64,000 nucleotides of DNA, taken from assembly GCA_022842935.1 (NCBI GenBank), contig JALHOP010000003.1, positions 124,001-188,000 of the forward strand, given 5' to 3'. Below are positions 1 to 64,000 of this stretch, in pieces. The notes below the pieces were generated by a model. That model was not told the origin of the DNA. It was given only the letters and a program-made list of their open reading frames with translations, and searched no databases. The stretch is from Myxococcota bacterium. GTDB taxonomy: Bacteria; Myxococcota; XYA12-FULL-58-9; JALHOP01. A program made the translations under genes and the position numbers. Within the stretch, counting starts at the first letter, position 1. Every line of letters begins with the position of its first letter.

Positions 1-869
1 ATCACGATGCATCCATGAAGGAGGTCGGCCTCGTGCTCAACGAAGGTGGGGGGCTTGTGCGCGATGTGCCAGGCGGCAAGGCGCGCTTTGCTTCGCTCGA
101 GGTTGCGCAGAAGACCTACCAGGACTTCGTGCTGACGACGACCGGCATCACCGGCCACTCGTCGCTGCCGCAGAAGGACAACGCCATCAACCGCTTGGCC
201 GACGCTCTCGCGCGGATCGCCAAGGCCGAGCCCGAAGCGCGCCTGATGCCGGCGACCCGCGCGTTCTTCAAGGAACGTGCGCGTTTCGAGGACGCCGAGA
301 TGGCCAAAGCCATGAACGTGGTGGCCGCCGCGAAGGATAAGCTTCCACGCGAGGCTCTTCAGGTTTTGGAGAGGAATCTCCTCTTTAGTTCGCTATTGCG
401 AACGACCTGCGTTGCTACCATGGTCGATGGCGGCACGAAGGCGAACGCGTTGCCCCCGAAGGCGAGCGCGAACATCAACTGCCGCATCTTGCCCGACGAG
501 ACCATCGAACAGACCGAGGCGCGGTTGAAGACCATCATTGGCGACCCGCGCGTCGAGGTCTCGCGTGCTCCAGAGTTCGGTTCCAACATCCCTTCGTCGC
601 TCGAGGGCGAGTTTCCCACCGCGCTCAAAGAGCTACTCGCCGAAAATCACCCTGGGGTGCCGATCATCCCCGCCGTCATGACCGGCGCGACGGACTCGCG
701 CTTCTTCCGTCAGTACGGGATTCCAGCTTACGGCTTCGTTCCGATGATCGTCGTCGAGGGCGACGAGGCGCGCTGCCACGGCATTGACGAGCGCATCGAG
801 GTCGAGTCGATTCGACCAGCGCTCGAGCTGAACATGAAGATGTTGCTCAAGCTGGCGGCGCTCCAGTAA
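1..869 (+). CDS. M20 family zinc peptidase, C-terminal part (5' partial)
   Basis: This is the C-terminal 285 or so residues of an M20-type metallopeptidase; the frame is open to the left edge, so the true start and the first metal ligands lie outside the window. The GHSSLP segment opens the bacterial-exopeptidase dimerisation (lid) domain. The MTGATDSRFF stretch and the late RCHGIDERIEVES stretch match the conserved C-terminal part of the catalytic domain, where the family carries its last zinc-binding histidine. The family hydrolyses dipeptides, N-acyl amino acids or carbamoyl derivatives; the substrate cannot be told from this part. It converges on the minus-strand operon that ends at 956. 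Confidence 0.85.
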   Translation, partial: HDASMKEVGLVLNEGGGLVRDVPGGKARFASLEVAQKTYQDFVLTTTGITGHSSLPQKDNAINRLADALARIAKAEPEARLMPATRAFFKERARFEDAEMAKAMNVVAAAKDKLPREALQVLERNLLFSSLLRTTCVATMVDGGTKANALPPKASANINCRILPDETIEQTEARLKTIIGDPRVEVSRAPEFGSNIPSSLEGEFPTALKELLAENHPGVPIIPAVMTGATDSRFFRQYGIPAYGFVPMIVVEGDEARCHGIDERIEVESIRPALELNMKMLLKLAALQ

Positions 870-955
870 CCCCGCAAGCACTTGCGAACACCGAGGTTAG
901 CTCGAGGCCGCGCGCTGATCAGAAGCTGCGCGCGCTGTCGCCGAGCCCTCTACGC

Positions 956-1345
956 TTACGGCAGCGGCAGATATTCGCTGTACGGTACGCGCGCGAGCTC
1001 GATCGGGAGGTCGGTGTGCCGCGAGGCAGACTCGCAGACGATGACGAGCTTCTGGCGCAAGCCTGGGCGCTTCTCGACCAGCTCGCGGATGCGGGTCGCG
1101 AGAGCTACGGCGACCTTGGCCTTGCCGGTCGCGACCACGAGGACGGGAGCGTCTAGATTGGCGTTCGCGGAGGGGTCGCGAAGGTCGGCGTAGGCCCAGC
1201 GACGGTCGGCAGCGAGCTCTCGCAGCGCGGCGCTGGTCTGCTCTGCCGAGGCTCCGCTGAAGCCCAAGAGCGCTACGGCGGACATGCCCCCGAGGTCGTC
1301 CACGAGCCGTTCCACTGGCGAGACCAAGTCGAGGGGCAGGCTCAT
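956..1345 (-). CDS. Unknown 129-residue alpha/beta protein, third gene of the giant AAA+ operon
   Basis: I do not recognise the family. The protein alternates hydrophobic strands (VALLGFSG, APVLVVATG, KLVIVCES) with helices, as in a small Rossmann-like or flavodoxin-like fold, and has no signal peptide or membrane segment. Its ATG overlaps the TGA of the upstream Kelch-like gene (ATGA at 1342-1345), so the two are translationally coupled. It is the last gene of the operon that starts at 15410 and is probably a cytosolic partner of the giant AAA+/VWA protein. That role is inferred from context only. Confidence 0.7.
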   Translation of the reverse strand: MSLPLDLVSPVERLVDDLGGMSAVALLGFSGASAEQTSAALRELAADRRWAYADLRDPSANANLDAPVLVVATGKAKVAVALATRIRELVEKRPGLRQKLVIVCESASRHTDLPIELARVPYSEYLPLP

Positions 1346-2928
1346 AAGCTGATTTGGTACACGCGCGAGTGGGTCGGCGTCACCATGACCGCCGCAAGCT
1401 GGCCCTTGCGCTGGACGATACGAGCGAGGCCCCCCACGTAGGGCGAGCTACCGACATGCTCCCAGCGACCGGAGAGGCTGTTCAGGTCGAGCTGGTAGAT
1501 GTCAAAACTCGGCTTGCCGTCCGCGCCGAAGCCGCCAACGTAGGTGATCTTCTCTTCCGACAAGAACACCTGGCCCACGCCTACTGCTTTCGGTAGCGAG
1601 GGTAACGTGTACCACTTTTCGCCTTGGACCGTGTCGCACAGGTAGAGCTTGCCGTCGCGCGCGTTGCCCGGCCCGACGACGAAGACGCGGCGGTCCGAGG
1701 CGACCGAAGCGCCGGTCGTGTCAGTCGGTGGCCCGCTACGTTCGATCCACTTCATGTTCTGCAGCTTGCGGAAGGCGCGCTGGTGGACTGGCATGCGCAG
1801 GCTGTCGCCTTGCTTGTCTTGCGCGAGCTTGCTGACGCCGTCTGTCACATAGATCTCACGATCCACGCGCGCGACGACCGCCCATGCCGCAGGTTTCGCC
1901 ATCGTGGGGCCGTTACGCCAGTGCTCGGGCCCGAAGCCAGAGGACGAAGCGCTGGAGAGAGAATAGACGAAGACCTCAGGGCTCGTGGTGCCATCACGGT
2001 AGGCGCCGCCGTAGAGGCGGACCTCGTCGTCGACGACTGTCATCGTGACGCCGTTGGGTGGGAGCTCGGGCGTTGGGATCTCGCGGAAGCAGGCGCGGCC
2101 GCCGACGCTATCCTCGATCCACAAGCGGGTGCGCCCGCCTTCGCCACGCTGGCTCGTGAGCACGACGATGCGATCGCGCCAGACCGCGACAGAGCACAGG
2201 TCGTCGGCAAGACCAGCCGGGGGACCGGCGAGCTCAGTCGCTTTACTGCGCGTGGTGCACAGGCTGCGCAGCTCAGCCGACAGCCCCTGCGAGCGGGCGC
2301 CGCTACTGCCAAAGCTAAAGAGACTACCGAACAGCGATTTTTCGACGACCGTCTGCGGCTGCCGTGCCGTGCGCAACAAGAGGTCAACGACGGATGCGGT
2401 TTCCTTGGCGACGTTGCCTTCGTCGAGCAGGTCGGTACCGCGCATCAGCGCCGCGTCACCATCTTTGACGTGAACCGTGAGCGGCATGGGCTGTCGTCCA
2501 CCGTAGAAGACATCGAGCCACTTCTCGAGTGCGCCTGTGCGTATCTCTTCTTGTTTCCAGGACGGATGGCGCTGGGAAGAGGCTTCGCCGAACGTCGATG
2601 ACGCTTCGCGCAGCCGGTCTGGAGTCACGCGGTCGCGGGCGACAGGAGGGAAAACCCACGTCTCGGTGGTTCGAGACGCACGCGCGTGGACGATGGGGAA
2701 AAGATGCTCGCCGGCTGCTATGGCGTACACTGTGTCGTTGGCGCGCCGGCCCGTGCTGAGCTTCTCTGCTGGACCCTGCGCCATGGCTTCACAGAGCGGT
2801 GCGATGATCTGCTTGTGGATGGCCGGCAGATCCTCGTTGGCGTTCGCCCCGCCTACGGAGCGCAGAGTTTCGATGCTCCGACGGAGGCCGGGTGCTTCGA
2901 AAATGGGGAATGGATGCGATTGGATCAT
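1342..2928 (-). CDS. Kelch-like beta-propeller protein with unknown N-terminal domain
   Basis: This 528-residue protein has an N-terminal half of about 250 residues that I do not recognise. The C-terminal half has repeated blade-like blocks (VRLYGGAYRDG, VFVVGPGNARDG, ITYVGGFGADG) with spaced tryptophans, as in Kelch or galactose-oxidase-type propellers. I chose the ATG at 2928, which opens MIQSHPF; an in-frame GTG at 2937 overlaps the upstream stop as GTGA and is equally possible. Either way it lies directly behind the giant AAA+/VWA gene and is coupled to it. No signal peptide is seen, so it is probably cytosolic. In eukaryotes the MIDAS domain of midasin binds propeller proteins (Rsa4, Ytm1), so this protein is a natural candidate client or adaptor; that is inference. 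Confidence 0.75.
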   Translation of the reverse strand: MIQSHPFPIFEAPGLRRSIETLRSVGGANANEDLPAIHKQIIAPLCEAMAQGPAEKLSTGRRANDTVYAIAAGEHLFPIVHARASRTTETWVFPPVARDRVTPDRLREASSTFGEASSQRHPSWKQEEIRTGALEKWLDVFYGGRQPMPLTVHVKDGDAALMRGTDLLDEGNVAKETASVVDLLLRTARQPQTVVEKSLFGSLFSFGSSGARSQGLSAELRSLCTTRSKATELAGPPAGLADDLCSVAVWRDRIVVLTSQRGEGGRTRLWIEDSVGGRACFREIPTPELPPNGVTMTVVDDEVRLYGGAYRDGTTSPEVFVYSLSSASSSGFGPEHWRNGPTMAKPAAWAVVARVDREIYVTDGVSKLAQDKQGDSLRMPVHQRAFRKLQNMKWIERSGPPTDTTGASVASDRRVFVVGPGNARDGKLYLCDTVQGEKWYTLPSLPKAVGVGQVFLSEEKITYVGGFGADGKPSFDIYQLDLNSLSGRWEHVGSSPYVGGLARIVQRKGQLAAVMVTPTHSRVYQISL

Positions 2929-2933
2929 GATGG

Positions 2934-5900
2934 TCACTTGCCCACGGTCTGGCGCGCGCGCTCCCAGCAGCGGAGGGCGACGTTCGCGAACTGGTGAACG
3001 AACTGTGCGAGGTTGCGCGCATAGAGCGCATGGTCGCCGAACTGGAGCACACCTTTGCACTCGGCGCCGACGCCGGCGGCGATGACACTGTAGCCCTTGG
3101 CGACCGCGGCTTGCAGCGTCTTGTGCGTCCCAGGCAGACCCTGACCGTCGCCGAACGACACGATCTGGCCGATGTCGGCCTCGAGCATATCGAGCAGCGC
3201 CGCGCCTTCAGCGATGCCTCGCTCGTCGTCGGTCGCGTCGCCTTCGCAGCGGATCTGATGCAGCAGGTGCGCCTTGAGCTCCTCGTTCCAATCCTGGTCG
3301 AAGCCCGCGTGCAAACGCACACGCTCGGAGTAGCCGATGACCGCGATCTTGATGTTCGGGTCCACCGCTTTGAGGGCGTCGCCGTAGGCGATCATCGCCT
3401 CGATATTGGCGCGGGCCTTGTCGCTGTCTCCCATGCTGGAGGACTCGTCGATGGCGAGCACTACCTGCGCGCGGATCTCGTCGCTCCCCTTCTTCTTCTT
3501 GAAGATGCGGGACGGTGGCATGCCTTGCGCGAGCCCCGCGACGTAAAGCGGCAACTGCTGTTCGTCGAGCAGCGGACCCGATAGCTGCTTGCGCATGAGC
3601 TGCATGCCGCCAGCACGCGGCAGCGACATCGAGACGGCGTCGCGTAGACGCGCGGCGGTACCATCGCGCTGATGTTTGGAGGCGAGCTCGGTGACCTGAG
3701 CGCGGCACTGGCGGTAGCTTGCCGTCGCCGTCGCCTTCCGCTGAGCCTGCTCGAGGCTCTTGCACGCGGCATCGTAGATGGCGCGCGTCGCCGTTTGGTC
3801 GATGTCGCGCGCGTCGCCTGTTGCGCCGAGGACCTCGCCCGGCTCACTGACCGCCGGGAGATCGTGTCCCATGCGCAGCGACGCCGCCATCGGGCCAATC
3901 GAAGACGCAGCCGACAACGGCACATCGAGGAAAGCCGTGCCAATGCCGGAGCCTTTGGCTTCGACCCGTCCGCGGAAGCGGCCCTGGTTACTGACGAGGC
4001 AGCGTGTGAGTAGACTTGCTGCGCCGTCGACCGCAGCTCGGAACGAGCTCACGTGCAGGCCGAAATCACCAGCGACTGTTCGGACGTTGTCGGCAGCACC
4101 GAAGCCAAGCATCGCGACGCCTACGCCGTTGGCGCGCGCCTGGTCGATGAGGGCGCGGATCTCGCTCGCGTTGTTCACCTGCGCGTCGGTCATGATGAGC
4201 AGCAGCTTGTCATTGGCTTTCGTTGTGAACTGACCGAGTCCGGTGTTGATGGCCGGCTTGAGGATCGTGCCACCGCCTGCGTTACCGCAGACGCGATAGG
4301 TCGCGTCGGCGACGTCGGCGGTGAGCGGCTGGCTCATCGCCTTGTGCACCCAGACCTGAGCGTCCTCCATATTGGTGCCTGGGACGTAACTGCCGATGCC
4401 GACGTTGTTGCCGAAGCCCAGGATCGCGCAGTTCCCTTCACTGCCCATCAAGGCGCCCATGGTCAACGCCACGACGGCCTGCTCGTGCTGAACGATTTGA
4501 CCTTCGGTCGAGCCTGATTGGTCGTGGATGACGACGAGCTCGCACGGATGTTGGCGCAGTACCGTACGCAAAGTGTCGACCAACCCCGGGTTCGCCGCGA
4601 TGAACTGCTCGAACGCGTTTTTCGGTCGCGTTTCGCTTGGCGACGCCCCGACCAAGCGCTGCGCGGCCAAGGCGGCCTGCATCTCGTCGATGGTGTTCTG
4701 GACGGCGACCTCGCTGAGCTCGATGACCTCGATTGTGGGGCGACCGGTGGATGCGCCTTCTCCGATCGTGCCCTGCTGGACGTTGAGCTCTCCGGTCGGC
4801 GTCGAGCCGTCCTTCAGAGGGGCGTCTCCCATGGGCTCCGGGGCGGGCGGTGTATCGACTGGTTGTACGCCTCCACCACCACCTCCACCCGAGCCGTCGC
4901 CGACGGCAGCGCCACCGTGAACCGCGCCGCTGGCTCCATTGGGTGCTTTGCTCCCGAACGACCCGGTCACCGCGCCGGCAGCGCCTCCGCTGCTACTACC
5001 AGCTGACGTGCCGCCCTCTGACCCTGACCAGGTCGCGGTAGGTGTACGGCCCATGTTGGGCGTTGCGGTCGCTTGGATGTCGGCGCGCGGCGCAGCGATC
5101 TCGAGACCGCGAATGCTACCGCTGAAGTACTTCGACGCGACACTTGCCACCTGACGTGCGACCGAGCGTGCTTCGACGTCGATCAAACCCAGCACTGCGT
5201 CGACGACGGTCTGCGCCTGCTGCAGGGTCGTGACGTTCGGCTTGTTCTTGCCGAGCTTGCCCAGATACTCGCGGAGCTTGAGAGCCATGCCCTCGAAGTG
5301 GTCGCTCGACTTCGCGTCTTTTGCGTAGCGTTCGGCTTCGGCATGCAGGGCGCTCAGGGCGTCCGAGACCTTCTGAATCTCGCTACCGATGCCAGGCGTC
5401 GAAAGCGCCTTCTGCGCAGCGTCCGTAAGGTCGACCACTGCCGCTGCGACGCGTCCAGCGTACGGACCTGTAGCAAGAGCGCTTGCGGCGCGAGCGGCCT
5501 CGACGAGCTCTTCGACGAGTGCGACCGGGCTACCCGCCGTCGAATCGTATGCCGCGAGGGCGCGCTTTGATGCGTTCAGGCGAGCGATCGCCGATTCGCG
5601 ATCCTTGAGGTAAGGCGCGATGCCAGTGACGAAGTGGTCGGCTACCCGGGCGGCGTCGTCATTGAACAGCTCGCCGTGCAGCGCGCGCAGATGGGCCTCG
5701 ATATCGCGACCCGCGGCTGCGAGCGTCCGTTGGTCAGCGGCGAACGCCGCCGTGCGATCAATCGCGACCTCGATCGCCGCGACGAGCTTGTGGCGCTCGA
5801 GCGAGCCGAGGCACACCTCGTCGATCGTCTCAGCGAGCTTGAGGTAGTGAGCGAGCTGAGGGTCCGTCACCTTCGGCTGAGCGTCCATCTGGGCACCCAG

Positions 5901-8900
5901 CTCAGTGAAGGCCGCAGCAATCTCCGCAAGGCAGCGCTCCGCCGTGGCGGTCGGGACAGTTTGGGCCAACTCGTCCCGGAATCCCGTCGCTCGAGCGGAC
6001 AGTTCGCTGGCTCCTTGCGCCTGCGTGCCGGTCAACCCCAAGGCCAGCTGGCCCAAGCGGGCGGACATGCTGTGCAGCAGGGCTCGGCGTGAGTAGGCGG
6101 TGAGTAGAACCCCGTCGGTGCCAACCGCGTTGATGATCTCGGCGAGGCGTTCCAGGGCCATCGCGTCGTGGCCACCACCGCCACCATTGCCCTTGGAGGC
6201 AAGCTCTTGCACTTCGTCGAGCTGCGAACGGGCACCCATAGCGAAGCGTGTGACCTCGCGCGAGAGAAGCCCGTTGTCGAAGACGAGTTTCAGCTCACGG
6301 CCGGTGTGCACGACCTCGGCGAGCTTCGCCGTTGCGGCGGCGGGAAAGAGAGCGGAGGGTTCGACGACGGCGAGGACTTTGTCGAGGGCGTCGAGAGCAC
6401 GATCGAGGCTCGTGTGTAGCAACGGAGTGTCGGTATCGCTGCTGCGTGCAAGCGTATCGAGTGCGTCTTTGGCGGCGTTGATGCTCGCCGAGGCGCGCGT
6501 CCAGGTGCTGCCCTGCGTCGCTTGCTCGAGGGTCGCGAGCAACGTGCGGGCTTGGCTGTGCGCCTGCGTGAGGCGCTCACCGGCCTGGACCGTCCGCTCG
6601 AGCATCTTGTCCATCGCGCTACGGACCTGACCTCGCCCGGAGTCGGCCTCGCGGCGGCTGGTATGCTGCGGCTCCTTGAGGCCAAGGCTCGCCAGGTCGA
6701 TGAGGCGTAGCTCGGTGTCACGGACCTGCATCGGCTGCGCTGACATCGGCGTAATGATGCGCGATAGCACCGTGGCTGCGACCGCCTTGTCGCCGGTCGC
6801 GAAGGCCTCGCCTTCGAGCGCGTTACGGATGCGCTCGCCGTGGCTTCCCCCGCGACTGCTGCCTGCCGAGAGCAGCTCGAAGATGGCATCGACTCCAGCA
6901 TCCTGCAGGGTGACAGACTTCGCTGTCGTCTGCGCGCCGAGAAAGGCACGCTTGAGCTCGACGATCTCACGCTCTAGTTGTTGCAACGCTTCGTCCGGTT
7001 TCGCGGATTTCGCGGCTTCCTGATAGCGCTGGAGCGTCTGGTCGAGCGCGGTGATGCAGGAGCGGGTCGACTTGTCGCGCAGCGGCTGCTGCCGGATGAC
7101 TTGGGCCGCGCGCATGGTCGCTTCGATGACGTTCGCGAATCCATGAGCGATGCCAGACTTCGCCGCGAAGCGCGACGAGAGGGTGTCGGCTATTTCGGAG
7201 AAAGCCGCGACACGCAGCAACAGATTGCGTGCGGTAGCATCCGGCCCCAGGCGAGCGATCGACGCTTGCAAGGCGCCAGCGATCTCCGGGTTCTCGCGAG
7301 AGGCTTGGTGGAGGGCGGCGTAACGTGACGAGGCAAGGCCCAACGTGTCCGAGCTCGCGAGCACGTCTTCGATGGCACCGCAGCTCGCGATGTGACCTTC
7401 GAGCGGCGAGATGTCGGGTAGGCCCGCCATCGCCTGCGAGATGCGCGCGTCGAGCTTGGCGAGCGCTTGTCGCACGAGGTCACACGCGCGGGTCCGCTGC
7501 GGCGGTTCGTGCTTCTGCAAGTACAGCGGGGTGCCACCGGCTTCGAGCGGCCGCGAAAAGCCGAAGCGGCGGCGCAGGCCGTCGCCCCAGGCACGCGCTT
7601 CACCCTCGGCGGTGCGCAGAGCGGCACGAGCCTCTTCGAGGACCTTCGTCGTCTCGGGATCGGCGGCGTCGCCGAGTTGGGTCCCCAAGAGTTGCAGATC
7701 CTTGCCGAGGGCAATCGCGGCCATGGCTGCACGACTGGCCGTCCGCTCGATAGCGCTCTCGACGCGTTCGCGATAGGCGGTTTCGTATTCCTCGGCCTTC
7801 TTCTTCTCGAGCTCAGCGAAGACTTTCTTCTTGGTCTCGGCGATGCGCGATGCGCTCTCGTTGACGAGGCGGGCCATGTCGCGCTCGTATTCTGCTTGGG
7901 CGCTGCTCGGAGCCTGGGGCTCGATCGCCTGTGCGAGGCCGGTGTCTCCGAGCTCGAGGTCGTAGCCCGCGAAGAACTTGTCGACCGCGGGCGCTTTGCG
8001 CCGCAGAGTGGCTTCGGCGAGCTTTGCGAAGAGCTCGGAGCGCGCGGCTTCGAGCTTGTCGCTCTCGCTGCGCTCGGCCTCGCGCTCGGCCTCCGCTTCG
8101 AGCTCGGCTTTGCTCGGGCGCACGGGCGCGTCGACACGAATCGGACCCTCGGGAAGGTTCAGGAACTCCGCACGTTCGAGCTCGCTGGCGTTCGTCTTGA
8201 TGCGCGAGAGGCTCGCAAGCGCTTCCTTGGCGGCGCGCAGCGTCTTCACGTTGCCGAGGTGAGCGAGCAGGTCGTCAACGACCTCGCGGGTTCCACGCTG
8301 CGCATCGGCGACCGCGCGGCGAAGGTCGGCTGATTGCTCAGCGATACGAATGCCTTCGAGAGCCGAGCCGGCCGCGCGCAGAGACGCGAGCAGGCCTGTG
8401 ACTTCCTCGCGGGACGCGCCGCGGTCATCGTGCGCCTCGCGCAGAGCATCGAGGGCAGTGTGGAGCTCCGCGAGATGACCGCGAAGCTGGTGGTGATTCT
8501 TGAACAGAGGTGTGCTCGTCACCCAGTCCCAGCGCTCGATGACCTTCTCATAACGCTCGTGTAAGACGTTGTCAGTGCCGCCGCCGTGCGTACGGTAGGC
8601 CTCGAGGGCCTGCTCAACGGACTCGCGCACCTGACGAATCGTGTTCTCGGCTGCGCTTGCTTCGAAGCGCTCGGTCACCGCGCCGAGCTCGCGGCGGGTC
8701 GACGTGGCGACCTCGGAGCCGAAGCCCTCACAGAGGGCGAACGCGTCGACATAACGGCTGACGATCTCGCAGCGATGCTCGAGGTCCCAGAGGCGGGCGC
8801 CGCGCATGAACTCGAGGACGTCACCCTCGACAGCCTTGTCGACCAAGCCGCTGTCGTCGATGGTCTTGATGAGTCGATTGGCGGCCGATCGCGCTTTGCT

Positions 8901-11900
8901 ACTGATCTCGGACGCCGGGTCGGTGTCGAGCACGTCGCTGCAAGCACGTTCGATCTCCGCCGGCAGAATGCCGCCGGTCGGCAGACGACCGACGAGCATG
9001 CGCAGGTCGGAGTCGTTGCCGGCCTCGATGACCTGGGTGAGCGCCTCTTTGGCGGCCTTGAGCACGCGCGCAGTTAGCGGACCGGCGACCTGGTCGTAGT
9101 CCTTCTTCAAGGTCGCAAGGTGCGGGTTCGCGACGATGTCGACGGCGTTCGAGCTATGGGCGGTAAGGACCCCCGAGGTTCCGTAGAGTTGTGCCAAACA
9201 CACGTTGACTGCGGCCGCGACAGCGTCCCGAGATGACAGTCGGTCGACCGGGGCGAGCACATGACGGACGACCGCACTGGTTACGACTTGTTCGAGGTTT
9301 GCCTTGGGGGCGGCGGCGCCACGGGCGACGTCACTCGCCATCAGCAACAGGCGTCGCCCGTCAAAGCGGACGACTTGGCGATTCTGCAGGCTGACGCCGG
9401 CGAGGCTCGCATCGGCGGCGGCGATTAGGTCGACGAACGCGGTCGCCATGGCGGTGCCGCCGGGGACGCCGGCGAGGACGTGGCCGGTTAGCGCGATCAG
9501 ATCGCGTCGCTGCGTGACGGGTTCGGCGCGAACGCGCGTGCAAGCTGCGGCAAGCTCCTGTGGGAGCGGCGGGTCACCGGTCGCGGTCTGCAGAACCAGA
9601 CGCAAGCGTTTCTGTTGCACCTCGAGCTTGCCATCACGGATGCGCTCGACGTTGTCGGTGGCGGCGACTTCCGAGAGCCGCATGAGTACGTCGCGTGGCA
9701 AGCGCGCGGCGTTACGAATCAGTAGAATCGCGGCCTCTCGCTGAGCACGCCAAACCAGACCCTCGTAGCGCTCGAAGCGTCCGTCGTCGTTCTGCACCAG
9801 GCCGCCGAAGAGCGACGACTCGGTGAGCTCTTCGTTGCCTTCGATCTCGATGACCTCGGAGGCCGACAGACGCGCCAAGCTCTGGATGGCTGCGCGGCCG
9901 ACGAATCCGTCACCGTGGACATGGAGCGACTCGCCGAACTGGGCGGCAGCAAATCCTTTGCTTTGGATCTCGTCGAGACCCGCAACGCTTGGCAAGATTG
10001 CCTCGTGATCGGGCACGCCGCTGCGGATGCCGCGGCTGTCGCGCGGCACTGACCAGTCGCCAAAGCGGACGAAGTGCTGGGTCGCCGACACGTCGGTGCC
10101 GGTCGCCGGTGCGATACCTTCCGAGATGAAGCGCTTGGCCAAGCTCGAGAACAAGGCCCGGTCGCTCTCATTGTCGAAGCGCTCACCATAGACGTCGAGG
10201 ACGAGACGGTGCAACGTCTCCACTTCGTCGGTGACGGCCCCCTGCGCGGTCAGATGCTTCAGGCGCCGCGCCACGGCCTCCGCGTCACGGTTCAGGAACG
10301 AGCCGATGGCGAGAGCCGATGCGAACTCGCCCTTACGCAAGAGCTCGTTCATACAGATGTGGAAGCGAGCCAAAAGACGTGCGGAGTCGACCGAGATCTG
10401 CGTGCGGTGGTGGATGTTCTCCAAGAGCTCAGAGGCGGACCGCGACAAAACTTCTTGGGTCGCGGCCTGAGCGCGTGTCGACAAAAGCGGAGTGAGGAGA
10501 CGATTCTCGAGCGCTGGAGAGAACTCGTGGGGCGCGCCTGGCTTGCGCAGCATGATCATGCGGAAGCCTGGGTGGGCCTTGATGGCGCGTGCCGAGCGCG
10601 GCAGCTCGATGGACTGACGGCCGTCGCCCAGGGAGTTCAAGCGCTCGAGCTTGTTACTCGGCACTGAGCCGCAGCCGCGCAGGACGAGCAGGTGACCATT
10701 GCGAACGGCCTGGGCGATCTCCTGCATCTCGGGCGTAAAGCCGCCTTTGACGGTCGGATCGTCAGTGAGGACGAGCTTCTCGATGAGGAGATCGATGTCC
10801 GTGTTGGGCGTCAGGGTGACAACGACGAGGCGCTTACCGAGGAGCCGCGCATATTCGCGGAGCGTCTCCATCGACTCGCCGTTCGGGTCGTCCGTGAGCG
10901 AAATCGGCCGGCCCCGTCCCATGATGTCGGAGTCGGCGATGCACGCGAGGTTTTGGACACGCGCGGGGGTGAGCGGGAAGCGCTCGTTCGACGGGCGCCA
11001 TGGCGTCTCGGCGCCAAGCGGTACGCGGGTGTTGCCGAACCAGACCGCGTCGCCTTCGGGGCGTGGCACGAGCAGCTCGACGGCGTCACTCGCGCTCTGA
11101 CCGAAGGTGCGCGTCATGCGCGCGAGCGCTTCAGCCTGGAGCTCGGGAGGAATCTTTGAGAGGAGGTTCGTCTCGGTCGCGCGCATCGCCGCGGCGGCGA
11201 CTCCAGTGCTACGCCGCTTCTCCGTGTAGAACTCGATGAACGATGACAAGAGGCGCGGCGTAAGCGGTGAGGCGCCGCCTCCCGCCTGCAGAGTTCGTAG
11301 ATCGTCGAAGAAGGAGACCAGGCGGGCGACCTCTTCGGGTGAGGTCAAGCGATCGGAGGTTACGGCGTTGGCTTCTGCCACCTTCATCGCTTCGATCGAC
11401 AGCGAGCCGGCGGGGACCATTCCCGCGACACGTGCCGCCGACTGCGGATCTTTCGCCTTGACCAGCATCGCCGAGAGCAGCTCGCGCACGGGCGCGAACT
11501 TGTCGCCCTTGAACTGCCAGAACGCCGAAGCGACGGCGCGCTCCTGTTCCGGCGTGAGGTCGTAGATTGGCGTCGTGAGGAGGGCCAACTCGAATGTCTT
11601 CTTGAAGTTGGCCTCGTCGCGCTTGCCGACGCCGACGAGTTTCTTCAAGAACGTCATCACGCCTTTGGGCGGCTCGACATCGATGCAAGCGAGCTTGAAC
11701 GCGTCCCCGAAGGCGTTCCCGGGGCGGCAGAACGCCATGATCGCATCACGTGCGTTATTGCGGTCGGATGTCTCGAAGCTCGTAGGCGAGCGCAGGAGCT
11801 CACGTCCCGGTGAAGTGCAGTAGTCGCGTTGGGCGATCTCGTTGAGCTCGTCGAAGCCACGCGGCTCGCGGATGCCCAAGATGACCAGCCGGCTTGCTTC

Positions 11901-14900
11901 GGGATCCGAGAACCCGTCGGCGCGGATGTCGTCGCCATTGGTGGTGAAGATCTGGCGAAACTCCGCGTGCCACCGGTCCTCGGGTGGGCAGTCCTTGCGG
12001 CGCAGTTTGCGCGGCGGCCGTGACGGAACCTGAATCTCCGAGCCTTCGGTGACCGGGTTGAGTGACTCGCGCGTCTGGTTCGGGAGCGTGAGGAGCTCGT
12101 CGCCAACGTACCACGCGCCGATCTGCGCCGCGATGGCGAGTGGTGACTCCTGAAAGCGCACGTCGCCCTCAGGCGTGATCACCGTGGTACCGAAGATGTT
12201 CTCCTCCGACATGTCGGCGTTGTACGCTTGCTCGAGCAGTGGCTGGTTGAGGTGATGTGCGAGATAGCGGACGAGCATGGTCTTGCCCGAGCCGGTAATG
12301 CCAACGATGGCGAGCGGCTGACCGACCTCGAGGGCCACGAGCGCGTCTTCGAGAAATTCGAGCTGCGCGCCAACGGGCTCTCCGATGCGGTCTTTGCCAG
12401 GCACCATGGCTTGTTGAACCGGATCGGCGATCTCGCGCACGGCCTTACGCGCCGCGCCGATCTGCAGATATGCGACACCATCGATGGTGACGCGCTCGAC
12501 CGTCTTGGCGCGCGTCAATTCGGAGACGTCGGCTCCGAAGTGATGCTTGACGAGCTTGTCGTAGACACGCCGAGTGCCTTCAGGCGACTGCAGGAGGCCG
12601 CGGATGAGTCGCAGGGTCTCACGACCCAGGATGCGCCGCTGCTCGTTCGGGTCGGTGACGCCGTCCCGCTTGATGTAATACTCAGCCCGCTGCGCGACCT
12701 TGAGCATATCGCGCTCGGTGCAGGTGAGCGGTCCGAACGACGCGCCGAGTTGGTCGCGCTGCTCGCTTTTGATGCCCTCGAGCTCGACGAAGAACTTGGC
12801 GATGGAGAGGACAGGGTCGAACGATTTTTCGGCGCGCAGGCCGCCCGCTGCGCTGGTGCGCCAGTGGCGTGGCAGGCCACATTGTGACGCCACGATGTCG
12901 GCGCGCTCGGCGACTGGCTTCTCGCGCACGACGACGCGGAACATGCAGTCGTCGATGACTGGTGGCTGCTCTTTGCGGCCGCGCGTGCCGAGCGGATTCT
13001 CAGCGAAGTAGAGGATGGAGGCACCGATCGATTGCGGAAGGCCGGTATCCGGGTCGATGACCGCACGGCGATGGTCGAGCAGCGACTTCATGCTCATCAT
13101 CGCTTCGGTGCTGAGGTTGCGTTCGTCGCCGATCCAGGCGCCTTCGGACTCGAGCGTGGCGCGGATCACGGGACCCGAGACCTTCTGGAAGCGCACGCCA
13201 TCTTTGGTCGGCATGGGCGACAGACCGCCGTACAGATCCGACGCTTCGGTCGCTGCGGAGAAGTTGAATCGCTCCGGCTTCTTGTCCGCGATGGCAGCCC
13301 AGAGCACACCGAGGACTGTCTTGCCGGCCGCCGCCTTGCCCACCGTGAGCACCGGTCGTTGCAGCTTGTAAGCGAGCGCGAGCGGCAGAAGGCTGTCGCG
13401 CATGCTGGGCGTTAGATCGTAGCCGGTGCTAGAGACGCGACGACTCACTTCGCTTTGGGTGAGACCCATCACCTGCATCCACAGCGGTGGCTCGCCATCG
13501 ACCAGGGCAGGCAGCTTAGCGAGAGCTGGGCTCTTGGTTTCGTCGAAGAGCAGGCGCGCCGCGTGTGCTACGGCCTGGTCTGCCGGCACGAAGTCGGCGA
13601 GCAGGGTCGCGGCGCCGGCGAAGTCGCGGAAGCGCTGCAGCTTGTTCAAGCCAAGCTGCGGGGCTTCTGCATGAATCTCTTTTGCGACGCACTTGATGAT
13701 TTCACGCACCTCCGGAGTTGCACGCTCAGGCACGAGGGTGAACGTGTCGTCCAAGGTCGGCGCGTCGAAGCGGATTTCAGTAAGGAGCGCCCGCTCGCGC
13801 GCCGGCGGGGGGCGGCGTGTGCGGTCTGTTCCCGCGGTCGCCGAGAAGTAGATGCGGGTGTCGGGGTGGACCGGCACGGTCACCACCTGACCATCGCGCA
13901 TGATCGTGACGGTGGTCTTCTCGACCAAGCGCATGAGAGCCTCTTGGCGCTCGGTCGAGACGTGATCGATGTGGTCGAAGTAGAGAATCTTGCCGTTCAG
14001 AAGCGCGTCGGTGATGACGCCCGGCACGAACTCGAAGCCGCCGCCGTCCTTGAAGATTGGGCGTTCGATGAGGCTCTGCGGATCGATGCCGGGATGGCAG
14101 GTGACGGTGACAACCTCGCGCCCGAAGCGCCGGCCGAGCTCGGTGACGAGGCTCGTGGCACCGGCTTGGCCCGGTGCGGTGAAGAGCACCGGCTCACCAG
14201 CCCGGTGCGCGGCCTCCGCCTGCGCCATGGCTTCGATTTGCTCGCCGATGGGCGTCCAGTCAGCGTTTGCATGCGGGGCTACCGCGCGACGTGGCTCGGG
14301 AGAGCCGTCGCTCGTGATCACGGCGCGCAAGGCTGCGCGTGAGGACTCGTTTTGGAGCCGGGTGCCGTACACACCCCAGATGGCGTCCGCCACGTCTTGT
14401 GGCTGCGGCGTCGAGAGGCTGTTCAGACGACGGGCGACGCGCTCGAGAAGCGGATAGGCAACGGGGAATCCGCGCCCGAAGTCGATTTGCTGCTCGGGCT
14501 GATCGCTCACCTGTCGCCGCGTGATCTCCTCGTGTTTGTCCGCGAGCTTGTTGGCGAGGGATCGGCTGATGCCGACGCGCTCGGTGAGCAGGCTGACATG
14601 GTCGTCGCGGGTGTAAGACGCCACCTCGGTGTTGGCGCACTCCGACGTGAGCTCGGCGCTGCAGCGCACGCGGTTGCTGGTCATGAGCACGAGGCGGAAG
14701 TCGGGATGCACTGGGATGATGCGGCCAGAGACCGGGTGGTGGAACTCCTTGACGCCCTTGGCGAGCCCCGAGAGGATCGCGAGCACGTCTTTTTCGGCTT
14801 GCTCCAGGCACTCAGCGACGAAGACGCCGCCGTTCATGATGCATTCGGTGAGCGGGCCGTGATGCACGCGCAAGCGACCTTGCGCATCCGGACGCAAGGC

Positions 14901-15410
14901 GCCGGCGAGTGCGTCGAGGGAGGTAATGCGCGAGATCCGGTGGTGGCGGTAGGGCGTGCCGGCGACTTCGAAGAACCAGCGCGCGGTCGCCCCGCCGTCG
15001 ACGCCCTCGGGGAGCGAAGCAAGAGCGGGCACACCCGACTCGAGCACGTCGGCGAGGGCACGGATGAGGTCACGCTGCGGCTGCAGGATGGTCAGCTCGC
15101 TCGCCTTCTCGGGGGCGATCTGCCACGTCCGTTCGCCCACCTGTAGCTGCCCGGCGCGGACCCTGACGTTGAGGTTCGCTTCGAGAGACTTCGCGAGGCC
15201 CTCTTGCGTGACCTTCGTCTCCCGCGCCTGGTTGACGGCGCGGTGGGTCCGGTCGAGAACGTCGGCCACGACCCGCTGCACCTTCTGCTGGCGCGCGCCC
15301 TCGGGCTGGCTCGGTGTTTCGGGTTGCGTGCCGCGATCGGATGCCGGAGCGCTGTCACTCGCCGCAGGTCGCTGCCATGGTTTGAAGCCTGATGCAGCGG
15401 TGTCGGTCAT
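2934..15410 (-). CDS. Giant midasin-like AAA+ ATPase: six AAA+ modules, helical linker, two VWA/MIDAS domains
   Basis: The protein has about 4,158 residues from the ATG at 15410 (MTDTAASGF). Six consecutive modules resemble the MoxR/midasin/dynein clade of AAA+ proteins. P-loop regions lie near residues 132, 410, 691, 1036, 1505 and 1830. Only modules 3 (GKAAAGKT, with GDE near 755) and 4 (GITGSGKT, with GDE near 1097) keep intact Walker A and B motifs; the others are degenerate. Residues of about 2100-3450 are mostly charged helix and coiled coil. A Gly/Pro-rich hinge near 3460-3520 follows, then VWA 1 (DQSGS near 3627, TDA near 3737) and VWA 2 (DESSS near 3985), both with DxSxS MIDAS motifs. 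No signal peptide or membrane segment is seen. The order (six AAA+ modules, linker, C-terminal MIDAS) is that of eukaryotic midasin. It is probably an ATP-driven remodelling machine of unknown substrate. Confidence 0.88.
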   Translation of the reverse strand: MTDTAASGFKPWQRPAASDSAPASDRGTQPETPSQPEGARQQKVQRVVADVLDRTHRAVNQARETKVTQEGLAKSLEANLNVRVRAGQLQVGERTWQIAPEKASELTILQPQRDLIRALADVLESGVPALASLPEGVDGGATARWFFEVAGTPYRHHRISRITSLDALAGALRPDAQGRLRVHHGPLTECIMNGGVFVAECLEQAEKDVLAILSGLAKGVKEFHHPVSGRIIPVHPDFRLVLMTSNRVRCSAELTSECANTEVASYTRDDHVSLLTERVGISRSLANKLADKHEEITRRQVSDQPEQQIDFGRGFPVAYPLLERVARRLNSLSTPQPQDVADAIWGVYGTRLQNESSRAALRAVITSDGSPEPRRAVAPHANADWTPIGEQIEAMAQAEAAHRAGEPVLFTAPGQAGATSLVTELGRRFGREVVTVTCHPGIDPQSLIERPIFKDGGGFEFVPGVITDALLNGKILYFDHIDHVSTERQEALMRLVEKTTVTIMRDGQVVTVPVHPDTRIYFSATAGTDRTRRPPPARERALLTEIRFDAPTLDDTFTLVPERATPEVREIIKCVAKEIHAEAPQLGLNKLQRFRDFAGAATLLADFVPADQAVAHAARLLFDETKSPALAKLPALVDGEPPLWMQVMGLTQSEVSRRVSSTGYDLTPSMRDSLLPLALAYKLQRPVLTVGKAAAGKTVLGVLWAAIADKKPERFNFSAATEASDLYGGLSPMPTKDGVRFQKVSGPVIRATLESEGAWIGDERNLSTEAMMSMKSLLDHRRAVIDPDTGLPQSIGASILYFAENPLGTRGRKEQPPVIDDCMFRVVVREKPVAERADIVASQCGLPRHWRTSAAGGLRAEKSFDPVLSIAKFFVELEGIKSEQRDQLGASFGPLTCTERDMLKVAQRAEYYIKRDGVTDPNEQRRILGRETLRLIRGLLQSPEGTRRVYDKLVKHHFGADVSELTRAKTVERVTIDGVAYLQIGAARKAVREIADPVQQAMVPGKDRIGEPVGAQLEFLEDALVALEVGQPLAIVGITGSGKTMLVRYLAHHLNQPLLEQAYNADMSEENIFGTTVITPEGDVRFQESPLAIAAQIGAWYVGDELLTLPNQTRESLNPVTEGSEIQVPSRPPRKLRRKDCPPEDRWHAEFRQIFTTNGDDIRADGFSDPEASRLVILGIREPRGFDELNEIAQRDYCTSPGRELLRSPTSFETSDRNNARDAIMAFCRPGNAFGDAFKLACIDVEPPKGVMTFLKKLVGVGKRDEANFKKTFELALLTTPIYDLTPEQERAVASAFWQFKGDKFAPVRELLSAMLVKAKDPQSAARVAGMVPAGSLSIEAMKVAEANAVTSDRLTSPEEVARLVSFFDDLRTLQAGGGASPLTPRLLSSFIEFYTEKRRSTGVAAAAMRATETNLLSKIPPELQAEALARMTRTFGQSASDAVELLVPRPEGDAVWFGNTRVPLGAETPWRPSNERFPLTPARVQNLACIADSDIMGRGRPISLTDDPNGESMETLREYARLLGKRLVVVTLTPNTDIDLLIEKLVLTDDPTVKGGFTPEMQEIAQAVRNGHLLVLRGCGSVPSNKLERLNSLGDGRQSIELPRSARAIKAHPGFRMIMLRKPGAPHEFSPALENRLLTPLLSTRAQAATQEVLSRSASELLENIHHRTQISVDSARLLARFHICMNELLRKGEFASALAIGSFLNRDAEAVARRLKHLTAQGAVTDEVETLHRLVLDVYGERFDNESDRALFSSLAKRFISEGIAPATGTDVSATQHFVRFGDWSVPRDSRGIRSGVPDHEAILPSVAGLDEIQSKGFAAAQFGESLHVHGDGFVGRAAIQSLARLSASEVIEIEGNEELTESSLFGGLVQNDDGRFERYEGLVWRAQREAAILLIRNAARLPRDVLMRLSEVAATDNVERIRDGKLEVQQKRLRLVLQTATGDPPLPQELAAACTRVRAEPVTQRRDLIALTGHVLAGVPGGTAMATAFVDLIAAADASLAGVSLQNRQVVRFDGRRLLLMASDVARGAAAPKANLEQVVTSAVVRHVLAPVDRLSSRDAVAAAVNVCLAQLYGTSGVLTAHSSNAVDIVANPHLATLKKDYDQVAGPLTARVLKAAKEALTQVIEAGNDSDLRMLVGRLPTGGILPAEIERACSDVLDTDPASEISSKARSAANRLIKTIDDSGLVDKAVEGDVLEFMRGARLWDLEHRCEIVSRYVDAFALCEGFGSEVATSTRRELGAVTERFEASAAENTIRQVRESVEQALEAYRTHGGGTDNVLHERYEKVIERWDWVTSTPLFKNHHQLRGHLAELHTALDALREAHDDRGASREEVTGLLASLRAAGSALEGIRIAEQSADLRRAVADAQRGTREVVDDLLAHLGNVKTLRAAKEALASLSRIKTNASELERAEFLNLPEGPIRVDAPVRPSKAELEAEAEREAERSESDKLEAARSELFAKLAEATLRRKAPAVDKFFAGYDLELGDTGLAQAIEPQAPSSAQAEYERDMARLVNESASRIAETKKKVFAELEKKKAEEYETAYRERVESAIERTASRAAMAAIALGKDLQLLGTQLGDAADPETTKVLEEARAALRTAEGEARAWGDGLRRRFGFSRPLEAGGTPLYLQKHEPPQRTRACDLVRQALAKLDARISQAMAGLPDISPLEGHIASCGAIEDVLASSDTLGLASSRYAALHQASRENPEIAGALQASIARLGPDATARNLLLRVAAFSEIADTLSSRFAAKSGIAHGFANVIEATMRAAQVIRQQPLRDKSTRSCITALDQTLQRYQEAAKSAKPDEALQQLEREIVELKRAFLGAQTTAKSVTLQDAGVDAIFELLSAGSSRGGSHGERIRNALEGEAFATGDKAVAATVLSRIITPMSAQPMQVRDTELRLIDLASLGLKEPQHTSRREADSGRGQVRSAMDKMLERTVQAGERLTQAHSQARTLLATLEQATQGSTWTRASASINAAKDALDTLARSSDTDTPLLHTSLDRALDALDKVLAVVEPSALFPAAATAKLAEVVHTGRELKLVFDNGLLSREVTRFAMGARSQLDEVQELASKGNGGGGGHDAMALERLAEIINAVGTDGVLLTAYSRRALLHSMSARLGQLALGLTGTQAQGASELSARATGFRDELAQTVPTATAERCLAEIAAAFTELGAQMDAQPKVTDPQLAHYLKLAETIDEVCLGSLERHKLVAAIEVAIDRTAAFAADQRTLAAAGRDIEAHLRALHGELFNDDAARVADHFVTGIAPYLKDRESAIARLNASKRALAAYDSTAGSPVALVEELVEAARAASALATGPYAGRVAAAVVDLTDAAQKALSTPGIGSEIQKVSDALSALHAEAERYAKDAKSSDHFEGMALKLREYLGKLGKNKPNVTTLQQAQTVVDAVLGLIDVEARSVARQVASVASKYFSGSIRGLEIAAPRADIQATATPNMGRTPTATWSGSEGGTSAGSSSGGAAGAVTGSFGSKAPNGASGAVHGGAAVGDGSGGGGGGGVQPVDTPPAPEPMGDAPLKDGSTPTGELNVQQGTIGEGASTGRPTIEVIELSEVAVQNTIDEMQAALAAQRLVGASPSETRPKNAFEQFIAANPGLVDTLRTVLRQHPCELVVIHDQSGSTEGQIVQHEQAVVALTMGALMGSEGNCAILGFGNNVGIGSYVPGTNMEDAQVWVHKAMSQPLTADVADATYRVCGNAGGGTILKPAINTGLGQFTTKANDKLLLIMTDAQVNNASEIRALIDQARANGVGVAMLGFGAADNVRTVAGDFGLHVSSFRAAVDGAASLLTRCLVSNQGRFRGRVEAKGSGIGTAFLDVPLSAASSIGPMAASLRMGHDLPAVSEPGEVLGATGDARDIDQTATRAIYDAACKSLEQAQRKATATASYRQCRAQVTELASKHQRDGTAARLRDAVSMSLPRAGGMQLMRKQLSGPLLDEQQLPLYVAGLAQGMPPSRIFKKKKGSDEIRAQVVLAIDESSSMGDSDKARANIEAMIAYGDALKAVDPNIKIAVIGYSERVRLHAGFDQDWNEELKAHLLHQIRCEGDATDDERGIAEGAALLDMLEADIGQIVSFGDGQGLPGTHKTLQAAVAKGYSVIAAGVGAECKGVLQFGDHALYARNLAQFVHQFANVALRCWERARQTVGK

Positions 15411-15479
15411 GGCTCGCGTTCGTTGATGGGGTGGTGGGTTACCCGACAGGCAGCGTGGAGGCGCCGCCCTATCATCGGA

Positions 15480-15506
15480 GTTATCGTCCAGTCGCCTGGC
15501 GTGTTG
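15480..15506 (-). promoter_or_regulatory. Alternative-sigma-like promoter P1 of the giant AAA+/VWA operon
   Basis: On the minus strand a CAAC box (15503-15506) is followed after exactly 17 bases by CGATAAC (GATAAC at 15480-15485). The start codon is at 15410, which leaves a leader of about 60 nt. The same 11 bases with the same spacing recur at 19475-19501 and 24645-24671, and with an 18-base spacer at 24677-24704. The rest of the 367-bp gap to carB shows nothing else I can name. Confidence 0.7.
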
Positions 15507-15777
15507 CGGCTGCCCGCACGCCGCAAGTCCCCGCAAAGAGTGTCATTGTGGCACTTCCGGGGGTGACCTCGCGCTCGCGGCCGCAAACCGCTGGGATTGC
15601 TGCGATCGCCACTCCGTCACGCAAGCGCGATCGCTCCGCGAGTGCCCTGGGCGTTGTTGGCATGATCTTGGCAAACGCCGCCAGCCCGCGGCTCGATCGC
15701 TCGATGCGGCGAGAGCGTCGACGACGATAGGCGGGAGCCTGGCCAAACCCCCCGGATCCGCGTAATGGAGCGCACGC

Positions 15778-18981
<3,204 letters not shown>

Positions 18982-18995
18982 ATCTCTGCGGGGCT

Positions 18996-19433
18996 TTAGG
19001 CCTGTTTCGGCGGAGTGCAATCGAGGTTCACCGGCACGTCGGCGACCTTCTTGCCGAGGGCCGCGCGCGCGCCCGCAAGCGCCGCGAGATTGCTCTCGGC
19101 GACGCCCAAGGTCTTCTTGGCGCCATCGACCAGTGGTGACTCGGGGGTCTGCGCGGGCTCGACAGCGACGATCGACGAGAAGACCGCTTCAGCGGCCACG
19201 CAGCGCAGGCTACGCTCGACCTGGTCGCCGACCGTTTTGGCCCGACCGGCGAGATAGTCTTTGGTCTTCTGGAGGCCAAGGCCTGCTTTCGCGGCGCCGG
19301 TAGCAACATCGGCCTGCGCGCTGACCACGCCCAGCTTTTCCTGAGCCCTGGCGCCGGCTTCGTTGATGGCCTTACGGTCGCCGGCCTGGTCTGCGGCCGC
19401 AAGCTTGGACGGAGACATCGAAACGCTGCTCAT
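18996..19433 (-). CDS. Unknown 145-residue Ala-rich helical protein
   Basis: I do not recognise the family. The protein is Ala/Lys-rich and predicted largely helical, without a signal peptide, and ends in a short segment with a single cysteine (NLDCTPPKQA). A GAGGA ribosome-binding site lies 5 nt before the ATG. It has its own promoter (19475-19501), with the same CAAC-N17-CGATAAC signature as the giant AAA+ operon, so it is probably expressed together with that machine rather than with the LOG gene upstream. The 3' end lies 14 bp from the end of carB, on the opposite strand. Confidence 0.7.
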   Translation of the reverse strand: MSSVSMSPSKLAAADQAGDRKAINEAGARAQEKLGVVSAQADVATGAAKAGLGLQKTKDYLAGRAKTVGDQVERSLRCVAAEAVFSSIVAVEPAQTPESPLVDGAKKTLGVAESNLAALAGARAALGKKVADVPVNLDCTPPKQA

Positions 19434-19474
19434 GCATTCCTCGAGAAGTTTTTGCCCGATGGGGTGTGGGCCAC

Positions 19475-19501
19475 GTTATCGACGGGGCGCGCGCGGCGTT
19501 G
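19475..19501 (-). promoter_or_regulatory. Alternative-sigma-like promoter P2
   Basis: A minus-strand CAAC (19498-19501) is followed by 17 bases and CGATAAC (GATAAC at 19475-19480), ending 41 nt before the ATG at 19433. It lies in the gap after the LOG-family gene and is identical in signature and spacing to P1 and P3. Confidence 0.7.
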
Positions 19502-19528
19502 TGTGACAGGATGACAAGAAACGAGGCG

Positions 19529-20137
19529 CTACGACTGTTCGCGCGTGATCCAGCGTTGGATGAGCGGCATCGGATGGGTCCTTAGGGCCTCAACGAGGCT
19601 CTTGGGGTCGTTTTCGACCAAGAAGAGGCCGCGGTGGGTCTCGGAGACGAAACCTTGGGTCACGGCAACGTCGACCATGCGAATGAGCGCGTCGAAGTAA
19701 CCGGCGACGTTGAGGATGCCGATTGGCTTTGCGTGGATACCGAGCTGGGCCCAGGTCAAGATCTCGAAGAGCTCGTCGAAGGTACCGAAGCCACCCGGCA
19801 TGGCGATGAAGGCGTCCGCTCGGTCACTCATCGCTTGCTTGCGCGCGTGCATGCTCTCGACCACGGTGAGCTCGCTCAGGCTCGCGTGCATGACCTCTTT
19901 CGAGGCGAGACCGCGCGGGATGATGCCGTGGACTCTGCCGCCACGAACCAGGATCGCGTCGGCCATGACCCCCATGAGGCCCACTGACGCTCCGCCGTAC
20001 ACCAGCTCGATGCGCTCTTCGGCGAAGACGCGACCCAGACGCGCCGCCGCTTCGGCATACGCGGGTTGTGCGCCAATCGACGAGCCAGTGAAGACGCAGA
20101 TGCGTTCGAGCTGACGGGGGGACATGGCCTCTTCCAT
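19529..20137 (-). CDS. LOG-family (TIGR00730-type) nucleoside-monophosphate phosphoribohydrolase
   Basis: This 202-residue protein has a Rossmann-like fold and the diagnostic PGGFGTFDE motif in its second half, preceded by VYGGASVGLMG, which forms the nucleotide-binding loop. Family members cleave N6-modified AMP or other nucleoside monophosphates to a free base and ribose 5-phosphate (the cytokinin-activating LOG activity); many bacterial members have unknown physiology. A second ATG at 20125 has GGAAG 5 nt upstream and gives MSPRQLERICVF, which may be the real start. It follows the GT22-like gene on the same strand with a 66-bp gap. Confidence 0.9.
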   Translation of the reverse strand: MEEAMSPRQLERICVFTGSSIGAQPAYAEAAARLGRVFAEERIELVYGGASVGLMGVMADAILVRGGRVHGIIPRGLASKEVMHASLSELTVVESMHARKQAMSDRADAFIAMPGGFGTFDELFEILTWAQLGIHAKPIGILNVAGYFDALIRMVDVAVTQGFVSETHRGLFLVENDPKSLVEALRTHPMPLIQRWITREQS

Positions 20138-20203
20138 AACACCAGCGCTGGCAGAAGGCAGTCAAAGCAGCTCAGCTGGGCATTGATCACGTGCGCGACC
20201 AGT

Positions 20204-21685
20204 CTAGCGCGGCGTCGCGGGCGCGAAAACCTTCGCGTGAGCGACCTCGGGTCGCTCGCAGGTCCACAAGACGATCGGACCGCGCCGCCGGTTGTGCTCG
20301 GGGTTCAGGCGATACGCGAGCTGGTCGAAGAAGCTGCTCTCGAAGACAGCTTTGCGCTCGCAATCGAGCGCCATGGCTTCCAGGAGCAGAGCCACCTTGA
20401 AGCCGTCGCTCGCATACGCCAGGAAGCGGTTCGCGTGTTCACCCGCAGCGTCGAGATCGCGCATCGTCCGTCGCAGCCAGACGGCGTCGACTTCTCCGTT
20501 TCGGCGCACAGTCAGGCCGCGGTCGCCGAGGAAAAAGGACGGCATCTCCGGACCCATTGCGACGATGGCGCGCGCGTCGGGATCACGCCGAAGATGAGTG
20601 AGCGCCGCGCGCTGACCCGCCTGACTGCGATGTGTCACCGTGATGCCGAGTGCCACTGCATGGACAGCGACGAACCACACGGCAAACGCTGGCCGCATGG
20701 GGCGAACGAGGCCAGCCGCCAGCATGATCAAGAAGAGCGGCAGGGCCGGCGCCATGAAGCGCTCCTCTTTGTGTGGGATGAGCATGTGCGCGATCACGAA
20801 CATGAAGAACGGCAGCCAAATGAGACGCAGCGGGCGCGCCTCCCGCCACATCGCGGGGATGAGCGTCACGGTGACGGGGGGAATCGTGAGGACGAGCCAG
20901 ATCCACACGTAGGTCATCGGGCTCATGCGGGTGAGCGCTTCGTGGGGTGCGGCGTTCGCCATGATGTTGTTCCAGAGCGGCAGGAATGGAACGCCCACGG
21001 TACTCGTGTCGAAGCAGCCCTGGACGGCGAGCGCGAGCAACCCGCCGGCCGCGAGATATCCGAGCTCGCGCCAACGCCTCTGCAGGACGAAGTGGACCGC
21101 CACCCCAATGGCCAGCACCGCGACTTGGTAACGCAGCCAGCAAGCAAGACCGATGAGCAGCCCTGCGAATAGCGCGGCAAGGCCCGCCATCGTCGCGAAA
21201 TACAAGCCAAAGATCAGGGGTGGGATCGCCATCGCCTCGATGAGCAGGCGAGTACCGAGGTAGGGCATCGCGAAGTGCAAGGCAGTAAGCCACGTTGCGA
21301 TGCGCGCGCCTCTGGGCGTCAGCAAGCGCGACGCCAGAAGCCACATCGCCCACACCGCGAGCAGCGAGTACGCTCCAGCGACCATGTGCAAGACGCGCAG
21401 CACGCTCTCTGGTTCGCTCACGCCAAGGGTGCGCGAAAGGTAGACCACCAGCTCCGAAAGCCTTGGGACGAGCTGCGACCGGAGGCCCGCGCCCGGTAGG
21501 TCGCTTGTTTCCCAGACGAAACCGGGCTGGTCGAGCCACGCGAGCGCTGGCGCAAGCACGTGGAAATAGTCGTCTCGTGCGTGAAAGCCGAGACCCACGA
21601 GCGCGCTAACCAGCCGTGCAGCTCCGCCTGCGATCAGCGCCGCGATCAGCGTCCGGCGCGTCAGCCATTCGACGAGGCCGTTCAC
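20204..21685 (-). CDS. GT22-like polytopic mannosyltransferase (PIG-B/ALG9 type)
   Basis: This 493-residue membrane protein has about nine to eleven hydrophobic segments. Two motifs point to the GT22/GT-C superfamily, which uses dolichyl- or polyprenyl-phosphate sugars: an early luminal DDYFHVLAP acidic motif (residues 38-46) and HKEERFMAPALPL (305-317), which closely matches the HKEERF signature of GPI mannosyltransferases. The start is a GTG at 21685 that overlaps the TGA of the upstream kinase gene (GTGA), so the open frame upstream is not coding. It is coupled with the WaaP-like kinase and probably modifies an envelope glycolipid; the acceptor is unknown. Confidence 0.82.
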   Translation of the reverse strand: MNGLVEWLTRRTLIAALIAGGAARLVSALVGLGFHARDDYFHVLAPALAWLDQPGFVWETSDLPGAGLRSQLVPRLSELVVYLSRTLGVSEPESVLRVLHMVAGAYSLLAVWAMWLLASRLLTPRGARIATWLTALHFAMPYLGTRLLIEAMAIPPLIFGLYFATMAGLAALFAGLLIGLACWLRYQVAVLAIGVAVHFVLQRRWRELGYLAAGGLLALAVQGCFDTSTVGVPFLPLWNNIMANAAPHEALTRMSPMTYVWIWLVLTIPPVTVTLIPAMWREARPLRLIWLPFFMFVIAHMLIPHKEERFMAPALPLFLIMLAAGLVRPMRPAFAVWFVAVHAVALGITVTHRSQAGQRAALTHLRRDPDARAIVAMGPEMPSFFLGDRGLTVRRNGEVDAVWLRRTMRDLDAAGEHANRFLAYASDGFKVALLLEAMALDCERKAVFESSFFDQLAYRLNPEHNRRRGPIVLWTCERPEVAHAKVFAPATPR

Positions 21686-22512
21686 GGGTTGGGATGGGTT
21701 CGAAGTTTGTAGGCTAGAAAACGACGCACCCGGCGTAGTGTTCGCTCGGCCGCCTGCGCGCGAATGCCAGACGCCTGGCAGTAAGCGTGAACGAAGCGCT
21801 CTTCTGCCTCCGGCCGCCGCGGCACGACGAAACGTAGGGCCTGGTAGAGGTTGATGATCCGCTTGCGCGGTGTGAGCCGGAAAGCGACGCGTCCGAGGTC
21901 GAGCCACACGAGTCCGTAAGTTTCGCCTTTTGGCTCGGGCACGAAGGCGTGGAAACCCTTCAAGTCCCCGTGAAAGAAGCCGAGCGCGTGTGTCGCTGCA
22001 AGAGCCCGGGCGGCGCGGTCGAGAGCTTCGTCGCCACCCATTTGCAGGTCGGTCTCGAGAACGTCGGTCCATGTCGGTAGGGTAGGGTCGAGCTCCGTCT
22101 GCACCTGGATCGCGCGCTTCAATAACGGACCAGTACGAAGCTCGAGGTAGCCGGCGGTCTTCGTGGCGGCGAGCTCGAGACGCTCCGCGCGCATCTGATT
22201 CAGGTGTTCGCGCTGTGCGATCGAGCGGCCGAGGAGGCCATGCACGGTGTTGCCGAAGCCGACCGTCTCGGCGACCTTGATGATGCGTGGGCCCGCTTCG
22301 GTGTGGACGCGCACCACGAACCGCTTCAAGCGACCCCGGCGTAGGGCCTCGCGTTTGCCATCGCGGTCGTCTTTGGCGGACCCGAGGTCGGCGTGCGTCA
22401 GCAAGGGCAGCTCTTGTGAAAGGACGCGGTCGCGCACCGTCTCGAGAGCGCGCACCAGGCCGTCGAGGTCTTCGCCTATGCCAATGCTGCCGCGGACGAA
22501 GCCGCGCGACAT
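21682..22512 (-). CDS. WaaP/RIO-like small-molecule or glycolipid kinase
   Basis: This 276-residue protein has a compact protein-kinase-like fold. It has an ATP-binding lysine candidate in RIIKVAE (K79), a catalytic HGDLKGFH loop (H181, D183, K185) and WLDLGR (D205) in place of DFG. HGDLK is typical of Kdo/heptose kinases (WaaP, InaA) and RIO-like enzymes. I chose the ATG at 22512 (MSRGFVRG) because the longer frame would run into the divergent hutF gene. Coupling to the GT22-like gene suggests it phosphorylates a sugar of an envelope glycolipid. The 154-bp gap to hutF should hold both promoters. Confidence 0.78.
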   Translation of the reverse strand: MSRGFVRGSIGIGEDLDGLVRALETVRDRVLSQELPLLTHADLGSAKDDRDGKREALRRGRLKRFVVRVHTEAGPRIIKVAETVGFGNTVHGLLGRSIAQREHLNQMRAERLELAATKTAGYLELRTGPLLKRAIQVQTELDPTLPTWTDVLETDLQMGGDEALDRAARALAATHALGFFHGDLKGFHAFVPEPKGETYGLVWLDLGRVAFRLTPRKRIINLYQALRFVVPRRPEAEERFVHAYCQASGIRAQAAERTLRRVRRFLAYKLRTHPNP

Positions 22513-22666
22513 GGTGCGCTCGATGGTCTGCCAGGCGGTACTCAAACGGGCCCCGTCATATTCGGGTCGAGCCCGTCTCACAACCCGCGGCGGGCGATCG
22601 CGATTGTAGCGGCCGGCGCACGGCCGTGGCGGGGCGAGTTGCACGATCGGGGGCCGACGACTATCA

Positions 22667-24025
22667 ATGGCGGCCGTGATCGTCTCCGCTGCCCGCATCT
22701 ATGTCGACGGCGCCGTCAAGAAAGACCTCGCTCTCGAGCTTGGTCCGGACGGTCGCGTCAAAGGGCTTGTGCCGCGGGGGCAGGCGACGCTCGACCTCGG
22801 GGAGCGGCTCTTGGTGCCCGGCGCCGTGAACGCGCACTCGCATGCCTTCCAGCGTCTTCTGCGGGGACGGACGCAGACCGCCAGTCGAACCGACGACAAC
22901 TTCTGGTCGTGGCGCGAGATCATGTACCGCGCCGCTGGTGCGCTCGACGCAGAGGGGATTCGCGTCGCCTCGCGACAGGCTTTCCTCGAGATGGCGCTCT
23001 CGGGTGTGACCACGGTGGGCGAGTTCCACTACCTGCATCACGCGCCCGACGGCACGCCGTACTCCGATCCGCTGGCCGCCGCGCGAGCAGTCATCGCCGC
23101 GGCTGGGGACGTCGGCATCAGGCTCTGCCTCATCCGCACGATTTATCTTCGAGGCGATTTCGATACGCCGCCATCGGACCTGCAGCGGCGGTTCTGCGAT
23201 GGTTCGCTCGAGGCCGCCTGCGCGGCGATCGACGCGCTCGTGAAGCTCGAGACCCCGATGGTGACCGTCGCGGTGGCTGCCCATAGCGTCAGAGCCATGG
23301 CGATCGGCGACATCCGCGCCGCCAAAGATCGCTATCGCGGGCGACCCTTTCACTTGCACGTCTCCGAGCAGCCCCGCGAGGTGGAGGTGTGTCTAGCGAA
23401 GACAGGCAAGTCGCCAGTCGCTCTGCTTGCGCAGGCAGGCGTTCTCGACAAGGACACAACGCTCGTCCACGCCACCCACCTACGTGACGGCGAGGTTCAC
23501 GCCATCGCGCGGTCCGGCGCCACGGTATGTATATGCCCGTCCACCGAGGCCGACCTCGGAGATGGACTCGGGCCGGTGCGCGAGCTCTTCGGTGCCAGCG
23601 TTCCGATGGCGCTCGGCACCGACGGTCAGACGCTACTGTCATTGCTCGAGGAAGGACGCCGCCTCGAGATGCACGCCCGCTTGCAGCATCAGCGGCGCAA
23701 CGTCGTGACCAGAAACACGGGCGACTCGAGCGCCAAGGCATGTTTCGATGCTATGACCGTGAACGGCGCGCGCGCCCTCGGTATCGATGCCGGCAAGTTC
23801 GAGCCCGGCTCGATCGGTGATTTCGTCACCTACGATCTTCGTGATCCAGCCCTGGTTGGCTGTGACGACGACGCGCTGGTTGCTGCCTTGGTCTTCTCCG
23901 CCGACAGCCGCGCCGTCCGCGATGTTTGTGTGGGCGGCCGTCTCATCGTCCGCGACGGCAAATACACCCGCATCTCCGAGCACAGCGATAGCTACGTGAA
24001 GCTCACGCGCCAACTCTTCGGTTGA
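22667..24025 (+). CDS. hutF: Formimidoylglutamate deiminase (HutF)
   Basis: This amidohydrolase has 452 residues and converts N-formimidoyl-L-glutamate to N-formyl-L-glutamate in histidine degradation. The HutF hallmarks are visible: the metal-binding NAHSHAFQR near residue 55, FWSWREIMYR, TTVGEFHYLHH, HLHVSEQPREV, LVHATH and the GTDGQ metal-aspartate motif. No other hut genes are in the window, so the rest of the pathway must be elsewhere. HutF (rather than HutG) implies the five-step route through formylglutamate. Confidence 0.93.
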   Translation: MAAVIVSAARIYVDGAVKKDLALELGPDGRVKGLVPRGQATLDLGERLLVPGAVNAHSHAFQRLLRGRTQTASRTDDNFWSWREIMYRAAGALDAEGIRVASRQAFLEMALSGVTTVGEFHYLHHAPDGTPYSDPLAAARAVIAAAGDVGIRLCLIRTIYLRGDFDTPPSDLQRRFCDGSLEAACAAIDALVKLETPMVTVAVAAHSVRAMAIGDIRAAKDRYRGRPFHLHVSEQPREVEVCLAKTGKSPVALLAQAGVLDKDTTLVHATHLRDGEVHAIARSGATVCICPSTEADLGDGLGPVRELFGASVPMALGTDGQTLLSLLEEGRRLEMHARLQHQRRNVVTRNTGDSSAKACFDAMTVNGARALGIDAGKFEPGSIGDFVTYDLRDPALVGCDDDALVAALVFSADSRAVRDVCVGGRLIVRDGKYTRISEHSDSYVKLTRQLFG

Positions 24026-24155
24026 GCCAGCAGCCAAGGTCATCCCCCGGCGCGGGGCTCGCCAGAGCCGAAATCGACCAGTAACCTTCGCTTCCGACCT
24101 TCGCACAAGCGGTCGTTGACACCGCCGCAGGCCATACGTTACACCCCGCCTCCCT

Positions 24156-24229
24156 CGGGGTGTAGCTCAGCCTGGTAGAGCGCTTGGTTCGGGACCAAGA
24201 GGTCGCATGTTCGAATCCTGTCACCCCGA
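24156..24229 (+). tRNA. tRNA-Pro (anticodon CGG)
   Basis: The acceptor arms CGGGGTG (24156-24162) and CACCCCG (24222-24228) pair perfectly, followed by discriminator A. The D arm, anticodon stem (CTTGG/CCAAG), loop TTCGGGA with anticodon CGG, and TTCGAAT T-loop are all present. The 3' CCA is not encoded. The T-stem reads GCATG against CCTGT, which leaves one T-C mismatch where a G-C pair is normal. Confidence 0.95.
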
Positions 24230-24254
24230 CTTAGGATTCAGGTTGTCGGGGCTC

Positions 24255-24278
24255 GATTCGCGCAAAGCAGCGCGAATC
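24255..24278. terminator. Perfect 9-bp hairpin downstream of tRNA-Pro, possible bidirectional terminator
   Basis: GATTCGCGC, a six-base loop, and GCGCGAATC form a perfect stem between the tRNA gene and the 3' end of the minus-strand gene at 24312. No clear T-tract follows on either side, so intrinsic termination is uncertain. Confidence 0.45.
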
Positions 24279-24311
24279 AGCTCCGGCGCCCGTCGCCAGG
24301 TGCCGGTCTAG

Positions 24312-24638
24312 CTAGGCACGCTTGGCTGCTGCGGCCGCTTCCTCTGCGAAAGCGCGTTCGATGCGCTCGGCCCGTCCGGCGACGGCCACCCCATCGCCAA
24401 GCGCCTTGCGCATGGCACGGCTTACGGCCTGCCATTCCTTGGGATCGATGGTGTCGTCGGGGGTATGGGCCTGGTCGATCCAGCGCAGACCCTGCGTCAG
24501 CGCGCCGATCGAGCGCGTGTCCTTCTGTTTGTCGAACGTGTCGAGCACGTCGCCAATCTGGTCGGCCATGGGCTTCGCCGGGTGCGTGTCGCCGCGCCAA
24601 TCAGGAACCACCGTGCGCTTGATGTCGAAGTTGGCCAT
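24312..24638 (-). CDS. Unknown 108-residue protein, divergent partner of the papain-like gene
   Basis: I do not recognise the family. It is a small soluble protein rich in charged residues with an Ala-rich helical end (EEAAAAAKRA) and no signal peptide. Its ATG at 24638 follows the -10 element of promoter P3 by 6 nt, so the mRNA would be leaderless, and no Shine-Dalgarno sequence is present. It shares a back-to-back promoter region with the gene at 24710, so the two are probably expressed together; the pair could be an effector and its partner or chaperone. That role is inferred from context only. Confidence 0.6.
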   Translation of the reverse strand: MANFDIKRTVVPDWRGDTHPAKPMADQIGDVLDTFDKQKDTRSIGALTQGLRWIDQAHTPDDTIDPKEWQAVSRAMRKALGDGVAVAGRAERIERAFAEEAAAAAKRA

Positions 24639-24644
24639 GCCAGC

Positions 24645-24671
24645 GTTATCGCTGCCGTCGCCGGGTAGTTG
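24645..24671 (-). promoter_or_regulatory. Alternative-sigma-like promoter P3 (leaderless)
   Basis: A minus-strand CAAC (24668-24671), 17 bases, then CGATAAC (GATAAC at 24645-24650). The -10 sits inside a perfect inverted repeat (CAGCG, ATAA, CGCTG) and ends 6 nt before the ATG at 24638. Its CAAC box is only 5 bp from that of the divergent promoter P4. Confidence 0.7.
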
Positions 24672-24676
24672 TGGAG

Positions 24677-24704
24677 CAACCCTGCACCGGGGTGGGGCGA
24701 TAAC
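24677..24704 (+). promoter_or_regulatory. Alternative-sigma-like promoter P4 (leaderless)
   Basis: A plus-strand CAAC (24677-24680), 18 bases, then CGATAAC (GATAAC at 24699-24704). The -10 is centred in the inverted repeat GGGGCG, ATAA, CGCCCC and ends 5 nt before the GTG at 24710. P3 and P4 are arranged back to back. Confidence 0.65.
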
Positions 24705-24709
24705 GCCCC

Positions 24710-25999
24710 GTGGCTTTGCTTCCGCCTCTAGCAGCTCTTCCGGGCGCCAAGCGCTCTCCGGCGGTTGGAAGCCACGGCGGCACGGTCGTGCGTACGGCGC
24801 CGCAGGCGCAAGACACCTACGTCGAGGTGGCTCGCGCGGTTGGCAAGAGCCACCAGATCGACGACCTCATCACGACCAACTGGGACACCACGCGTTGTTC
24901 CGCGTCATCGGCCGTAGCGATCGTCTCGATGACTGGCCAGCCTTACGTCGACGCCATGGCCGTGTTCATCGTTCGCAAGCTCGAGAGGCGGGTCCAGTCG
25001 CTCTGGAACCTCATCGACGATCTCGACGCGCCCAGCGCCGCGCGACGCAACAAAGCGAGAGCGGCGTTTTTGCCAGAGCTGCAGAGGCATATCGACGCCT
25101 TTCACCTGAGCCCCGAGACCGCCTTGGTCGAGCTTGGCTATGACCGCGCCAAGGCTCCTGGCACCGGTGTTGGCGTGCCCACGCGTCTCGGTGGCTCGCC
25201 TTTTTATGTGTCGGACGGCCGGCGTTCCGTGAGTGTCGCGGCGGTGGAGTTACAGAGCGGTGAGGTCACGATCGGCATCACGCGCCCAACCGGAGACAAT
25301 CTCACGTGGTATGTCCGCGATAGCGTAGGTGTCGAAAACGCCAAGCGTGTCTCTGTTCCCGAGGTGCGCGCCTCTCTTCCTTGGTATCGCGTCGAGGTCC
25401 CGCCCAACGGTCACCCAACCGTGACATGGGGCGAGCGGCACCTCGACCTCGCGACAGCGGGCCAGATGCTGGCTCTGTACCAACTCACCGGCGATGAGCT
25501 GAAGCTGGTCGAGCGGGTCCTCAACTGCCTCGAGTCAGAGCTCGACAAGGCGCGTAACACACTGGCGACCCTTCGGCAGACACCGAGGCGCGTCAACGCT
25601 CAGCTACTGCAGCAGCTCGCGGACAGCCTCCTGGTTACACAGCAGCACACGTCTGGCCTCAATGCGTACGAGACCGGCCAGGCGTTACGTGCCTGCGGTA
25701 TCGTCTTCGAGTCCGTCGGCCGTCCGGTGCCGTGGGCGAGCGTTGCCCGCGCCGCGGCCCCCGGTGACGCCTTCTTGCTGGAAGGTCGCGGGCATGCGGT
25801 GACCGTCGGGCGTCTACGCGATGGTCGCGCTTTCTTGTTCGATTCGGAGGGCTTGTTTGGCGACCGCACCCAACCATGCCTCGCGTTCATCGAGCCTGGC
25901 CAAGACGCCGCGATCGATGCCCACTATGGGGTCTTCCAGGCCACGCACCGCTGCCGCCCCGCCCGCGCGCACGAGGTTTTTCGCCAGCGCGAGCGGTAG
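24710..25999 (+). CDS. Unknown protein with a candidate papain-fold cysteine protease triad
   Basis: This 429-residue protein starts with a GTG 5 nt after the -10 element of P4. A later GTG at 24788 is an alternative start. Near the N-terminus, TTRCSASSAVAIVSM (Cys63) resembles the helix-start cysteine of papain-fold enzymes, such as papain's CWAFSAVA. Near the C-terminus, GRGHAVTVG (His362) followed by RAFLFDSEG (Asp378) resembles the His and Asp/Asn strands of the same fold. The middle 250 residues, including a beta-rich part and a long helix, are unrecognised and would be a large insertion. No signal peptide is seen. It could be a secreted effector or a cytosolic protease. The family call is tentative. 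Confidence 0.6.
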   Translation: MALLPPLAALPGAKRSPAVGSHGGTVVRTAPQAQDTYVEVARAVGKSHQIDDLITTNWDTTRCSASSAVAIVSMTGQPYVDAMAVFIVRKLERRVQSLWNLIDDLDAPSAARRNKARAAFLPELQRHIDAFHLSPETALVELGYDRAKAPGTGVGVPTRLGGSPFYVSDGRRSVSVAAVELQSGEVTIGITRPTGDNLTWYVRDSVGVENAKRVSVPEVRASLPWYRVEVPPNGHPTVTWGERHLDLATAGQMLALYQLTGDELKLVERVLNCLESELDKARNTLATLRQTPRRVNAQLLQQLADSLLVTQQHTSGLNAYETGQALRACGIVFESVGRPVPWASVARAAAPGDAFLLEGRGHAVTVGRLRDGRAFLFDSEGLFGDRTQPCLAFIEPGQDAAIDAHYGVFQATHRCRPARAHEVFRQRER

Positions 26000-26033
26000 T
26001 ATCGGCGCCGGCTAGACGTCATACTAGCGCTCG

Positions 26034-26999
26034 ATGGCGCGTCGCACTCGGCCAACCTACCGAATCGTCGAGGCCGCCGAGCGGGTGGGGGTCCGTGCAT
26101 CGACGCTACGAGCGTGGGAGCGGCGCTACGGCATTCCCAGGCCAGCGCGAAGCGACAGTGGCTATCGCCTTTACAGCGACATCGACCTCTGGTGGCTCGC
26201 ACGCATGAAGGCCCTGGTGGGCTCCGGGGTTGCTGCGCACGAGGCCGCCCGCCAGGTGCTTGTCGAGCAGCGCGGTACGCGCGCGCCGCCGGCCGCCGAC
26301 GCGGACGTCCTCCGAGAGCGTCTTCTCGATTCGGCTTGTGCCTTCGACGCGATTACCGTCGATCGGGTGCTTGCCGAGGCGACGCGAGCCTACGGCGCCG
26401 AGGGCGCGGTGCGCGGGGTCATCGCGCCCGCATTGGTCGAGGTTGGTACGCGCTGGCTCGATGGCCGTATCGACATCGCACACGAACACTGGCTGGTGCA
26501 GCGGCTGCGCAACTATCTTGCCTCGCTCGCCGCCGGAATGCGCGCGCGTCGCCTGCGTGGTGCCGTCGTGGTCGCTTGCTTCCCCGACGAGGACCACGAT
26601 GTCGCTTGTTACATTCTCGCGGTCCACCTTGCGTCGCGCGGGTTTCGCCCCGTGGTGCTCGGTGCGCGAACGCCGCCAGAGGCGATCGCCGTGGCAGTGC
26701 GCGAGCTCGCCCCAGCGATGGTCTGTCTTTCGCTCACCAATCCCCCCACCCCCGCCGATCGCCGCGCGCTCTTGGGCTACAAGACAGCCTGCGCTGGTCG
26801 TCCACTCTGGGTCGGAGGGCAAGGTGTCGCTGCGCTCGGCGCACTCCCACGCGGCGTCCGTGCTGCCGGCTCCGGAGCCGCCGACCTGCTCGCTTCACTC
26901 AGCACGCCGCGGCGACGAGGTCCGCGAAAGCCCTCCGATAGTCATAGGTCGCAAAGCAGTCGCGCAGCTTCTCCGCCCGCGCGGCGAAGCCATGGCTAG
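26034..26999 (+). CDS. carH: CarH/LitR-like MerR-family B12-dependent photoreceptor repressor
   Basis: This 321-residue protein starts with a MerR-type winged helix (YRIVEAAERVGVRASTLRAWERRYG), followed by the four-helix bundle and cobalamin-binding domains of CarH/LitR. The light-sensing W-x9-EH signature is exact: Trp141, Glu151 and His152 in RWLDGRIDIAHEHW. The lower-ligand histidine is probably His188 in PDEDHDVA, with Ala in place of the usual Gly of ExHxxG. In the family, adenosylcobalamin-bound tetramers repress carotenoid genes in the dark and light breaks them. The last 101 bp overlap the 3' end of the carotenoid operon on the other strand, and the Arg/Ser-rich tail may be dispensable. 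The 11-bp repeats at 33770-33791 are the likely operator. Confidence 0.88.
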   Translation: MARRTRPTYRIVEAAERVGVRASTLRAWERRYGIPRPARSDSGYRLYSDIDLWWLARMKALVGSGVAAHEAARQVLVEQRGTRAPPAADADVLRERLLDSACAFDAITVDRVLAEATRAYGAEGAVRGVIAPALVEVGTRWLDGRIDIAHEHWLVQRLRNYLASLAAGMRARRLRGAVVVACFPDEDHDVACYILAVHLASRGFRPVVLGARTPPEAIAVAVRELAPAMVCLSLTNPPTPADRRALLGYKTACAGRPLWVGGQGVAALGALPRGVRAAGSGAADLLASLSTPRRRGPRKPSDSHRSQSSRAASPPARRSHG

Positions 27000-28095
27000 C
27001 CAGCATGTGCGTTGCCGCGTTGCGAACCTGTCCGGGGGCGAGCGTCGTCGCGCGTAAGCGCACACCCGCGCCATAGCGCTCGATGGCTTGCATCGCCAGG
27101 TGCTGGTCGAAGTTGAAAGCGATGCCGAGCACGGGCTTGCCCGCTGCAAGAGCTTGGTAACCGGTCGTGCTTCCGCCATTGCAGACAACAAGCGATGCTC
27201 TTCGCGCAGCTTCTTCGCCGGGCACGAAGTCGGCTGCTTGCACGTTCGCGGGCAAGTTTCTGGGTGCGGCGCGACCGGCGGTGGCAAGGAGCACATCGAC
27301 GTCGAGGTTCTCGAGTCCAGCGAGCACCTTCTCCAGGGCGGCCAGATGCCCCGACGAGCCCAGCGTGACGTAGACCAGCGGACGCTGGCGACCGAGATGT
27401 TCGAGCGCCCCGCACGGGACGGCGGCGGACCACAGGACGGGGCCCAGAAATACGTGGGAGGCAGGGGCGCCCGCGAGCGGCGTGAGCTCGGCTACGTCGG
27501 GATACACCGTATAGTCGCCGTAGGTGAGCAGCTCGAGGAGGTCGACGAGCGGCGGCAGGCCATAGCGCCTGCGTACGACGTTCAACGGCTGTGCAAAGAG
27601 GCGAAACACCCAGGGCAATGCTCGGGGAAAGTAGCGTTCGGCAGTCGTTTCATCGAGCAGCCGCAAGACTGGGTGATCAGGCATCGGAAAACCGTCACGT
27701 AAGGCGAACGGGCTCCAATACGCGTTGATCAGTGACGCGAGCGGCACCCCCGCGTGCGGCGCTGAGACCGCAAGCGACCAGCGCAAGTCCCCCACCACGA
27801 GATCTGGTTGCACGCGCCCAAAGAGTCCAAGCTCGGCGTCGACGTAGGCGGACAGGGTCGGCGCCGAGTAGATGCGCGAGCCTCGCGCCACTGCGCGCTC
27901 GACCTCGGCGGGACTCAGTGATGCGATGTGCCAACGGGTAAAGTTGGTGCCATCGAAGACAAGCGGATCGAAGGTGCTGCTTGCGAAGTGAACCTCGTAA
28001 AGCGCAGGGTCGAGCGACCCCGCCAGTACGCGCAAGCGAACCACTTGAGCAAGCGTGACCGCTTCGGCGACGAAGAGAACGCGCTTACGCTTCAC
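26899..28095 (-). CDS. GT1-family glycosyltransferase of the carotenoid operon (CrtX/MGT-like)
   Basis: This 398-residue GT-B enzyme begins VKRKRVLFVAEA, with a GTG at 28095 overlapping the upstream TGA (GTGA). The C-terminal nucleotide-sugar domain shows VYVTLGSSGHL and VCNGGSTTGYQALAAGKPVLGIAFNFDQ, the UDP-glycosyltransferase signature region, where Asn replaces the usual His of the HGG motif. As the last gene of the carotenoid operon it probably glycosylates a hydroxylated carotenoid, like zeaxanthin glucosyltransferase CrtX; the acceptor is not certain. Its 3' end overlaps the convergent carH-like gene. Confidence 0.82.
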   Translation of the reverse strand: MKRKRVLFVAEAVTLAQVVRLRVLAGSLDPALYEVHFASSTFDPLVFDGTNFTRWHIASLSPAEVERAVARGSRIYSAPTLSAYVDAELGLFGRVQPDLVVGDLRWSLAVSAPHAGVPLASLINAYWSPFALRDGFPMPDHPVLRLLDETTAERYFPRALPWVFRLFAQPLNVVRRRYGLPPLVDLLELLTYGDYTVYPDVAELTPLAGAPASHVFLGPVLWSAAVPCGALEHLGRQRPLVYVTLGSSGHLAALEKVLAGLENLDVDVLLATAGRAAPRNLPANVQAADFVPGEEAARRASLVVCNGGSTTGYQALAAGKPVLGIAFNFDQHLAMQAIERYGAGVRLRATTLAPGQVRNAATHMLASHGFAARAEKLRDCFATYDYRRAFADLVAAAC

Positions 28096-28650
28096 GCGTT
28101 GAAGGCCTGCAACGTCTCCGCGACCCCAGGGTAGCCAAGCAAGAACCAGCGCCACCAACCGAGCATCATGATCGAGTGACCGATGAGAATGAAGACGTGG
28201 CTCCACATCTCGACCTTGTCCGAATTGGCCTTGAGATAGCGGCGCCAGTGCATGGCCTCGTCGACCACGGAATACAAAAAGGACAGGCCGGTGATCACCG
28301 CCGCGGGGATGGCGTAGGTCGCTGGATGTTCGTACGCAAAGCAGAGCAACACACAGCTCGAGATGCCAAGCGCGATGATGACGTGGTGGACGAGCTGCTC
28401 GCCGCCACGCAGCACTTCTTTGTAGATGGTGCGGTGACCAATGGTGTCGACCGCGATAGCGGCGGCGAAGATCGCGACACCGATGGGCACGAGGTACGCT
28501 TCGGCCGGAAAGCTTGCGCCATGGGCCCGGCCAAACAACTGAAAGGTGGCGATGACAGCGCCGAGCCCCACCATGCCGAGCACCCAGAACAGGTAAACCG
28601 CCCAGTCAGTGCGGTCAAACTCGCGGATACGACCGACGTAGATGATCAAC

Positions 28651-28670
<20 letters not shown>
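28092..28670 (-). CDS. Five-TM membrane protein of unknown function in the carotenoid operon
   Basis: This 192-residue protein has five clear hydrophobic helices and several conserved-looking histidines (IGHRT, QLVHH, EAMHW, WSHVF, IGHS). Histidines beside membrane helices recall di-iron carotenoid hydroxylases or ketolases, but the canonical HxxxH/HxxHH clusters are not evident. It overlaps crtB by 20 bp and the glycosyltransferase gene by 4 bp. A carotenoid-modifying enzyme supplying the hydroxyl for glycosylation is an attractive reading but not proven; a structural membrane protein is equally possible. Confidence 0.75.
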
Positions 28671-29594
<924 letters not shown>

Positions 29595-29598
<4 letters not shown>

Positions 29599-31064
29599 GC
29601 GAAGTCGCGCACCAAGAGCTGGGCGGTCGCCTTAGCGGAGTTGATGACGCCAGGAACTCCCGCGCCTGGATGCGTGCCGGCGCCCACCAGGTAGAGACCA
29701 GGGATGTTGGCGTCGCGATTGTGCGGCCGAAACCAAGCGCTTTGCGTCAGGCGTGGCGCGACCGAAAACGCCGAGCCGTGGTGGGCGGAGAGCTCGGAGG
29801 CGAAATCGCTGGGAGTGAACCAACGTTTGGTGACGATGCTCGCGGTGAGTCCTGGCAGGCTACGCTCGAGATACGCGAGGATGCGGTCAGCATAAGCGGG
29901 CGCGATCGTCGCCCAGTCGAGTTTTGCGTTGCCGAGATGGGGCACCGGGCTCAGAACGTAGAAGGCTTCGCAACCTTCGGGGGCGAGCGACGGATCGGTG
30001 ACCGTCGGTGCGTGCAGGTAGAGCGAGAAGTCCTCGGGGAGCGCACTGCCACGGAAAATGTCCCGCAAAAGCTCTTCGTAGCGTGGTCCAAAGAGGACGG
30101 TGTGGTGTGCGAGGTCGGGCCAACGTCGGTTGGTGCCAAAGTAAATGACGAAGAGCGACATCGACCAGTCCATGGAGTCGAGCCGTTTGCGCATGGGCTC
30201 GGCACGGCCCTCGCCGCTCAGCAGGTCAGCATAGGTGTGGGAGAGGTCCGCGTTCGAGACCACCGCATCGAAGACGGTCTCGCCCGTGTCGGTCGCGACA
30301 ATGTGTTTCGCGCCGCTCAAGCGGATCTTGCGGACCGGCATGCCAAGATGAAACTCTCCGCCCAGCTCGCCGAACAGGCGAACGAGAGCGCGCACCAGAG
30401 CACCGGTGCCCCCACGCGGGAAATGCACACCCCATTCGCGCTCGAGGTAGTGAATGAGTGTGTAGATGGCGCTGGTTTCGAAAGGGTTTCCGCCGACGAG
30501 GAGCGCGTGGAAGGAGAGCGCTTGGCGAAGCTTCTCGTTGCCAACGAAACGCGCGACGGCGCTATAGACCGAGCGGTCGGCGCGCAGACGGGCAAGATCG
30601 GGCGCCACCCGCACCATGTCCCAGAAGCGCAAGAACGGCGTTGCGGCGAGGTCCGTGTAGCCCTTGGCGAAGACTTCGCGGCTGTACGCGAGAAATCGCT
30701 CGTAACCGGCTCGCTCCTCCGGCCACTTCGCCGTGATGCGCTCACCAAAGCTGTTGTCGTAGTCGAGGGTATCGCCGTCTTCCCACCCCAAACGATAGAA
30801 GGGACGCACCGGAAGCAGCTCGACGTAGTCACGCATCTCGCGTCCGCTCAAACGGAACAGCTCTTCGATGCAGTCTGGCGCCGTGATGACCGTTGGACCT
30901 GCGTCGAAGGTGAAACCTTTGTCCTCGTAGACATAGGCTCGGCCGCCCGGCTTGTCGCGCGCTTCGAAGACCGTGACTTGCATGCCAGCGCTCTGCAGCC
31001 GGATGGCGGCGGCCAACCCACCGAAGCCGCTGCCGATGACCGCTACACGTCGGGGCTCAGACAT
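29595..31064 (-). CDS. crtI: Phytoene desaturase (CrtI type)
   Basis: This 489-residue FAD-dependent enzyme introduces double bonds into phytoene to give lycopene or neurosporene. The N-terminal dinucleotide-binding fold VIGSGFGGLAAAIRLQSAG is intact, followed by PGGRAYVYEDKGFTFDAGPTVI. The C-terminal signature LYLVGAGTHPGAGVPGVINSAKATA is also complete. The start overlaps the GGPP synthase stop by 8 bp. The number of desaturation steps cannot be read from the sequence. Confidence 0.96.
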
Positions 31065-32031
31065 AACTCGTCTCCAGTCGCTGGACTTCCGCGAACAAGC
31101 GCTCGAGATTCACGCTTGCGCCAAGGGCATTCGACAGCTTCAGCGTGGCGCTTTGCAGGCGGTCGCGGACTTCGAGGCGTGGACCATCGCCGAGGACAGC
31201 CGCGATCTCGACCGCAGTCGGCTCGATGGTGCCGTTGCCTTCGAGGATATGACGACGCAGGTCGAGCACTTTCTCGCGCGGCTGGTTGCGGGCGAGAAAG
31301 GACCAGACCCACGTGATACGGCGCGCGCGCAGATCTTCGTGACGCTTCTGCGGGTCGCCTTTGCCCGACAGGTTGCTCAGGTCATCGAGGAGTTGCAGAC
31401 AGACGCCGAGCTCACCACCGAATTCTCCAAGGGATTCGACGACCGTGCTGCTCGCCCCGGCCGCGATGGCGCCAAGTCGCGCGGCTGCGCTCATCAGGCT
31501 CCCCGTCTTGAGTCCGGCGATGCATTCGACCAGCTCGGGGATCTCGTGGAGGGGCACGCGGTCGAGAGTCGCGTAGATGTCGAGAGCTTGCCCTGCGTGG
31601 CAACGCGACATGGTGCGCGCGAGCTCGCGGTGGATCGACAGCTCCGCTTCCGCGGGCAGGCCCATCGCGGGCAGGCCGACGATCGGCAAGAAATAGAGCG
31701 CGTTGCCCGCGTTGAGGGCGAGTGGCACGCCGTGGCTCGAATGAAGCGTGGGGGCGCCGCGTCGCGAGATTGAACCGTCTTCGATGTCGTCGACGATGAG
31801 CGAACCGGCGTGCACGAGCTCGAGGACCTGTGGCAGTTCTGGCGGCAGGACGCGCTGTGCGCCCTCGGGCAGAGCGAGCTCCCAGGCGATTTGCACGAGC
31901 CGTCCACGAAAGCGCTTGCCGGGCTGGCGCACGAAACCGTCGAGCGGCGACACCAACGCCGCGTCGAGCCAAGGACGGACCACTCCGCTGCCCGACCCGA
32001 TGGTTCGGGACAGCAAATCGGCGATGCTCAT
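31057..32031 (-). CDS. crtE: Geranylgeranyl diphosphate (polyprenyl) synthase
   Basis: This 324-residue trans-prenyltransferase has GKRFRG near residue 38, a first aspartate-rich motif in LIVDDIEDGS and a second as LLDDLSNL, where the last Asp is replaced by Asn. It supplies GGPP to crtB. The true start is the ATG at 32031 (MSIADLL), which overlaps the crtY stop as ATGA; the open frame upstream is only a shadow of crtY. Confidence 0.92.
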   Translation of the reverse strand: MSIADLLSRTIGSGSGVVRPWLDAALVSPLDGFVRQPGKRFRGRLVQIAWELALPEGAQRVLPPELPQVLELVHAGSLIVDDIEDGSISRRGAPTLHSSHGVPLALNAGNALYFLPIVGLPAMGLPAEAELSIHRELARTMSRCHAGQALDIYATLDRVPLHEIPELVECIAGLKTGSLMSAAARLGAIAAGASSTVVESLGEFGGELGVCLQLLDDLSNLSGKGDPQKRHEDLRARRITWVWSFLARNQPREKVLDLRRHILEGNGTIEPTAVEIAAVLGDGPRLEVRDRLQSATLKLSNALGASVNLERLFAEVQRLETSYV

Positions 32032-33149
32032 GCGTCCCCCACGGCGCGCAGGAACTCGCGCATGCGCAGGCCACGCGGTGGCACTCCCGCGACAATCTTC
32101 CACCGCTCGATCGCACCCATCTCCATGGCATAGAAACGCGCGATCACGTCTTCGGGCAAACGATAGAACCTCGCGAACAAGCGCCATCGGTGTTCGGGCG
32201 TGATACTGCGAAACAGCCAGCGATTCAGGCGTCGGAGAAACACCGCCTGCTCTCCGAGTCTCGCAGCGAGCTCGTTGACCGCGGCTCTGGGATCGGCCGC
32301 CGTTAGCGCCAAAGCAAGGCGCACAGCGACTGGAAAAGAGTATCCGGTCGTCGGTTGTAGCCACCCGCCCGCGTAGCCCGCCACCAGTGGTCGCGTGAAG
32401 CGGGGCGTCGCCGTCCGCTCCAGCGGTAGCGGCAGGACGCCATGTTCCGACCCAACAATCTCGAGGACCTCGAGGCCGTGCCCCCGCGCGTAGTCGAGGA
32501 TGCGTTGCTCGAGCGTCGCGCGGTCGACGACTGGCGACTCGTCGTAATACGTGTCCTCGATGAGGACGCGGTCCGCGTCGAGGGGCAAGACGTACACGAA
32601 ACGCAGACCATTGGTCTGCGACACACGCGTGTCCATGATGAGCGGACGCTCAGGCACTCGCCCCGCAACGCGCAACGTCAGCCCGAGGAACTTCTGGTAG
32701 GCGACCTCGGGGGTGGGGGCGCCCGGTCCGCGCGCGTCGACGACCAACGCGCCGTCGAGCCGCGTGCCGTCGTCGAGCACTACGTGGTCCGCTTGCACGG
32801 AGCGAACTCCACGGCCGAGCATGACGTCGGCACCTGCCGCGGCTGCCGCTGCGCGGACGACTTCATCGAGCCGCGCGCTGGTGACCGTGGCGTAGGCGGA
32901 GTCGACGCGGCGCTCGAATGAGGGAAAGCAGACGTCGTAGCTCGGCCAGCGTTTGGTGACGAGCGGCTCAACCCAGCCGGCCGCTGCTTCGGGTACATCG
33001 GCGGCATGAAACGACCAGTGGTGGTTGCCACCGAGCCGGTCTCCTTGCTCGACGATAGCGATGCGCTTCAGCGGGCTCTGATGGAGCAAGGCGAGCGCGA
33101 TCAGCCCGTTCTGTAAGCCACCACCAGCGAGGACAACGTCGTACGCCAT
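32028..33149 (-). CDS. crtY: Lycopene beta-cyclase (CrtY type)
   Basis: This flavoprotein of about 373 residues cyclises lycopene ends to beta-ionone rings. It begins MAYDVVLAGGGLQNGLIALAL (dinucleotide-binding), followed by GGNHHWSFHA, which is typical of proteobacterial CrtY. YVLPLDADRVLIEDTYY and the late GYAGGWLQPTTGYSFPVAV are further family signatures. Its ATG overlaps the stop of the upstream TPR-like gene by one base (TGATG). Confidence 0.95.
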   Translation of the reverse strand: MAYDVVLAGGGLQNGLIALALLHQSPLKRIAIVEQGDRLGGNHHWSFHAADVPEAAAGWVEPLVTKRWPSYDVCFPSFERRVDSAYATVTSARLDEVVRAAAAAAGADVMLGRGVRSVQADHVVLDDGTRLDGALVVDARGPGAPTPEVAYQKFLGLTLRVAGRVPERPLIMDTRVSQTNGLRFVYVLPLDADRVLIEDTYYDESPVVDRATLEQRILDYARGHGLEVLEIVGSEHGVLPLPLERTATPRFTRPLVAGYAGGWLQPTTGYSFPVAVRLALALTAADPRAAVNELAARLGEQAVFLRRLNRWLFRSITPEHRWRLFARFYRLPEDVIARFYAMEMGAIERWKIVAGVPPRGLRMREFLRAVGDA

Positions 33150-33757
33150 CAACCGTTATCCTCGACGATGCGCTCCGCAATCGTGCGCCACTCCTTGGCT
33201 TCGGGGTCGCGGAAGAAGTGCGGCAGCGTCAGCAGACACCGACGTGCCAGCTCGAGGGCGCGCTCGTCGTCGCCTTCGTCATCGAAGAAGTCAGCCGCTA
33301 ACGCGAGGTTTCCAGGAAAGTCCGGCGCCAACGCCAAGGCGCGTTCGAAAGCAGCCCGCGCTTTGGCGTCGTCTCCCACCGATATCACGGGAGGGGCCAC
33401 TGCGTAGAGGTGTCCCAGGGTGCGCGCCGCCGCTGCGTTTTCGAAGCCGGGCGCGACCCGATCGAGGTGATCGAGCACCTCGACCATCTTCGGGATGACG
33501 GGAAGCGCGCTGATTTTGCCGCGCTCGAGCGCTTCAGCGCCAAGATTCGCAGCGAGCCAAAGCAGGCCTTCGGGGTCATCGGGCTTTTCGGCCAACACCG
33601 CGCGTGCGGCGTCGATGCCACGTTGAAAGGACTCTTGCCGCGCCTTACCCGTCGCGGCGCGCCCTGCCCAGTACGCAGCGCGCGCGGTGCCCGGTTCGTT
33701 CGGAGTCGTCGCGCTCATGATGCCGATGACGAGCAACGCTTCCAACGTAATGCCCAT
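33149..33757 (-). CDS. TPR-like protein, first gene of the carotenoid operon
   Basis: This protein of about 202 residues has a hydrophobic N-terminus (MGITLEALLVIGIMSA), possibly an uncleaved anchor, followed by degenerate tetratricopeptide-like helices (ALERGKISALPVI, ARAAFERALALAPDFPGNLALAADF). I do not recognise a catalytic motif. The ATG at 33757 is preferred; the frame is open further to a TTG inside the operator repeats, and an ATG at 33718 is another option. As first gene of a fully coupled operon it could be an assembly or scaffold factor for the membrane carotenoid enzymes; that is inference. Confidence 0.75.
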   Translation of the reverse strand: MGITLEALLVIGIMSATTPNEPGTARAAYWAGRAATGKARQESFQRGIDAARAVLAEKPDDPEGLLWLAANLGAEALERGKISALPVIPKMVEVLDHLDRVAPGFENAAAARTLGHLYAVAPPVISVGDDAKARAAFERALALAPDFPGNLALAADFFDDEGDDERALELARRCLLTLPHFFRDPEAKEWRTIAERIVEDNG

Positions 33758-33769
33758 TGCGGTGACCCG

Positions 33770-33791
33770 TGTACAAGGTTTGTACAAGGTA
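33770..33791 (-). promoter_or_regulatory. Two 11-bp direct repeats (TGTACAAGGTT/A), likely CarH operator
   Basis: TGTACAAGGTT (33770-33780) and TGTACAAGGTA (33781-33791) are adjacent, with a weaker third unit TGGCAACTGCG after them. CarH-type repressors bind direct repeats of about 11 bp, one per DNA-binding domain, so the period fits. The site lies 12 nt upstream of the carotenoid operon's first ATG. On the minus strand, TTGAAA followed 18-19 bases later by ATACCT/TACCTT upstream of the repeats is a plausible promoter that a bound repressor would cover. Confidence 0.7.
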
Positions 33792-33876
33792 TGGCAACTG
33801 CGGGCCCAGCTTTCAAGGCGTCCCAGGGGGCTCCCGAACCAAAAAACGCTTGGCTTCTTGCGCGACCGATTCCATC

Positions 33877-33903
33877 CCGGCGCGCGGCGGGCCGCTGCGC
33901 CGG
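33877..33903 (-). terminator. Strong GC hairpin between the HIT gene and the carotenoid operon
   Basis: On the minus strand CCGGCGC, a bulged A, GCGG, loop CCCG, CCGC and GCGCCGG form an 11-bp stem just downstream of the HIT gene. A T6 run (33841-33846) lies about 30 nt further on, too distant for a textbook intrinsic terminator. It may still separate the two transcription units. Confidence 0.4.
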
Positions 33904-33912
33904 CTTCTCTCC

Positions 33913-34362
33913 TCAGCGCCGCGTCGGCACTTGCGCGAGCGCCGCAGCATAGGCGCGGCTGAGCTTCTCGACCCGTTCGCTCGGAACCGAGACCTCGCCG
34001 GCTTTCGCCGCGCGCTGCAAATCGAACACCGGCCAGCCTTGGGCGTCGTTAGGCATGCTGACGTAACGTGGCACCATGTGCACGTGCAGGTGAGGCACGG
34101 CCTCTCCCAGCGCCGCGGTGTAGATGCGCTGGGCGCCACTCACCTCGAGTAGCGTCTTCTCGAGCCAACGCAAGGTCGGCCCGAAGGTCGCTGCCTCGGC
34201 GTCGTTCATGGCCACGATGCCGGCCACGTGGCGCCTCGCGACCATCTGCATCCAGCCCGCGAGTCCCCACGGCTGCTCGATGTGGCGTACCGACCAGAGG
34301 TCGTTCTGCCAAAGCGGACGCTCGCTTTTGAGCGCGGTGCAGAGCAGGCACCTGTCGGTCAT
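33913..34362 (-). CDS. HIT-family nucleotide hydrolase/transferase
   Basis: This 149-residue protein carries the histidine triad PHLHVHMVPR near residue 95, the active-site motif of enzymes acting on the alpha-phosphate of nucleotides. An N-terminal CLLC pair may be half of a zinc site. The ATG at 34362 gives MTDRCLLC; the longer frame is a shadow of the ABC permease gene. It lies 41 bp behind the ABC-2 permease on the same strand and may be cotranscribed. The substrate is unknown. Confidence 0.88.
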   Translation of the reverse strand: MTDRCLLCTALKSERPLWQNDLWSVRHIEQPWGLAGWMQMVARRHVAGIVAMNDAEAATFGPTLRWLEKTLLEVSGAQRIYTAALGEAVPHLHVHMVPRYVSMPNDAQGWPVFDLQRAAKAGEVSVPSERVEKLSRAYAAALAQVPTRR

Positions 34363-34403
34363 CTGCGAGTCACCTCGCGCGGTGTCGGGGCTGCGTTCAT
34401 GGG

Positions 34404-35165
34404 TCAGGCCTTCAGCTTGTAGCCGGTGACGAAGATGCGCCAGATGAGAGCAAAGCAGAGGGCGAGAATCGTCAAGATCACCGCGAAGCTCGTGCCGACG
34501 GCGAAGTCGGAGACACCGTAGAAGCTCCAGCGAAAGCCGTTCACCAGATAGACCACTGGATTGGCCAGAGTGATTTTTTGCCAGATCGGCGGCAGCATCG
34601 AGATGGAGTAGAAGCTGCCGCCTAAGAACGTCAGCGGTGTCACCACCAGCACGGGAATGATCTGCAGCTTCTGGAAGCTGTCGGCCCAAATGCCGATGAT
34701 GAAGCCGAACGTACTCGCCGTTATAGCGGTCAGTACTAGAAATCCGAGCATCCAGAATGGGTGATGGATCTCATAGGGGACGAAGAAGCGGGCCGTCGCC
34801 AACATCAGGACACCCAGCATCAAGGACTTCGAGGCCGCCGCGCCGACGTACCCAATGATCACCTCGATAGGAGCCACAGGCGCCGACAACAGCTCGTAGA
34901 TGGTGCCGGACCACTTGGGCAAGTAGATGCCGAACGAGCCGTTCGAGATGCTTTCGGAGAGCATCGACAACATGACGAGGCCCGGAATGATGAAGGCGCC
35001 GTAGCTCACGCCTTCGATGCCACCGACGCGGCCGCCGATGGCCGAGCCAAAGACCACGAAGTAGAGCGACGTCGTCAATACGGGTGCGACGATGCTCTGC
35101 GTGACGGTGCGGAACGTGCGCGCCATCTCGAAGCGGTAAATGGCGCGAATGGCGTAGAGGTTCAC
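34404..35165 (-). CDS. ABC-2 type transporter permease (YadH/NodJ-like)
   Basis: This 253-residue inner-membrane protein has six hydrophobic segments and the ABC-2 signature region ([35 protein letters not shown]). It forms the membrane part of an exporter with the ATPase encoded just upstream, whose stop it overlaps (ATGA). The substrate is not evident; close relatives are annotated as drug or polysaccharide exporters. Confidence 0.92.
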
Positions 35166-36097
35166 GATCTCTCCTTCACCAGGTCGATGAAGATGTCCTC
35201 GAGCGAGCTCTCGCGCGAGCGCAGGTCGGTAAACACGATGCCGGCGCGTTCGACCTCGTCGAGGAGTCCCGCGATACCCGTATCGGCAACGTTACTGTCG
35301 TAGGTGTAAATGAGTGAATTGCCTCCGTCGCCGAGCGTGAGCTTCCGGTTTGCAAGCGCCTCGGGAACCGCCGCGAGCGGCTTCTGTAGCTGCATCGCCA
35401 GCTCTTTCTTCCCGAGCTTGCGCATGAGCTGCGTCTTGTCCTCGAGGAAGAGGAGTTTTGCCTTGTTGATGATGCCGATGCGGTCAGCCATCTCTTGGGC
35501 TTCTTCGATGTAGTGGGTCGTGAGGATGATAGTCACTCCACTTTCGCGGAGCTTTCGCACCATGGCCCACATGTCCCGCCTGAGATTCACATCGACGCCC
35601 GCAGTCGGCTCGTCGAGGAATAGAATGCGCGGCTCGTGCGCGAGCGCTTTGGCGATGAGCACCCGGCGCTTCATACCGCCCGACAGCGTCATGATCTTCG
35701 CGTCTTTCTTTTCCCAGAGCGAGAGGTCGCGAAGCACGCGCTCGAGGTGCGCGGAGTCATCGGGCTTACCGAACAGGCCGCGGCTGAAGCGAACAGTGGA
35801 CCACACAGACTCGAAAGCGTCGGTGGAAAGCTCCTGCGGCACGAGGCCGATGAGCTTGCGCGCGGCACGATAGTCGCGCACTACGTCGTGTCCGTCAACG
35901 CGGACAGACCCGGAGGTAGGCTTTACGATGCCGCATACGATGTTGATGAGCGTCGTTTTGCCCGCGCCGTTTGGCCCGAGCAGCGCCAGGATTTCTCCGC
36001 GACGAATTTCGAGACTGACGCTTTCGAGCGACCGAACGCCGGAAGCGTAGGTTTTGGAAAGGCTTTCGACCGCGATAATGACGCCAGAGCCGGGCAT
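35162..36097 (-). CDS. ABC transporter ATP-binding protein (YadG-like)
   Basis: This 311-residue ATPase has Walker [10 protein letters not shown] near residue 40, signature LSGGMKRR, Walker [13 protein letters not shown] and the H-loop [10 protein letters not shown]-terminal extension of about 90 residues is typical of DrrA/YadG-type exporters. It is coupled to the ABC-2 permease and divergent from the alcohol dehydrogenase gene across a 102-bp gap. Confidence 0.95.
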
Positions 36098-36199
36098 GTG
36101 ACGTCTCCCTTAACACGACATGGCCTCGAAGTGCTTGCGCGCCAGGCAAAGAGGTACCAACGTGCTCGTTCTCCAAGAGACCAGAGAAAGGAATCTCCC

Positions 36200-37249
36200 A
36201 TGTTGCCAACCAAGGCATTCGCGGCGGCAAACGCCAAGGCGCCGCTTGCTCCCTTGCAGATTCAGCGTCGCGATTTGCGCGCCAATGACGTTCGGGTCGA
36301 CATTGCCTTTTGCGGTGTCTGCCATTCCGATCTGCACACGGTCCGCAACGAGTGGGGTGGCGGCACCGTGTACCCGAGCGTTCCGGGACACGAAATCGTT
36401 GGCACGGTCACAGCAGTCGGCACCGCGGTCAAAGGCTTCAAGGCGGGCGACGTCGTTGGTGTCGGCTGCATGGTCGACTCGTGCCAGGACTGTGGGGCCT
36501 GCAACGGCGGCCTCGAGCAGTATTGCGAGCGCGGCTTCACCGGGACCTACAACGCGCCCGATCGCAAGACCGGCGAAAACACCCTCGGCGGCTATTCGAA
36601 CACGATCGTCGTCGACGAGAAGTTCGTCCTCCGTATGCCGAAGAGCCTCGATCTCGCCGGCGCAGCGCCGCTCTTGTGCGCGGGTATCACCACCTGGTCA
36701 CCGCTCAAGCACTGGGGCGCAGGACCTGGAAAGAAGGTCGGTATCGTCGGCCTCGGTGGGCTTGGACACATGGGTGTGAAGCTTGGCGCCGCGCTCGGTG
36801 CCCACGTCGTGCTCTTCACGACGTCACCCAACAAGCGCGAGGACGGCCTGCGCTTGGGCGCCAAGGAGGTCGTGGTCACCAAGGACCCAGGCGCCATGAA
36901 GACGATGGCGGGGCAGCTCGACTTGATCATCGACACCGTCTCGGCGGCTCACAACCTCGACCCGGAGATCGCTTGCTTGAAGCGTGACGGCACACTCGTG
37001 CTCGTCGGAGCGCCCGAGCACCCGCACCCTTCGCCGACCATCTTCAACATCATCTTCGGGCGCCGTAGCATCGCGGGCTCACTCATCGGCGGCATCAAAG
37101 AGACGCAGGAGATGCTGGACTTCTGCGGCAAGCACGGCATCACCTCCGACATCGAGAAGATCCCGATGCAGAAGATCAACGATGCCTACGAGCGTATGTT
37201 GAGGAGCGACGTGAAGTATCGCTTCGTGATCGATATGGCGACGCTCTAG
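36200..37249 (+). CDS. Zinc-dependent NAD(P) alcohol dehydrogenase (YahK/CAD type)
   Basis: This 349-residue medium-chain dehydrogenase reduces aldehydes or oxidises alcohols. It shows the catalytic zinc ligand in FCGVCHSDLH, GHE, the structural zinc cysteines in CQDCGACNGGLEQYC, and the Rossmann motif VGLGGLGHMG. The start MLPTKAFAAANAKAPL with AAAGGA 7 nt upstream matches the YahK/cinnamyl-alcohol-dehydrogenase group, which prefers NADPH and broad aldehyde substrates. Confidence 0.94.
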   Translation: MLPTKAFAAANAKAPLAPLQIQRRDLRANDVRVDIAFCGVCHSDLHTVRNEWGGGTVYPSVPGHEIVGTVTAVGTAVKGFKAGDVVGVGCMVDSCQDCGACNGGLEQYCERGFTGTYNAPDRKTGENTLGGYSNTIVVDEKFVLRMPKSLDLAGAAPLLCAGITTWSPLKHWGAGPGKKVGIVGLGGLGHMGVKLGAALGAHVVLFTTSPNKREDGLRLGAKEVVVTKDPGAMKTMAGQLDLIIDTVSAAHNLDPEIACLKRDGTLVLVGAPEHPHPSPTIFNIIFGRRSIAGSLIGGIKETQEMLDFCGKHGITSDIEKIPMQKINDAYERMLRSDVKYRFVIDMATL

Positions 37250-37264
37250 CCAGAACAGAGACGG

Positions 37265-38170
37265 CTAACACGTAGAGCTGTAGCGGACAGCTCCGTCCGA
37301 CTCTTCACTGATCTCCAGGGTGAGGGTCGCGCCCTTGGCGACGCTCGTCACCCTGGGGGCCGGTAGAAACACGGTCTTCCAGCTGTGCGCGCGCCAACCT
37401 TCGAGGGTGATGCCCGCGCCAAGGTCGGCCACGAAGCTCAAGAAGAAGCCGTTGCATTCGCTCTTGAAGTCGGTCGTGAAGGTCGCGCGTGCCAGGAAGC
37501 GCGGCGGCGGTGGTGCGCCCACGACGTACGATGCCAGCACCGCGCTGCGCGCAAGGCGCTGACCGTCGTGCTCGTTGCACGCGTAAGTCATCCGCCGCGT
37601 CAGCTCGACCATCGCTGCGAGGTCGTAGGTGTATGGCTTTTGCTGCCAGAAGCCGACGAGGTCGTTCTCGAAGTCTGGCACCCAAACCGGCCAGGCCACC
37701 ACATCGACACGCCCCGGGATGAAGAGCGCATTCGGCTTGGCGAGGCGCTGCTTTGCGTCCGCGCAGGTCGCGAGGACGCCTTCGTCGATGCCGAAGTGCC
37801 CAAGCACCTCGGCGATGACGATGTCGGCGGGTTCGGAGAGTGTGACGGAGCCCGAGTGGCCAATGTGAGCCGTCGCGCGTCCCGAGAAGCCGTTTGCCGC
37901 GAAGGTTTGCGTGAGTGTCGCGCCGACGTCAGTGGCATCGATTGCGTCGACGTGCGCGGCGCCGGCGGTAAGCGCCCACAGCCCCAAGATTCCAGAGCCA
38001 GCTCCGATGTCGACCACACGCATTCCAGGTTTGACGAGCGCGCTGATTGCACGCTGGAAGGTCAGCGAGCGCGTCGCGTCACGTAGCATCTCCATGTGGA
38101 CAGGCGTCGAGGCGAAGGTCTCGAAGCGCGTCGACAAGCGTAGCGGATATGAAAGGAAGCGAGCAGTCAC
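37265..38170 (-). CDS. PRMT-like SAM-dependent methyltransferase
   Basis: This protein of about 301 residues has motif I VVDIGAGSGILGLWALTAG and a following acidic IDATD. IVIAEVLGHFGIDEGVL resembles the double-E loop of protein arginine methyltransferases, followed by a beta-rich C-terminal part. The GTG start lies directly after the TGA of the pRiA4b-like gene. Bacterial PRMT-like enzymes are often uncharacterised, and the substrate (protein or small molecule) is unknown. Confidence 0.75.
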   Translation of the reverse strand: MTARFLSYPLRLSTRFETFASTPVHMEMLRDATRSLTFQRAISALVKPGMRVVDIGAGSGILGLWALTAGAAHVDAIDATDVGATLTQTFAANGFSGRATAHIGHSGSVTLSEPADIVIAEVLGHFGIDEGVLATCADAKQRLAKPNALFIPGRVDVVAWPVWVPDFENDLVGFWQQKPYTYDLAAMVELTRRMTYACNEHDGQRLARSAVLASYVVGAPPPPRFLARATFTTDFKSECNGFFLSFVADLGAGITLEGWRAHSWKTVFLPAPRVTSVAKGATLTLEISEESDGAVRYSSTC

Positions 38171-39073
38171 TCAGTTGCGCTTCGACTTCTTCTTGCCGGG
38201 GTCGCGCGAGGCGATCTTCGCAGCGAGAGCGGCGACCGCTCCCGCGGCGGAGCCCGGAAAGCGCTTCTTGAAGGTGGCGATGTCATAGCTGTCGACGGCG
38301 GCTAGATAGTCGTCGAAAGCGCCTTCCGCGTCGTGGTCGAGCACCTCGGGGTAATCGCACATGAGCGCGACCATGGCATCCATCGCTTCGGCGCGACCCA
38401 CGCCGCCAGTCGCGAATCGGGCAATCGCCTGACTCAGCTCAGGGGCGTCGCCGTCCGCGATCATGGCCTCGGCTAGGACCTGCAATTGCGCTCGCAAGAT
38501 GCGCGCATCACCAGGGTCGTCTTCGGCGCGGCGCTCGAGATAGTCGACGACCGGCGGCAACATGGCGTCGAGCTCGATACCGCGCCAGACCGCCGTGTCT
38601 TGGGCTGCGTTGGCGTCGTATTCGGGGATACTGACGAAGGTCTCGGCGATGCGGCTATTGGCCGCCTCGCGATTCCACGGTACCGGCGGCTCGCCTTCGG
38701 GGTCCCCGGGGCAAGGTCCACGCCCATCGAGACAGACCGGTCGTTCGCTATCGCGGTCAGAGACCGCGATGCGTGCGATCGTATGTGTCCATGACCCGTA
38801 CGAATAGGTCAGTTCCTTGCGCCCTCGAAAGGCTTCGTCGACGGAGACGTCGTCTTCGTGCTCGGCGTCCGGGTGGCTCTCGACGAAGTCCTCGTCGTCG
38901 AGGTCCCCGTAAGTGGTGGTGCCGCCGATGAAGCTGTGGAACGCGGTGTCGTTCCAGCCCATGGCGGTCTGTACGAGGGCGTGTAAGTCGCCCAGCAAAG
39001 CGGAGCTCGGGATGAGCACGCGCCGGCTGGTGTCGCTGCCGGTAAGCCGTATCTCGAGCTCGGAGGTCTGCAT
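38171..39073 (-). CDS. Plasmid pRiA4b ORF-3-like protein
   Basis: This 300-residue protein has the N-terminal half of the pRiA4b ORF-3/IS1096 passenger family (LGDLHALVQTAMGWNDTAFHSFIGG, then YSYGSWTHTIARI), with a long acidic insert around residues 58-80. The C-terminal half is helical with a Lys-rich end. The family is found on mobile elements and chromosomes without an assigned function. No transposase is nearby, and the gene sits in an operon-like series after the outer-membrane gene (8-bp gap). Confidence 0.78.
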   Translation of the reverse strand: MQTSELEIRLTGSDTSRRVLIPSSALLGDLHALVQTAMGWNDTAFHSFIGGTTTYGDLDDEDFVESHPDAEHEDDVSVDEAFRGRKELTYSYGSWTHTIARIAVSDRDSERPVCLDGRGPCPGDPEGEPPVPWNREAANSRIAETFVSIPEYDANAAQDTAVWRGIELDAMLPPVVDYLERRAEDDPGDARILRAQLQVLAEAMIADGDAPELSQAIARFATGGVGRAEAMDAMVALMCDYPEVLDHDAEGAFDDYLAAVDSYDIATFKKRFPGSAAGAVAALAAKIASRDPGKKKSKRN

Positions 39074-39081
39074 GCCGAACG

Positions 39082-39942
39082 CTACCGCCTCCCGCCGCGC
39101 CAGCTCAAGGTGAACGTGAGGGTCCGGGCGATATCGAGGCGCTGGCGGCCTCCGTCAAGATTGTCACGGTCGCCGTCGACGAGCCGCACGACGCGCCCGA
39201 GGTTCACCGCTGGTCGCGCCGCCAACCACAGGTCCCCGACGAGGCGCGCCGCGAAAACGCCGCCGAAGTAGTGGTTGGTGAGCCGCACATATTCGGCGGT
39301 ACCGTCGGACACTTCGAGATCGCGAGCACGGTATAGCGGATAGTCGAAGCGCATCGCGATACCTGCTTCGAAACGCTCGCTAAAGCGGTAGACGGCTTGT
39401 GGCTGCGGCCACAGCGCCTCGACCCGCCAGCGCTCGCTCTCCCAGCGTAAACCAGCGATCGGTATGACGGGCGAGAACGGAAGAGTGTTCGTGAACAACA
39501 GACCAAAGCTCACCACGAAGTCGCGGTCCCCGGCGATGGCGTAGCTTGCGACTCCGACGCCCGCGATCGTTAGGTCGCGCGGCATGCGGAAGCGAGCGTC
39601 GCTCGTGAATCGTCCGGCGACGACGGGGATGAAGCTCAGGGTCCATCGTTCGTCGAGCGGCACGATGAAGAGCAGTCCCGCCTGCAGGTCGTTGCCGACG
39701 AAGGTTCTGCCGTCGCTTGGGTTGGCCCCCTCGAGCCAGGTGCGCCGCGCATAAATCGAGGCGCCGACGAGCAACCGGTCGGTGATGCGCAGAGGTGGCG
39801 TGCCAAGCCCGACCTCGGTGCTCGCCGAGCGCGCGCGCCCGCCCATCAGGGTTTGCGACACGTAGGCGCGATCGAGCCGCGACTGCGCGGACGCGGGGCA
39901 GGCGAGCAACATGACGGGTACAAACGGGAGAAAACGCTTCAA
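39082..39942 (-). CDS. Outer-membrane beta-barrel protein with signal peptide
   Basis: This 286-residue protein begins MKRFLPFVPVMLLACPASAQS, a clear Sec signal peptide. The mature part alternates short amphipathic strands (LLVGASIYARRTW, WTLSFIPVVAGRF, FTLSWR) and ends in a strand, as barrels do. No specific family or transport role can be assigned. It starts 3 nt after the kinase stop and is probably cotranscribed. Confidence 0.75.
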   Translation of the reverse strand: MKRFLPFVPVMLLACPASAQSRLDRAYVSQTLMGGRARSASTEVGLGTPPLRITDRLLVGASIYARRTWLEGANPSDGRTFVGNDLQAGLLFIVPLDERWTLSFIPVVAGRFTSDARFRMPRDLTIAGVGVASYAIAGDRDFVVSFGLLFTNTLPFSPVIPIAGLRWESERWRVEALWPQPQAVYRFSERFEAGIAMRFDYPLYRARDLEVSDGTAEYVRLTNHYFGGVFAARLVGDLWLAARPAVNLGRVVRLVDGDRDNLDGGRQRLDIARTLTFTLSWRGGRR

Positions 39943-39945
39943 GAG

Positions 39946-41748
39946 CTACTTCAAGACCTCGGTCACCTTGCTCGTCCGACCTGGGCTCACGGTGACCGAC
40001 ACGGTCCGCTCGCTATGCAACTCCGGGTTCACCAAGCGCAAGGAGTAGACGCCTTCGTACAGCTGCGTTGGTGGCAAAGGCGTGCTGCCGAGCTTCTTGC
40101 CACCGAGATAGACGTCGGCCCATGGCTGCGCATCCACCACGACGTGTCCGGTACGAAAGACGAGCTCCTTTCGAACGCTCTCGCCCGGCTTGGTGTTGAT
40201 GCGCAGCGTGTTGTCAAAGCCGGATTTTTCGTCGCGCAGTCGGATGGTCCAGCGGCCCGCGTCGATTCGCTTGTCGGTGATTGGCGTCCGCCCTAGCGGA
40301 GTACCGTTCACGGAGACGTTGACTTCGGGGATGCTCGAGAGAAATAGGCGCGCGGTTTTGTCGGCCTCGGGACGGCGTGACGGTGAGGGGCGAGCTCCGA
40401 CCGCTGGCGGTGAGACCTGTGCCTTCACGGTATTGACCACCGGCTGCTCGGTAGTCGGCCGCTCGGCAATCGGCCGCTCGGCAATCGGCCGTTCGGCAAT
40501 CGGCCGTTCGGCAATCGGCCGCTCGGCAATCGGCCGTTCGGCAATCGGCCGCTCGGCAATCGGCCGTTCGGCAATCGGCCGTTCGGCAATCGGCCGCTCG
40601 GCAATCGGCCGCTCGGCAATCGGCCGCTCGGTCATCGCCTGCTCGGTTCTCGGTCCCTCGGGGACGGGCTCGTACCAAGCCGCGATACTCGCTAGGAGCA
40701 ACACGACCGCTGTGAGCGCCGCTCCGATCAGCACCGTGCGCGTCGACGAGCTCGGGGCCGGCGTCGGTGTGCGGTCACCAAGCAGGATATCGCGCATCGC
40801 CGTTGGTGGTCGCCGTACGTCGCTCGGACGCGCATCGGGGAACAGTCCCCTGGCCATCGCGGCGACGTCGTCATCGCCTGTGCTGCCGAGCATGCTTGCG
40901 ATCCGCCCAGCCTCCCGCCTGACCACGTCGCAGCTCTCCGGCCTTCCCTCGGGTGCGACGGAGAGCATCTGTTCGCACAGCCGGGAAAGCTCTGGATTGC
41001 AATCTGGTCGTAGCGTTGGCAGCGGTGCATGTTTGCCTTCGCGGACGCGGTTCAAGAGCTCGAGCTGGTCTTCGCCAGCGTAACAGCGGCGGCGGGTGAG
41101 CAGCTCGTAGAGGACGATGCCTAACGCGTAGACGTCCGTGCGCCGGTCGACGCCGACACCACGCGCCTGCTCGGGGGCCATATAGCCAATCTTGCCCTTC
41201 AGCACCCCGGCGCGGGTGAGCTCCAGCTCGTCGCGCGCCGTGGCGATTCCGAAGTCAACGACCTTGACCACGCCTTGCCAGGTGACGAACACGTTCGTTG
41301 GTGACACATCGCGATGGACCACGGACAGCGAGCGTCCGTCGTCGTCACGGAGCTCATGCGCTGCATGCAAGCCGGCGGCTGCCCCGGCGATGATGCGCGC
41401 GACGACCGCGTCCGCGATCGGGGTCTTGGTCTGCACCGAACGGGCGAGCACCTGGCCCAGGTCGATACCCTCGAGGTGCTCCATGGCCAGCGCGTATTGC
41501 CCACCGACGTCGAAGAGCTCGTAGACCTGAATGAGGTTGTGGTGCTTGAAGCGGCCAGCCAGGCGCGCTTCGCGCAGAAACATGGCCACCGTTTGGTCGC
41601 GTTGCGCGAGCTTTTCGTTCAAGCGCTTGACGACGACGGATTTTTTGAAGCCGCCCGGTCCGGCCATGCTCGCGAGGAAGAGCTCCGCCATGCCGCCGAC
41701 GGCAAGACGCTCCTCGAGCACGTAACGGCCGAACGGACTGCGCTCCAT
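39946..41748 (-). CDS. Membrane Ser/Thr protein kinase with length-variable ERPIA repeat and PEGA domains
   Basis: This 600-residue Hanks-type kinase has FGRYVLEERLAVGGMAELF, the catalytic lysine in VVVKRL, HRDVSPTN, VVDFGIA and GYMAPEQ. A single transmembrane segment follows near residue 355 (VLIGAALTAVVLLLASIAAWY). The extracytoplasmic part starts with eleven tandem ERPIA pentapeptides encoded by 15-bp DNA repeats, then two PEGA domains (VNVSVNGTPLGRTPI, ADVYLGGKKLGSTPLPP). I prefer the ATG at 41748; an in-frame GTG at 41778 is possible. It is divergent from a secreted TPR-like gene at 41806, a pairing that suggests a common envelope function. Confidence 0.93.
   Translation of the reverse strand: MERSPFGRYVLEERLAVGGMAELFLASMAGPGGFKKSVVVKRLNEKLAQRDQTVAMFLREARLAGRFKHHNLIQVYELFDVGGQYALAMEHLEGIDLGQVLARSVQTKTPIADAVVARIIAGAAAGLHAAHELRDDDGRSLSVVHRDVSPTNVFVTWQGVVKVVDFGIATARDELELTRAGVLKGKIGYMAPEQARGVGVDRRTDVYALGIVLYELLTRRRCYAGEDQLELLNRVREGKHAPLPTLRPDCNPELSRLCEQMLSVAPEGRPESCDVVRREAGRIASMLGSTGDDDVAAMARGLFPDARPSDVRRPPTAMRDILLGDRTPTPAPSSSTRTVLIGAALTAVVLLLASIAAWYEPVPEGPRTEQAMTERPIAERPIAERPIAERPIAERPIAERPIAERPIAERPIAERPIAERPIAERPIAERPTTEQPVVNTVKAQVSPPAVGARPSPSRRPEADKTARLFLSSIPEVNVSVNGTPLGRTPITDKRIDAGRWTIRLRDEKSGFDNTLRINTKPGESVRKELVFRTGHVVVDAQPWADVYLGGKKLGSTPLPPTQLYEGVYSLRLVNPELHSERTVSVTVSPGRTSKVTEVLK
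40453..40632. repeat. 15-bp tandem coding repeat, eleven near-identical copies
   Basis: Units of the form CGGCCGYTCGGCAAT repeat in register and encode ERPIA on the minus strand; the only variation is C/T at one position. Because 15 is a multiple of three, gain or loss of units changes the linker length but not the frame. It is not a CRISPR array, since there are no spacers. Confidence 0.95.
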
Positions 41749-41805
41749 GGCGGTCAGTGTAGCCGCATTGGCACCCACGCAGAAACCTCGATATGAAGCG
41801 CTTGC

Positions 41806-42294
41806 ATGCGCGCTCTGGCCCTGGCAACCCTGATTATTACGGCGCCGACCCTAGCTTCCGCCAGGAGCATATCGTTGGCTCAGGCAGAGAACGCTTACGC
41901 CGCGCTCGACTTCGACCAGGTGATGCCGCTCCTCGCGAGGGCCGGCAAAGAGACCCTGACGCCCGCAGAGGAGCAGCGCCGCCGCGAGCTCACGGCGGTC
42001 ATGCACGCCATCTACGAGCGCCCGGTGCTGGCGAGGAACGGCTTTCTCGAAGTTTTGGCGCACGAGCCGCGCTACCAACTTCCTGAGGGCAGCGCGCCAA
42101 AAATCCGTATGGCTTTCGAGGACGCCGTGTCGGCGCGCGACGCGATGGGCATCAGGCCGCCGCCTCCAGTAACCAGACAGTGGTGGTTCTGGGCTGGCGT
42201 AGGAGCGCTTGTCGTTGGCAGCATCATTGCCGTCGGCGTTTCGGCGGGTAACCGTGAGCCCGACCATGACTACGGTCCCTTCGCGTTGCCGTGA
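41806..42294 (+). CDS. Secreted TPR-like protein with C-terminal membrane anchor
   Basis: This 162-residue protein has a signal peptide (MRALALATLIITAPTLASA), a helical TPR-like middle (AENAYAALDFDQVMPLLARAG) and one C-terminal hydrophobic helix (WWFWAGVGALVVGSIIAVGVSA). Proteins of this plan are common beside Hanks kinases in myxobacteria; the function is unknown. It is divergent from the kinase and overlaps the next gene (GTGA). Confidence 0.75.
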   Translation: MRALALATLIITAPTLASARSISLAQAENAYAALDFDQVMPLLARAGKETLTPAEEQRRRELTAVMHAIYERPVLARNGFLEVLAHEPRYQLPEGSAPKIRMAFEDAVSARDAMGIRPPPPVTRQWWFWAGVGALVVGSIIAVGVSAGNREPDHDYGPFALP

Positions 42295-42629
42295 GAATCC
42301 TGACCGTCATAGCGGTTCTTGCGAGCTGCGGCTGTGGCGTCGATGACCTCGTCGTCGAAGTCCAATCGCGGCGTCGCGTACCCGCCGAGGTCGACACGCT
42401 GAGGCTCACCATCACGGACCTGGGCGAGACCGACACCTTGCGCAGCATTCTCGTGCCCCTCACCGAGCAGTTTCCCGCCGTTGTCCTCTTCGAGGTCGGG
42501 GATGAAACGCCAGAACGGTTACGGGTCGAGGTCGAGGCGCGCCTCGGGCAAGCCATCGTCGATAGCGCGGCCGCCGAGGCCGGACGCGTGGATGGCACCA
42601 CACGTATTCGCATCGACCTGGACAGCTAG
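42291..42629 (+). CDS. Small putative lipoprotein
   Basis: This 112-residue protein starts with a GTG overlapping the upstream stop and has a lipoprotein signal (LTVIAVLASCGCG) with the lipidated cysteine at about residue 13. The mature part (VEVQSRRRVPAEVDTLRLTITD) looks like one beta-sandwich-type domain. No family is recognised. Confidence 0.65.
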   Translation: MRILTVIAVLASCGCGVDDLVVEVQSRRRVPAEVDTLRLTITDLGETDTLRSILVPLTEQFPAVVLFEVGDETPERLRVEVEARLGQAIVDSAAAEAGRVDGTTRIRIDLDS

Positions 42630-42631
42630 AT

Positions 42632-43477
42632 ATGATCGACTACGATCCGCACGATTGGTGGGCGACCTTCTTCGCGATGCGCGGCTCGATGCTGACCGAG
42701 CTGTTCTCGCGTATTTTGGTCGTCACCACGATCGCCGCGGGGGTTGCCGCCGCGCATCACTACGGCTACCCGATCGACATACCCGCGACCCCGCACACGC
42801 TCGTCGGTGTGGCCCTCGGCCTACTCCTCGTGTTTCGAACGAACGCCTCGTATGACCGGTTCTGGGAAGGGCGAAAGTTGTGGGGCGGCATCGTCAATTC
42901 CACGCGCAATGTGGTTCGCGGCGCCGCCGCTCTATTCCCCCGCGACAAGGCCTACGAGGAACTGCGTCTTTGGACGCGCGCCTTTCCCTACGCCTGCATG
43001 CATCTGCTGCGCGGTACCAAGGGGCCGCTCCCCGTTGGGCTCACCCAGGGTGACGAGGCAAGCGCCCAGGTTGCCCAGCATCCTCCCCTGGCGGTGGCGC
43101 TGCGCATGAGCGGCGCCCTCAAGGACGCTCGCGATCGCGGACTCATCACGGACATCCAGCAGATGCACCTCGATGGCATCGTCGCCCAGCTCATCGACCA
43201 TATCGGTGCCTGCGAACGCATTCACAAGACGCCGTTGCCCCTCGCATACGTCGTGCACTTGCGGCGCGCGTTGCTCATCTATTGCGTGACGTTACCGCTC
43301 GTCTTCGTCCAGGCCATGCATTTCTGGTGCATCCCCGCCTGCGCGCTCATTGGCTTCGTGCTCTTCGGAATCGAGGAGATCGGCGTCGAAATCGAAGACC
43401 CCTTCGGGCGCGACGCGAACGACCTGCCACTCGAGGACATCTGCGCCTCAATCGACAAGACTCTCCAGGCGTTGTGA
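42632..43477 (+). CDS. Bestrophin-family (YneE-like) channel protein
   Basis: This 281-residue membrane protein shows the bestrophin signature LVFRTNASYDRFWEGRKLWGGIVNSTRN near residue 70 and hydrophobic helices flanking it. Bacterial members form pentameric ion channels, often cation-selective. It starts 2 nt after the lipoprotein gene and is immediately followed by the zincin gene. Confidence 0.93.
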   Translation: MIDYDPHDWWATFFAMRGSMLTELFSRILVVTTIAAGVAAAHHYGYPIDIPATPHTLVGVALGLLLVFRTNASYDRFWEGRKLWGGIVNSTRNVVRGAAALFPRDKAYEELRLWTRAFPYACMHLLRGTKGPLPVGLTQGDEASAQVAQHPPLAVALRMSGALKDARDRGLITDIQQMHLDGIVAQLIDHIGACERIHKTPLPLAYVVHLRRALLIYCVTLPLVFVQAMHFWCIPACALIGFVLFGIEEIGVEIEDPFGRDANDLPLEDICASIDKTLQAL

Positions 43478-44242
43478 ATGGCCTACGAGCTTCGCGACTA
43501 TTTCGAGACGCAAGATGGTTCGCGCCCGACTACCGCTGGCCTCGACGACGCCCTTGCCAAGAAACATCCCATCGCTGCGTTTTCGATTCTGCGCGGCGGC
43601 GACGTCTTCGAACGTTCTTCCGCTAAGGCGGATATCGCCCGTGGCGAGGCAGAAGCCTACGTCGCGGCGATCGAGCTCGAGGGACACGGTGCCGAAGCCG
43701 CTGAGATTGCGCGCGTTCGCCAAGATGCTGCCCAACTCCTCGCCGGCAACCCCGCCCTAGTGCGCCGTATGGCGATCGCGAAGGCTTTGCGTATCGACAT
43801 CGCGCCGCCTGGCGGTGCGTTCACGAAGCTTGGCCTGCCGCGTGCCATGAGCAGTCACGTCGCCGGCGTGTTCTGGGACGTGCCCGAGTGGTCGAAAGCT
43901 CGGATCGTCGTCCGTCGCGAGCGGCTCCCTGACACGCCGGCACTGGTCGCGCACGAACTGGGTCACGCCATCTTTTACCTCGCGTTCACCGACGCCGAGC
44001 GCGCCCTAATTTACGACCTCCTGCGGCCGACCTTCGGGTCGCGTGCGTCCATGGATGAGGCCTTCGCCATCTATACCGAGCGCGAGGTTCAATCGGCCTT
44101 CGATGCGAAAGATCGAGCCGCTCCCGGCATTTACGGCGCCGTACGCCGGCAGTGGTCGAATGACCAGGTGTTCACGCGATTCGTGCGCAAGCTGTATTTC
44201 CCGGCAAAGCCACTCGCAGGGCCCGGGCTCGCCCCCATCTAG
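43478..44242 (+). CDS. Putative zincin metallopeptidase (HELGH)
   Basis: This 254-residue protein contains LVAHELGHAIFYLAF, the HExxH zinc motif, near residue 155 and a downstream SMDEAFAIYTEREV that could give the third zinc ligand, as in gluzincins. There is no signal peptide. The start codon directly follows the bestrophin stop. The substrate is unknown and the family is not recognised beyond the zinc motif. Confidence 0.7.
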   Translation: MAYELRDYFETQDGSRPTTAGLDDALAKKHPIAAFSILRGGDVFERSSAKADIARGEAEAYVAAIELEGHGAEAAEIARVRQDAAQLLAGNPALVRRMAIAKALRIDIAPPGGAFTKLGLPRAMSSHVAGVFWDVPEWSKARIVVRRERLPDTPALVAHELGHAIFYLAFTDAERALIYDLLRPTFGSRASMDEAFAIYTEREVQSAFDAKDRAAPGIYGAVRRQWSNDQVFTRFVRKLYFPAKPLAGPGLAPI

Positions 44243-44281
44243 GCGTACTTCCACCTGCTCTCTCGCACCCCAAAACCCGAG

Positions 44282-44309
44282 CAACACCCGGGACTTTCAG
44301 TCCGATATG
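44282..44309 (+). promoter_or_regulatory. Weak match to the shared promoter (P9) at the OmpA fusion gene
   Basis: CAAC (44282-44285), 18 bases, then CGATATG (GATATG at 44304-44309). If active, transcription would begin near the in-frame GTG at 44316, 6 nt downstream, rather than the ATG at 44307, which lies inside the -10. Only five of the seven -10 bases match the consensus CGATAAC. Confidence 0.35.
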
Positions 44310-47300
44310 TCCGGCGTGCAGAACCACCCCCCCGTTCATTTCCAGCGCGTGTTCGTTTCGGCTTTGCTTCTGGCCATGGCTCTCCCGTCGGCTCCGGCCG
44401 CCGCGGCGCCATTCATTGATGCGGATCGGGATGGGCTCTCTGATGCCGACGAGACCTTAGCCGGCACCTCACCGACGAACCCCGACACCGACGGCGACGG
44501 CCTCACGGATGGACGCGAATTGAGAGCGCACGGCACCGATCCGCTGGACGCCGACAGCGACAACGGCGGCGTGAGCGATGGTGTCGAAGTTCTCGTTCGT
44601 CATACCGACCCCACGGTCGTGGGAGACGATGGTGCGACCACAAGCTTTGGCGGCGGCTTGCTAGCCACGTTCGTCGATACCAACGCGGTTGCGAACATTG
44701 CCAATCTCGCCCAAGCCGAGTCTGCTTTTGCGACCGCAACACCAAACGCTCTGCACTCGTATGTGAGCTACGTGCCGCTCGACTATAGCGACGGTACCGG
44801 GGATGCTGACGGCGCCTTTGCAGGTGGCACTCCTTTACAAGATGTCTGGAGCGACGACCGCGACACTTGGGTCTGCGCGTTCTCCGGTTACGTCGTCGTA
44901 CCGCCCGCCACGGTGCCGGGAACGCACTACACGTTCGCAGTTGGTAGCGTCGACGGCGTTCGACTGCGCGTCTTCGACGGTACCGCTCTGTTCACCGCCG
45001 AAGTGGACGGCAACCGTGCCTTTACGACGGGGCCGTTCCTGTCGGTCGACTTTCCCGCGGCGGGTGGCGTTTTTCCCATCGAGCTCGTGTCCTATAGTGA
45101 CGTTGGCTCTTGGGGGCTCGAGCTATCGAGCGCCCCGGAGGGCACCGTCTTCAACGCGACCGACTACGATATTCTCACGGCGCCGAACCTCGTGGTTGCC
45201 GATCTGGTCGCTCTGCAAACCGTGACGGATATCAACGGCGGCGTCATGGTGAACGACGACACCATGGAAGTGTTGGTGCGTATCCGCAATGACGGTCAGA
45301 TGGCGGCCGAGTCGGTGGTCTACGCCGCGCGTCCTCCTGGCGGCGTGACGCTCACCGGCACAGGTCTTGGCTTCACCAACGTGCCACCGGGCGCGACTGT
45401 CGTTGGCAGCGAGGTAACACTCGGCCGGCTGCCGCCGGGCCACACCTTTCACATCGTGTTTCGCGCTCGTCTCATCGCGACGGGTGAACAGCGTCTGCAA
45501 GGCGTCGTTACAGCCAGCACAACGACACACCCGAGCATCGGCGCGAGCCGCGCCATCGAATACACCGACGATCCTTTCCGCGGCGTCGTCGACAATTGGA
45601 ACAACCCTGTTGGGCTCTTCCCCACCAGCGGCGAAGACGAAGACGACTACAGTCTCGTTGGCGAGGGGGAGACGCTCTTCAACGACAACGACGAAGATGG
45701 AATTCCCTACGATGACGAGATCGCCGGCGGCACCGACCCGAACAACGCCGACACCGATGGCGATGGCATCAGTGATCGTGACGAAGACACTGACGGTGAC
45801 GGCATCCCCGACTACATCGAGGTGATTGGCGGCACCGATCCCGAAGACCCCGACAGCGACGGCGACGGCCTCGAAGATGGCGAAGAAGATCTCGACCGCG
45901 ATGGTGTCGTCGACCCGGGCGAGACCGACCCCAACGATGCGGACAGCGACGCTGACGGCCTGGATGATGGCGTCGAGGACGCGATCGGCACCGACCCGCT
46001 CGATGCCGATACGGATGGCGGCGGCAAACCCGACGGGATGGAGGTCTCCGAAGGTACAGACCCGCTCGACGCCGACGACGACGTGCCACCGCAGCCGCCG
46101 AGCCCCGTTGATCCCATCGACCCCATCGACGAAGAGCCCGCTCTCGTCGATGCCGATGGTGACGGGATTCCGGACGACTACGAGGTCATCGGTGGTGGGT
46201 GTGCGGGTGTTCCGACGTCTCCCTGGTCTCCAATGGTGGTGCTTATGATGCTTGCCGTCGCTCCTCGCCTCCGCCGCTTTCGCGGATGGTTTCTCGTCGT
46301 CGGTCTGTTCCTCTCGGCCGCTTCTGCGCATGCCCAGGAAAACCGCGGTTTCGCAGCCGAGCGTATGCGGATGTCGATCGATCGCAACGGCATCCTCGAT
46401 GTCGAATACGGCCACATTCCCGAACATCTGACCTGGGACCTTGGTCTCATGGTCGGTGTCGAGAACGACCCGCTTGTGCTCGAGGTGCAGAGTGCCGACG
46501 GTTCGCGGACTCGGGTCGGCTCCCTCATCGGCACCCGTGTTGCCGGCAACCTCGTGTTCGCGATTGCCCTCTGGGATCGTTTGCAGCTCGGCCTCGACCT
46601 GCCAGTCATCCTCCACCAGAGCCGCAATGACGTACAAAGCGCGACGCTCACCGACCTGTCGAGCGCCGGCATTGGCGACCTACGGCTGGTGCCGAAGATC
46701 GGCCTCGTCGGCCAAGAGGACGCGGGCGTCGACATCGCCATCATCGCGGGCGTGACCCTGCCCACTGGAGGCGGTGACGCGTATCGTGGCTCCGACGGTT
46801 TCGCGGTGCAGCCCGAGCTCCTCGTTTCGCGTCGCATCGACGCGTTCCGCATCGCCATGAACGTCGGCTACGCGACGCGGCCCAATCGGGAATCGCTCGA
46901 TCTCTCAGTCGGCAACGAGCTCTACGGAAAGCTTGGTATGGCGGTCGTGCTCGGGCCCGTCGCCGAACTGGGTGTCAGCGGCTCGGTGGCGACGCGCGCC
47001 TCCGCCCCCTTCCAGAATCGCAACCAGACGCCCGCTGAAGTGGACGGTATCCTCTCGTTCTTCCTGCCTTCGGATTTCATTCTCTTTGGCGCCGCCGGCG
47101 TTGGTATCGGCAACGGTTTCGGTACGCCCGACTGGCGCATGATCGCGGGCCTGCGCTACGCGCCGGTCAAAGAGAAGCCCCCTGAGGCCCCGCCTCCACC
47201 ACCGCCGCCAGCGCCCGTCACCGACCGCGACGGCGATGGCATCCTCGACGATGTGGACCAGTGTCCCGACGCGCCGGAGGTCTTCAACCAATTCGAAGAC

Positions 47301-47819
47301 GAAGACGGTTGCCCCGACGCGCCTCCGCCGGCGCCCGAGCCTGTGGCCGCGCCGATCATCATCGACCGCGACGGCGACGGCGTCCCCGACGCCATCGACA
47401 ACTGTCCCGACGTGCCAGGGCTGCCTGATTTCCAAGGCTGCCCGGAGGCGCAGCGCGTTCGTATCGAGAGTGACCGCTTGGTGATCACCGAGACCGTGCG
47501 TTTCCGTACCGGTAAGTCGCTCATCGACAAGCGTAGCTACACCTTGCTCAACAACATCGCCGCGGTGCTCAAGGTGCATCCGGAGATCGAGCTCGTCGAA
47601 GTTGGCGGCCACACCGATGACGTGGGCAACGACGAGACGAATTTGCTGCTGTCGCAAAAGCGGTCGGCAGCGGTCGTTGCCTATCTCACGAAACAAGGTG
47701 TCGACGGTTCGCGGCTCGCGGCCATGGGCTACGGCGAGAGCCGCCCCATCGAGCCGGGCACCACCAAGGAAGCACGCGCCGCCAATCGGCGTGTCGAGTT
47801 CCTCATCAAACAGAAGTAG
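44307..47819 (+). CDS. Large surface protein: Ca-binding repeats, then OmpA-like outer-membrane protein in one frame
   Basis: This 1,170-residue frame has a signal peptide (SALLLAMALPSAPAAAA), DxDxDGLxD thrombospondin-3-type calcium repeats, a PA14-like beta domain, a DUF11-like domain and a second, longer calcium-repeat array. Near residue 630-665 GGGCAGVPTSP, a hydrophobic helix and RLRRFRG resemble a MYXO-CTERM sorting tail, but the frame runs on through a second signal-like segment (FLVVGLFLSAASAHAQ). An outer-membrane barrel, two further TSP3 repeats and a C-terminal OmpA peptidoglycan-binding domain follow. It may be two fused proteins or two separately translated ones; an internal ATG lies at 46233. 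The start could be the GTG at 44316. Confidence 0.85.
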   Translation: MSGVQNHPPVHFQRVFVSALLLAMALPSAPAAAAPFIDADRDGLSDADETLAGTSPTNPDTDGDGLTDGRELRAHGTDPLDADSDNGGVSDGVEVLVRHTDPTVVGDDGATTSFGGGLLATFVDTNAVANIANLAQAESAFATATPNALHSYVSYVPLDYSDGTGDADGAFAGGTPLQDVWSDDRDTWVCAFSGYVVVPPATVPGTHYTFAVGSVDGVRLRVFDGTALFTAEVDGNRAFTTGPFLSVDFPAAGGVFPIELVSYSDVGSWGLELSSAPEGTVFNATDYDILTAPNLVVADLVALQTVTDINGGVMVNDDTMEVLVRIRNDGQMAAESVVYAARPPGGVTLTGTGLGFTNVPPGATVVGSEVTLGRLPPGHTFHIVFRARLIATGEQRLQGVVTASTTTHPSIGASRAIEYTDDPFRGVVDNWNNPVGLFPTSGEDEDDYSLVGEGETLFNDNDEDGIPYDDEIAGGTDPNNADTDGDGISDRDEDTDGDGIPDYIEVIGGTDPEDPDSDGDGLEDGEEDLDRDGVVDPGETDPNDADSDADGLDDGVEDAIGTDPLDADTDGGGKPDGMEVSEGTDPLDADDDVPPQPPSPVDPIDPIDEEPALVDADGDGIPDDYEVIGGGCAGVPTSPWSPMVVLMMLAVAPRLRRFRGWFLVVGLFLSAASAHAQENRGFAAERMRMSIDRNGILDVEYGHIPEHLTWDLGLMVGVENDPLVLEVQSADGSRTRVGSLIGTRVAGNLVFAIALWDRLQLGLDLPVILHQSRNDVQSATLTDLSSAGIGDLRLVPKIGLVGQEDAGVDIAIIAGVTLPTGGGDAYRGSDGFAVQPELLVSRRIDAFRIAMNVGYATRPNRESLDLSVGNELYGKLGMAVVLGPVAELGVSGSVATRASAPFQNRNQTPAEVDGILSFFLPSDFILFGAAGVGIGNGFGTPDWRMIAGLRYAPVKEKPPEAPPPPPPPAPVTDRDGDGILDDVDQCPDAPEVFNQFEDEDGCPDAPPPAPEPVAAPIIIDRDGDGVPDAIDNCPDVPGLPDFQGCPEAQRVRIESDRLVITETVRFRTGKSLIDKRSYTLLNNIAAVLKVHPEIELVEVGGHTDDVGNDETNLLLSQKRSAAVVAYLTKQGVDGSRLAAMGYGESRPIEPGTTKEARAANRRVEFLIKQK

Positions 47820-47827
47820 GTCGGGTC

Positions 47828-48496
47828 ATGCGTTGGACAGTCTTGGTCTTCCTCGCCGCGGTCGCGTGCGGCGAGGGTGTTGGTGGCGGCACTCCGGTGA
47901 CCCTCGGCGCCAACTTGGCCAACGCGCCGACCAGCACGGTGACTTGCGCTGATGGTTATCCCATTCAAATCAACCCGTCCTTTCCCCAGCCCTTCAACGG
48001 CGGCGGCTTCGCTTCGTGTGCTCTCGTGAACTTCCTGCCGCCGCAGGGCCCGAGCCTAGGCCCGGGCGTCGCGTTGCGAGGCAACATCCGGGTCGGCCCG
48101 ACGACCGGCCCCATGCGTTTCGTGCGCATGCGCCAGCTCGCACAGCGGGGCTCCGGCGTGCAGTGCTGCTCGCTCGAGGAGTACGGACAACAGTTCACGC
48201 CGGCCGCGAACGCGGTCACGACAGTGCCACTCAACTTCCGCATGACCCAGGACACCGACCCTGACAGCGGCATCATCACGTCGGACGTGGTTGGCCTCGA
48301 GGTGCTGGCGCCAAGCGTTCCAATCCCGGGCTTCTGGACCAACAACGGCGGCCAGGACTTCACGGTCGCCGACTACATCTTCATCCCGTCGTTCACGCAG
48401 CAGGGAACACAGGCGCCGAGCAACTTCTTGTTGCAGCCTGTCGGCTATAGCGGCTTCGTGATGCTCATCAACGTCGATTACGCGCCGGACAACTAG
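47828..48496 (+). CDS. Putative lipoprotein of unknown function
   Basis: This 222-residue protein has a lipoprotein signal (VLVFLAAVACGEG) with Cys near residue 14. The mature part is Gly/Pro-rich and beta-like, with several cysteines including an adjacent CC pair (SGVQCCSLEEYG). It starts 8 nt after the OmpA fusion stop, so it is probably cotranscribed and may associate with that protein at the cell surface. No family is recognised. Confidence 0.75.
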   Translation: MRWTVLVFLAAVACGEGVGGGTPVTLGANLANAPTSTVTCADGYPIQINPSFPQPFNGGGFASCALVNFLPPQGPSLGPGVALRGNIRVGPTTGPMRFVRMRQLAQRGSGVQCCSLEEYGQQFTPAANAVTTVPLNFRMTQDTDPDSGIITSDVVGLEVLAPSVPIPGFWTNNGGQDFTVADYIFIPSFTQQGTQAPSNFLLQPVGYSGFVMLINVDYAPDN

Positions 48497-49177
48497 AGCC
48501 CTCGGCCCCTCCGCCAAGCCGCGCCCGGGTTACGATCGGATGCCGGAGTTTCAGAAGTGACCTACACCCATCAAGTCGCCCGAGAGAACTTGCAGGTTCG
48601 TCGGGATGGATGCGCCATGCGCCAAAGGCCAAGACCGAACTCGTGACTCTGGCGCCTGGCGGATCGTGACCTGTTTCCTCGAGCCTAGCGCGGCTTCGAC
48701 GGCGGCGCGGACCGCGTGGTTTAGTGGACTGGGCAATTCGAACACGAACGCGCTCGCCTGATTGGAGAGGGCGGCGACGCGTGCTTGCAGGGCGCTAGGC
48801 TCGAAGGCATCGAGTCGATCGAGCTGCACCACGGCCGTGAACTCATGGTCCTCGGTGCCGACCGCCACCCGGCGTTGGTTGCGGTGCTCGATATGAAGCC
48901 GTGGCAGGTTATCCCATCGTGTTCAGCGTCGGCGGCACACATGAAGCACCATTCAAACCTGCGCCGCGTACGATCGCCAATGACGCGAGTACTTCTACTT
49001 CGTGCGCGCCGGCATGCGGCCCAACGCCACGAAGCCTCTCGTCTGACCGTCAGCGTGCCTGGTGCGCCAGATGAGTTTCATCGTGGATGCACGTCCAAGT
49101 TCACCCGGGTTCTTATCGAGGGCGGCGTCTGCTCGGCCGCCTAGTCCTCTTTAGCGCAATCGGCTAGTCTGCCCGCG
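48497..49177. other. 681-bp stretch without a convincing gene; possible gene remnants
   Basis: A minus-strand frame from a GTG at 48868 to 48551 could encode about 105 residues (VAVGTEDHEFTAVVQLDRLDAF...), but a stop lies just upstream of a protein-like stretch (RLHIEHRNQRR), which suggests a decayed gene. Around 48908-48940 the minus strand reads VPPTLNTMG and a stop, nearly identical to the end of the glutathione reductase gene at 50117 (26 of 30 bases). I see no RNA gene or mobile element here. Confidence 0.5.
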
Positions 49178-49432
49178 CTAGGTCTTGCTGGTGCGCCGCG
49201 CTACATAAGCGTCGAGCTGCGGGCGGTACCTCTCTTCGCGCGCGAGTCGCGCCGCGTCGGCTTCGCGGCCGTGTGGGCCGGCCATGCTGGTGCCCTGCAT
49301 GCGCAGCATCTGCTCGAGCTCCCTGTCGCTGAGCTGCTCGGGAGGCGCGCTCGGCGTCGGCGCAGTGGTGCCCGTTGGCGTCTGTCTGGCTCGGGCGTGG
49401 GCCGCCCCAACTTCGTTGAGTCTCGTGTGCAT
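49178..49432 (-). CDS. Unknown 84-residue protein with a leaderless promoter
   Basis: This small charged protein has no signal peptide and a central acidic helix (PEQLSDRELEQMLRMQG). The ATG at 49432 (MHTRLNEVG) follows the -10 element of P5 by 6 nt, the same geometry as the gene at 24638, so the mRNA is probably leaderless. I do not recognise a family. It is divergent from the gene at 49646, which has a related promoter. Confidence 0.55.
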   Translation of the reverse strand: MHTRLNEVGAAHARARQTPTGTTAPTPSAPPEQLSDRELEQMLRMQGTSMAGPHGREADAARLAREERYRPQLDAYVARRTSKT

Positions 49433-49438
49433 GCACGC

Positions 49439-49465
49439 TTTATCGCGCCGGACACCTGACCGGTG
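49439..49465 (-). promoter_or_regulatory. Variant of the shared promoter (P5, leaderless)
   Basis: On the minus strand CACC (49462-49465), 17 bases, then CGATAAA (GATAAA at 49439-49444). It differs from the consensus by one base in each box, and lies 6 nt before the ATG at 49432. Confidence 0.5.
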
Positions 49466-49582
49466 TGCGTTTCGCGGGGGGAAGCACCGCTTGGTGAGCG
49501 GACCTTAGGCACCGGACAGCGCGATGGGCAGCTACGTGGATCATGTTGCGGATTTCGCTCCGGAGCCGCGCTGACATTCTGA

Positions 49583-49610
49583 CACCTCCAGGCGTCGAGC
49601 TGCCGATAGT
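49583..49610 (+). promoter_or_regulatory. Variant of the shared promoter (P6)
   Basis: CACC (49583-49586), 18 bases, then CGATAGT (GATAGT at 49605-49610), 35 nt before the ATG at 49646. It is weaker than P1-P4 but placed correctly, and divergent from P5. Confidence 0.4.
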
Positions 49611-49645
49611 GAGTGACACGCGCCGCTTCTACGAGGTTCCACGCA

Positions 49646-50068
49646 ATGTCCGTCATCGCCGTTACCCGGCAGTTCCTCCGCGACACCGAAGCCGACACCG
49701 TGTACCCGACCGCGAAGCTCTCGATTCCGGCCGCCGAGGCGGCGACCATCGGCCAGAACGCGGCAAACGCCGCGATTTATACCGCAGCTGCGGTCAGCGG
49801 GCCGGCGGTGCCACTGCTTGCCGCGCTGGGAAAGCTCACGGCGGGGGCGCTGCTCTGCGGTGCTGGCTATGTTACCAACCGCGTGCGCGGGTCCGACGCG
49901 GGCACCACCCCCTTGTCGTTGGGCGTTTCGCTCGCCCGGTCCGGCGGCGAGAACCTGCTCGTCGGCGCGCTTTCGGCGATCCCCGGCTACGGCTCCTGGA
50001 TCGCGGGTACGATGGCCGTGCGCAGCGCGGCTGACATCGCGAACGTCGTCGTGCGCGAAGAGCGCTAG
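49646..50068 (+). CDS. Unknown 140-residue Gly/Ala-rich protein, possibly membrane-active
   Basis: The protein has two long hydrophobic, Gly/Ala-rich stretches (AAIYTAAAVSGPAVPLLAALGKLTAGALLCGAGY and LLVGALSAIPGYGSWIAGTMAV) separated by a polar loop. It could be a membrane-inserting or hairpin-like protein. No signal peptide precedes them. The ATG at 49646 has GAGG 9 nt upstream, which favours it over the GTG at 49613. No family is recognised; its promoter variant suggests coexpression with the 84-residue divergent gene. Confidence 0.6.
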   Translation: MSVIAVTRQFLRDTEADTVYPTAKLSIPAAEAATIGQNAANAAIYTAAAVSGPAVPLLAALGKLTAGALLCGAGYVTNRVRGSDAGTTPLSLGVSLARSGGENLLVGALSAIPGYGSWIAGTMAVRSAADIANVVVREER

Positions 50069-50116
50069 CGCTCAGCGGCTCCGAAACCGAGAACGTTAGC
50101 CAGCCAGATACGTCGG

Positions 50117-51499
50117 CTAACCCATCGTGTTCAGCGCCGGCGGTACGTATTTGTCGCGCATCAACACCAGCTCCTCCGCGATGGTCGGATGCAATGCGCA
50201 CGTCGTGTCCCATTGGTCTTTGGTGAGCTTGGCTTTGACCGCGATAGCGGCCATCTGCATGATCTCGGGTGCCGCGTCGCCGACCATGTGCACGCCCACG
50301 ACCTCGCGCGTATCAGCGCGCACCACGAGTTTCATCAGCGCCCGGTCTTCATTGCCGGCGAGGACGTTGCGCATGGGGCGAAAGCTCGTGCGATAGATGT
50401 CGATGGCGCCGAAGGTCTTGCGCGCCTGCGCTTCGGACAATCCCACGGCGGCCGCGGGCGGTGTGCAGAACACCGCGGTGGGCACGTCACCATGGTCGAA
50501 CATGCTCGGACGTTGCTCGATGACCGTGGCGACGAACGCCTGCGCCTCGCGGATGGCGACGGGGGTGAGGTTCAAGCGATTCGTGACGTCGCCGATGGCG
50601 TAGATCGACGGCACGCTGCTGCGTGAATACGCATCGACCGTGACCGCGCCTTCAGCGTCGAGCTGCACGCCGACCTCCGCGAGGCCCAAGCCTTCGGTGT
50701 TAGGGTCGCGGCCAATCGCGACCAGCACCTTGTCGGCGGTGAGGACGGTGCCACTCGCGGTTCGCGCTTCGTAGGCGCCGTTCTTCTCTTCGATGCCCTC
50801 GATTGTCGTGTTGGTCGACACGCGTACGCCGTGACGCTCGAGGTCGCTGTGCACTTGGATGCGCAGATCGTCATCGAAGCCCTGCAGCACAGTGTGGCCC
50901 CGGTAGACGAGGCAGACCTCGACGCCAAGTGCGTTGAAGATGTTCGCGAGCTCGACGGCGATGTATCCGCCCCCAATGATGAGGAGGCGTTTCGGTAGCT
51001 TCTCCAAAACGAAGGCGTCGTCCGAGACGAGGGCGAGCTCGCAGCCGGGGAGCTCCTTGGGGCGGCGCGGACGACCGCCGGTAGCCACGAGAATCGTCCG
51101 GGCGCTCACGCGCTTACCGGAGGAGAGCTCCACTTGGTTGGGTCCCACGACGCGAGCGCGCTCGCCGAAGACCTCGACGCCTGCATTCACCAAGTTGCGC
51201 TCGTAAATGGCCGACAGCCGGGTCACGTCCCGGGCGACGTTGTCGCGAAGCGTCGGCCAGTCGAAGCTTGTCGCGCCCACGGTCCAGCCGTAGCCCGCGG
51301 CGTCACGAAACGCCTGTGCGAGCTCTGCCCCGAACACGAGGAACTTTTTCGGGATGCAGCCCCGCACGACGCAGGTGCCGCCGATACGACTCTCTTCGGC
51401 GAGTCCAACACGTGCGCCTTTGCTGGCCGCAAGTCGAGAGGCGCGTGTACCGCCGGAGCCAGCGCCGATAGTGAACAGGTCGTAGTCGAAGGAGCTCAT
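50117..51499 (-). CDS. gor: Glutathione-disulfide reductase
   Basis: This 460-residue FAD/NADPH enzyme reduces glutathione disulfide. It has the FAD motif IGAGSGGTRASRLAA, the redox-active disulfide in GGTCVVRGCIPKK, the second dinucleotide fold LLIIGGGYIAVELA, YAIGDV, and the catalytic His-Glu pair in LHPTIAEELV. It is full length for the family. Only 20 bp separate its start from the divergent dioxygenase gene. Confidence 0.95.
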   Translation of the reverse strand: MSSFDYDLFTIGAGSGGTRASRLAASKGARVGLAEESRIGGTCVVRGCIPKKFLVFGAELAQAFRDAAGYGWTVGATSFDWPTLRDNVARDVTRLSAIYERNLVNAGVEVFGERARVVGPNQVELSSGKRVSARTILVATGGRPRRPKELPGCELALVSDDAFVLEKLPKRLLIIGGGYIAVELANIFNALGVEVCLVYRGHTVLQGFDDDLRIQVHSDLERHGVRVSTNTTIEGIEEKNGAYEARTASGTVLTADKVLVAIGRDPNTEGLGLAEVGVQLDAEGAVTVDAYSRSSVPSIYAIGDVTNRLNLTPVAIREAQAFVATVIEQRPSMFDHGDVPTAVFCTPPAAAVGLSEAQARKTFGAIDIYRTSFRPMRNVLAGNEDRALMKLVVRADTREVVGVHMVGDAAPEIMQMAAIAVKAKLTKDQWDTTCALHPTIAEELVLMRDKYVPPALNTMG

Positions 51500-51519
51500 G
51501 GCGCGTTATTATAGGGCGC

Positions 51520-52293
51520 ATGCCCCCTCGTATGCCCAGCGTCTTCATCGCGCACGGCGCGCCGCCGCTCCTCGACATGCCGGGCTGGATCGCCGAGCTC
51601 GCAGGGTGGGCCGCCGCAATGCCGCGTCCCGCCGCCGTCCTCATGGTGTCGGCGCACTGGGAAGAACGGCCGGTTACCGTGGGCGCGACCCGCACGGTGC
51701 CGCTAGTCTACGACTTTTATGGCTTTCCCGAGCGCTACTATCGGCAGCAATACGCCGCCCCCGGCGCCCCCGGGGTCGCCAAGCGCGTGGCCCAGCTGCT
51801 TGGCGAAAAGCAACGCGTTGCCAACGCGCCCGACCGCGGCCTCGATCACGGTGCCTATGTCCCGCTCGTCGCCATGTATCCGCAGGCCGACATTCCGGTC
51901 TTGCAGGTGTCGTTGCCGAGCGAGAACCCCAAGGAGCTCTTCGCGCTTGGACAGGCTCTGAAGCCGCTTCGCGACGAAGGGGTGCTCATTGCGGGGAGCG
52001 GCTTCATCACCCACAACCTGCGCCGCGCCGACTGGACCGGTGTCGCGCCCACGCCGTCATGGGCCGCCGAGATGGACGCCTGGACGGCGGACACTTTGCG
52101 GCGAAACGACGTCGACGCGTTGCTCGACTACAAGGCAAAGGCGCCAGGGGTCGATACTGCGCTCCCAACACATGAGCACTTCGTGCCTCTTCTCGTGGCC
52201 CTGGGCGCGAGTGACCTTACGGCAGCCCCGACGTTCCCCATCGAGGGCTTCTGGCTTTCGTCCTTCTCCCGACGGTCTGTGCAGCTCGCCTAG
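51520..52293 (+). CDS. DODA-type extradiol aromatic ring-opening dioxygenase (YgiD-like)
   Basis: This 257-residue protein belongs to the class III extradiol dioxygenase-like family (4,5-DOPA dioxygenase and YgiD). The histidines in IAHGAPP, SAHWEERP and GLDHGAYVPL and the later SGFITHNLR fit the metal-binding set. In bacteria such proteins often have an unassigned physiological substrate. A second ATG at 51532 (MPSVFIAHG) may be the true start. It is divergent from gor. Confidence 0.92.
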   Translation: MPPRMPSVFIAHGAPPLLDMPGWIAELAGWAAAMPRPAAVLMVSAHWEERPVTVGATRTVPLVYDFYGFPERYYRQQYAAPGAPGVAKRVAQLLGEKQRVANAPDRGLDHGAYVPLVAMYPQADIPVLQVSLPSENPKELFALGQALKPLRDEGVLIAGSGFITHNLRRADWTGVAPTPSWAAEMDAWTADTLRRNDVDALLDYKAKAPGVDTALPTHEHFVPLLVALGASDLTAAPTFPIEGFWLSSFSRRSVQLA

Positions 52294-52313
52294 AACATGA
52301 TTATGGTGTCGGC

Positions 52314-52619
52314 ATGAACATCAAGATCCATGCGGTGAATGTCGGTTCCACGGACGACCTCGAGCCCCGTGTTCGCGATGATATCAAGCACGCCCTACGC
52401 GGCTTCGACGAGCGGGTCACCAACGTGACAGTCCACTTGCGCGACCAGAACGGCGGCAAGGGTGGCGTCGACAAGCACGTCACCATCGAGGCACACATCG
52501 CCGGCCTGCCCGCTATCGCGGTCAATAGCGAAGACGCCGATATGTCGAAGGCGCTGACCATGGCGATGGACAAGCTGACGCACGCCGCGCAGCACAAAGC
52601 CGGTAAGCAGGCGCGCTAA
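52314..52619 (+). CDS. Ribosome hibernation factor-like protein (HPF/RaiA short type)
   Basis: This 101-residue protein matches the HPF/RaiA fold (NVTVHLRDQNGG, then DKHVTIEAHIAG). Family members bind the 30S subunit and inactivate ribosomes in starvation. Two alpha helices flank the beta sheet as expected, but typical RaiA/HPF residues are only partly visible, so a divergent member is likely. Its last 4 bp overlap the end of the convergent TPR gene. Confidence 0.82.
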   Translation: MNIKIHAVNVGSTDDLEPRVRDDIKHALRGFDERVTNVTVHLRDQNGGKGGVDKHVTIEAHIAGLPAIAVNSEDADMSKALTMAMDKLTHAAQHKAGKQAR

Positions 52620-54778
52620 GCGAGCTGCAGGAGCCGCCCATAGTGCGCGGCTAGCCGCTCTTTTGCGTGTGCAACCTTGTGGGTCGGCGCGAGCGGATAG
52701 AACGCGCGCGCGACCTTGGGCAAGGCGCCGAGATCCGTCGGGGGGCGGCCAGCGCCTAAGCCTGGTTTGTCTGAAGCTCGAATGAACAGACCGCCGGCGG
52801 ATTCGACGACGCTCGCCGGAGAGACTGCGGCGTTGAGTGCTTCCGTGCCGCCTAGCTTCGTGACGAGCTTCGAAGCCACGAAAGAGAGCCACGTCGCACC
52901 CGCGGTGCTCCCCGGTGACCAGTCTCGCGATGGATGGTCTTCGCTTCCGAGAAACGTGCCGATGCGCTCACCGAGGAGATGACGCTCCCACCACGTCTCG
53001 ACATAGTCGCTTTGGCGGAGCATGACGCGGACCCCAGCTCCTGCGGCTTCGGCGGGCACCAGAGCCGTATAGCGGGCGAAGCGCGCGGCGACTACGTCCG
53101 GCGCCTCGTTTGCCATCGTTGCTGGAAACCACACTGCGACCGAAGGCACGCGCGAGTCCTCCTCGTCGCCCCAGGTTTCGAGGGACACGCCATATTCGGT
53201 GGGGGCGCCGCCGGAGTCATCGGTCGCGCCGCGATAGTCCAGACGAATGAGGTCGGTGACCTCGCCCTTGCGCAGCTTGTTCAAGTCGCGCGTCATCGTG
53301 GCCTTGGACAGCGGCTTCCAGGGACCATTGCGCCGGGCCATGGTCAACGCGCCCGTGGGGATGTCGGCCAAGTAGGCGTCGACGAGCGCCGCCATAGCCG
53401 GGCAGACGACCCTGGCGGGCAGCATCTCGAGGAAGAATTCGAAGACCAAGAGCGGACGCTGGAGCACATACGTTTTGCCTCGATGTTCTCGTGTCACGAC
53501 CAGCGAGGCGAGATCGATCGCGCCTGGGGGAGCAAAGGCGGCAATGAACGCCGGGTCGTCGAAGAGCGGCGCCAGGTCCTTATCGACGCGCATGTCCGCG
53601 ATCGCGGTATATCCGGCCTCGACGGCCGCTCGCACCGCCGCGATGGCGCGCTCGTGTTTGCCTAGCCGCACCCAGACACAGGCGGTGTTGTGGAAGATGT
53701 GTGGATTCGCTGGCCCGTGGCTCTCGCAGATCTCGAGGAGCGCCGTCGTGTCGTCGGGTAACGGGTTGGCCGCGATGAGGCCCCACGCGAGGTTGTTGAA
53801 CGATGTAAGCGAAGCTGCGGGGCTCGAGACGACCAGCCGCAAAAGCTCGATTCCCTCGCTCGTGCGTTTGTCTTGCAGCAGGGTTGACCCGAGTGCGTCG
53901 AGTGACGCCACCCTCTCGCCCATGGCGACGGCGCCGCGCTTGAAGATCTCTTTCTCGCCTGCGAGGTAGGCCGTTTCGGTGAGCGCGCGGACGTTCCAGT
54001 ACGCCGATGGATCGGCGAGCAATTCGTCCGCCATCGCAAATAGAACGCGTCGTGGTAGAGGCGGCTCGTGCGCCTCCAGCAGGGGTGCGCCATGGCTCCT
54101 GAAAGGATCCGTGACCTTGGAGAGGAATGCGTAGCGCTCGGTTGGATGGGCGTCGTACAGACGACGCACGACGTCGACATCACCTCGTCCAACTGCCTCT
54201 TCGACCTCGATCAGGCGGGCGGCCGCGGCGAGCTCGTCGACACTTGGCCCACGGTAGTCACTGTCGCGATAGGGGACGGCCTCGAAGCCGAAGACTGCAA
54301 CGTCTTCCATGCCTTCATTGGCCTCGCGCAGCTTATTGTAATACGTCGCGGCGTACGGCAGGCCGCCAATCGCGGTCTCGACCTCTCCCCAATCGTCGCT
54401 ATCGACGAGGCCGCTGGTCTTCGCCTTGCCAGATCCGAACACCCTCATCGAAGCTTCGTCGACCGACCCTGAGAACTGATAGATGACCACTTCGGTCGCG
54501 AGCGCCTTCGCGAGTGCCTTCGCGAGCTCGTGGCTCCCGTGATAGCGCTCACTGTCGTACACCGCGACCCATGTCTCGCCGTCGCTCGAAGGGGTCGGCG
54601 GAAAGACCGCGTAGCCGAGCTTACCGGTCTTCTGGACGCTGAGAGGCTCGAGCGCGAGGGCGTCACTCGCGGCGGCCAGGGGAGTTGCTCCAATGCCGAG
54701 CCAGAAGTCTTTGATTGCGTTGGCCACGCGCTGGTGATCGGCATGCCGCACGTAGATTCCACCGACGTTCAATCCCAT
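52616..54778 (-). CDS. TPR protein with DUF3396-like (type VI immunity-type) C-terminal half
   Basis: This 720-residue protein has an unknown N-terminal domain of about 200 residues, then helical repeats (residues ~230-420) of TPR type (LGKHERAIAAVRAAVEAGYTAIADMRVDKDLAPLFDDPAF). The C-terminal part (PWKPLSKATMTRDLNKLRKG to the end) resembles DUF3396, a family linked to type VI secretion immunity; this similarity is from memory and moderate. No signal peptide is seen. A variant of the shared promoter (P8) ends 7 nt before the ATG, so it may be leaderless and part of the same regulon as the giant AAA+ operon. Confidence 0.65.
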   Translation of the reverse strand: MGLNVGGIYVRHADHQRVANAIKDFWLGIGATPLAAASDALALEPLSVQKTGKLGYAVFPPTPSSDGETWVAVYDSERYHGSHELAKALAKALATEVVIYQFSGSVDEASMRVFGSGKAKTSGLVDSDDWGEVETAIGGLPYAATYYNKLREANEGMEDVAVFGFEAVPYRDSDYRGPSVDELAAAARLIEVEEAVGRGDVDVVRRLYDAHPTERYAFLSKVTDPFRSHGAPLLEAHEPPLPRRVLFAMADELLADPSAYWNVRALTETAYLAGEKEIFKRGAVAMGERVASLDALGSTLLQDKRTSEGIELLRLVVSSPAASLTSFNNLAWGLIAANPLPDDTTALLEICESHGPANPHIFHNTACVWVRLGKHERAIAAVRAAVEAGYTAIADMRVDKDLAPLFDDPAFIAAFAPPGAIDLASLVVTREHRGKTYVLQRPLLVFEFFLEMLPARVVCPAMAALVDAYLADIPTGALTMARRNGPWKPLSKATMTRDLNKLRKGEVTDLIRLDYRGATDDSGGAPTEYGVSLETWGDEEDSRVPSVAVWFPATMANEAPDVVAARFARYTALVPAEAAGAGVRVMLRQSDYVETWWERHLLGERIGTFLGSEDHPSRDWSPGSTAGATWLSFVASKLVTKLGGTEALNAAVSPASVVESAGGLFIRASDKPGLGAGRPPTDLGALPKVARAFYPLAPTHKVAHAKERLAAHYGRLLQLA

Positions 54779-54785
54779 GGGAGAA

Positions 54786-54812
54786 ACTATCGACCGGGTG
54801 CGTGTGTCGGTC
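54786..54812 (-). promoter_or_regulatory. Variant of the shared promoter (P8, leaderless)
   Basis: On the minus strand GACC (54809-54812), 17 bases, then CGATAGT (GATAGT at 54786-54791). It ends 7 nt before the ATG at 54778, the usual leaderless geometry, but the upstream box differs from CAAC at two positions. Confidence 0.35.
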
Positions 54813-54873
54813 TATCTGACAACGCGTCCGGGCTCCCTGGACACACGCGGTCCCCATGGTATGAGCCCCGCCC

Positions 54874-56493
54874 GTGATTCGCCTCGACAACATCGACCAG
54901 CGCTATGGCAAGCAGATCCTGCTCACCGAAGCCTCAGCCGCCATCAACAAGGGCGAGAAAATCGGTCTCGTCGGCCCGAACGGCGCCGGCAAGTCGACCA
55001 TCTTCCGCCTCATCATGCGCGAAGAGGAGCCGGACGGTGGTCAGGTCACGATCGACCGTGACGTCACCATCGGCCACTTCTCGCAAGATGTTGGTGAGAT
55101 GTCGGGCGAGACCGTCGTCGAGGCGGTGCTTCGCGGTGCTGGCATGGTCTCCGAGGTTGCCGCCGAGCTGCACAAGCTCGAGGCCGCGATGGCGGATGCC
55201 GAGAACCCCGATCTCGACAAGACTCTCGAGCGCTACGGCGATGTGCAGGCCCGCTTCTACGAGCTCGGCGGCTATGCACTCGAATCGCAAGCGCGCGAGA
55301 TCCTTTCGGGTCTTGGTTTCCGGGACGAGGTCATGGACCGGGACGTTGGCCTGCTCTCGGGTGGCTGGAAGATGCGCGTCGCGCTTGGCCGCATTCTGCT
55401 CATGAAGCCGGATGTCATGTTGCTCGACGAGCCGTCCAACCACTTGGACATCGAGTCGCTCATTTGGCTCGAGCGCTTCCTGAAGAGCTACCCCGGCGCT
55501 GTGCTCATGACCTCACACGACCGCGAGCTGATGAACCGTATTGTCGGCAAGATTATCGAGATCGATGGCGGCGAGCTCATCACCTACAGCGGCAACTACG
55601 ACTTCTACATGCAACAGCGCGCCATCATGGAGGCGCAGGCCGAGGCACAGTTCGCCCGTCAAGAAGCCATGCTCGCCAAGGAGCGGCGCTTCATCGAGCG
55701 CTTCAAGGCGCAAGCCGCCAAAGCCGCGCAAGTGCAGTCGCGCGTCAAGAAGCTCGACAAGATCGAGAAGCTCGAGCCGCCGAAGAAGCGCAAGACGCTG
55801 CAGTTCGAGTTCGGCCACTCTCCGCGCCTCGGTGAAGAGGTGGTGCGCTGCGAGCACATCGACAAGAGCTACGAGACGCGAACCATCTACGACGATCTCG
55901 ACTTTCTCCTGCGACGCGGAGAACGCTGGTGCGTCATGGGGAAAAACGGCGCCGGCAAATCGACGCTGCTCAAGATCGTGTCGGGTGAGATCAGCGCCGA
56001 CGGCGGCACTGTGGTGCTCGGGCCCAGCGTCAAGCTCGGCTACTTCGCCCAGCACGCGATGGAGCTGCTCAACCCCGAGCAGACAGTTTGGGAGACCTTG
56101 GTGGCGAAGTTCCCGCTCGCTTCGGTCGGCTCACTGCGCACGCTCGCGGGCTGCTTCGGTTTCTCGGGCGACGACATCGACAAGCGCGCCCGCAACCTCT
56201 CGGGTGGCGAAAAGGTGCGGCTCGTCATGGCCCGCTTGCTCTACGATTCTCCCAACTTCCTGGTGCTCGACGAGCCCACCAACCACCTGGATATCGCCAC
56301 CAAAGAAATGCTGGTGACGGCGCTCAAGAACTTCGAGGGCAGTATGCTCTTCGTCTCCCACGATCGCGCCTTCTTGTCCGCTCTGGCGAACAAGGTCCTC
56401 GAGCTCGATGGCGACGAGGTCAAGGTGTACCAGGGGACATACGACGAATATGTGACTGCTGCGGGCCATGAAGCGCCCGGCATCCACGATTGA
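54874..56493 (+). CDS. ABC-F family ATPase (translation factor type)
   Basis: This 539-residue protein has two ABC cassettes and no membrane domain. The first shows GPNGAGKST and LLDEPSNHLD, the second GKNGAGKST and VLDEPTNHLD, with signature motifs LSGGWKMR and LSGGEKVR. A linker with long charged helices (QARFARQEAMLAKERRFIERFKAQ) joins them, as in EttA/YbiT-type proteins that act on the ribosome. It starts with GTG. It may relieve ribosome stalling or be a resistance factor. Confidence 0.93.
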   Translation: MIRLDNIDQRYGKQILLTEASAAINKGEKIGLVGPNGAGKSTIFRLIMREEEPDGGQVTIDRDVTIGHFSQDVGEMSGETVVEAVLRGAGMVSEVAAELHKLEAAMADAENPDLDKTLERYGDVQARFYELGGYALESQAREILSGLGFRDEVMDRDVGLLSGGWKMRVALGRILLMKPDVMLLDEPSNHLDIESLIWLERFLKSYPGAVLMTSHDRELMNRIVGKIIEIDGGELITYSGNYDFYMQQRAIMEAQAEAQFARQEAMLAKERRFIERFKAQAAKAAQVQSRVKKLDKIEKLEPPKKRKTLQFEFGHSPRLGEEVVRCEHIDKSYETRTIYDDLDFLLRRGERWCVMGKNGAGKSTLLKIVSGEISADGGTVVLGPSVKLGYFAQHAMELLNPEQTVWETLVAKFPLASVGSLRTLAGCFGFSGDDIDKRARNLSGGEKVRLVMARLLYDSPNFLVLDEPTNHLDIATKEMLVTALKNFEGSMLFVSHDRAFLSALANKVLELDGDEVKVYQGTYDEYVTAAGHEAPGIHD

Positions 56494-56523
56494 CCCTGTG
56501 CTTTTCCCGCGAAGGTCCCGCGT

Positions 56524-56905
56524 TCATTCCTGGCGAACTGGCAGGAGCCAAGTGGAGGCAGTTTCGCTCCGAGATCGTTCTTCTCCGACTCTGGGCCGTG
56601 AAACGCCGTGCGACAACCCACCAAGGTCATCGCCGGTTGCTGGTAGAGCACTGGAGCGATCGACACGTTTTCGTGGATGTGACGCAACATGTCCGCATCG
56701 AGTCGCAGCTTTCTCAACCGCCCGGCACGCGTCCGTGAAAATCCGCCATCGCGGTTTCAAGCTCTTCCCAGCCACGCGTTGCGGTGAGTGGGTCGGTGTA
56801 CGTGCAGCTCGGCGTGAGAGCCGCCTCAAACAATCGTTGGCGCTCCTGCGGCGAATGGGTCCCCCAAGCCGCGGCATACGTTTCCCAGGTCTGTCGTTCG
56901 CCCAT
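56524..56905 (-). pseudogene. Frameshifted SnoaL-like (NTF2-fold) gene
   Basis: From the ATG at 56905, preceded by a strong AGGAGGT sequence, the frame reads MGERQTWETYAAAWGTHSPQ and YTDPLTATRGWEEL, typical of SnoaL-like proteins, then stops at 56714 after HGRVPGG. Protein-like continuations exist in the other two frames (LRLDADMLRHIHENVSIA, then GDDLGGLSHGVSRPR), consistent with the end of the family. At least two frameshifts are needed, so the gene is probably dead. A sequencing error cannot be excluded. The remaining bases up to 57065 hold no other gene I can see. Confidence 0.55.
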
Positions 56906-57065
56906 CGCGTACCTCCTAAAGGCCAATAGACCAGGGTTGCTTTCGACACGTCTGACATTTCGTGCGGCGCGCGACGCGGCCGGCGCCGTGGAAAAATTGC
57001 GCGCCGAAAAATTGGAGGGCCGACTCCATCCCAGCTAAATCCTCAGTCACTTGAAAAGGGGTCGC

Positions 57066-60000
57066 ATGCAACGTCGAGTCGTGGTGTTCGCATTGTTGGC
57101 AGCTGTTTGGTCCTGCGAAGATGACGATGACGCGCTGCCGAGAGAAGACCCTAACGAGTGTGTGTTGGGCACCGACTCATGCGACCCACGTGTTGCATGC
57201 ATCGACACCCCAACTGGCTTCGATTGTGGTCCGTGTCCTTCGGGATTCGTAGGAGACGGGCGAACTTGCTCCTTGCCTGCCGGCGCGACCTCGGAGTCCA
57301 TCGGGCCAGCTGGCGGAAGTCTCACGACGCCCGGTGGCGCGATCCTCACCGTGCCCGCAGGCGCCGTCTCGCGGGCGACCGACATCGTCATACGAGAAGG
57401 CGTTCAGTCCCCAGCGGAGTTTCCCGACTATCTTGACGCAAGCGACGGCGCCATCGAGCTCAATCCCGACGGCGCAACCTTTTCTCCACCGCTCGAGCTG
57501 ACCTTGCATTACGAGCAAGGGAGTTTCGTCGAAGGCAGTGTCGAGGAGCGGATGATCGGCGCGCACTACATCGATGCTGCCGGCGTCGTTGAGGAGGCTA
57601 CGACCCTCGCTCAAGACCTTGCCGCAAACACGATCACCGTCGCGATTCCGCATTTCAGCTTTGTCGCGCTGACCCGTTTCCAAATCCGCGCCGTGGCCGC
57701 GGGGACGATCACCAATCCCGCCTCTGTCGCGCGCGTCAATGCAAAGGTCGTACAGGTCCTCCAGTCGCTACCCAACGCCGATGCACGTCGCAACTTCCTC
57801 GAGGCGAACGCTGCTCTCTTGGACCCTTATCTCGCGGCAGCGGCAACCATTCTCGGGACCGACCCGCTTGCTGGGGTCTCCATCACCCCGGTCTATACGG
57901 TCAGCGTGACGGTGAGCGGTCTTGCCGGGAGCGGCCTCGTTTTGCAAAACAATGGTGGCGACAATCTTCCGGTGAACGCCAACGGGACCTTTACCTTCGC
58001 TGGCTCGTTGCGCGCCGGTGACGCGTTCGCTGTGACTGTGAGCGCGCAGCCCAGTAACCTCAGTCAGACGTGCGAGGTTGCTGGCGGCATCGGTGTCATC
58101 GCCGCGGCAAACATCACGGGGGTCGCCGTCACGTGTACCACGACCCTCTTTACGGTTGGCGGCTCGGTCACGGGCTTGCAGGGGTCAGGCCTCGAGCTCC
58201 AGATCAATGATGGCGAGACCGTGACAGTGTCGAGCAGCGAGTTCGTGTTTGCGACTCCTCTCCCCGACGGCACGAGCTACGAGGTAACGATTCTCAATCA
58301 GCCGACCGCACCACCGCAGACCTGCACCCTCACCGGTGAGAGCGGCAACCTCGCTGGCGGGAATGTCACGAGCGTCGTTGTCGACTGCGTGACCGACACC
58401 TTCAGCATCGGTGGAACGGTGACCAACCTCGCGGGCGGCTCGGTACTCGTGCTGCAAAACAACGGAGCGGACGACCTGTCTGTCTCCGCGGACGGCAACT
58501 TCACCTTCGGCACCGAGCTCAGCGCAGGCGTGGGCTACTCTGTGAGCGTTCTTACGCAGCCGGTGGGCCAGAGCTGCTCCGTCACCAACGGAGAAGGCAC
58601 CGTCGGCGCCGCCGATGTCGTCAACGTCGCGGTTCTTTGTATCAACTTGGTGGCGCCTGTCTTTACGAGCGCGCCGCCCCTCCAAGTCGATGCGGGTGAA
58701 ACGTACACCTACACGGTGGTGGCAACCGGCACGCCAGCCCCGGTGGTGAGCGCCACCGTTTTGCCTGCCTGGTTGAGCTTCGACGGCACGACGCTGACAG
58801 GAACCCCGAGCGCGGCGAACGCGGGTGACCATGACGTCACGCTCACGGCAACGAACGGGTTTGCTCCCGATGCGACGCAATCGTTTACTGTGACCGTTCT
58901 CGTCGACAACGACGGGGATGGCGCAACGGCGGACGTCGACTGCGACGATACCGACGCCACCATTTTCGATGGCGCGCCGGAGATTGCCGACGACGGTATC
59001 GACCAGGACTGCTCGACGAGCGATTTGTCTGCGTTGACCGCAAGTGGTGCGGCCTATGTCGACGGCGCGGATCCGGGCTGCAGCGATGTCGCCCCCAATG
59101 GCACGACCGTTCCGTATTGTACGATCGGTGCGGCAGTGGGCGGAGCTGGCGGCACGGTCTTTGTCGCTGCTGGGACCTATAGCGGAGCGCTCACCGTAAG
59201 CGGTGACTACAAGCTGTACGGTGGCTACCAGACGCCAGGTTGGACACGCTCCGCTGGGTATCGCGACCTCACCATCGTCGATGCACCGAGCGGAAACACC
59301 ATCACCGCGAATGGTGGATTCGTGATGGAAGGTATGACCGTCGTCGGAGCTGGCGCCGGTGTCGCGTTCGGCACCACTGGGGCCAAGGCGCTCATCAACA
59401 ATGTGGTGCGTAGCGCAAACGTGGGGGGCACCTTCTACTACGGCATCTTGTTCAATGGTGGGACTTCACTTTACCTGAAGAACAACGTGATCGATTCGCA
59501 AGGCGCGAACCCCCTGCTTTCGTATGGCCTCTACACGCAGCAAGGGGCGACCGTGCCCATGACCATCATCGGAAACACGTTCACCGGTGATCCCATCCGC
59601 ACGGTTTACGTCATGAGGCTCACCGCAGCGAGCGGACACGTAGCGAGCAACGTCTTCTACAATCTCAAGGGCACAACCCCCTGCATGGGCTTCCAAGGTG
59701 GCAGCATCACTGTGCTAGGCAACACCGTCGTGAGCGGACGCTCTGGTTTGGCTAGCGCCGGGAGCTACATCTTTGAGATGCAGGGTGGTTCGCGTGTGAC
59801 GGCCATTAACAACGCGATCGCCGCGCCCTACGCGTCCTCGAACTTCTCGGCCTTTGCCTACCTCGATAGCTCGTTTCTCACCGCGTACAACACCGTCGGG
59901 GAACGCTTGTCGAACAGCGCCATCGGTCCAGGGGCGGCCAACTACCAAGATTTCGACACCGTGATCGGTAGCCCTGGGTTGCAGGCGCCTGAATACGTGC

Positions 60001-60167
60001 AACCGACAACGGCGAGCGCGGTCTACGAAGCGGGCATCGACCCCACGACGCTCGACTTCGACGCTCTGGCGACCCCAGTGCCGACCCAGGAAGCGTTCGT
60101 CGACTTTCAGGGTAACGTGCGGCCTCTGGAGACTGCCTGGGAAGTCGGGGCCGTCGAGGTGAACTAA
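57066..60167 (+). CDS. Large surface lipoprotein with ZU5-like, repeat, MopE-like and beta-helix domains
   Basis: This lipoprotein (VVVFALLAAVWSCED, Cys about residue 17) has roughly 1,033 residues. An EGF-like Cys-rich start (PNECVLGTDSCDPRVACIDTP) is followed by a ZU5-like domain with a GGAILTVPAGAVS motif. Three homologous beta repeats follow (VSGLAGSGLVLQNNG, VTGLQGSGLELQIND, VTNLAGGSVLVLQNN), then an Ig-like (putative He_PIG) domain, a MopE-like DNDGDGATADVDCDDTDATI calcium/metal motif and a right-handed parallel beta-helix. The ATG at 57066 is preferred over a TTG at 57051. It is probably an adhesin or polysaccharide-binding surface protein. Confidence 0.85.
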   Translation: MQRRVVVFALLAAVWSCEDDDDALPREDPNECVLGTDSCDPRVACIDTPTGFDCGPCPSGFVGDGRTCSLPAGATSESIGPAGGSLTTPGGAILTVPAGAVSRATDIVIREGVQSPAEFPDYLDASDGAIELNPDGATFSPPLELTLHYEQGSFVEGSVEERMIGAHYIDAAGVVEEATTLAQDLAANTITVAIPHFSFVALTRFQIRAVAAGTITNPASVARVNAKVVQVLQSLPNADARRNFLEANAALLDPYLAAAATILGTDPLAGVSITPVYTVSVTVSGLAGSGLVLQNNGGDNLPVNANGTFTFAGSLRAGDAFAVTVSAQPSNLSQTCEVAGGIGVIAAANITGVAVTCTTTLFTVGGSVTGLQGSGLELQINDGETVTVSSSEFVFATPLPDGTSYEVTILNQPTAPPQTCTLTGESGNLAGGNVTSVVVDCVTDTFSIGGTVTNLAGGSVLVLQNNGADDLSVSADGNFTFGTELSAGVGYSVSVLTQPVGQSCSVTNGEGTVGAADVVNVAVLCINLVAPVFTSAPPLQVDAGETYTYTVVATGTPAPVVSATVLPAWLSFDGTTLTGTPSAANAGDHDVTLTATNGFAPDATQSFTVTVLVDNDGDGATADVDCDDTDATIFDGAPEIADDGIDQDCSTSDLSALTASGAAYVDGADPGCSDVAPNGTTVPYCTIGAAVGGAGGTVFVAAGTYSGALTVSGDYKLYGGYQTPGWTRSAGYRDLTIVDAPSGNTITANGGFVMEGMTVVGAGAGVAFGTTGAKALINNVVRSANVGGTFYYGILFNGGTSLYLKNNVIDSQGANPLLSYGLYTQQGATVPMTIIGNTFTGDPIRTVYVMRLTAASGHVASNVFYNLKGTTPCMGFQGGSITVLGNTVVSGRSGLASAGSYIFEMQGGSRVTAINNAIAAPYASSNFSAFAYLDSSFLTAYNTVGERLSNSAIGPGAANYQDFDTVIGSPGLQAPEYVQPTTASAVYEAGIDPTTLDFDALATPVPTQEAFVDFQGNVRPLETAWEVGAVEVN

Positions 60168-60303
60168 CCCGGTGTTCGCCGTTGTTGACAACGCCACCAG
60201 GTCCACCGACCCCCGCTAACGTCGAGGAGTCCGTGGCCGTGGTGGCTGTCTGCAATAGCGTTCTTCAGCACGTGGAAGGCTCGCCTGCGCCGAAAACGCG
60301 GTC

Positions 60304-61359
60304 CTAGCGCGGTTTGGCCAGCGCGAGCTCGACGGTCGTGTTCCCGCGAACGACGGTCGCGCGGTAGGCTTGACCAGGCTCGATCAGCGCGAGCAGCGTC
60401 CGTGCCTCAGCAGTGGTCGTTACCCGCTGGCCGTTGATAGCGACGAGACGGTCATGCTGCTGGATGCCGGGGACGCGCGTCGAGGTGACCACCGGACCGT
60501 CGATGATGGCGCGCCCGGAATGATACGTCTGCGCCAGCGTGAGATTACCGAGCACGAACCCGTGGTCGGTTACGGTGAGATTGCCGCGCATGAGGCGATC
60601 GATGACCCGCTCGATGACAGCGCCGCTGGTGACGAACCCGAGTGACTGGTCACCTTCGAGGACGCCGACCACTTGGCCCGTGAGCTCGCCGTCGAGATTG
60701 AACGAACCGCCGCCCGAGTTTCCCGGGTTGATCGGAGCGTCGGTCTGCAAACAATCGCAGGTCACCGTGCCGAGCTCCCGATGCAATCCGGAGACGACGC
60801 CGACCGTCGCGCTGCCTTCAAAGCCTCGCGGGTCGCCAACGACGAACATGGTGTCACCGAGACGCGGGGCCCGTCCGCTAAAGCGAGCAGCCGGGATGTC
60901 GTCATGCTCAAGGCGCAGCAGGGCAATGTCGAGCTCGCGGCTCACACCAACGACCGTTGCCCGGCCGACCACCCGCTGTCCGCGCGCATCCTGCGCCGCG
61001 TAGTAGACAGGCTGGCTCGGGTCGACCATGTGTGCCGACGTCGCTGCGTAGCCCGGGCGTACGACGGTGCCAGCGCCGCGCGAGAAACCGCCAGCGTTGG
61101 TCGTCTCGAGGCTCAAGGACGAGCGCTGCGCACGTGCGATGGCCTCTGCGAGGCGCTCGTTCGACACGTCCGTCGCCGGGGTGCCATGGGGAGCGGCGAT
61201 TGCGGGCCTTACGGGTCCGGCCGAACGGAGGACAGGCCGCTGCGGGTTGCTGCCGTCAACGGTCCCCGGGAGTGACCCCTGCGCGAGCACAAGGGGATCT
61301 GTGCGAACCGGGGCCAGGGTTTGAACCCCAGCGCCAATACGTTCCAAAGGCCAGGCCAT
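60304..61359 (-). CDS. HtrA/DegP-like serine protease with PDZ, lacking a signal peptide
   Basis: This 351-residue trypsin-like protease has the catalytic triad His in AATSAHMVD, Asp in ELDIALLRLE and Ser in PINPGNSGGG. A C-terminal PDZ-like domain follows (VPGIQQHDRLVAINGQRV). The N-terminal 80 residues are Pro-rich and show no signal peptide or anchor, which is unusual for the family and suggests a cytosolic or noncanonically exported protease. Promoter P7 ends 8 nt before the ATG at 61359, so the mRNA may be leaderless and part of the shared regulon. Confidence 0.85.
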   Translation of the reverse strand: MAWPLERIGAGVQTLAPVRTDPLVLAQGSLPGTVDGSNPQRPVLRSAGPVRPAIAAPHGTPATDVSNERLAEAIARAQRSSLSLETTNAGGFSRGAGTVVRPGYAATSAHMVDPSQPVYYAAQDARGQRVVGRATVVGVSRELDIALLRLEHDDIPAARFSGRAPRLGDTMFVVGDPRGFEGSATVGVVSGLHRELGTVTCDCLQTDAPINPGNSGGGSFNLDGELTGQVVGVLEGDQSLGFVTSGAVIERVIDRLMRGNLTVTDHGFVLGNLTLAQTYHSGRAIIDGPVVTSTRVPGIQQHDRLVAINGQRVTTTAEARTLLALIEPGQAYRATVVRGNTTVELALAKPR

Positions 61360-61367
61360 GAGCCAGC

Positions 61368-61394
61368 AGTATCGGGTGCTGTGGCCCAGGGTTG
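61368..61394 (-). promoter_or_regulatory. Shared promoter P7 in front of the HtrA-like protease
   Basis: On the minus strand CAAC (61391-61394), 17 bases, then CGATACT (GATACT at 61368-61373), 8 nt before the ATG at 61359. The -35 box and spacing match P1-P3 exactly; the -10 differs in its last two bases. Confidence 0.55.
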
Positions 61395-61437
61395 CCCCCC
61401 GGAAGTCGCGCTTGGCGAGGCCTGCCGATGGCGCTCG

Positions 61438-63234
61438 TTACTCCCCTTGCTCGGTTCGACCGATTCTCGGCCCGGTATTCGGATTCTGGCCGTTGCGGGC
61501 TCGAATGTACTGATTGAGCAGCTTGAGCTCGCGGGACTGACGCTCGTCGCCCGGGCGACACGGGACCTCGAGCAGCGTCACGCCGTCGCGTCCCCCGGCA
61601 TCGCGGAAGGCTTCCCGGAATGAGCCGGCGGTGGCGCAGCGCGTCGCCACGCCGCCGTAGGCAGCGACCAGCTTGCCGACATCGAAGGCCGCATCCGAAC
61701 ATGCGTAGACCTCGCTCTCGCTCATCTTGCCGAGGCCGAACATGTCGTTGCGCATATAGACGATGGTGAGAGGCAGGCGCTCCTTGAGGAAGTGGATGAG
61801 CTCGCTCGATTGGAAGTGAAAGCCCCCGTCGCCGATGATGACCACGACACGTTCACGCTCCTTCAGCCGCGCGACCGTCTCGCAGGCAACCCGGGCGTAC
61901 GCGAGGCTCGTGCCCATGGCGCCATACCAGGCGTTTGCGAGCCACCCGCGACCAAGCCGTCCGAGGCGCGTCACCAGCGCCACGCTGGCAAAGTACGAGC
62001 TTCCGACCTCGGGGACGTACACGTAAGGCCGTTCGTCGCTCCGCTGCAGCCCGTTCAAGACCTCGGCGAGGTTGTTGAAGTCCATCGGCGCATGCTCTTC
62101 GGGGTCCACGTGCGGAAGGACTGGCAGCGTGCAGACACGCTTCGTCCACCGTTTACGCAGCAGGTTCTCGAACACCATCTCGATGTCCCGCTCGTGCTGC
62201 ATCGTCCCTTTCAACACCGTACGGCTTACACCTCCATCGAGGACATGCGTGTCTGTCCCAAATGCCCGCTCGAGCTCGCGCGGATAGATGCTGCCCGCGA
62301 CGTCGAGCACGTAGTCGACTTTGGTCGCAACCCAGCGCTCGACCTCAGGCTTGCTGAAAATGCCGTTGTAGCTGCCGATGCACCCAGGCGCGCTCTCGTC
62401 GACCAGCCCCTTGGCCGACCAGCTGGTTGCGTAGGGGATGCCCGTCGTCTCGGCGAGCTCGCGGACGAGGCTTCTCAGGCGGGGGTTGAGCTTGAGCTGA
62501 TCACCGATGAGCATGAGGGGCGTCTTTGCCGACTCGAGCTTGCGTGCGATGTCGTCCGCTATAGCATTTGCACCAGTGAGGAGGATGGAGTTTCTGCCGA
62601 GCTGAGCTGGGGTCGCTGGTAGCTCGAAGGGTTGGGTTTTGCCGCCCAGCAGGTCGCGCGGAACCTCGATGAACACGGGTTGACGCTCGAGGTACGCGTG
62701 ACTGACCAGCTCGAAGAAACGCTCGGCCGCGACGTTGGGCTGACCGGGACTGCGGGCTCCCTGCAGACGCTCCGAGCGGATACCCAGCGCGGCAAACGCG
62801 CGCAGGGCCGCGTCGTAGTCCATACGCCAACCCGTCGCCGGAAGGACCGTGTGGTGAAGAGCTGCTTCGCGGGCTTCGTCTTCGCCGGGGGCGCCCGAGA
62901 TGAAAACCACGGGCAGGCTCTCCGCCTTGGCGAGCGCTGCAGCCGAGACCGCCGGCAGGCTACCGACGGTGAAGGTGGTGAGGCAAAAGCCCATGCCTTC
63001 GAGCTCGGCCTGAGCGCACGCCGCGTAGGCGGCGTTTAGCTCGTTACTCGCAGGAAGGATCTGCAGGTCGCGCTCGAGCACGGCGATCAAGCGAGCGACG
63101 TAGTCACCCCCGACTCCGTAGAGGCGCCGGCAGCCGAAGAAGCGCAGCACGCGCGCCAGGGCTTCCCCGAATGGCGGCAAACTCTGGCTGTAGTCGGGTC
63201 CGAAGTTGTCGGCGTAGATGTCGGTTGCTGTCAT
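61438..63234 (-). CDS. TPP-dependent alpha-keto acid decarboxylase (indolepyruvate/pyruvate type)
   Basis: This protein of about 598 residues has the three domains of the TPP decarboxylase family. Near the N-terminus, ASNELNAAYAA carries the TPP-activating Glu. The C-terminal TPP/Mg motif is GDGGFHFQSSELIHFLKERLPLTIVYMRND, matching the GDG...N signature. Substrates in this family include pyruvate, indolepyruvate, phenylpyruvate and branched keto acids; the sequence does not decide among them. The ATG at 63234 is preferred; an in-frame GTG lies at 63258. It is divergent from the photolyase gene. Confidence 0.85.
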   Translation of the reverse strand: MTATDIYADNFGPDYSQSLPPFGEALARVLRFFGCRRLYGVGGDYVARLIAVLERDLQILPASNELNAAYAACAQAELEGMGFCLTTFTVGSLPAVSAAALAKAESLPVVFISGAPGEDEAREAALHHTVLPATGWRMDYDAALRAFAALGIRSERLQGARSPGQPNVAAERFFELVSHAYLERQPVFIEVPRDLLGGKTQPFELPATPAQLGRNSILLTGANAIADDIARKLESAKTPLMLIGDQLKLNPRLRSLVRELAETTGIPYATSWSAKGLVDESAPGCIGSYNGIFSKPEVERWVATKVDYVLDVAGSIYPRELERAFGTDTHVLDGGVSRTVLKGTMQHERDIEMVFENLLRKRWTKRVCTLPVLPHVDPEEHAPMDFNNLAEVLNGLQRSDERPYVYVPEVGSSYFASVALVTRLGRLGRGWLANAWYGAMGTSLAYARVACETVARLKERERVVVIIGDGGFHFQSSELIHFLKERLPLTIVYMRNDMFGLGKMSESEVYACSDAAFDVGKLVAAYGGVATRCATAGSFREAFRDAGGRDGVTLLEVPCRPGDERQSRELKLLNQYIRARNGQNPNTGPRIGRTEQGE

Positions 63235-63433
63235 CACGGCGCGCCGATTTTGCAACACGCATGCCGCGAAAATATCGCGGTGGCTGAACGCGTTTCGCGC
63301 ACGACTTGCGACCTGGTCGCGGCGGCCGCGAAATCCTTGCGCAGATCGCGGTGAGGTTGGTCTTGGTGATCACCGGGCCGATGCGGTACCTGGCGGCGCT
63401 CGATGCGTCTCGAGTGTGAGAGCCAGGACGACG

Positions 63434-64000
63434 ATGGGCCCAAATCTTCCTGAACACCTTCGCGAGCGCGTCGAACCGGGCGCTCCTGCTCCGCGCGCGG
63501 ACGGTGAGATGGTGGTTTACTGGATGCGCGTCGCGGTGCGGGCCGTCGAGAACCCGGCTCTCGATGTCGCGCTCGCCGCGGGGGCCGCGCTTGGCAAGCC
63601 GGTCTTCGTCTATCACGGCCTTGCGCAGTCGTACGCGTATGCTTCGGACCGATTGCACACGTTCATTCTCGAAGGCGCCCGTGACGTGCAACTGCAACTC
63701 GCAGCGCGCGGCATCTCTTACACCTTCAACCTGGAGCGGCCCGGAGCACCCGCGCGCGCCCTCGAGAGTCTAGCGCACCGCGCAGCGCTCGTTGTGACCG
63801 ACTTCATGCCGGTCGACCCGCTACGACGCTGGGACGCGAGCATCGCAAAGGTCGCGCCGCTCTGGCGGGTCGATGCGAGCTGCATCGCACCGCTGTGGTT
63901 GCTAAAGCGGCCATGCGACCGGGCCTTCTCATTTCGTCAGCAGGCAGAACCGCTTTGGCGGGCACGGATCGACAAACCCTGGCGTGATGTCGAGCCCTCG
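63434..64000 (+). CDS. Class II CPD photolyase, N-terminal part (3' partial)
   Basis: The frame from the ATG at 63434 (MGPNLPEHLRERV) is open to the window end and encodes 189 residues. MVVYWMRVAVRAVENPALDVAL is the typical start of class II photolyases, and GKPVFVYHGL, SDRLHTFILEGARDVQLQL and VDPLRRWDASIAKVAPLWRVDA follow as in the antenna domain. Class II enzymes repair cyclobutane pyrimidine dimers using blue light and FAD; the FAD domain lies beyond the window. AGGA lies 5 nt upstream of the start. Confidence 0.85.
   Translation, partial: MGPNLPEHLRERVEPGAPAPRADGEMVVYWMRVAVRAVENPALDVALAAGAALGKPVFVYHGLAQSYAYASDRLHTFILEGARDVQLQLAARGISYTFNLERPGAPARALESLAHRAALVVTDFMPVDPLRRWDASIAKVAPLWRVDASCIAPLWLLKRPCDRAFSFRQQAEPLWRARIDKPWRDVEPS

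Follow-up and report, generated by a model that had tools for sequence, protein, structure and literature searches.

We report a bacterial giant protein that is probably a single-chain, pseudo-hexameric AAA+ mechanoenzyme of the midasin type, with two working ATPase sites and a pair of VWA domains that would pull on a client. Midasin is the giant ATP-driven machine that eukaryotes use for finishing ribosomes. The bacterial protein appears to have been concatenated within bacteria, in parallel to midasin. Its gene lies in a 64,000-nucleotide stretch of a Myxococcota contig, called the window below, and the host genome is a 6.28 Mb draft. Positions refer to the window unless another locus is named.

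The gene fills an intact minus-strand frame, which is also open from an alternative TTG start at 15536 to the stop at 2934. GC content at codon positions 1/2/3 is 0.69/0.48/0.80, is alike in each 300-codon block and resembles that of neighbouring real genes. Because this signal is uniform and like that of the neighbours, we read the frame as one real gene and not a chimera, so the single protein of about 4,158 residues described in an earlier note on this DNA stands. The plus-strand reading of 2934-15410 was dropped, as it has many stops and is on the wrong strand. A divergent carB (15778-18981) sits 368 bases from the giant gene. Directly downstream, on the same strand, is a kelch-repeat gene (1342-2925, minus) that could share the transcript. 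When synteny was traced via carB, the neighbours were not conserved, and no conserved partner gene or syntenic relative hinting at a client was found.

Features of the giant gene and its protein, with positions in the window
Feature	Window positions	Strand	Residues	Remarks
Giant gene, complete	2934..15410	-	4,158 aa	ATG at 15410, stop at 2934; from open frame and codon-phase GC
AAA+ module 1	14685..15059	-	118-242	Walker A lysine absent; Walker B reads VAE; catalytic motifs lacking
AAA+ module 2	13848..14231	-	394-521	APGQAGAT without lysine; FDH replaces DE; best match midasin AAA1/AAA3
AAA+ module 3	12906..13430	-	661-835	GKAAAGKT, GDE, sensor-1 N; site looks competent; best match midasin AAA5
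AAA+ module 4	11889..12338	-	1025-1174	GITGSGKT, GDE, sensor-1 N, EASR finger; site looks competent
AAA+ module 5	10479..10985	-	1476-1644	Walker A/B dead; ENR arginine finger intact at 10497-10517
AAA+ module 6	9591..9965	-	1816-1940	GDGFVGRAA; Walker B dead
Linker	5091..8903	-	2170-3440	1,270 residues, 2.6% proline, high helix propensity
Gly/Ser-rich tether	4641..5093	-	3440-3590	150 residues, 30% G+S, 9% D+E
VWA domain 1	4086..4538	-	about 3625-3775	Pfam VWA; MIDAS DQSGS at residue 3630 (4506-4523)
VWA domain 2	3111..3464	-	3983-4100	Pfam VWA match at about 3983-4089; MIDAS DESSS at residue 3988 (3432-3449)

Six AAA+ modules are found by two routes. Pfam AAA_5 matches the whole protein in six stretches (E 3.4e-47), and each module scanned singly gives one match (E 2.9e-3, 5e-11, 6e-5, 7e-16, 4e-4 and 2e-4 for modules 1-6). 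Profile A3, built from eight modules of other bacteria with no eukaryotic or window sequence, matches the protein at exactly six places with 15-41 bits; the best score on locally shuffled copies of the protein is 2.2 bits. The six places span residues 118-242, 394-521, 667-814, 1026-1159, 1476-1637 and 1816-1916. A3 was used in place of profile A1, which contains module 3 of the window protein and whose scores on that protein are circular.

Only two of the six sites look competent. The ATPase motifs are complete in modules 3 and 4 alone; neither a Walker A lysine nor a working Walker B is present in the other four. Besides the arginine fingers of modules 4 and 5, module 2 has an arginine at the same place. 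In dynein and midasin rings, the ATP site of each module is completed by the next module. The intact sites of modules 3 and 4, with the fingers of modules 4 and 5, thus form a pattern that would fit a ring with two working sites.

Sequence comparison supports placing the modules in the midasin-type AAA+ clade rather than with MoxR, NorQ or CobS. With phmmer, the whole protein matches midasin first among PDB sequences (E 7e-40), then NorQ and CbbQ, with dynein absent at E<=0.1. For module 3 alone midasin is the sole significant PDB match (E 2e-28 over all stretches, the best of which scores 39 bits against AAA5), with no MoxR, and no NorQ or CbbQ at E<=1. In a mixed set of candidates, modules 1, 2, 3 and 5 score best with midasin and modules 4 and 6 with giants from Omnitrophota. 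For all six, MoxR is more distant than midasin and the multi-module proteins of bacteria, by a small margin for 4 and 6, and identity to the matches is low (about 20-25%). Scored with A3, midasin reaches 767 bits (AAA3 alone 170), compared with about 104 for dynein, 81 for NorQ and 74 for CobS. Part of this closeness is selection, since the A3 modules were picked via a profile containing midasin, but the gap to the MoxR-type proteins is large nonetheless.

Structure models agree on the fold. AlphaFold predictions from ten-sequence alignments have a mean pLDDT of 68.5 for modules 3-4 and 55.8 for modules 5-6, with module 6 weak. Foldseek places single-chain dynein motors first for both models (about 800 columns, E 1e-15 for 3-4; about 700 columns, E 5e-12 for 5-6), and for modules 3-4 the Rea1 ring is a further match (E 1.2e-13). 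With moderate TM-scores (0.4-0.5), the models show a tandem AAA+ fold but not its detailed geometry.

The C-terminal half begins with a linker that is predicted to be helical from composition alone and has no family match in Pfam and no sequence match in the PDB. Beyond the tether, both VWA domains have the downstream MIDAS threonine and aspartate. VWA2 scores 39 bits with the VWA domain of an Omnitrophota giant (G213), 29 with that of an operon in the phylum UBP9 and 23 with that of midasin. Its best PDB chain is 8ql1, followed by another midasin chain (E 0.003 and 0.1); from our own reading of the printed sequence, we take the aligned residues of 8ql1 to be a human-type midasin MIDAS. For a second midasin MIDAS (6qt8), the nearest domain outside midasin is the UBP9 VWA. 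The ATPase modules and VWA2 therefore seem to point to one lineage.

These results bear out most of what the earlier note had read from the letters. Its six modules, their midasin/dynein type (they are nearer to midasin and the bacterial midasin-type clade than to ordinary MoxR/NorQ) and its two C-terminal VWA domains with DxSxS MIDAS motifs were all recovered. Neither a different number of modules nor an unrelated AAA+ clade emerged from Pfam, the A3 profile or Foldseek searches of the models. The long helical region it described corresponds to the low-proline linker, with helicity remaining a prediction from residue composition.

Relatives of the same plan were found in other phyla. Within the host's own phylum, a search of 195 genomes gave single MoxR-like modules and no long relative. 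As a query against genome contigs, viral contigs and plasmids the window protein gave no match; the pattern-based scans among these used unconserved peptides, so their negative outcome carries little weight. Profile A2, built from midasin AAA3/AAA5 and one module of G090 (a Deltaproteobacteria MAG of the host's phylum; contig JAHFDP010000054.1), matched 28 bacterial loci. In UBP9 MAGs (L066, L068 and L069), an AAA gene with two modules (about 770 aa) stands immediately before a separate VWA gene, whose product is about as long and has the MIDAS motif DESGS; modules of this kind occur in 8 of 148 genomes of the phylum. Single-module genes of about 950 aa that likewise precede a VWA gene are also among the A2 loci.

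Other matches are far longer. G195, a MAG labelled Chlamydiae from a phylum of which 44 genomes were covered, encodes six modules and a VWA domain in a frame of 6,885 aa. A second giant in G195 has six weaker modules and a VWA domain, and its alternate modules lack catalytic motifs. In Omnitrophota, strong matches occur in 18 of 237 genomes, mostly in frames of 4,000-16,000 aa. Four of these genomes (G213, G215, G225 and G244) have exactly six modules each, followed by a VWA domain with a DxSGS MIDAS. In a further Omnitrophota genome, G196, the modules are divided between two contigs (two and four), which may carry parts of a single gene split by assembly.

Several further loci were recorded. 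The two different six-AAA plus VWA giants of G195 (L122/L123 on G195:C54 and L124 on G195:C21) share one 2.2 Mb MAG. In L126 (G196:C23, Omnitrophota), whose frame spans 6,123 aa or more, numerous HEAT-like repeats and what look like membrane segments precede two C-terminal midasin-type modules. G090 has a second two-module copy that an in-frame TAG interrupts (L064:8693-10849, G090:C39); the intact copy lies on another contig and has 76% identity to it in the matched module. A CobS-like AAA protein on a viral contig (L063:6837-8768, plus) matches a midasin-type profile. The host genome itself carries a split giant ATPase-VWA pair (G000:C3, about 450.9-463.4 kb): a frame of 1,976 aa that contains two AAA_5 modules (L050:6938-12865, minus) adjoins a HEAT-like protein of 2,165 aa whose C-terminal part has the VWA-like motif DNSGS (L052:893-7387, minus). 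It also has two large AAA proteins that look CbbX/SpoVK-like by eye, one of 1,036 aa beside this pair (L052:10751-13858, plus) and one of 1,620 aa (L031:345-5204, plus).

We compared module histories in a tree of 68 modules and 165 columns. Midasin AAA2, AAA4 and AAA6 cluster (97 and 89), as do the even modules of the giant G195a (100), apart from its odd modules. The odd and the even modules of G196 also cluster separately (81 and 99). Read from these sequences, the pattern is that of an A/B pair repeated three times, separately in the midasin, G195a and G196 lineages. Gene conversion within a chain, from module to module, is another possible source of odd/even grouping. Position-by-position orthology was rejected in all six registers for midasin/G195a, midasin/G196 and G195a/G196 (p-AU at most 0.0024). 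Because it fails in every register, six-fold concatenation appears to have been independent in midasin and the tested giants (G195a and G196). The midasin plan, thought to be eukaryotic, thus seems to have arisen repeatedly in bacteria.

The modules of the window protein sit on long branches and do not follow the odd/even grouping of G195a and G196. Modules 2 and 5 pair (72), modules 4 and 6 pair (62) and module 3 falls weakly beside midasin AAA5 (43). One-to-one grouping of modules 1-6 with midasin AAA1-6 was not recovered (p-AU 0.17). The values for monophyly (p-AU 0.47), placement within the midasin clade (0.41) and shared odd/even groups (0.36) are higher, and none of the four hypotheses was rejected. 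The choice between homologue and parallel fusion, which the earlier note had left open, is thereby answered by p-AU for the giants G195a and G196, where concatenation appears to have been independent, and for the window protein all four hypotheses stand.

We propose the following mechanism. The six modules would close into one ring. ATP would be bound and hydrolysed at module 3, to which module 4 would lend its finger, and at module 4, for which module 5 would do the same, with modules 1, 2, 5 and 6 playing a structural part. Ring movement would swing the helical linker and so move the VWA pair on its flexible tether. The MIDAS metal of the VWA domains would hold an acidic side chain of the client, which would be pulled from or into a large complex. 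The six modules, the intact sites, the fingers of modules 4 and 5 and the two MIDAS motifs on which this scheme draws are read from the sequence, and the tandem fold of modules 3-4 from a predicted model. There is a precedent in Rea1, where ATP hydrolysis makes the linker engage the MIDAS domain docked on the ring, and where the favoured model has force passing from the ring via the linker to MIDAS (PMC11603028). We found nothing that links the window protein to ribosomes. Its most likely origin is concatenation, within bacteria, of a midasin-type ATPase and VWA pair.

The main question of origin is whether the protein could instead be a true midasin orthologue, either acquired from a eukaryote or inherited from a six-module ancestor shared with midasin, and later degraded at four sites. 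The number and order of modules and the C-terminal MIDAS are those of midasin, four modules score best with midasin modules, and placement inside the midasin clade was not rejected. Yet the midasin modules that match best do not stand at the corresponding positions: module 2 goes with AAA1/AAA3, module 3 with AAA5 and module 5 with AAA3. Large H2 inserts are missing from the even modules, Pfam scans bring neither the lid nor the linker family of midasin above the cut-off, VWA2 is nearer to bacterial VWA domains and codon composition is native. On this sequence evidence the protein is not demonstrably a midasin orthologue, and we consider orthology improbable. Parallel concatenation within bacteria is favoured because it was found in other giants, because the best partners are out of register and because the H2 inserts, acidic tether and linker of midasin are absent.

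Other explanations concern function. An in-cis chaperone for metal insertion or enzyme activation, like NorQD, CbbQO or CobST with ring and VWA fused, is unlikely, though it merits some weight: all of these combine a MoxR-clade AAA+ with a VWA domain, NorQ and CbbQ are the next-best PDB matches, and NorQD is reported to work by a twisting mechanism (PMC13036017). Against it stand the score gap, seen in the lack of NorQ/CbbQ matches to module 3, and a long linker and tether with no counterpart in those small systems; inspection of the neighbourhood found no metalloenzyme operon beside the giant gene. The same inspection found no adjoining effector, VMAP, iSTAND or FtsH-type partner, and PADLOC matches are weak only (E 0.013), which leaves very little room for a conflict or defence system built on MoxR-VWA pairs of the VMAP type, even though multicellular bacteria, some deltaproteobacteria among them, commonly have such systems (PMC7159879). 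The protein could also be a largely inert scaffold, comparable to the many giant bacterial ORFs that lack an explanation, with modules reduced by decay to structural domains. Four of six modules do lack catalytic motifs, and selection is not measurable as no relatives were found in the same phylum, but modules 3 and 4 keep every catalytic motif with the completing fingers and both MIDAS sites are intact, so we regard inertness as quite improbable. A working mechanoenzyme with two active sites remains the reading we prefer.

Beyond the earlier note, we found what appears from sequence to be a bacterial clade of midasin-type modules, ranging from a two-module AAA gene beside a VWA gene to six-module plus VWA giants. 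A search of the open-access literature found no description of bacterial midasin-type giants. The main Omnitrophota study reports giant ORFs with function unassigned and does not mention AAA, VWA or midasin (PMC10066038). We give an even chance to a broader view: a bacterial class of midasin-like machines in at least three phyla, from operons of a two-module ATPase and a VWA protein to six-module plus VWA chains, in which six-fold concatenation occurred several times independently and eukaryotic midasin is another product of the lineage. The known AAA+ rings made of six modules in a single chain belong mainly to eukaryotic giants, midasin and dynein among them. Bacterial proteins of the same plan, with a possible two-gene precursor, would let one ask how a symmetric ring became an asymmetric chain. 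The same comparison would bear on whether the eukaryotic ribosome-maturing machine came from a bacterial remodeller.

The window protein shares with midasin (Rea1/Mdn1/MDN1) six AAA+ modules of one clade per chain, a long linker, a flexible tether and a C-terminal MIDAS. The midasin tether is about 600 residues long and Asp/Glu-rich, whereas that of the window protein is short and Gly/Ser-rich. The Rea1 linker has stem, middle and top parts, and the window linker shows no Rea1 homology in sequence searches of the PDB or Pfam. There are two VWA domains, compared with one in midasin, and two competent sites (modules 3 and 4), compared with four in Rea1 (AAA2-AAA5; PMC11603028). Midasin AAA2, AAA4 and AAA6 carry large helix-2 inserts (PMC6920918), unlike modules 2, 4 and 6 here, which align without them. 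The midasin lid family PF17867 gave no hits, but as the control was silent too, this result carries no information.

Dynein heavy chain is likewise a six-module single-chain ring and is the best Foldseek match of modules 3-4 and 5-6, but it is far weaker by sequence and has a stalk and buttress instead of VWA domains; Pfam scans of the window protein found no stalk or microtubule-binding family. MoxR, NorQ, CbbQ and RavA with their VWA partners share the AAA+ clade and the coupling to VWA, but they are single-module homohexamers with a separate VWA protein, whereas here six modules and VWA lie in one frame. VWA8 also joins several AAA modules and a VWA domain in one chain, but by its published description it has two AAA modules (PMC10743472). 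The UBP9-type operon has midasin-type modules and a MIDAS, with two modules instead of six and the VWA domain in the following gene. The bacterial six-AAA plus VWA giants (G213, G215, G225, G244 and G195) share with the window protein six midasin-type modules and then VWA in one chain, and its VWA2 is nearest to theirs; their modules are mostly well kept, with odd/even grouping within a protein where tested, whereas those of the window protein are divergent and unpatterned.
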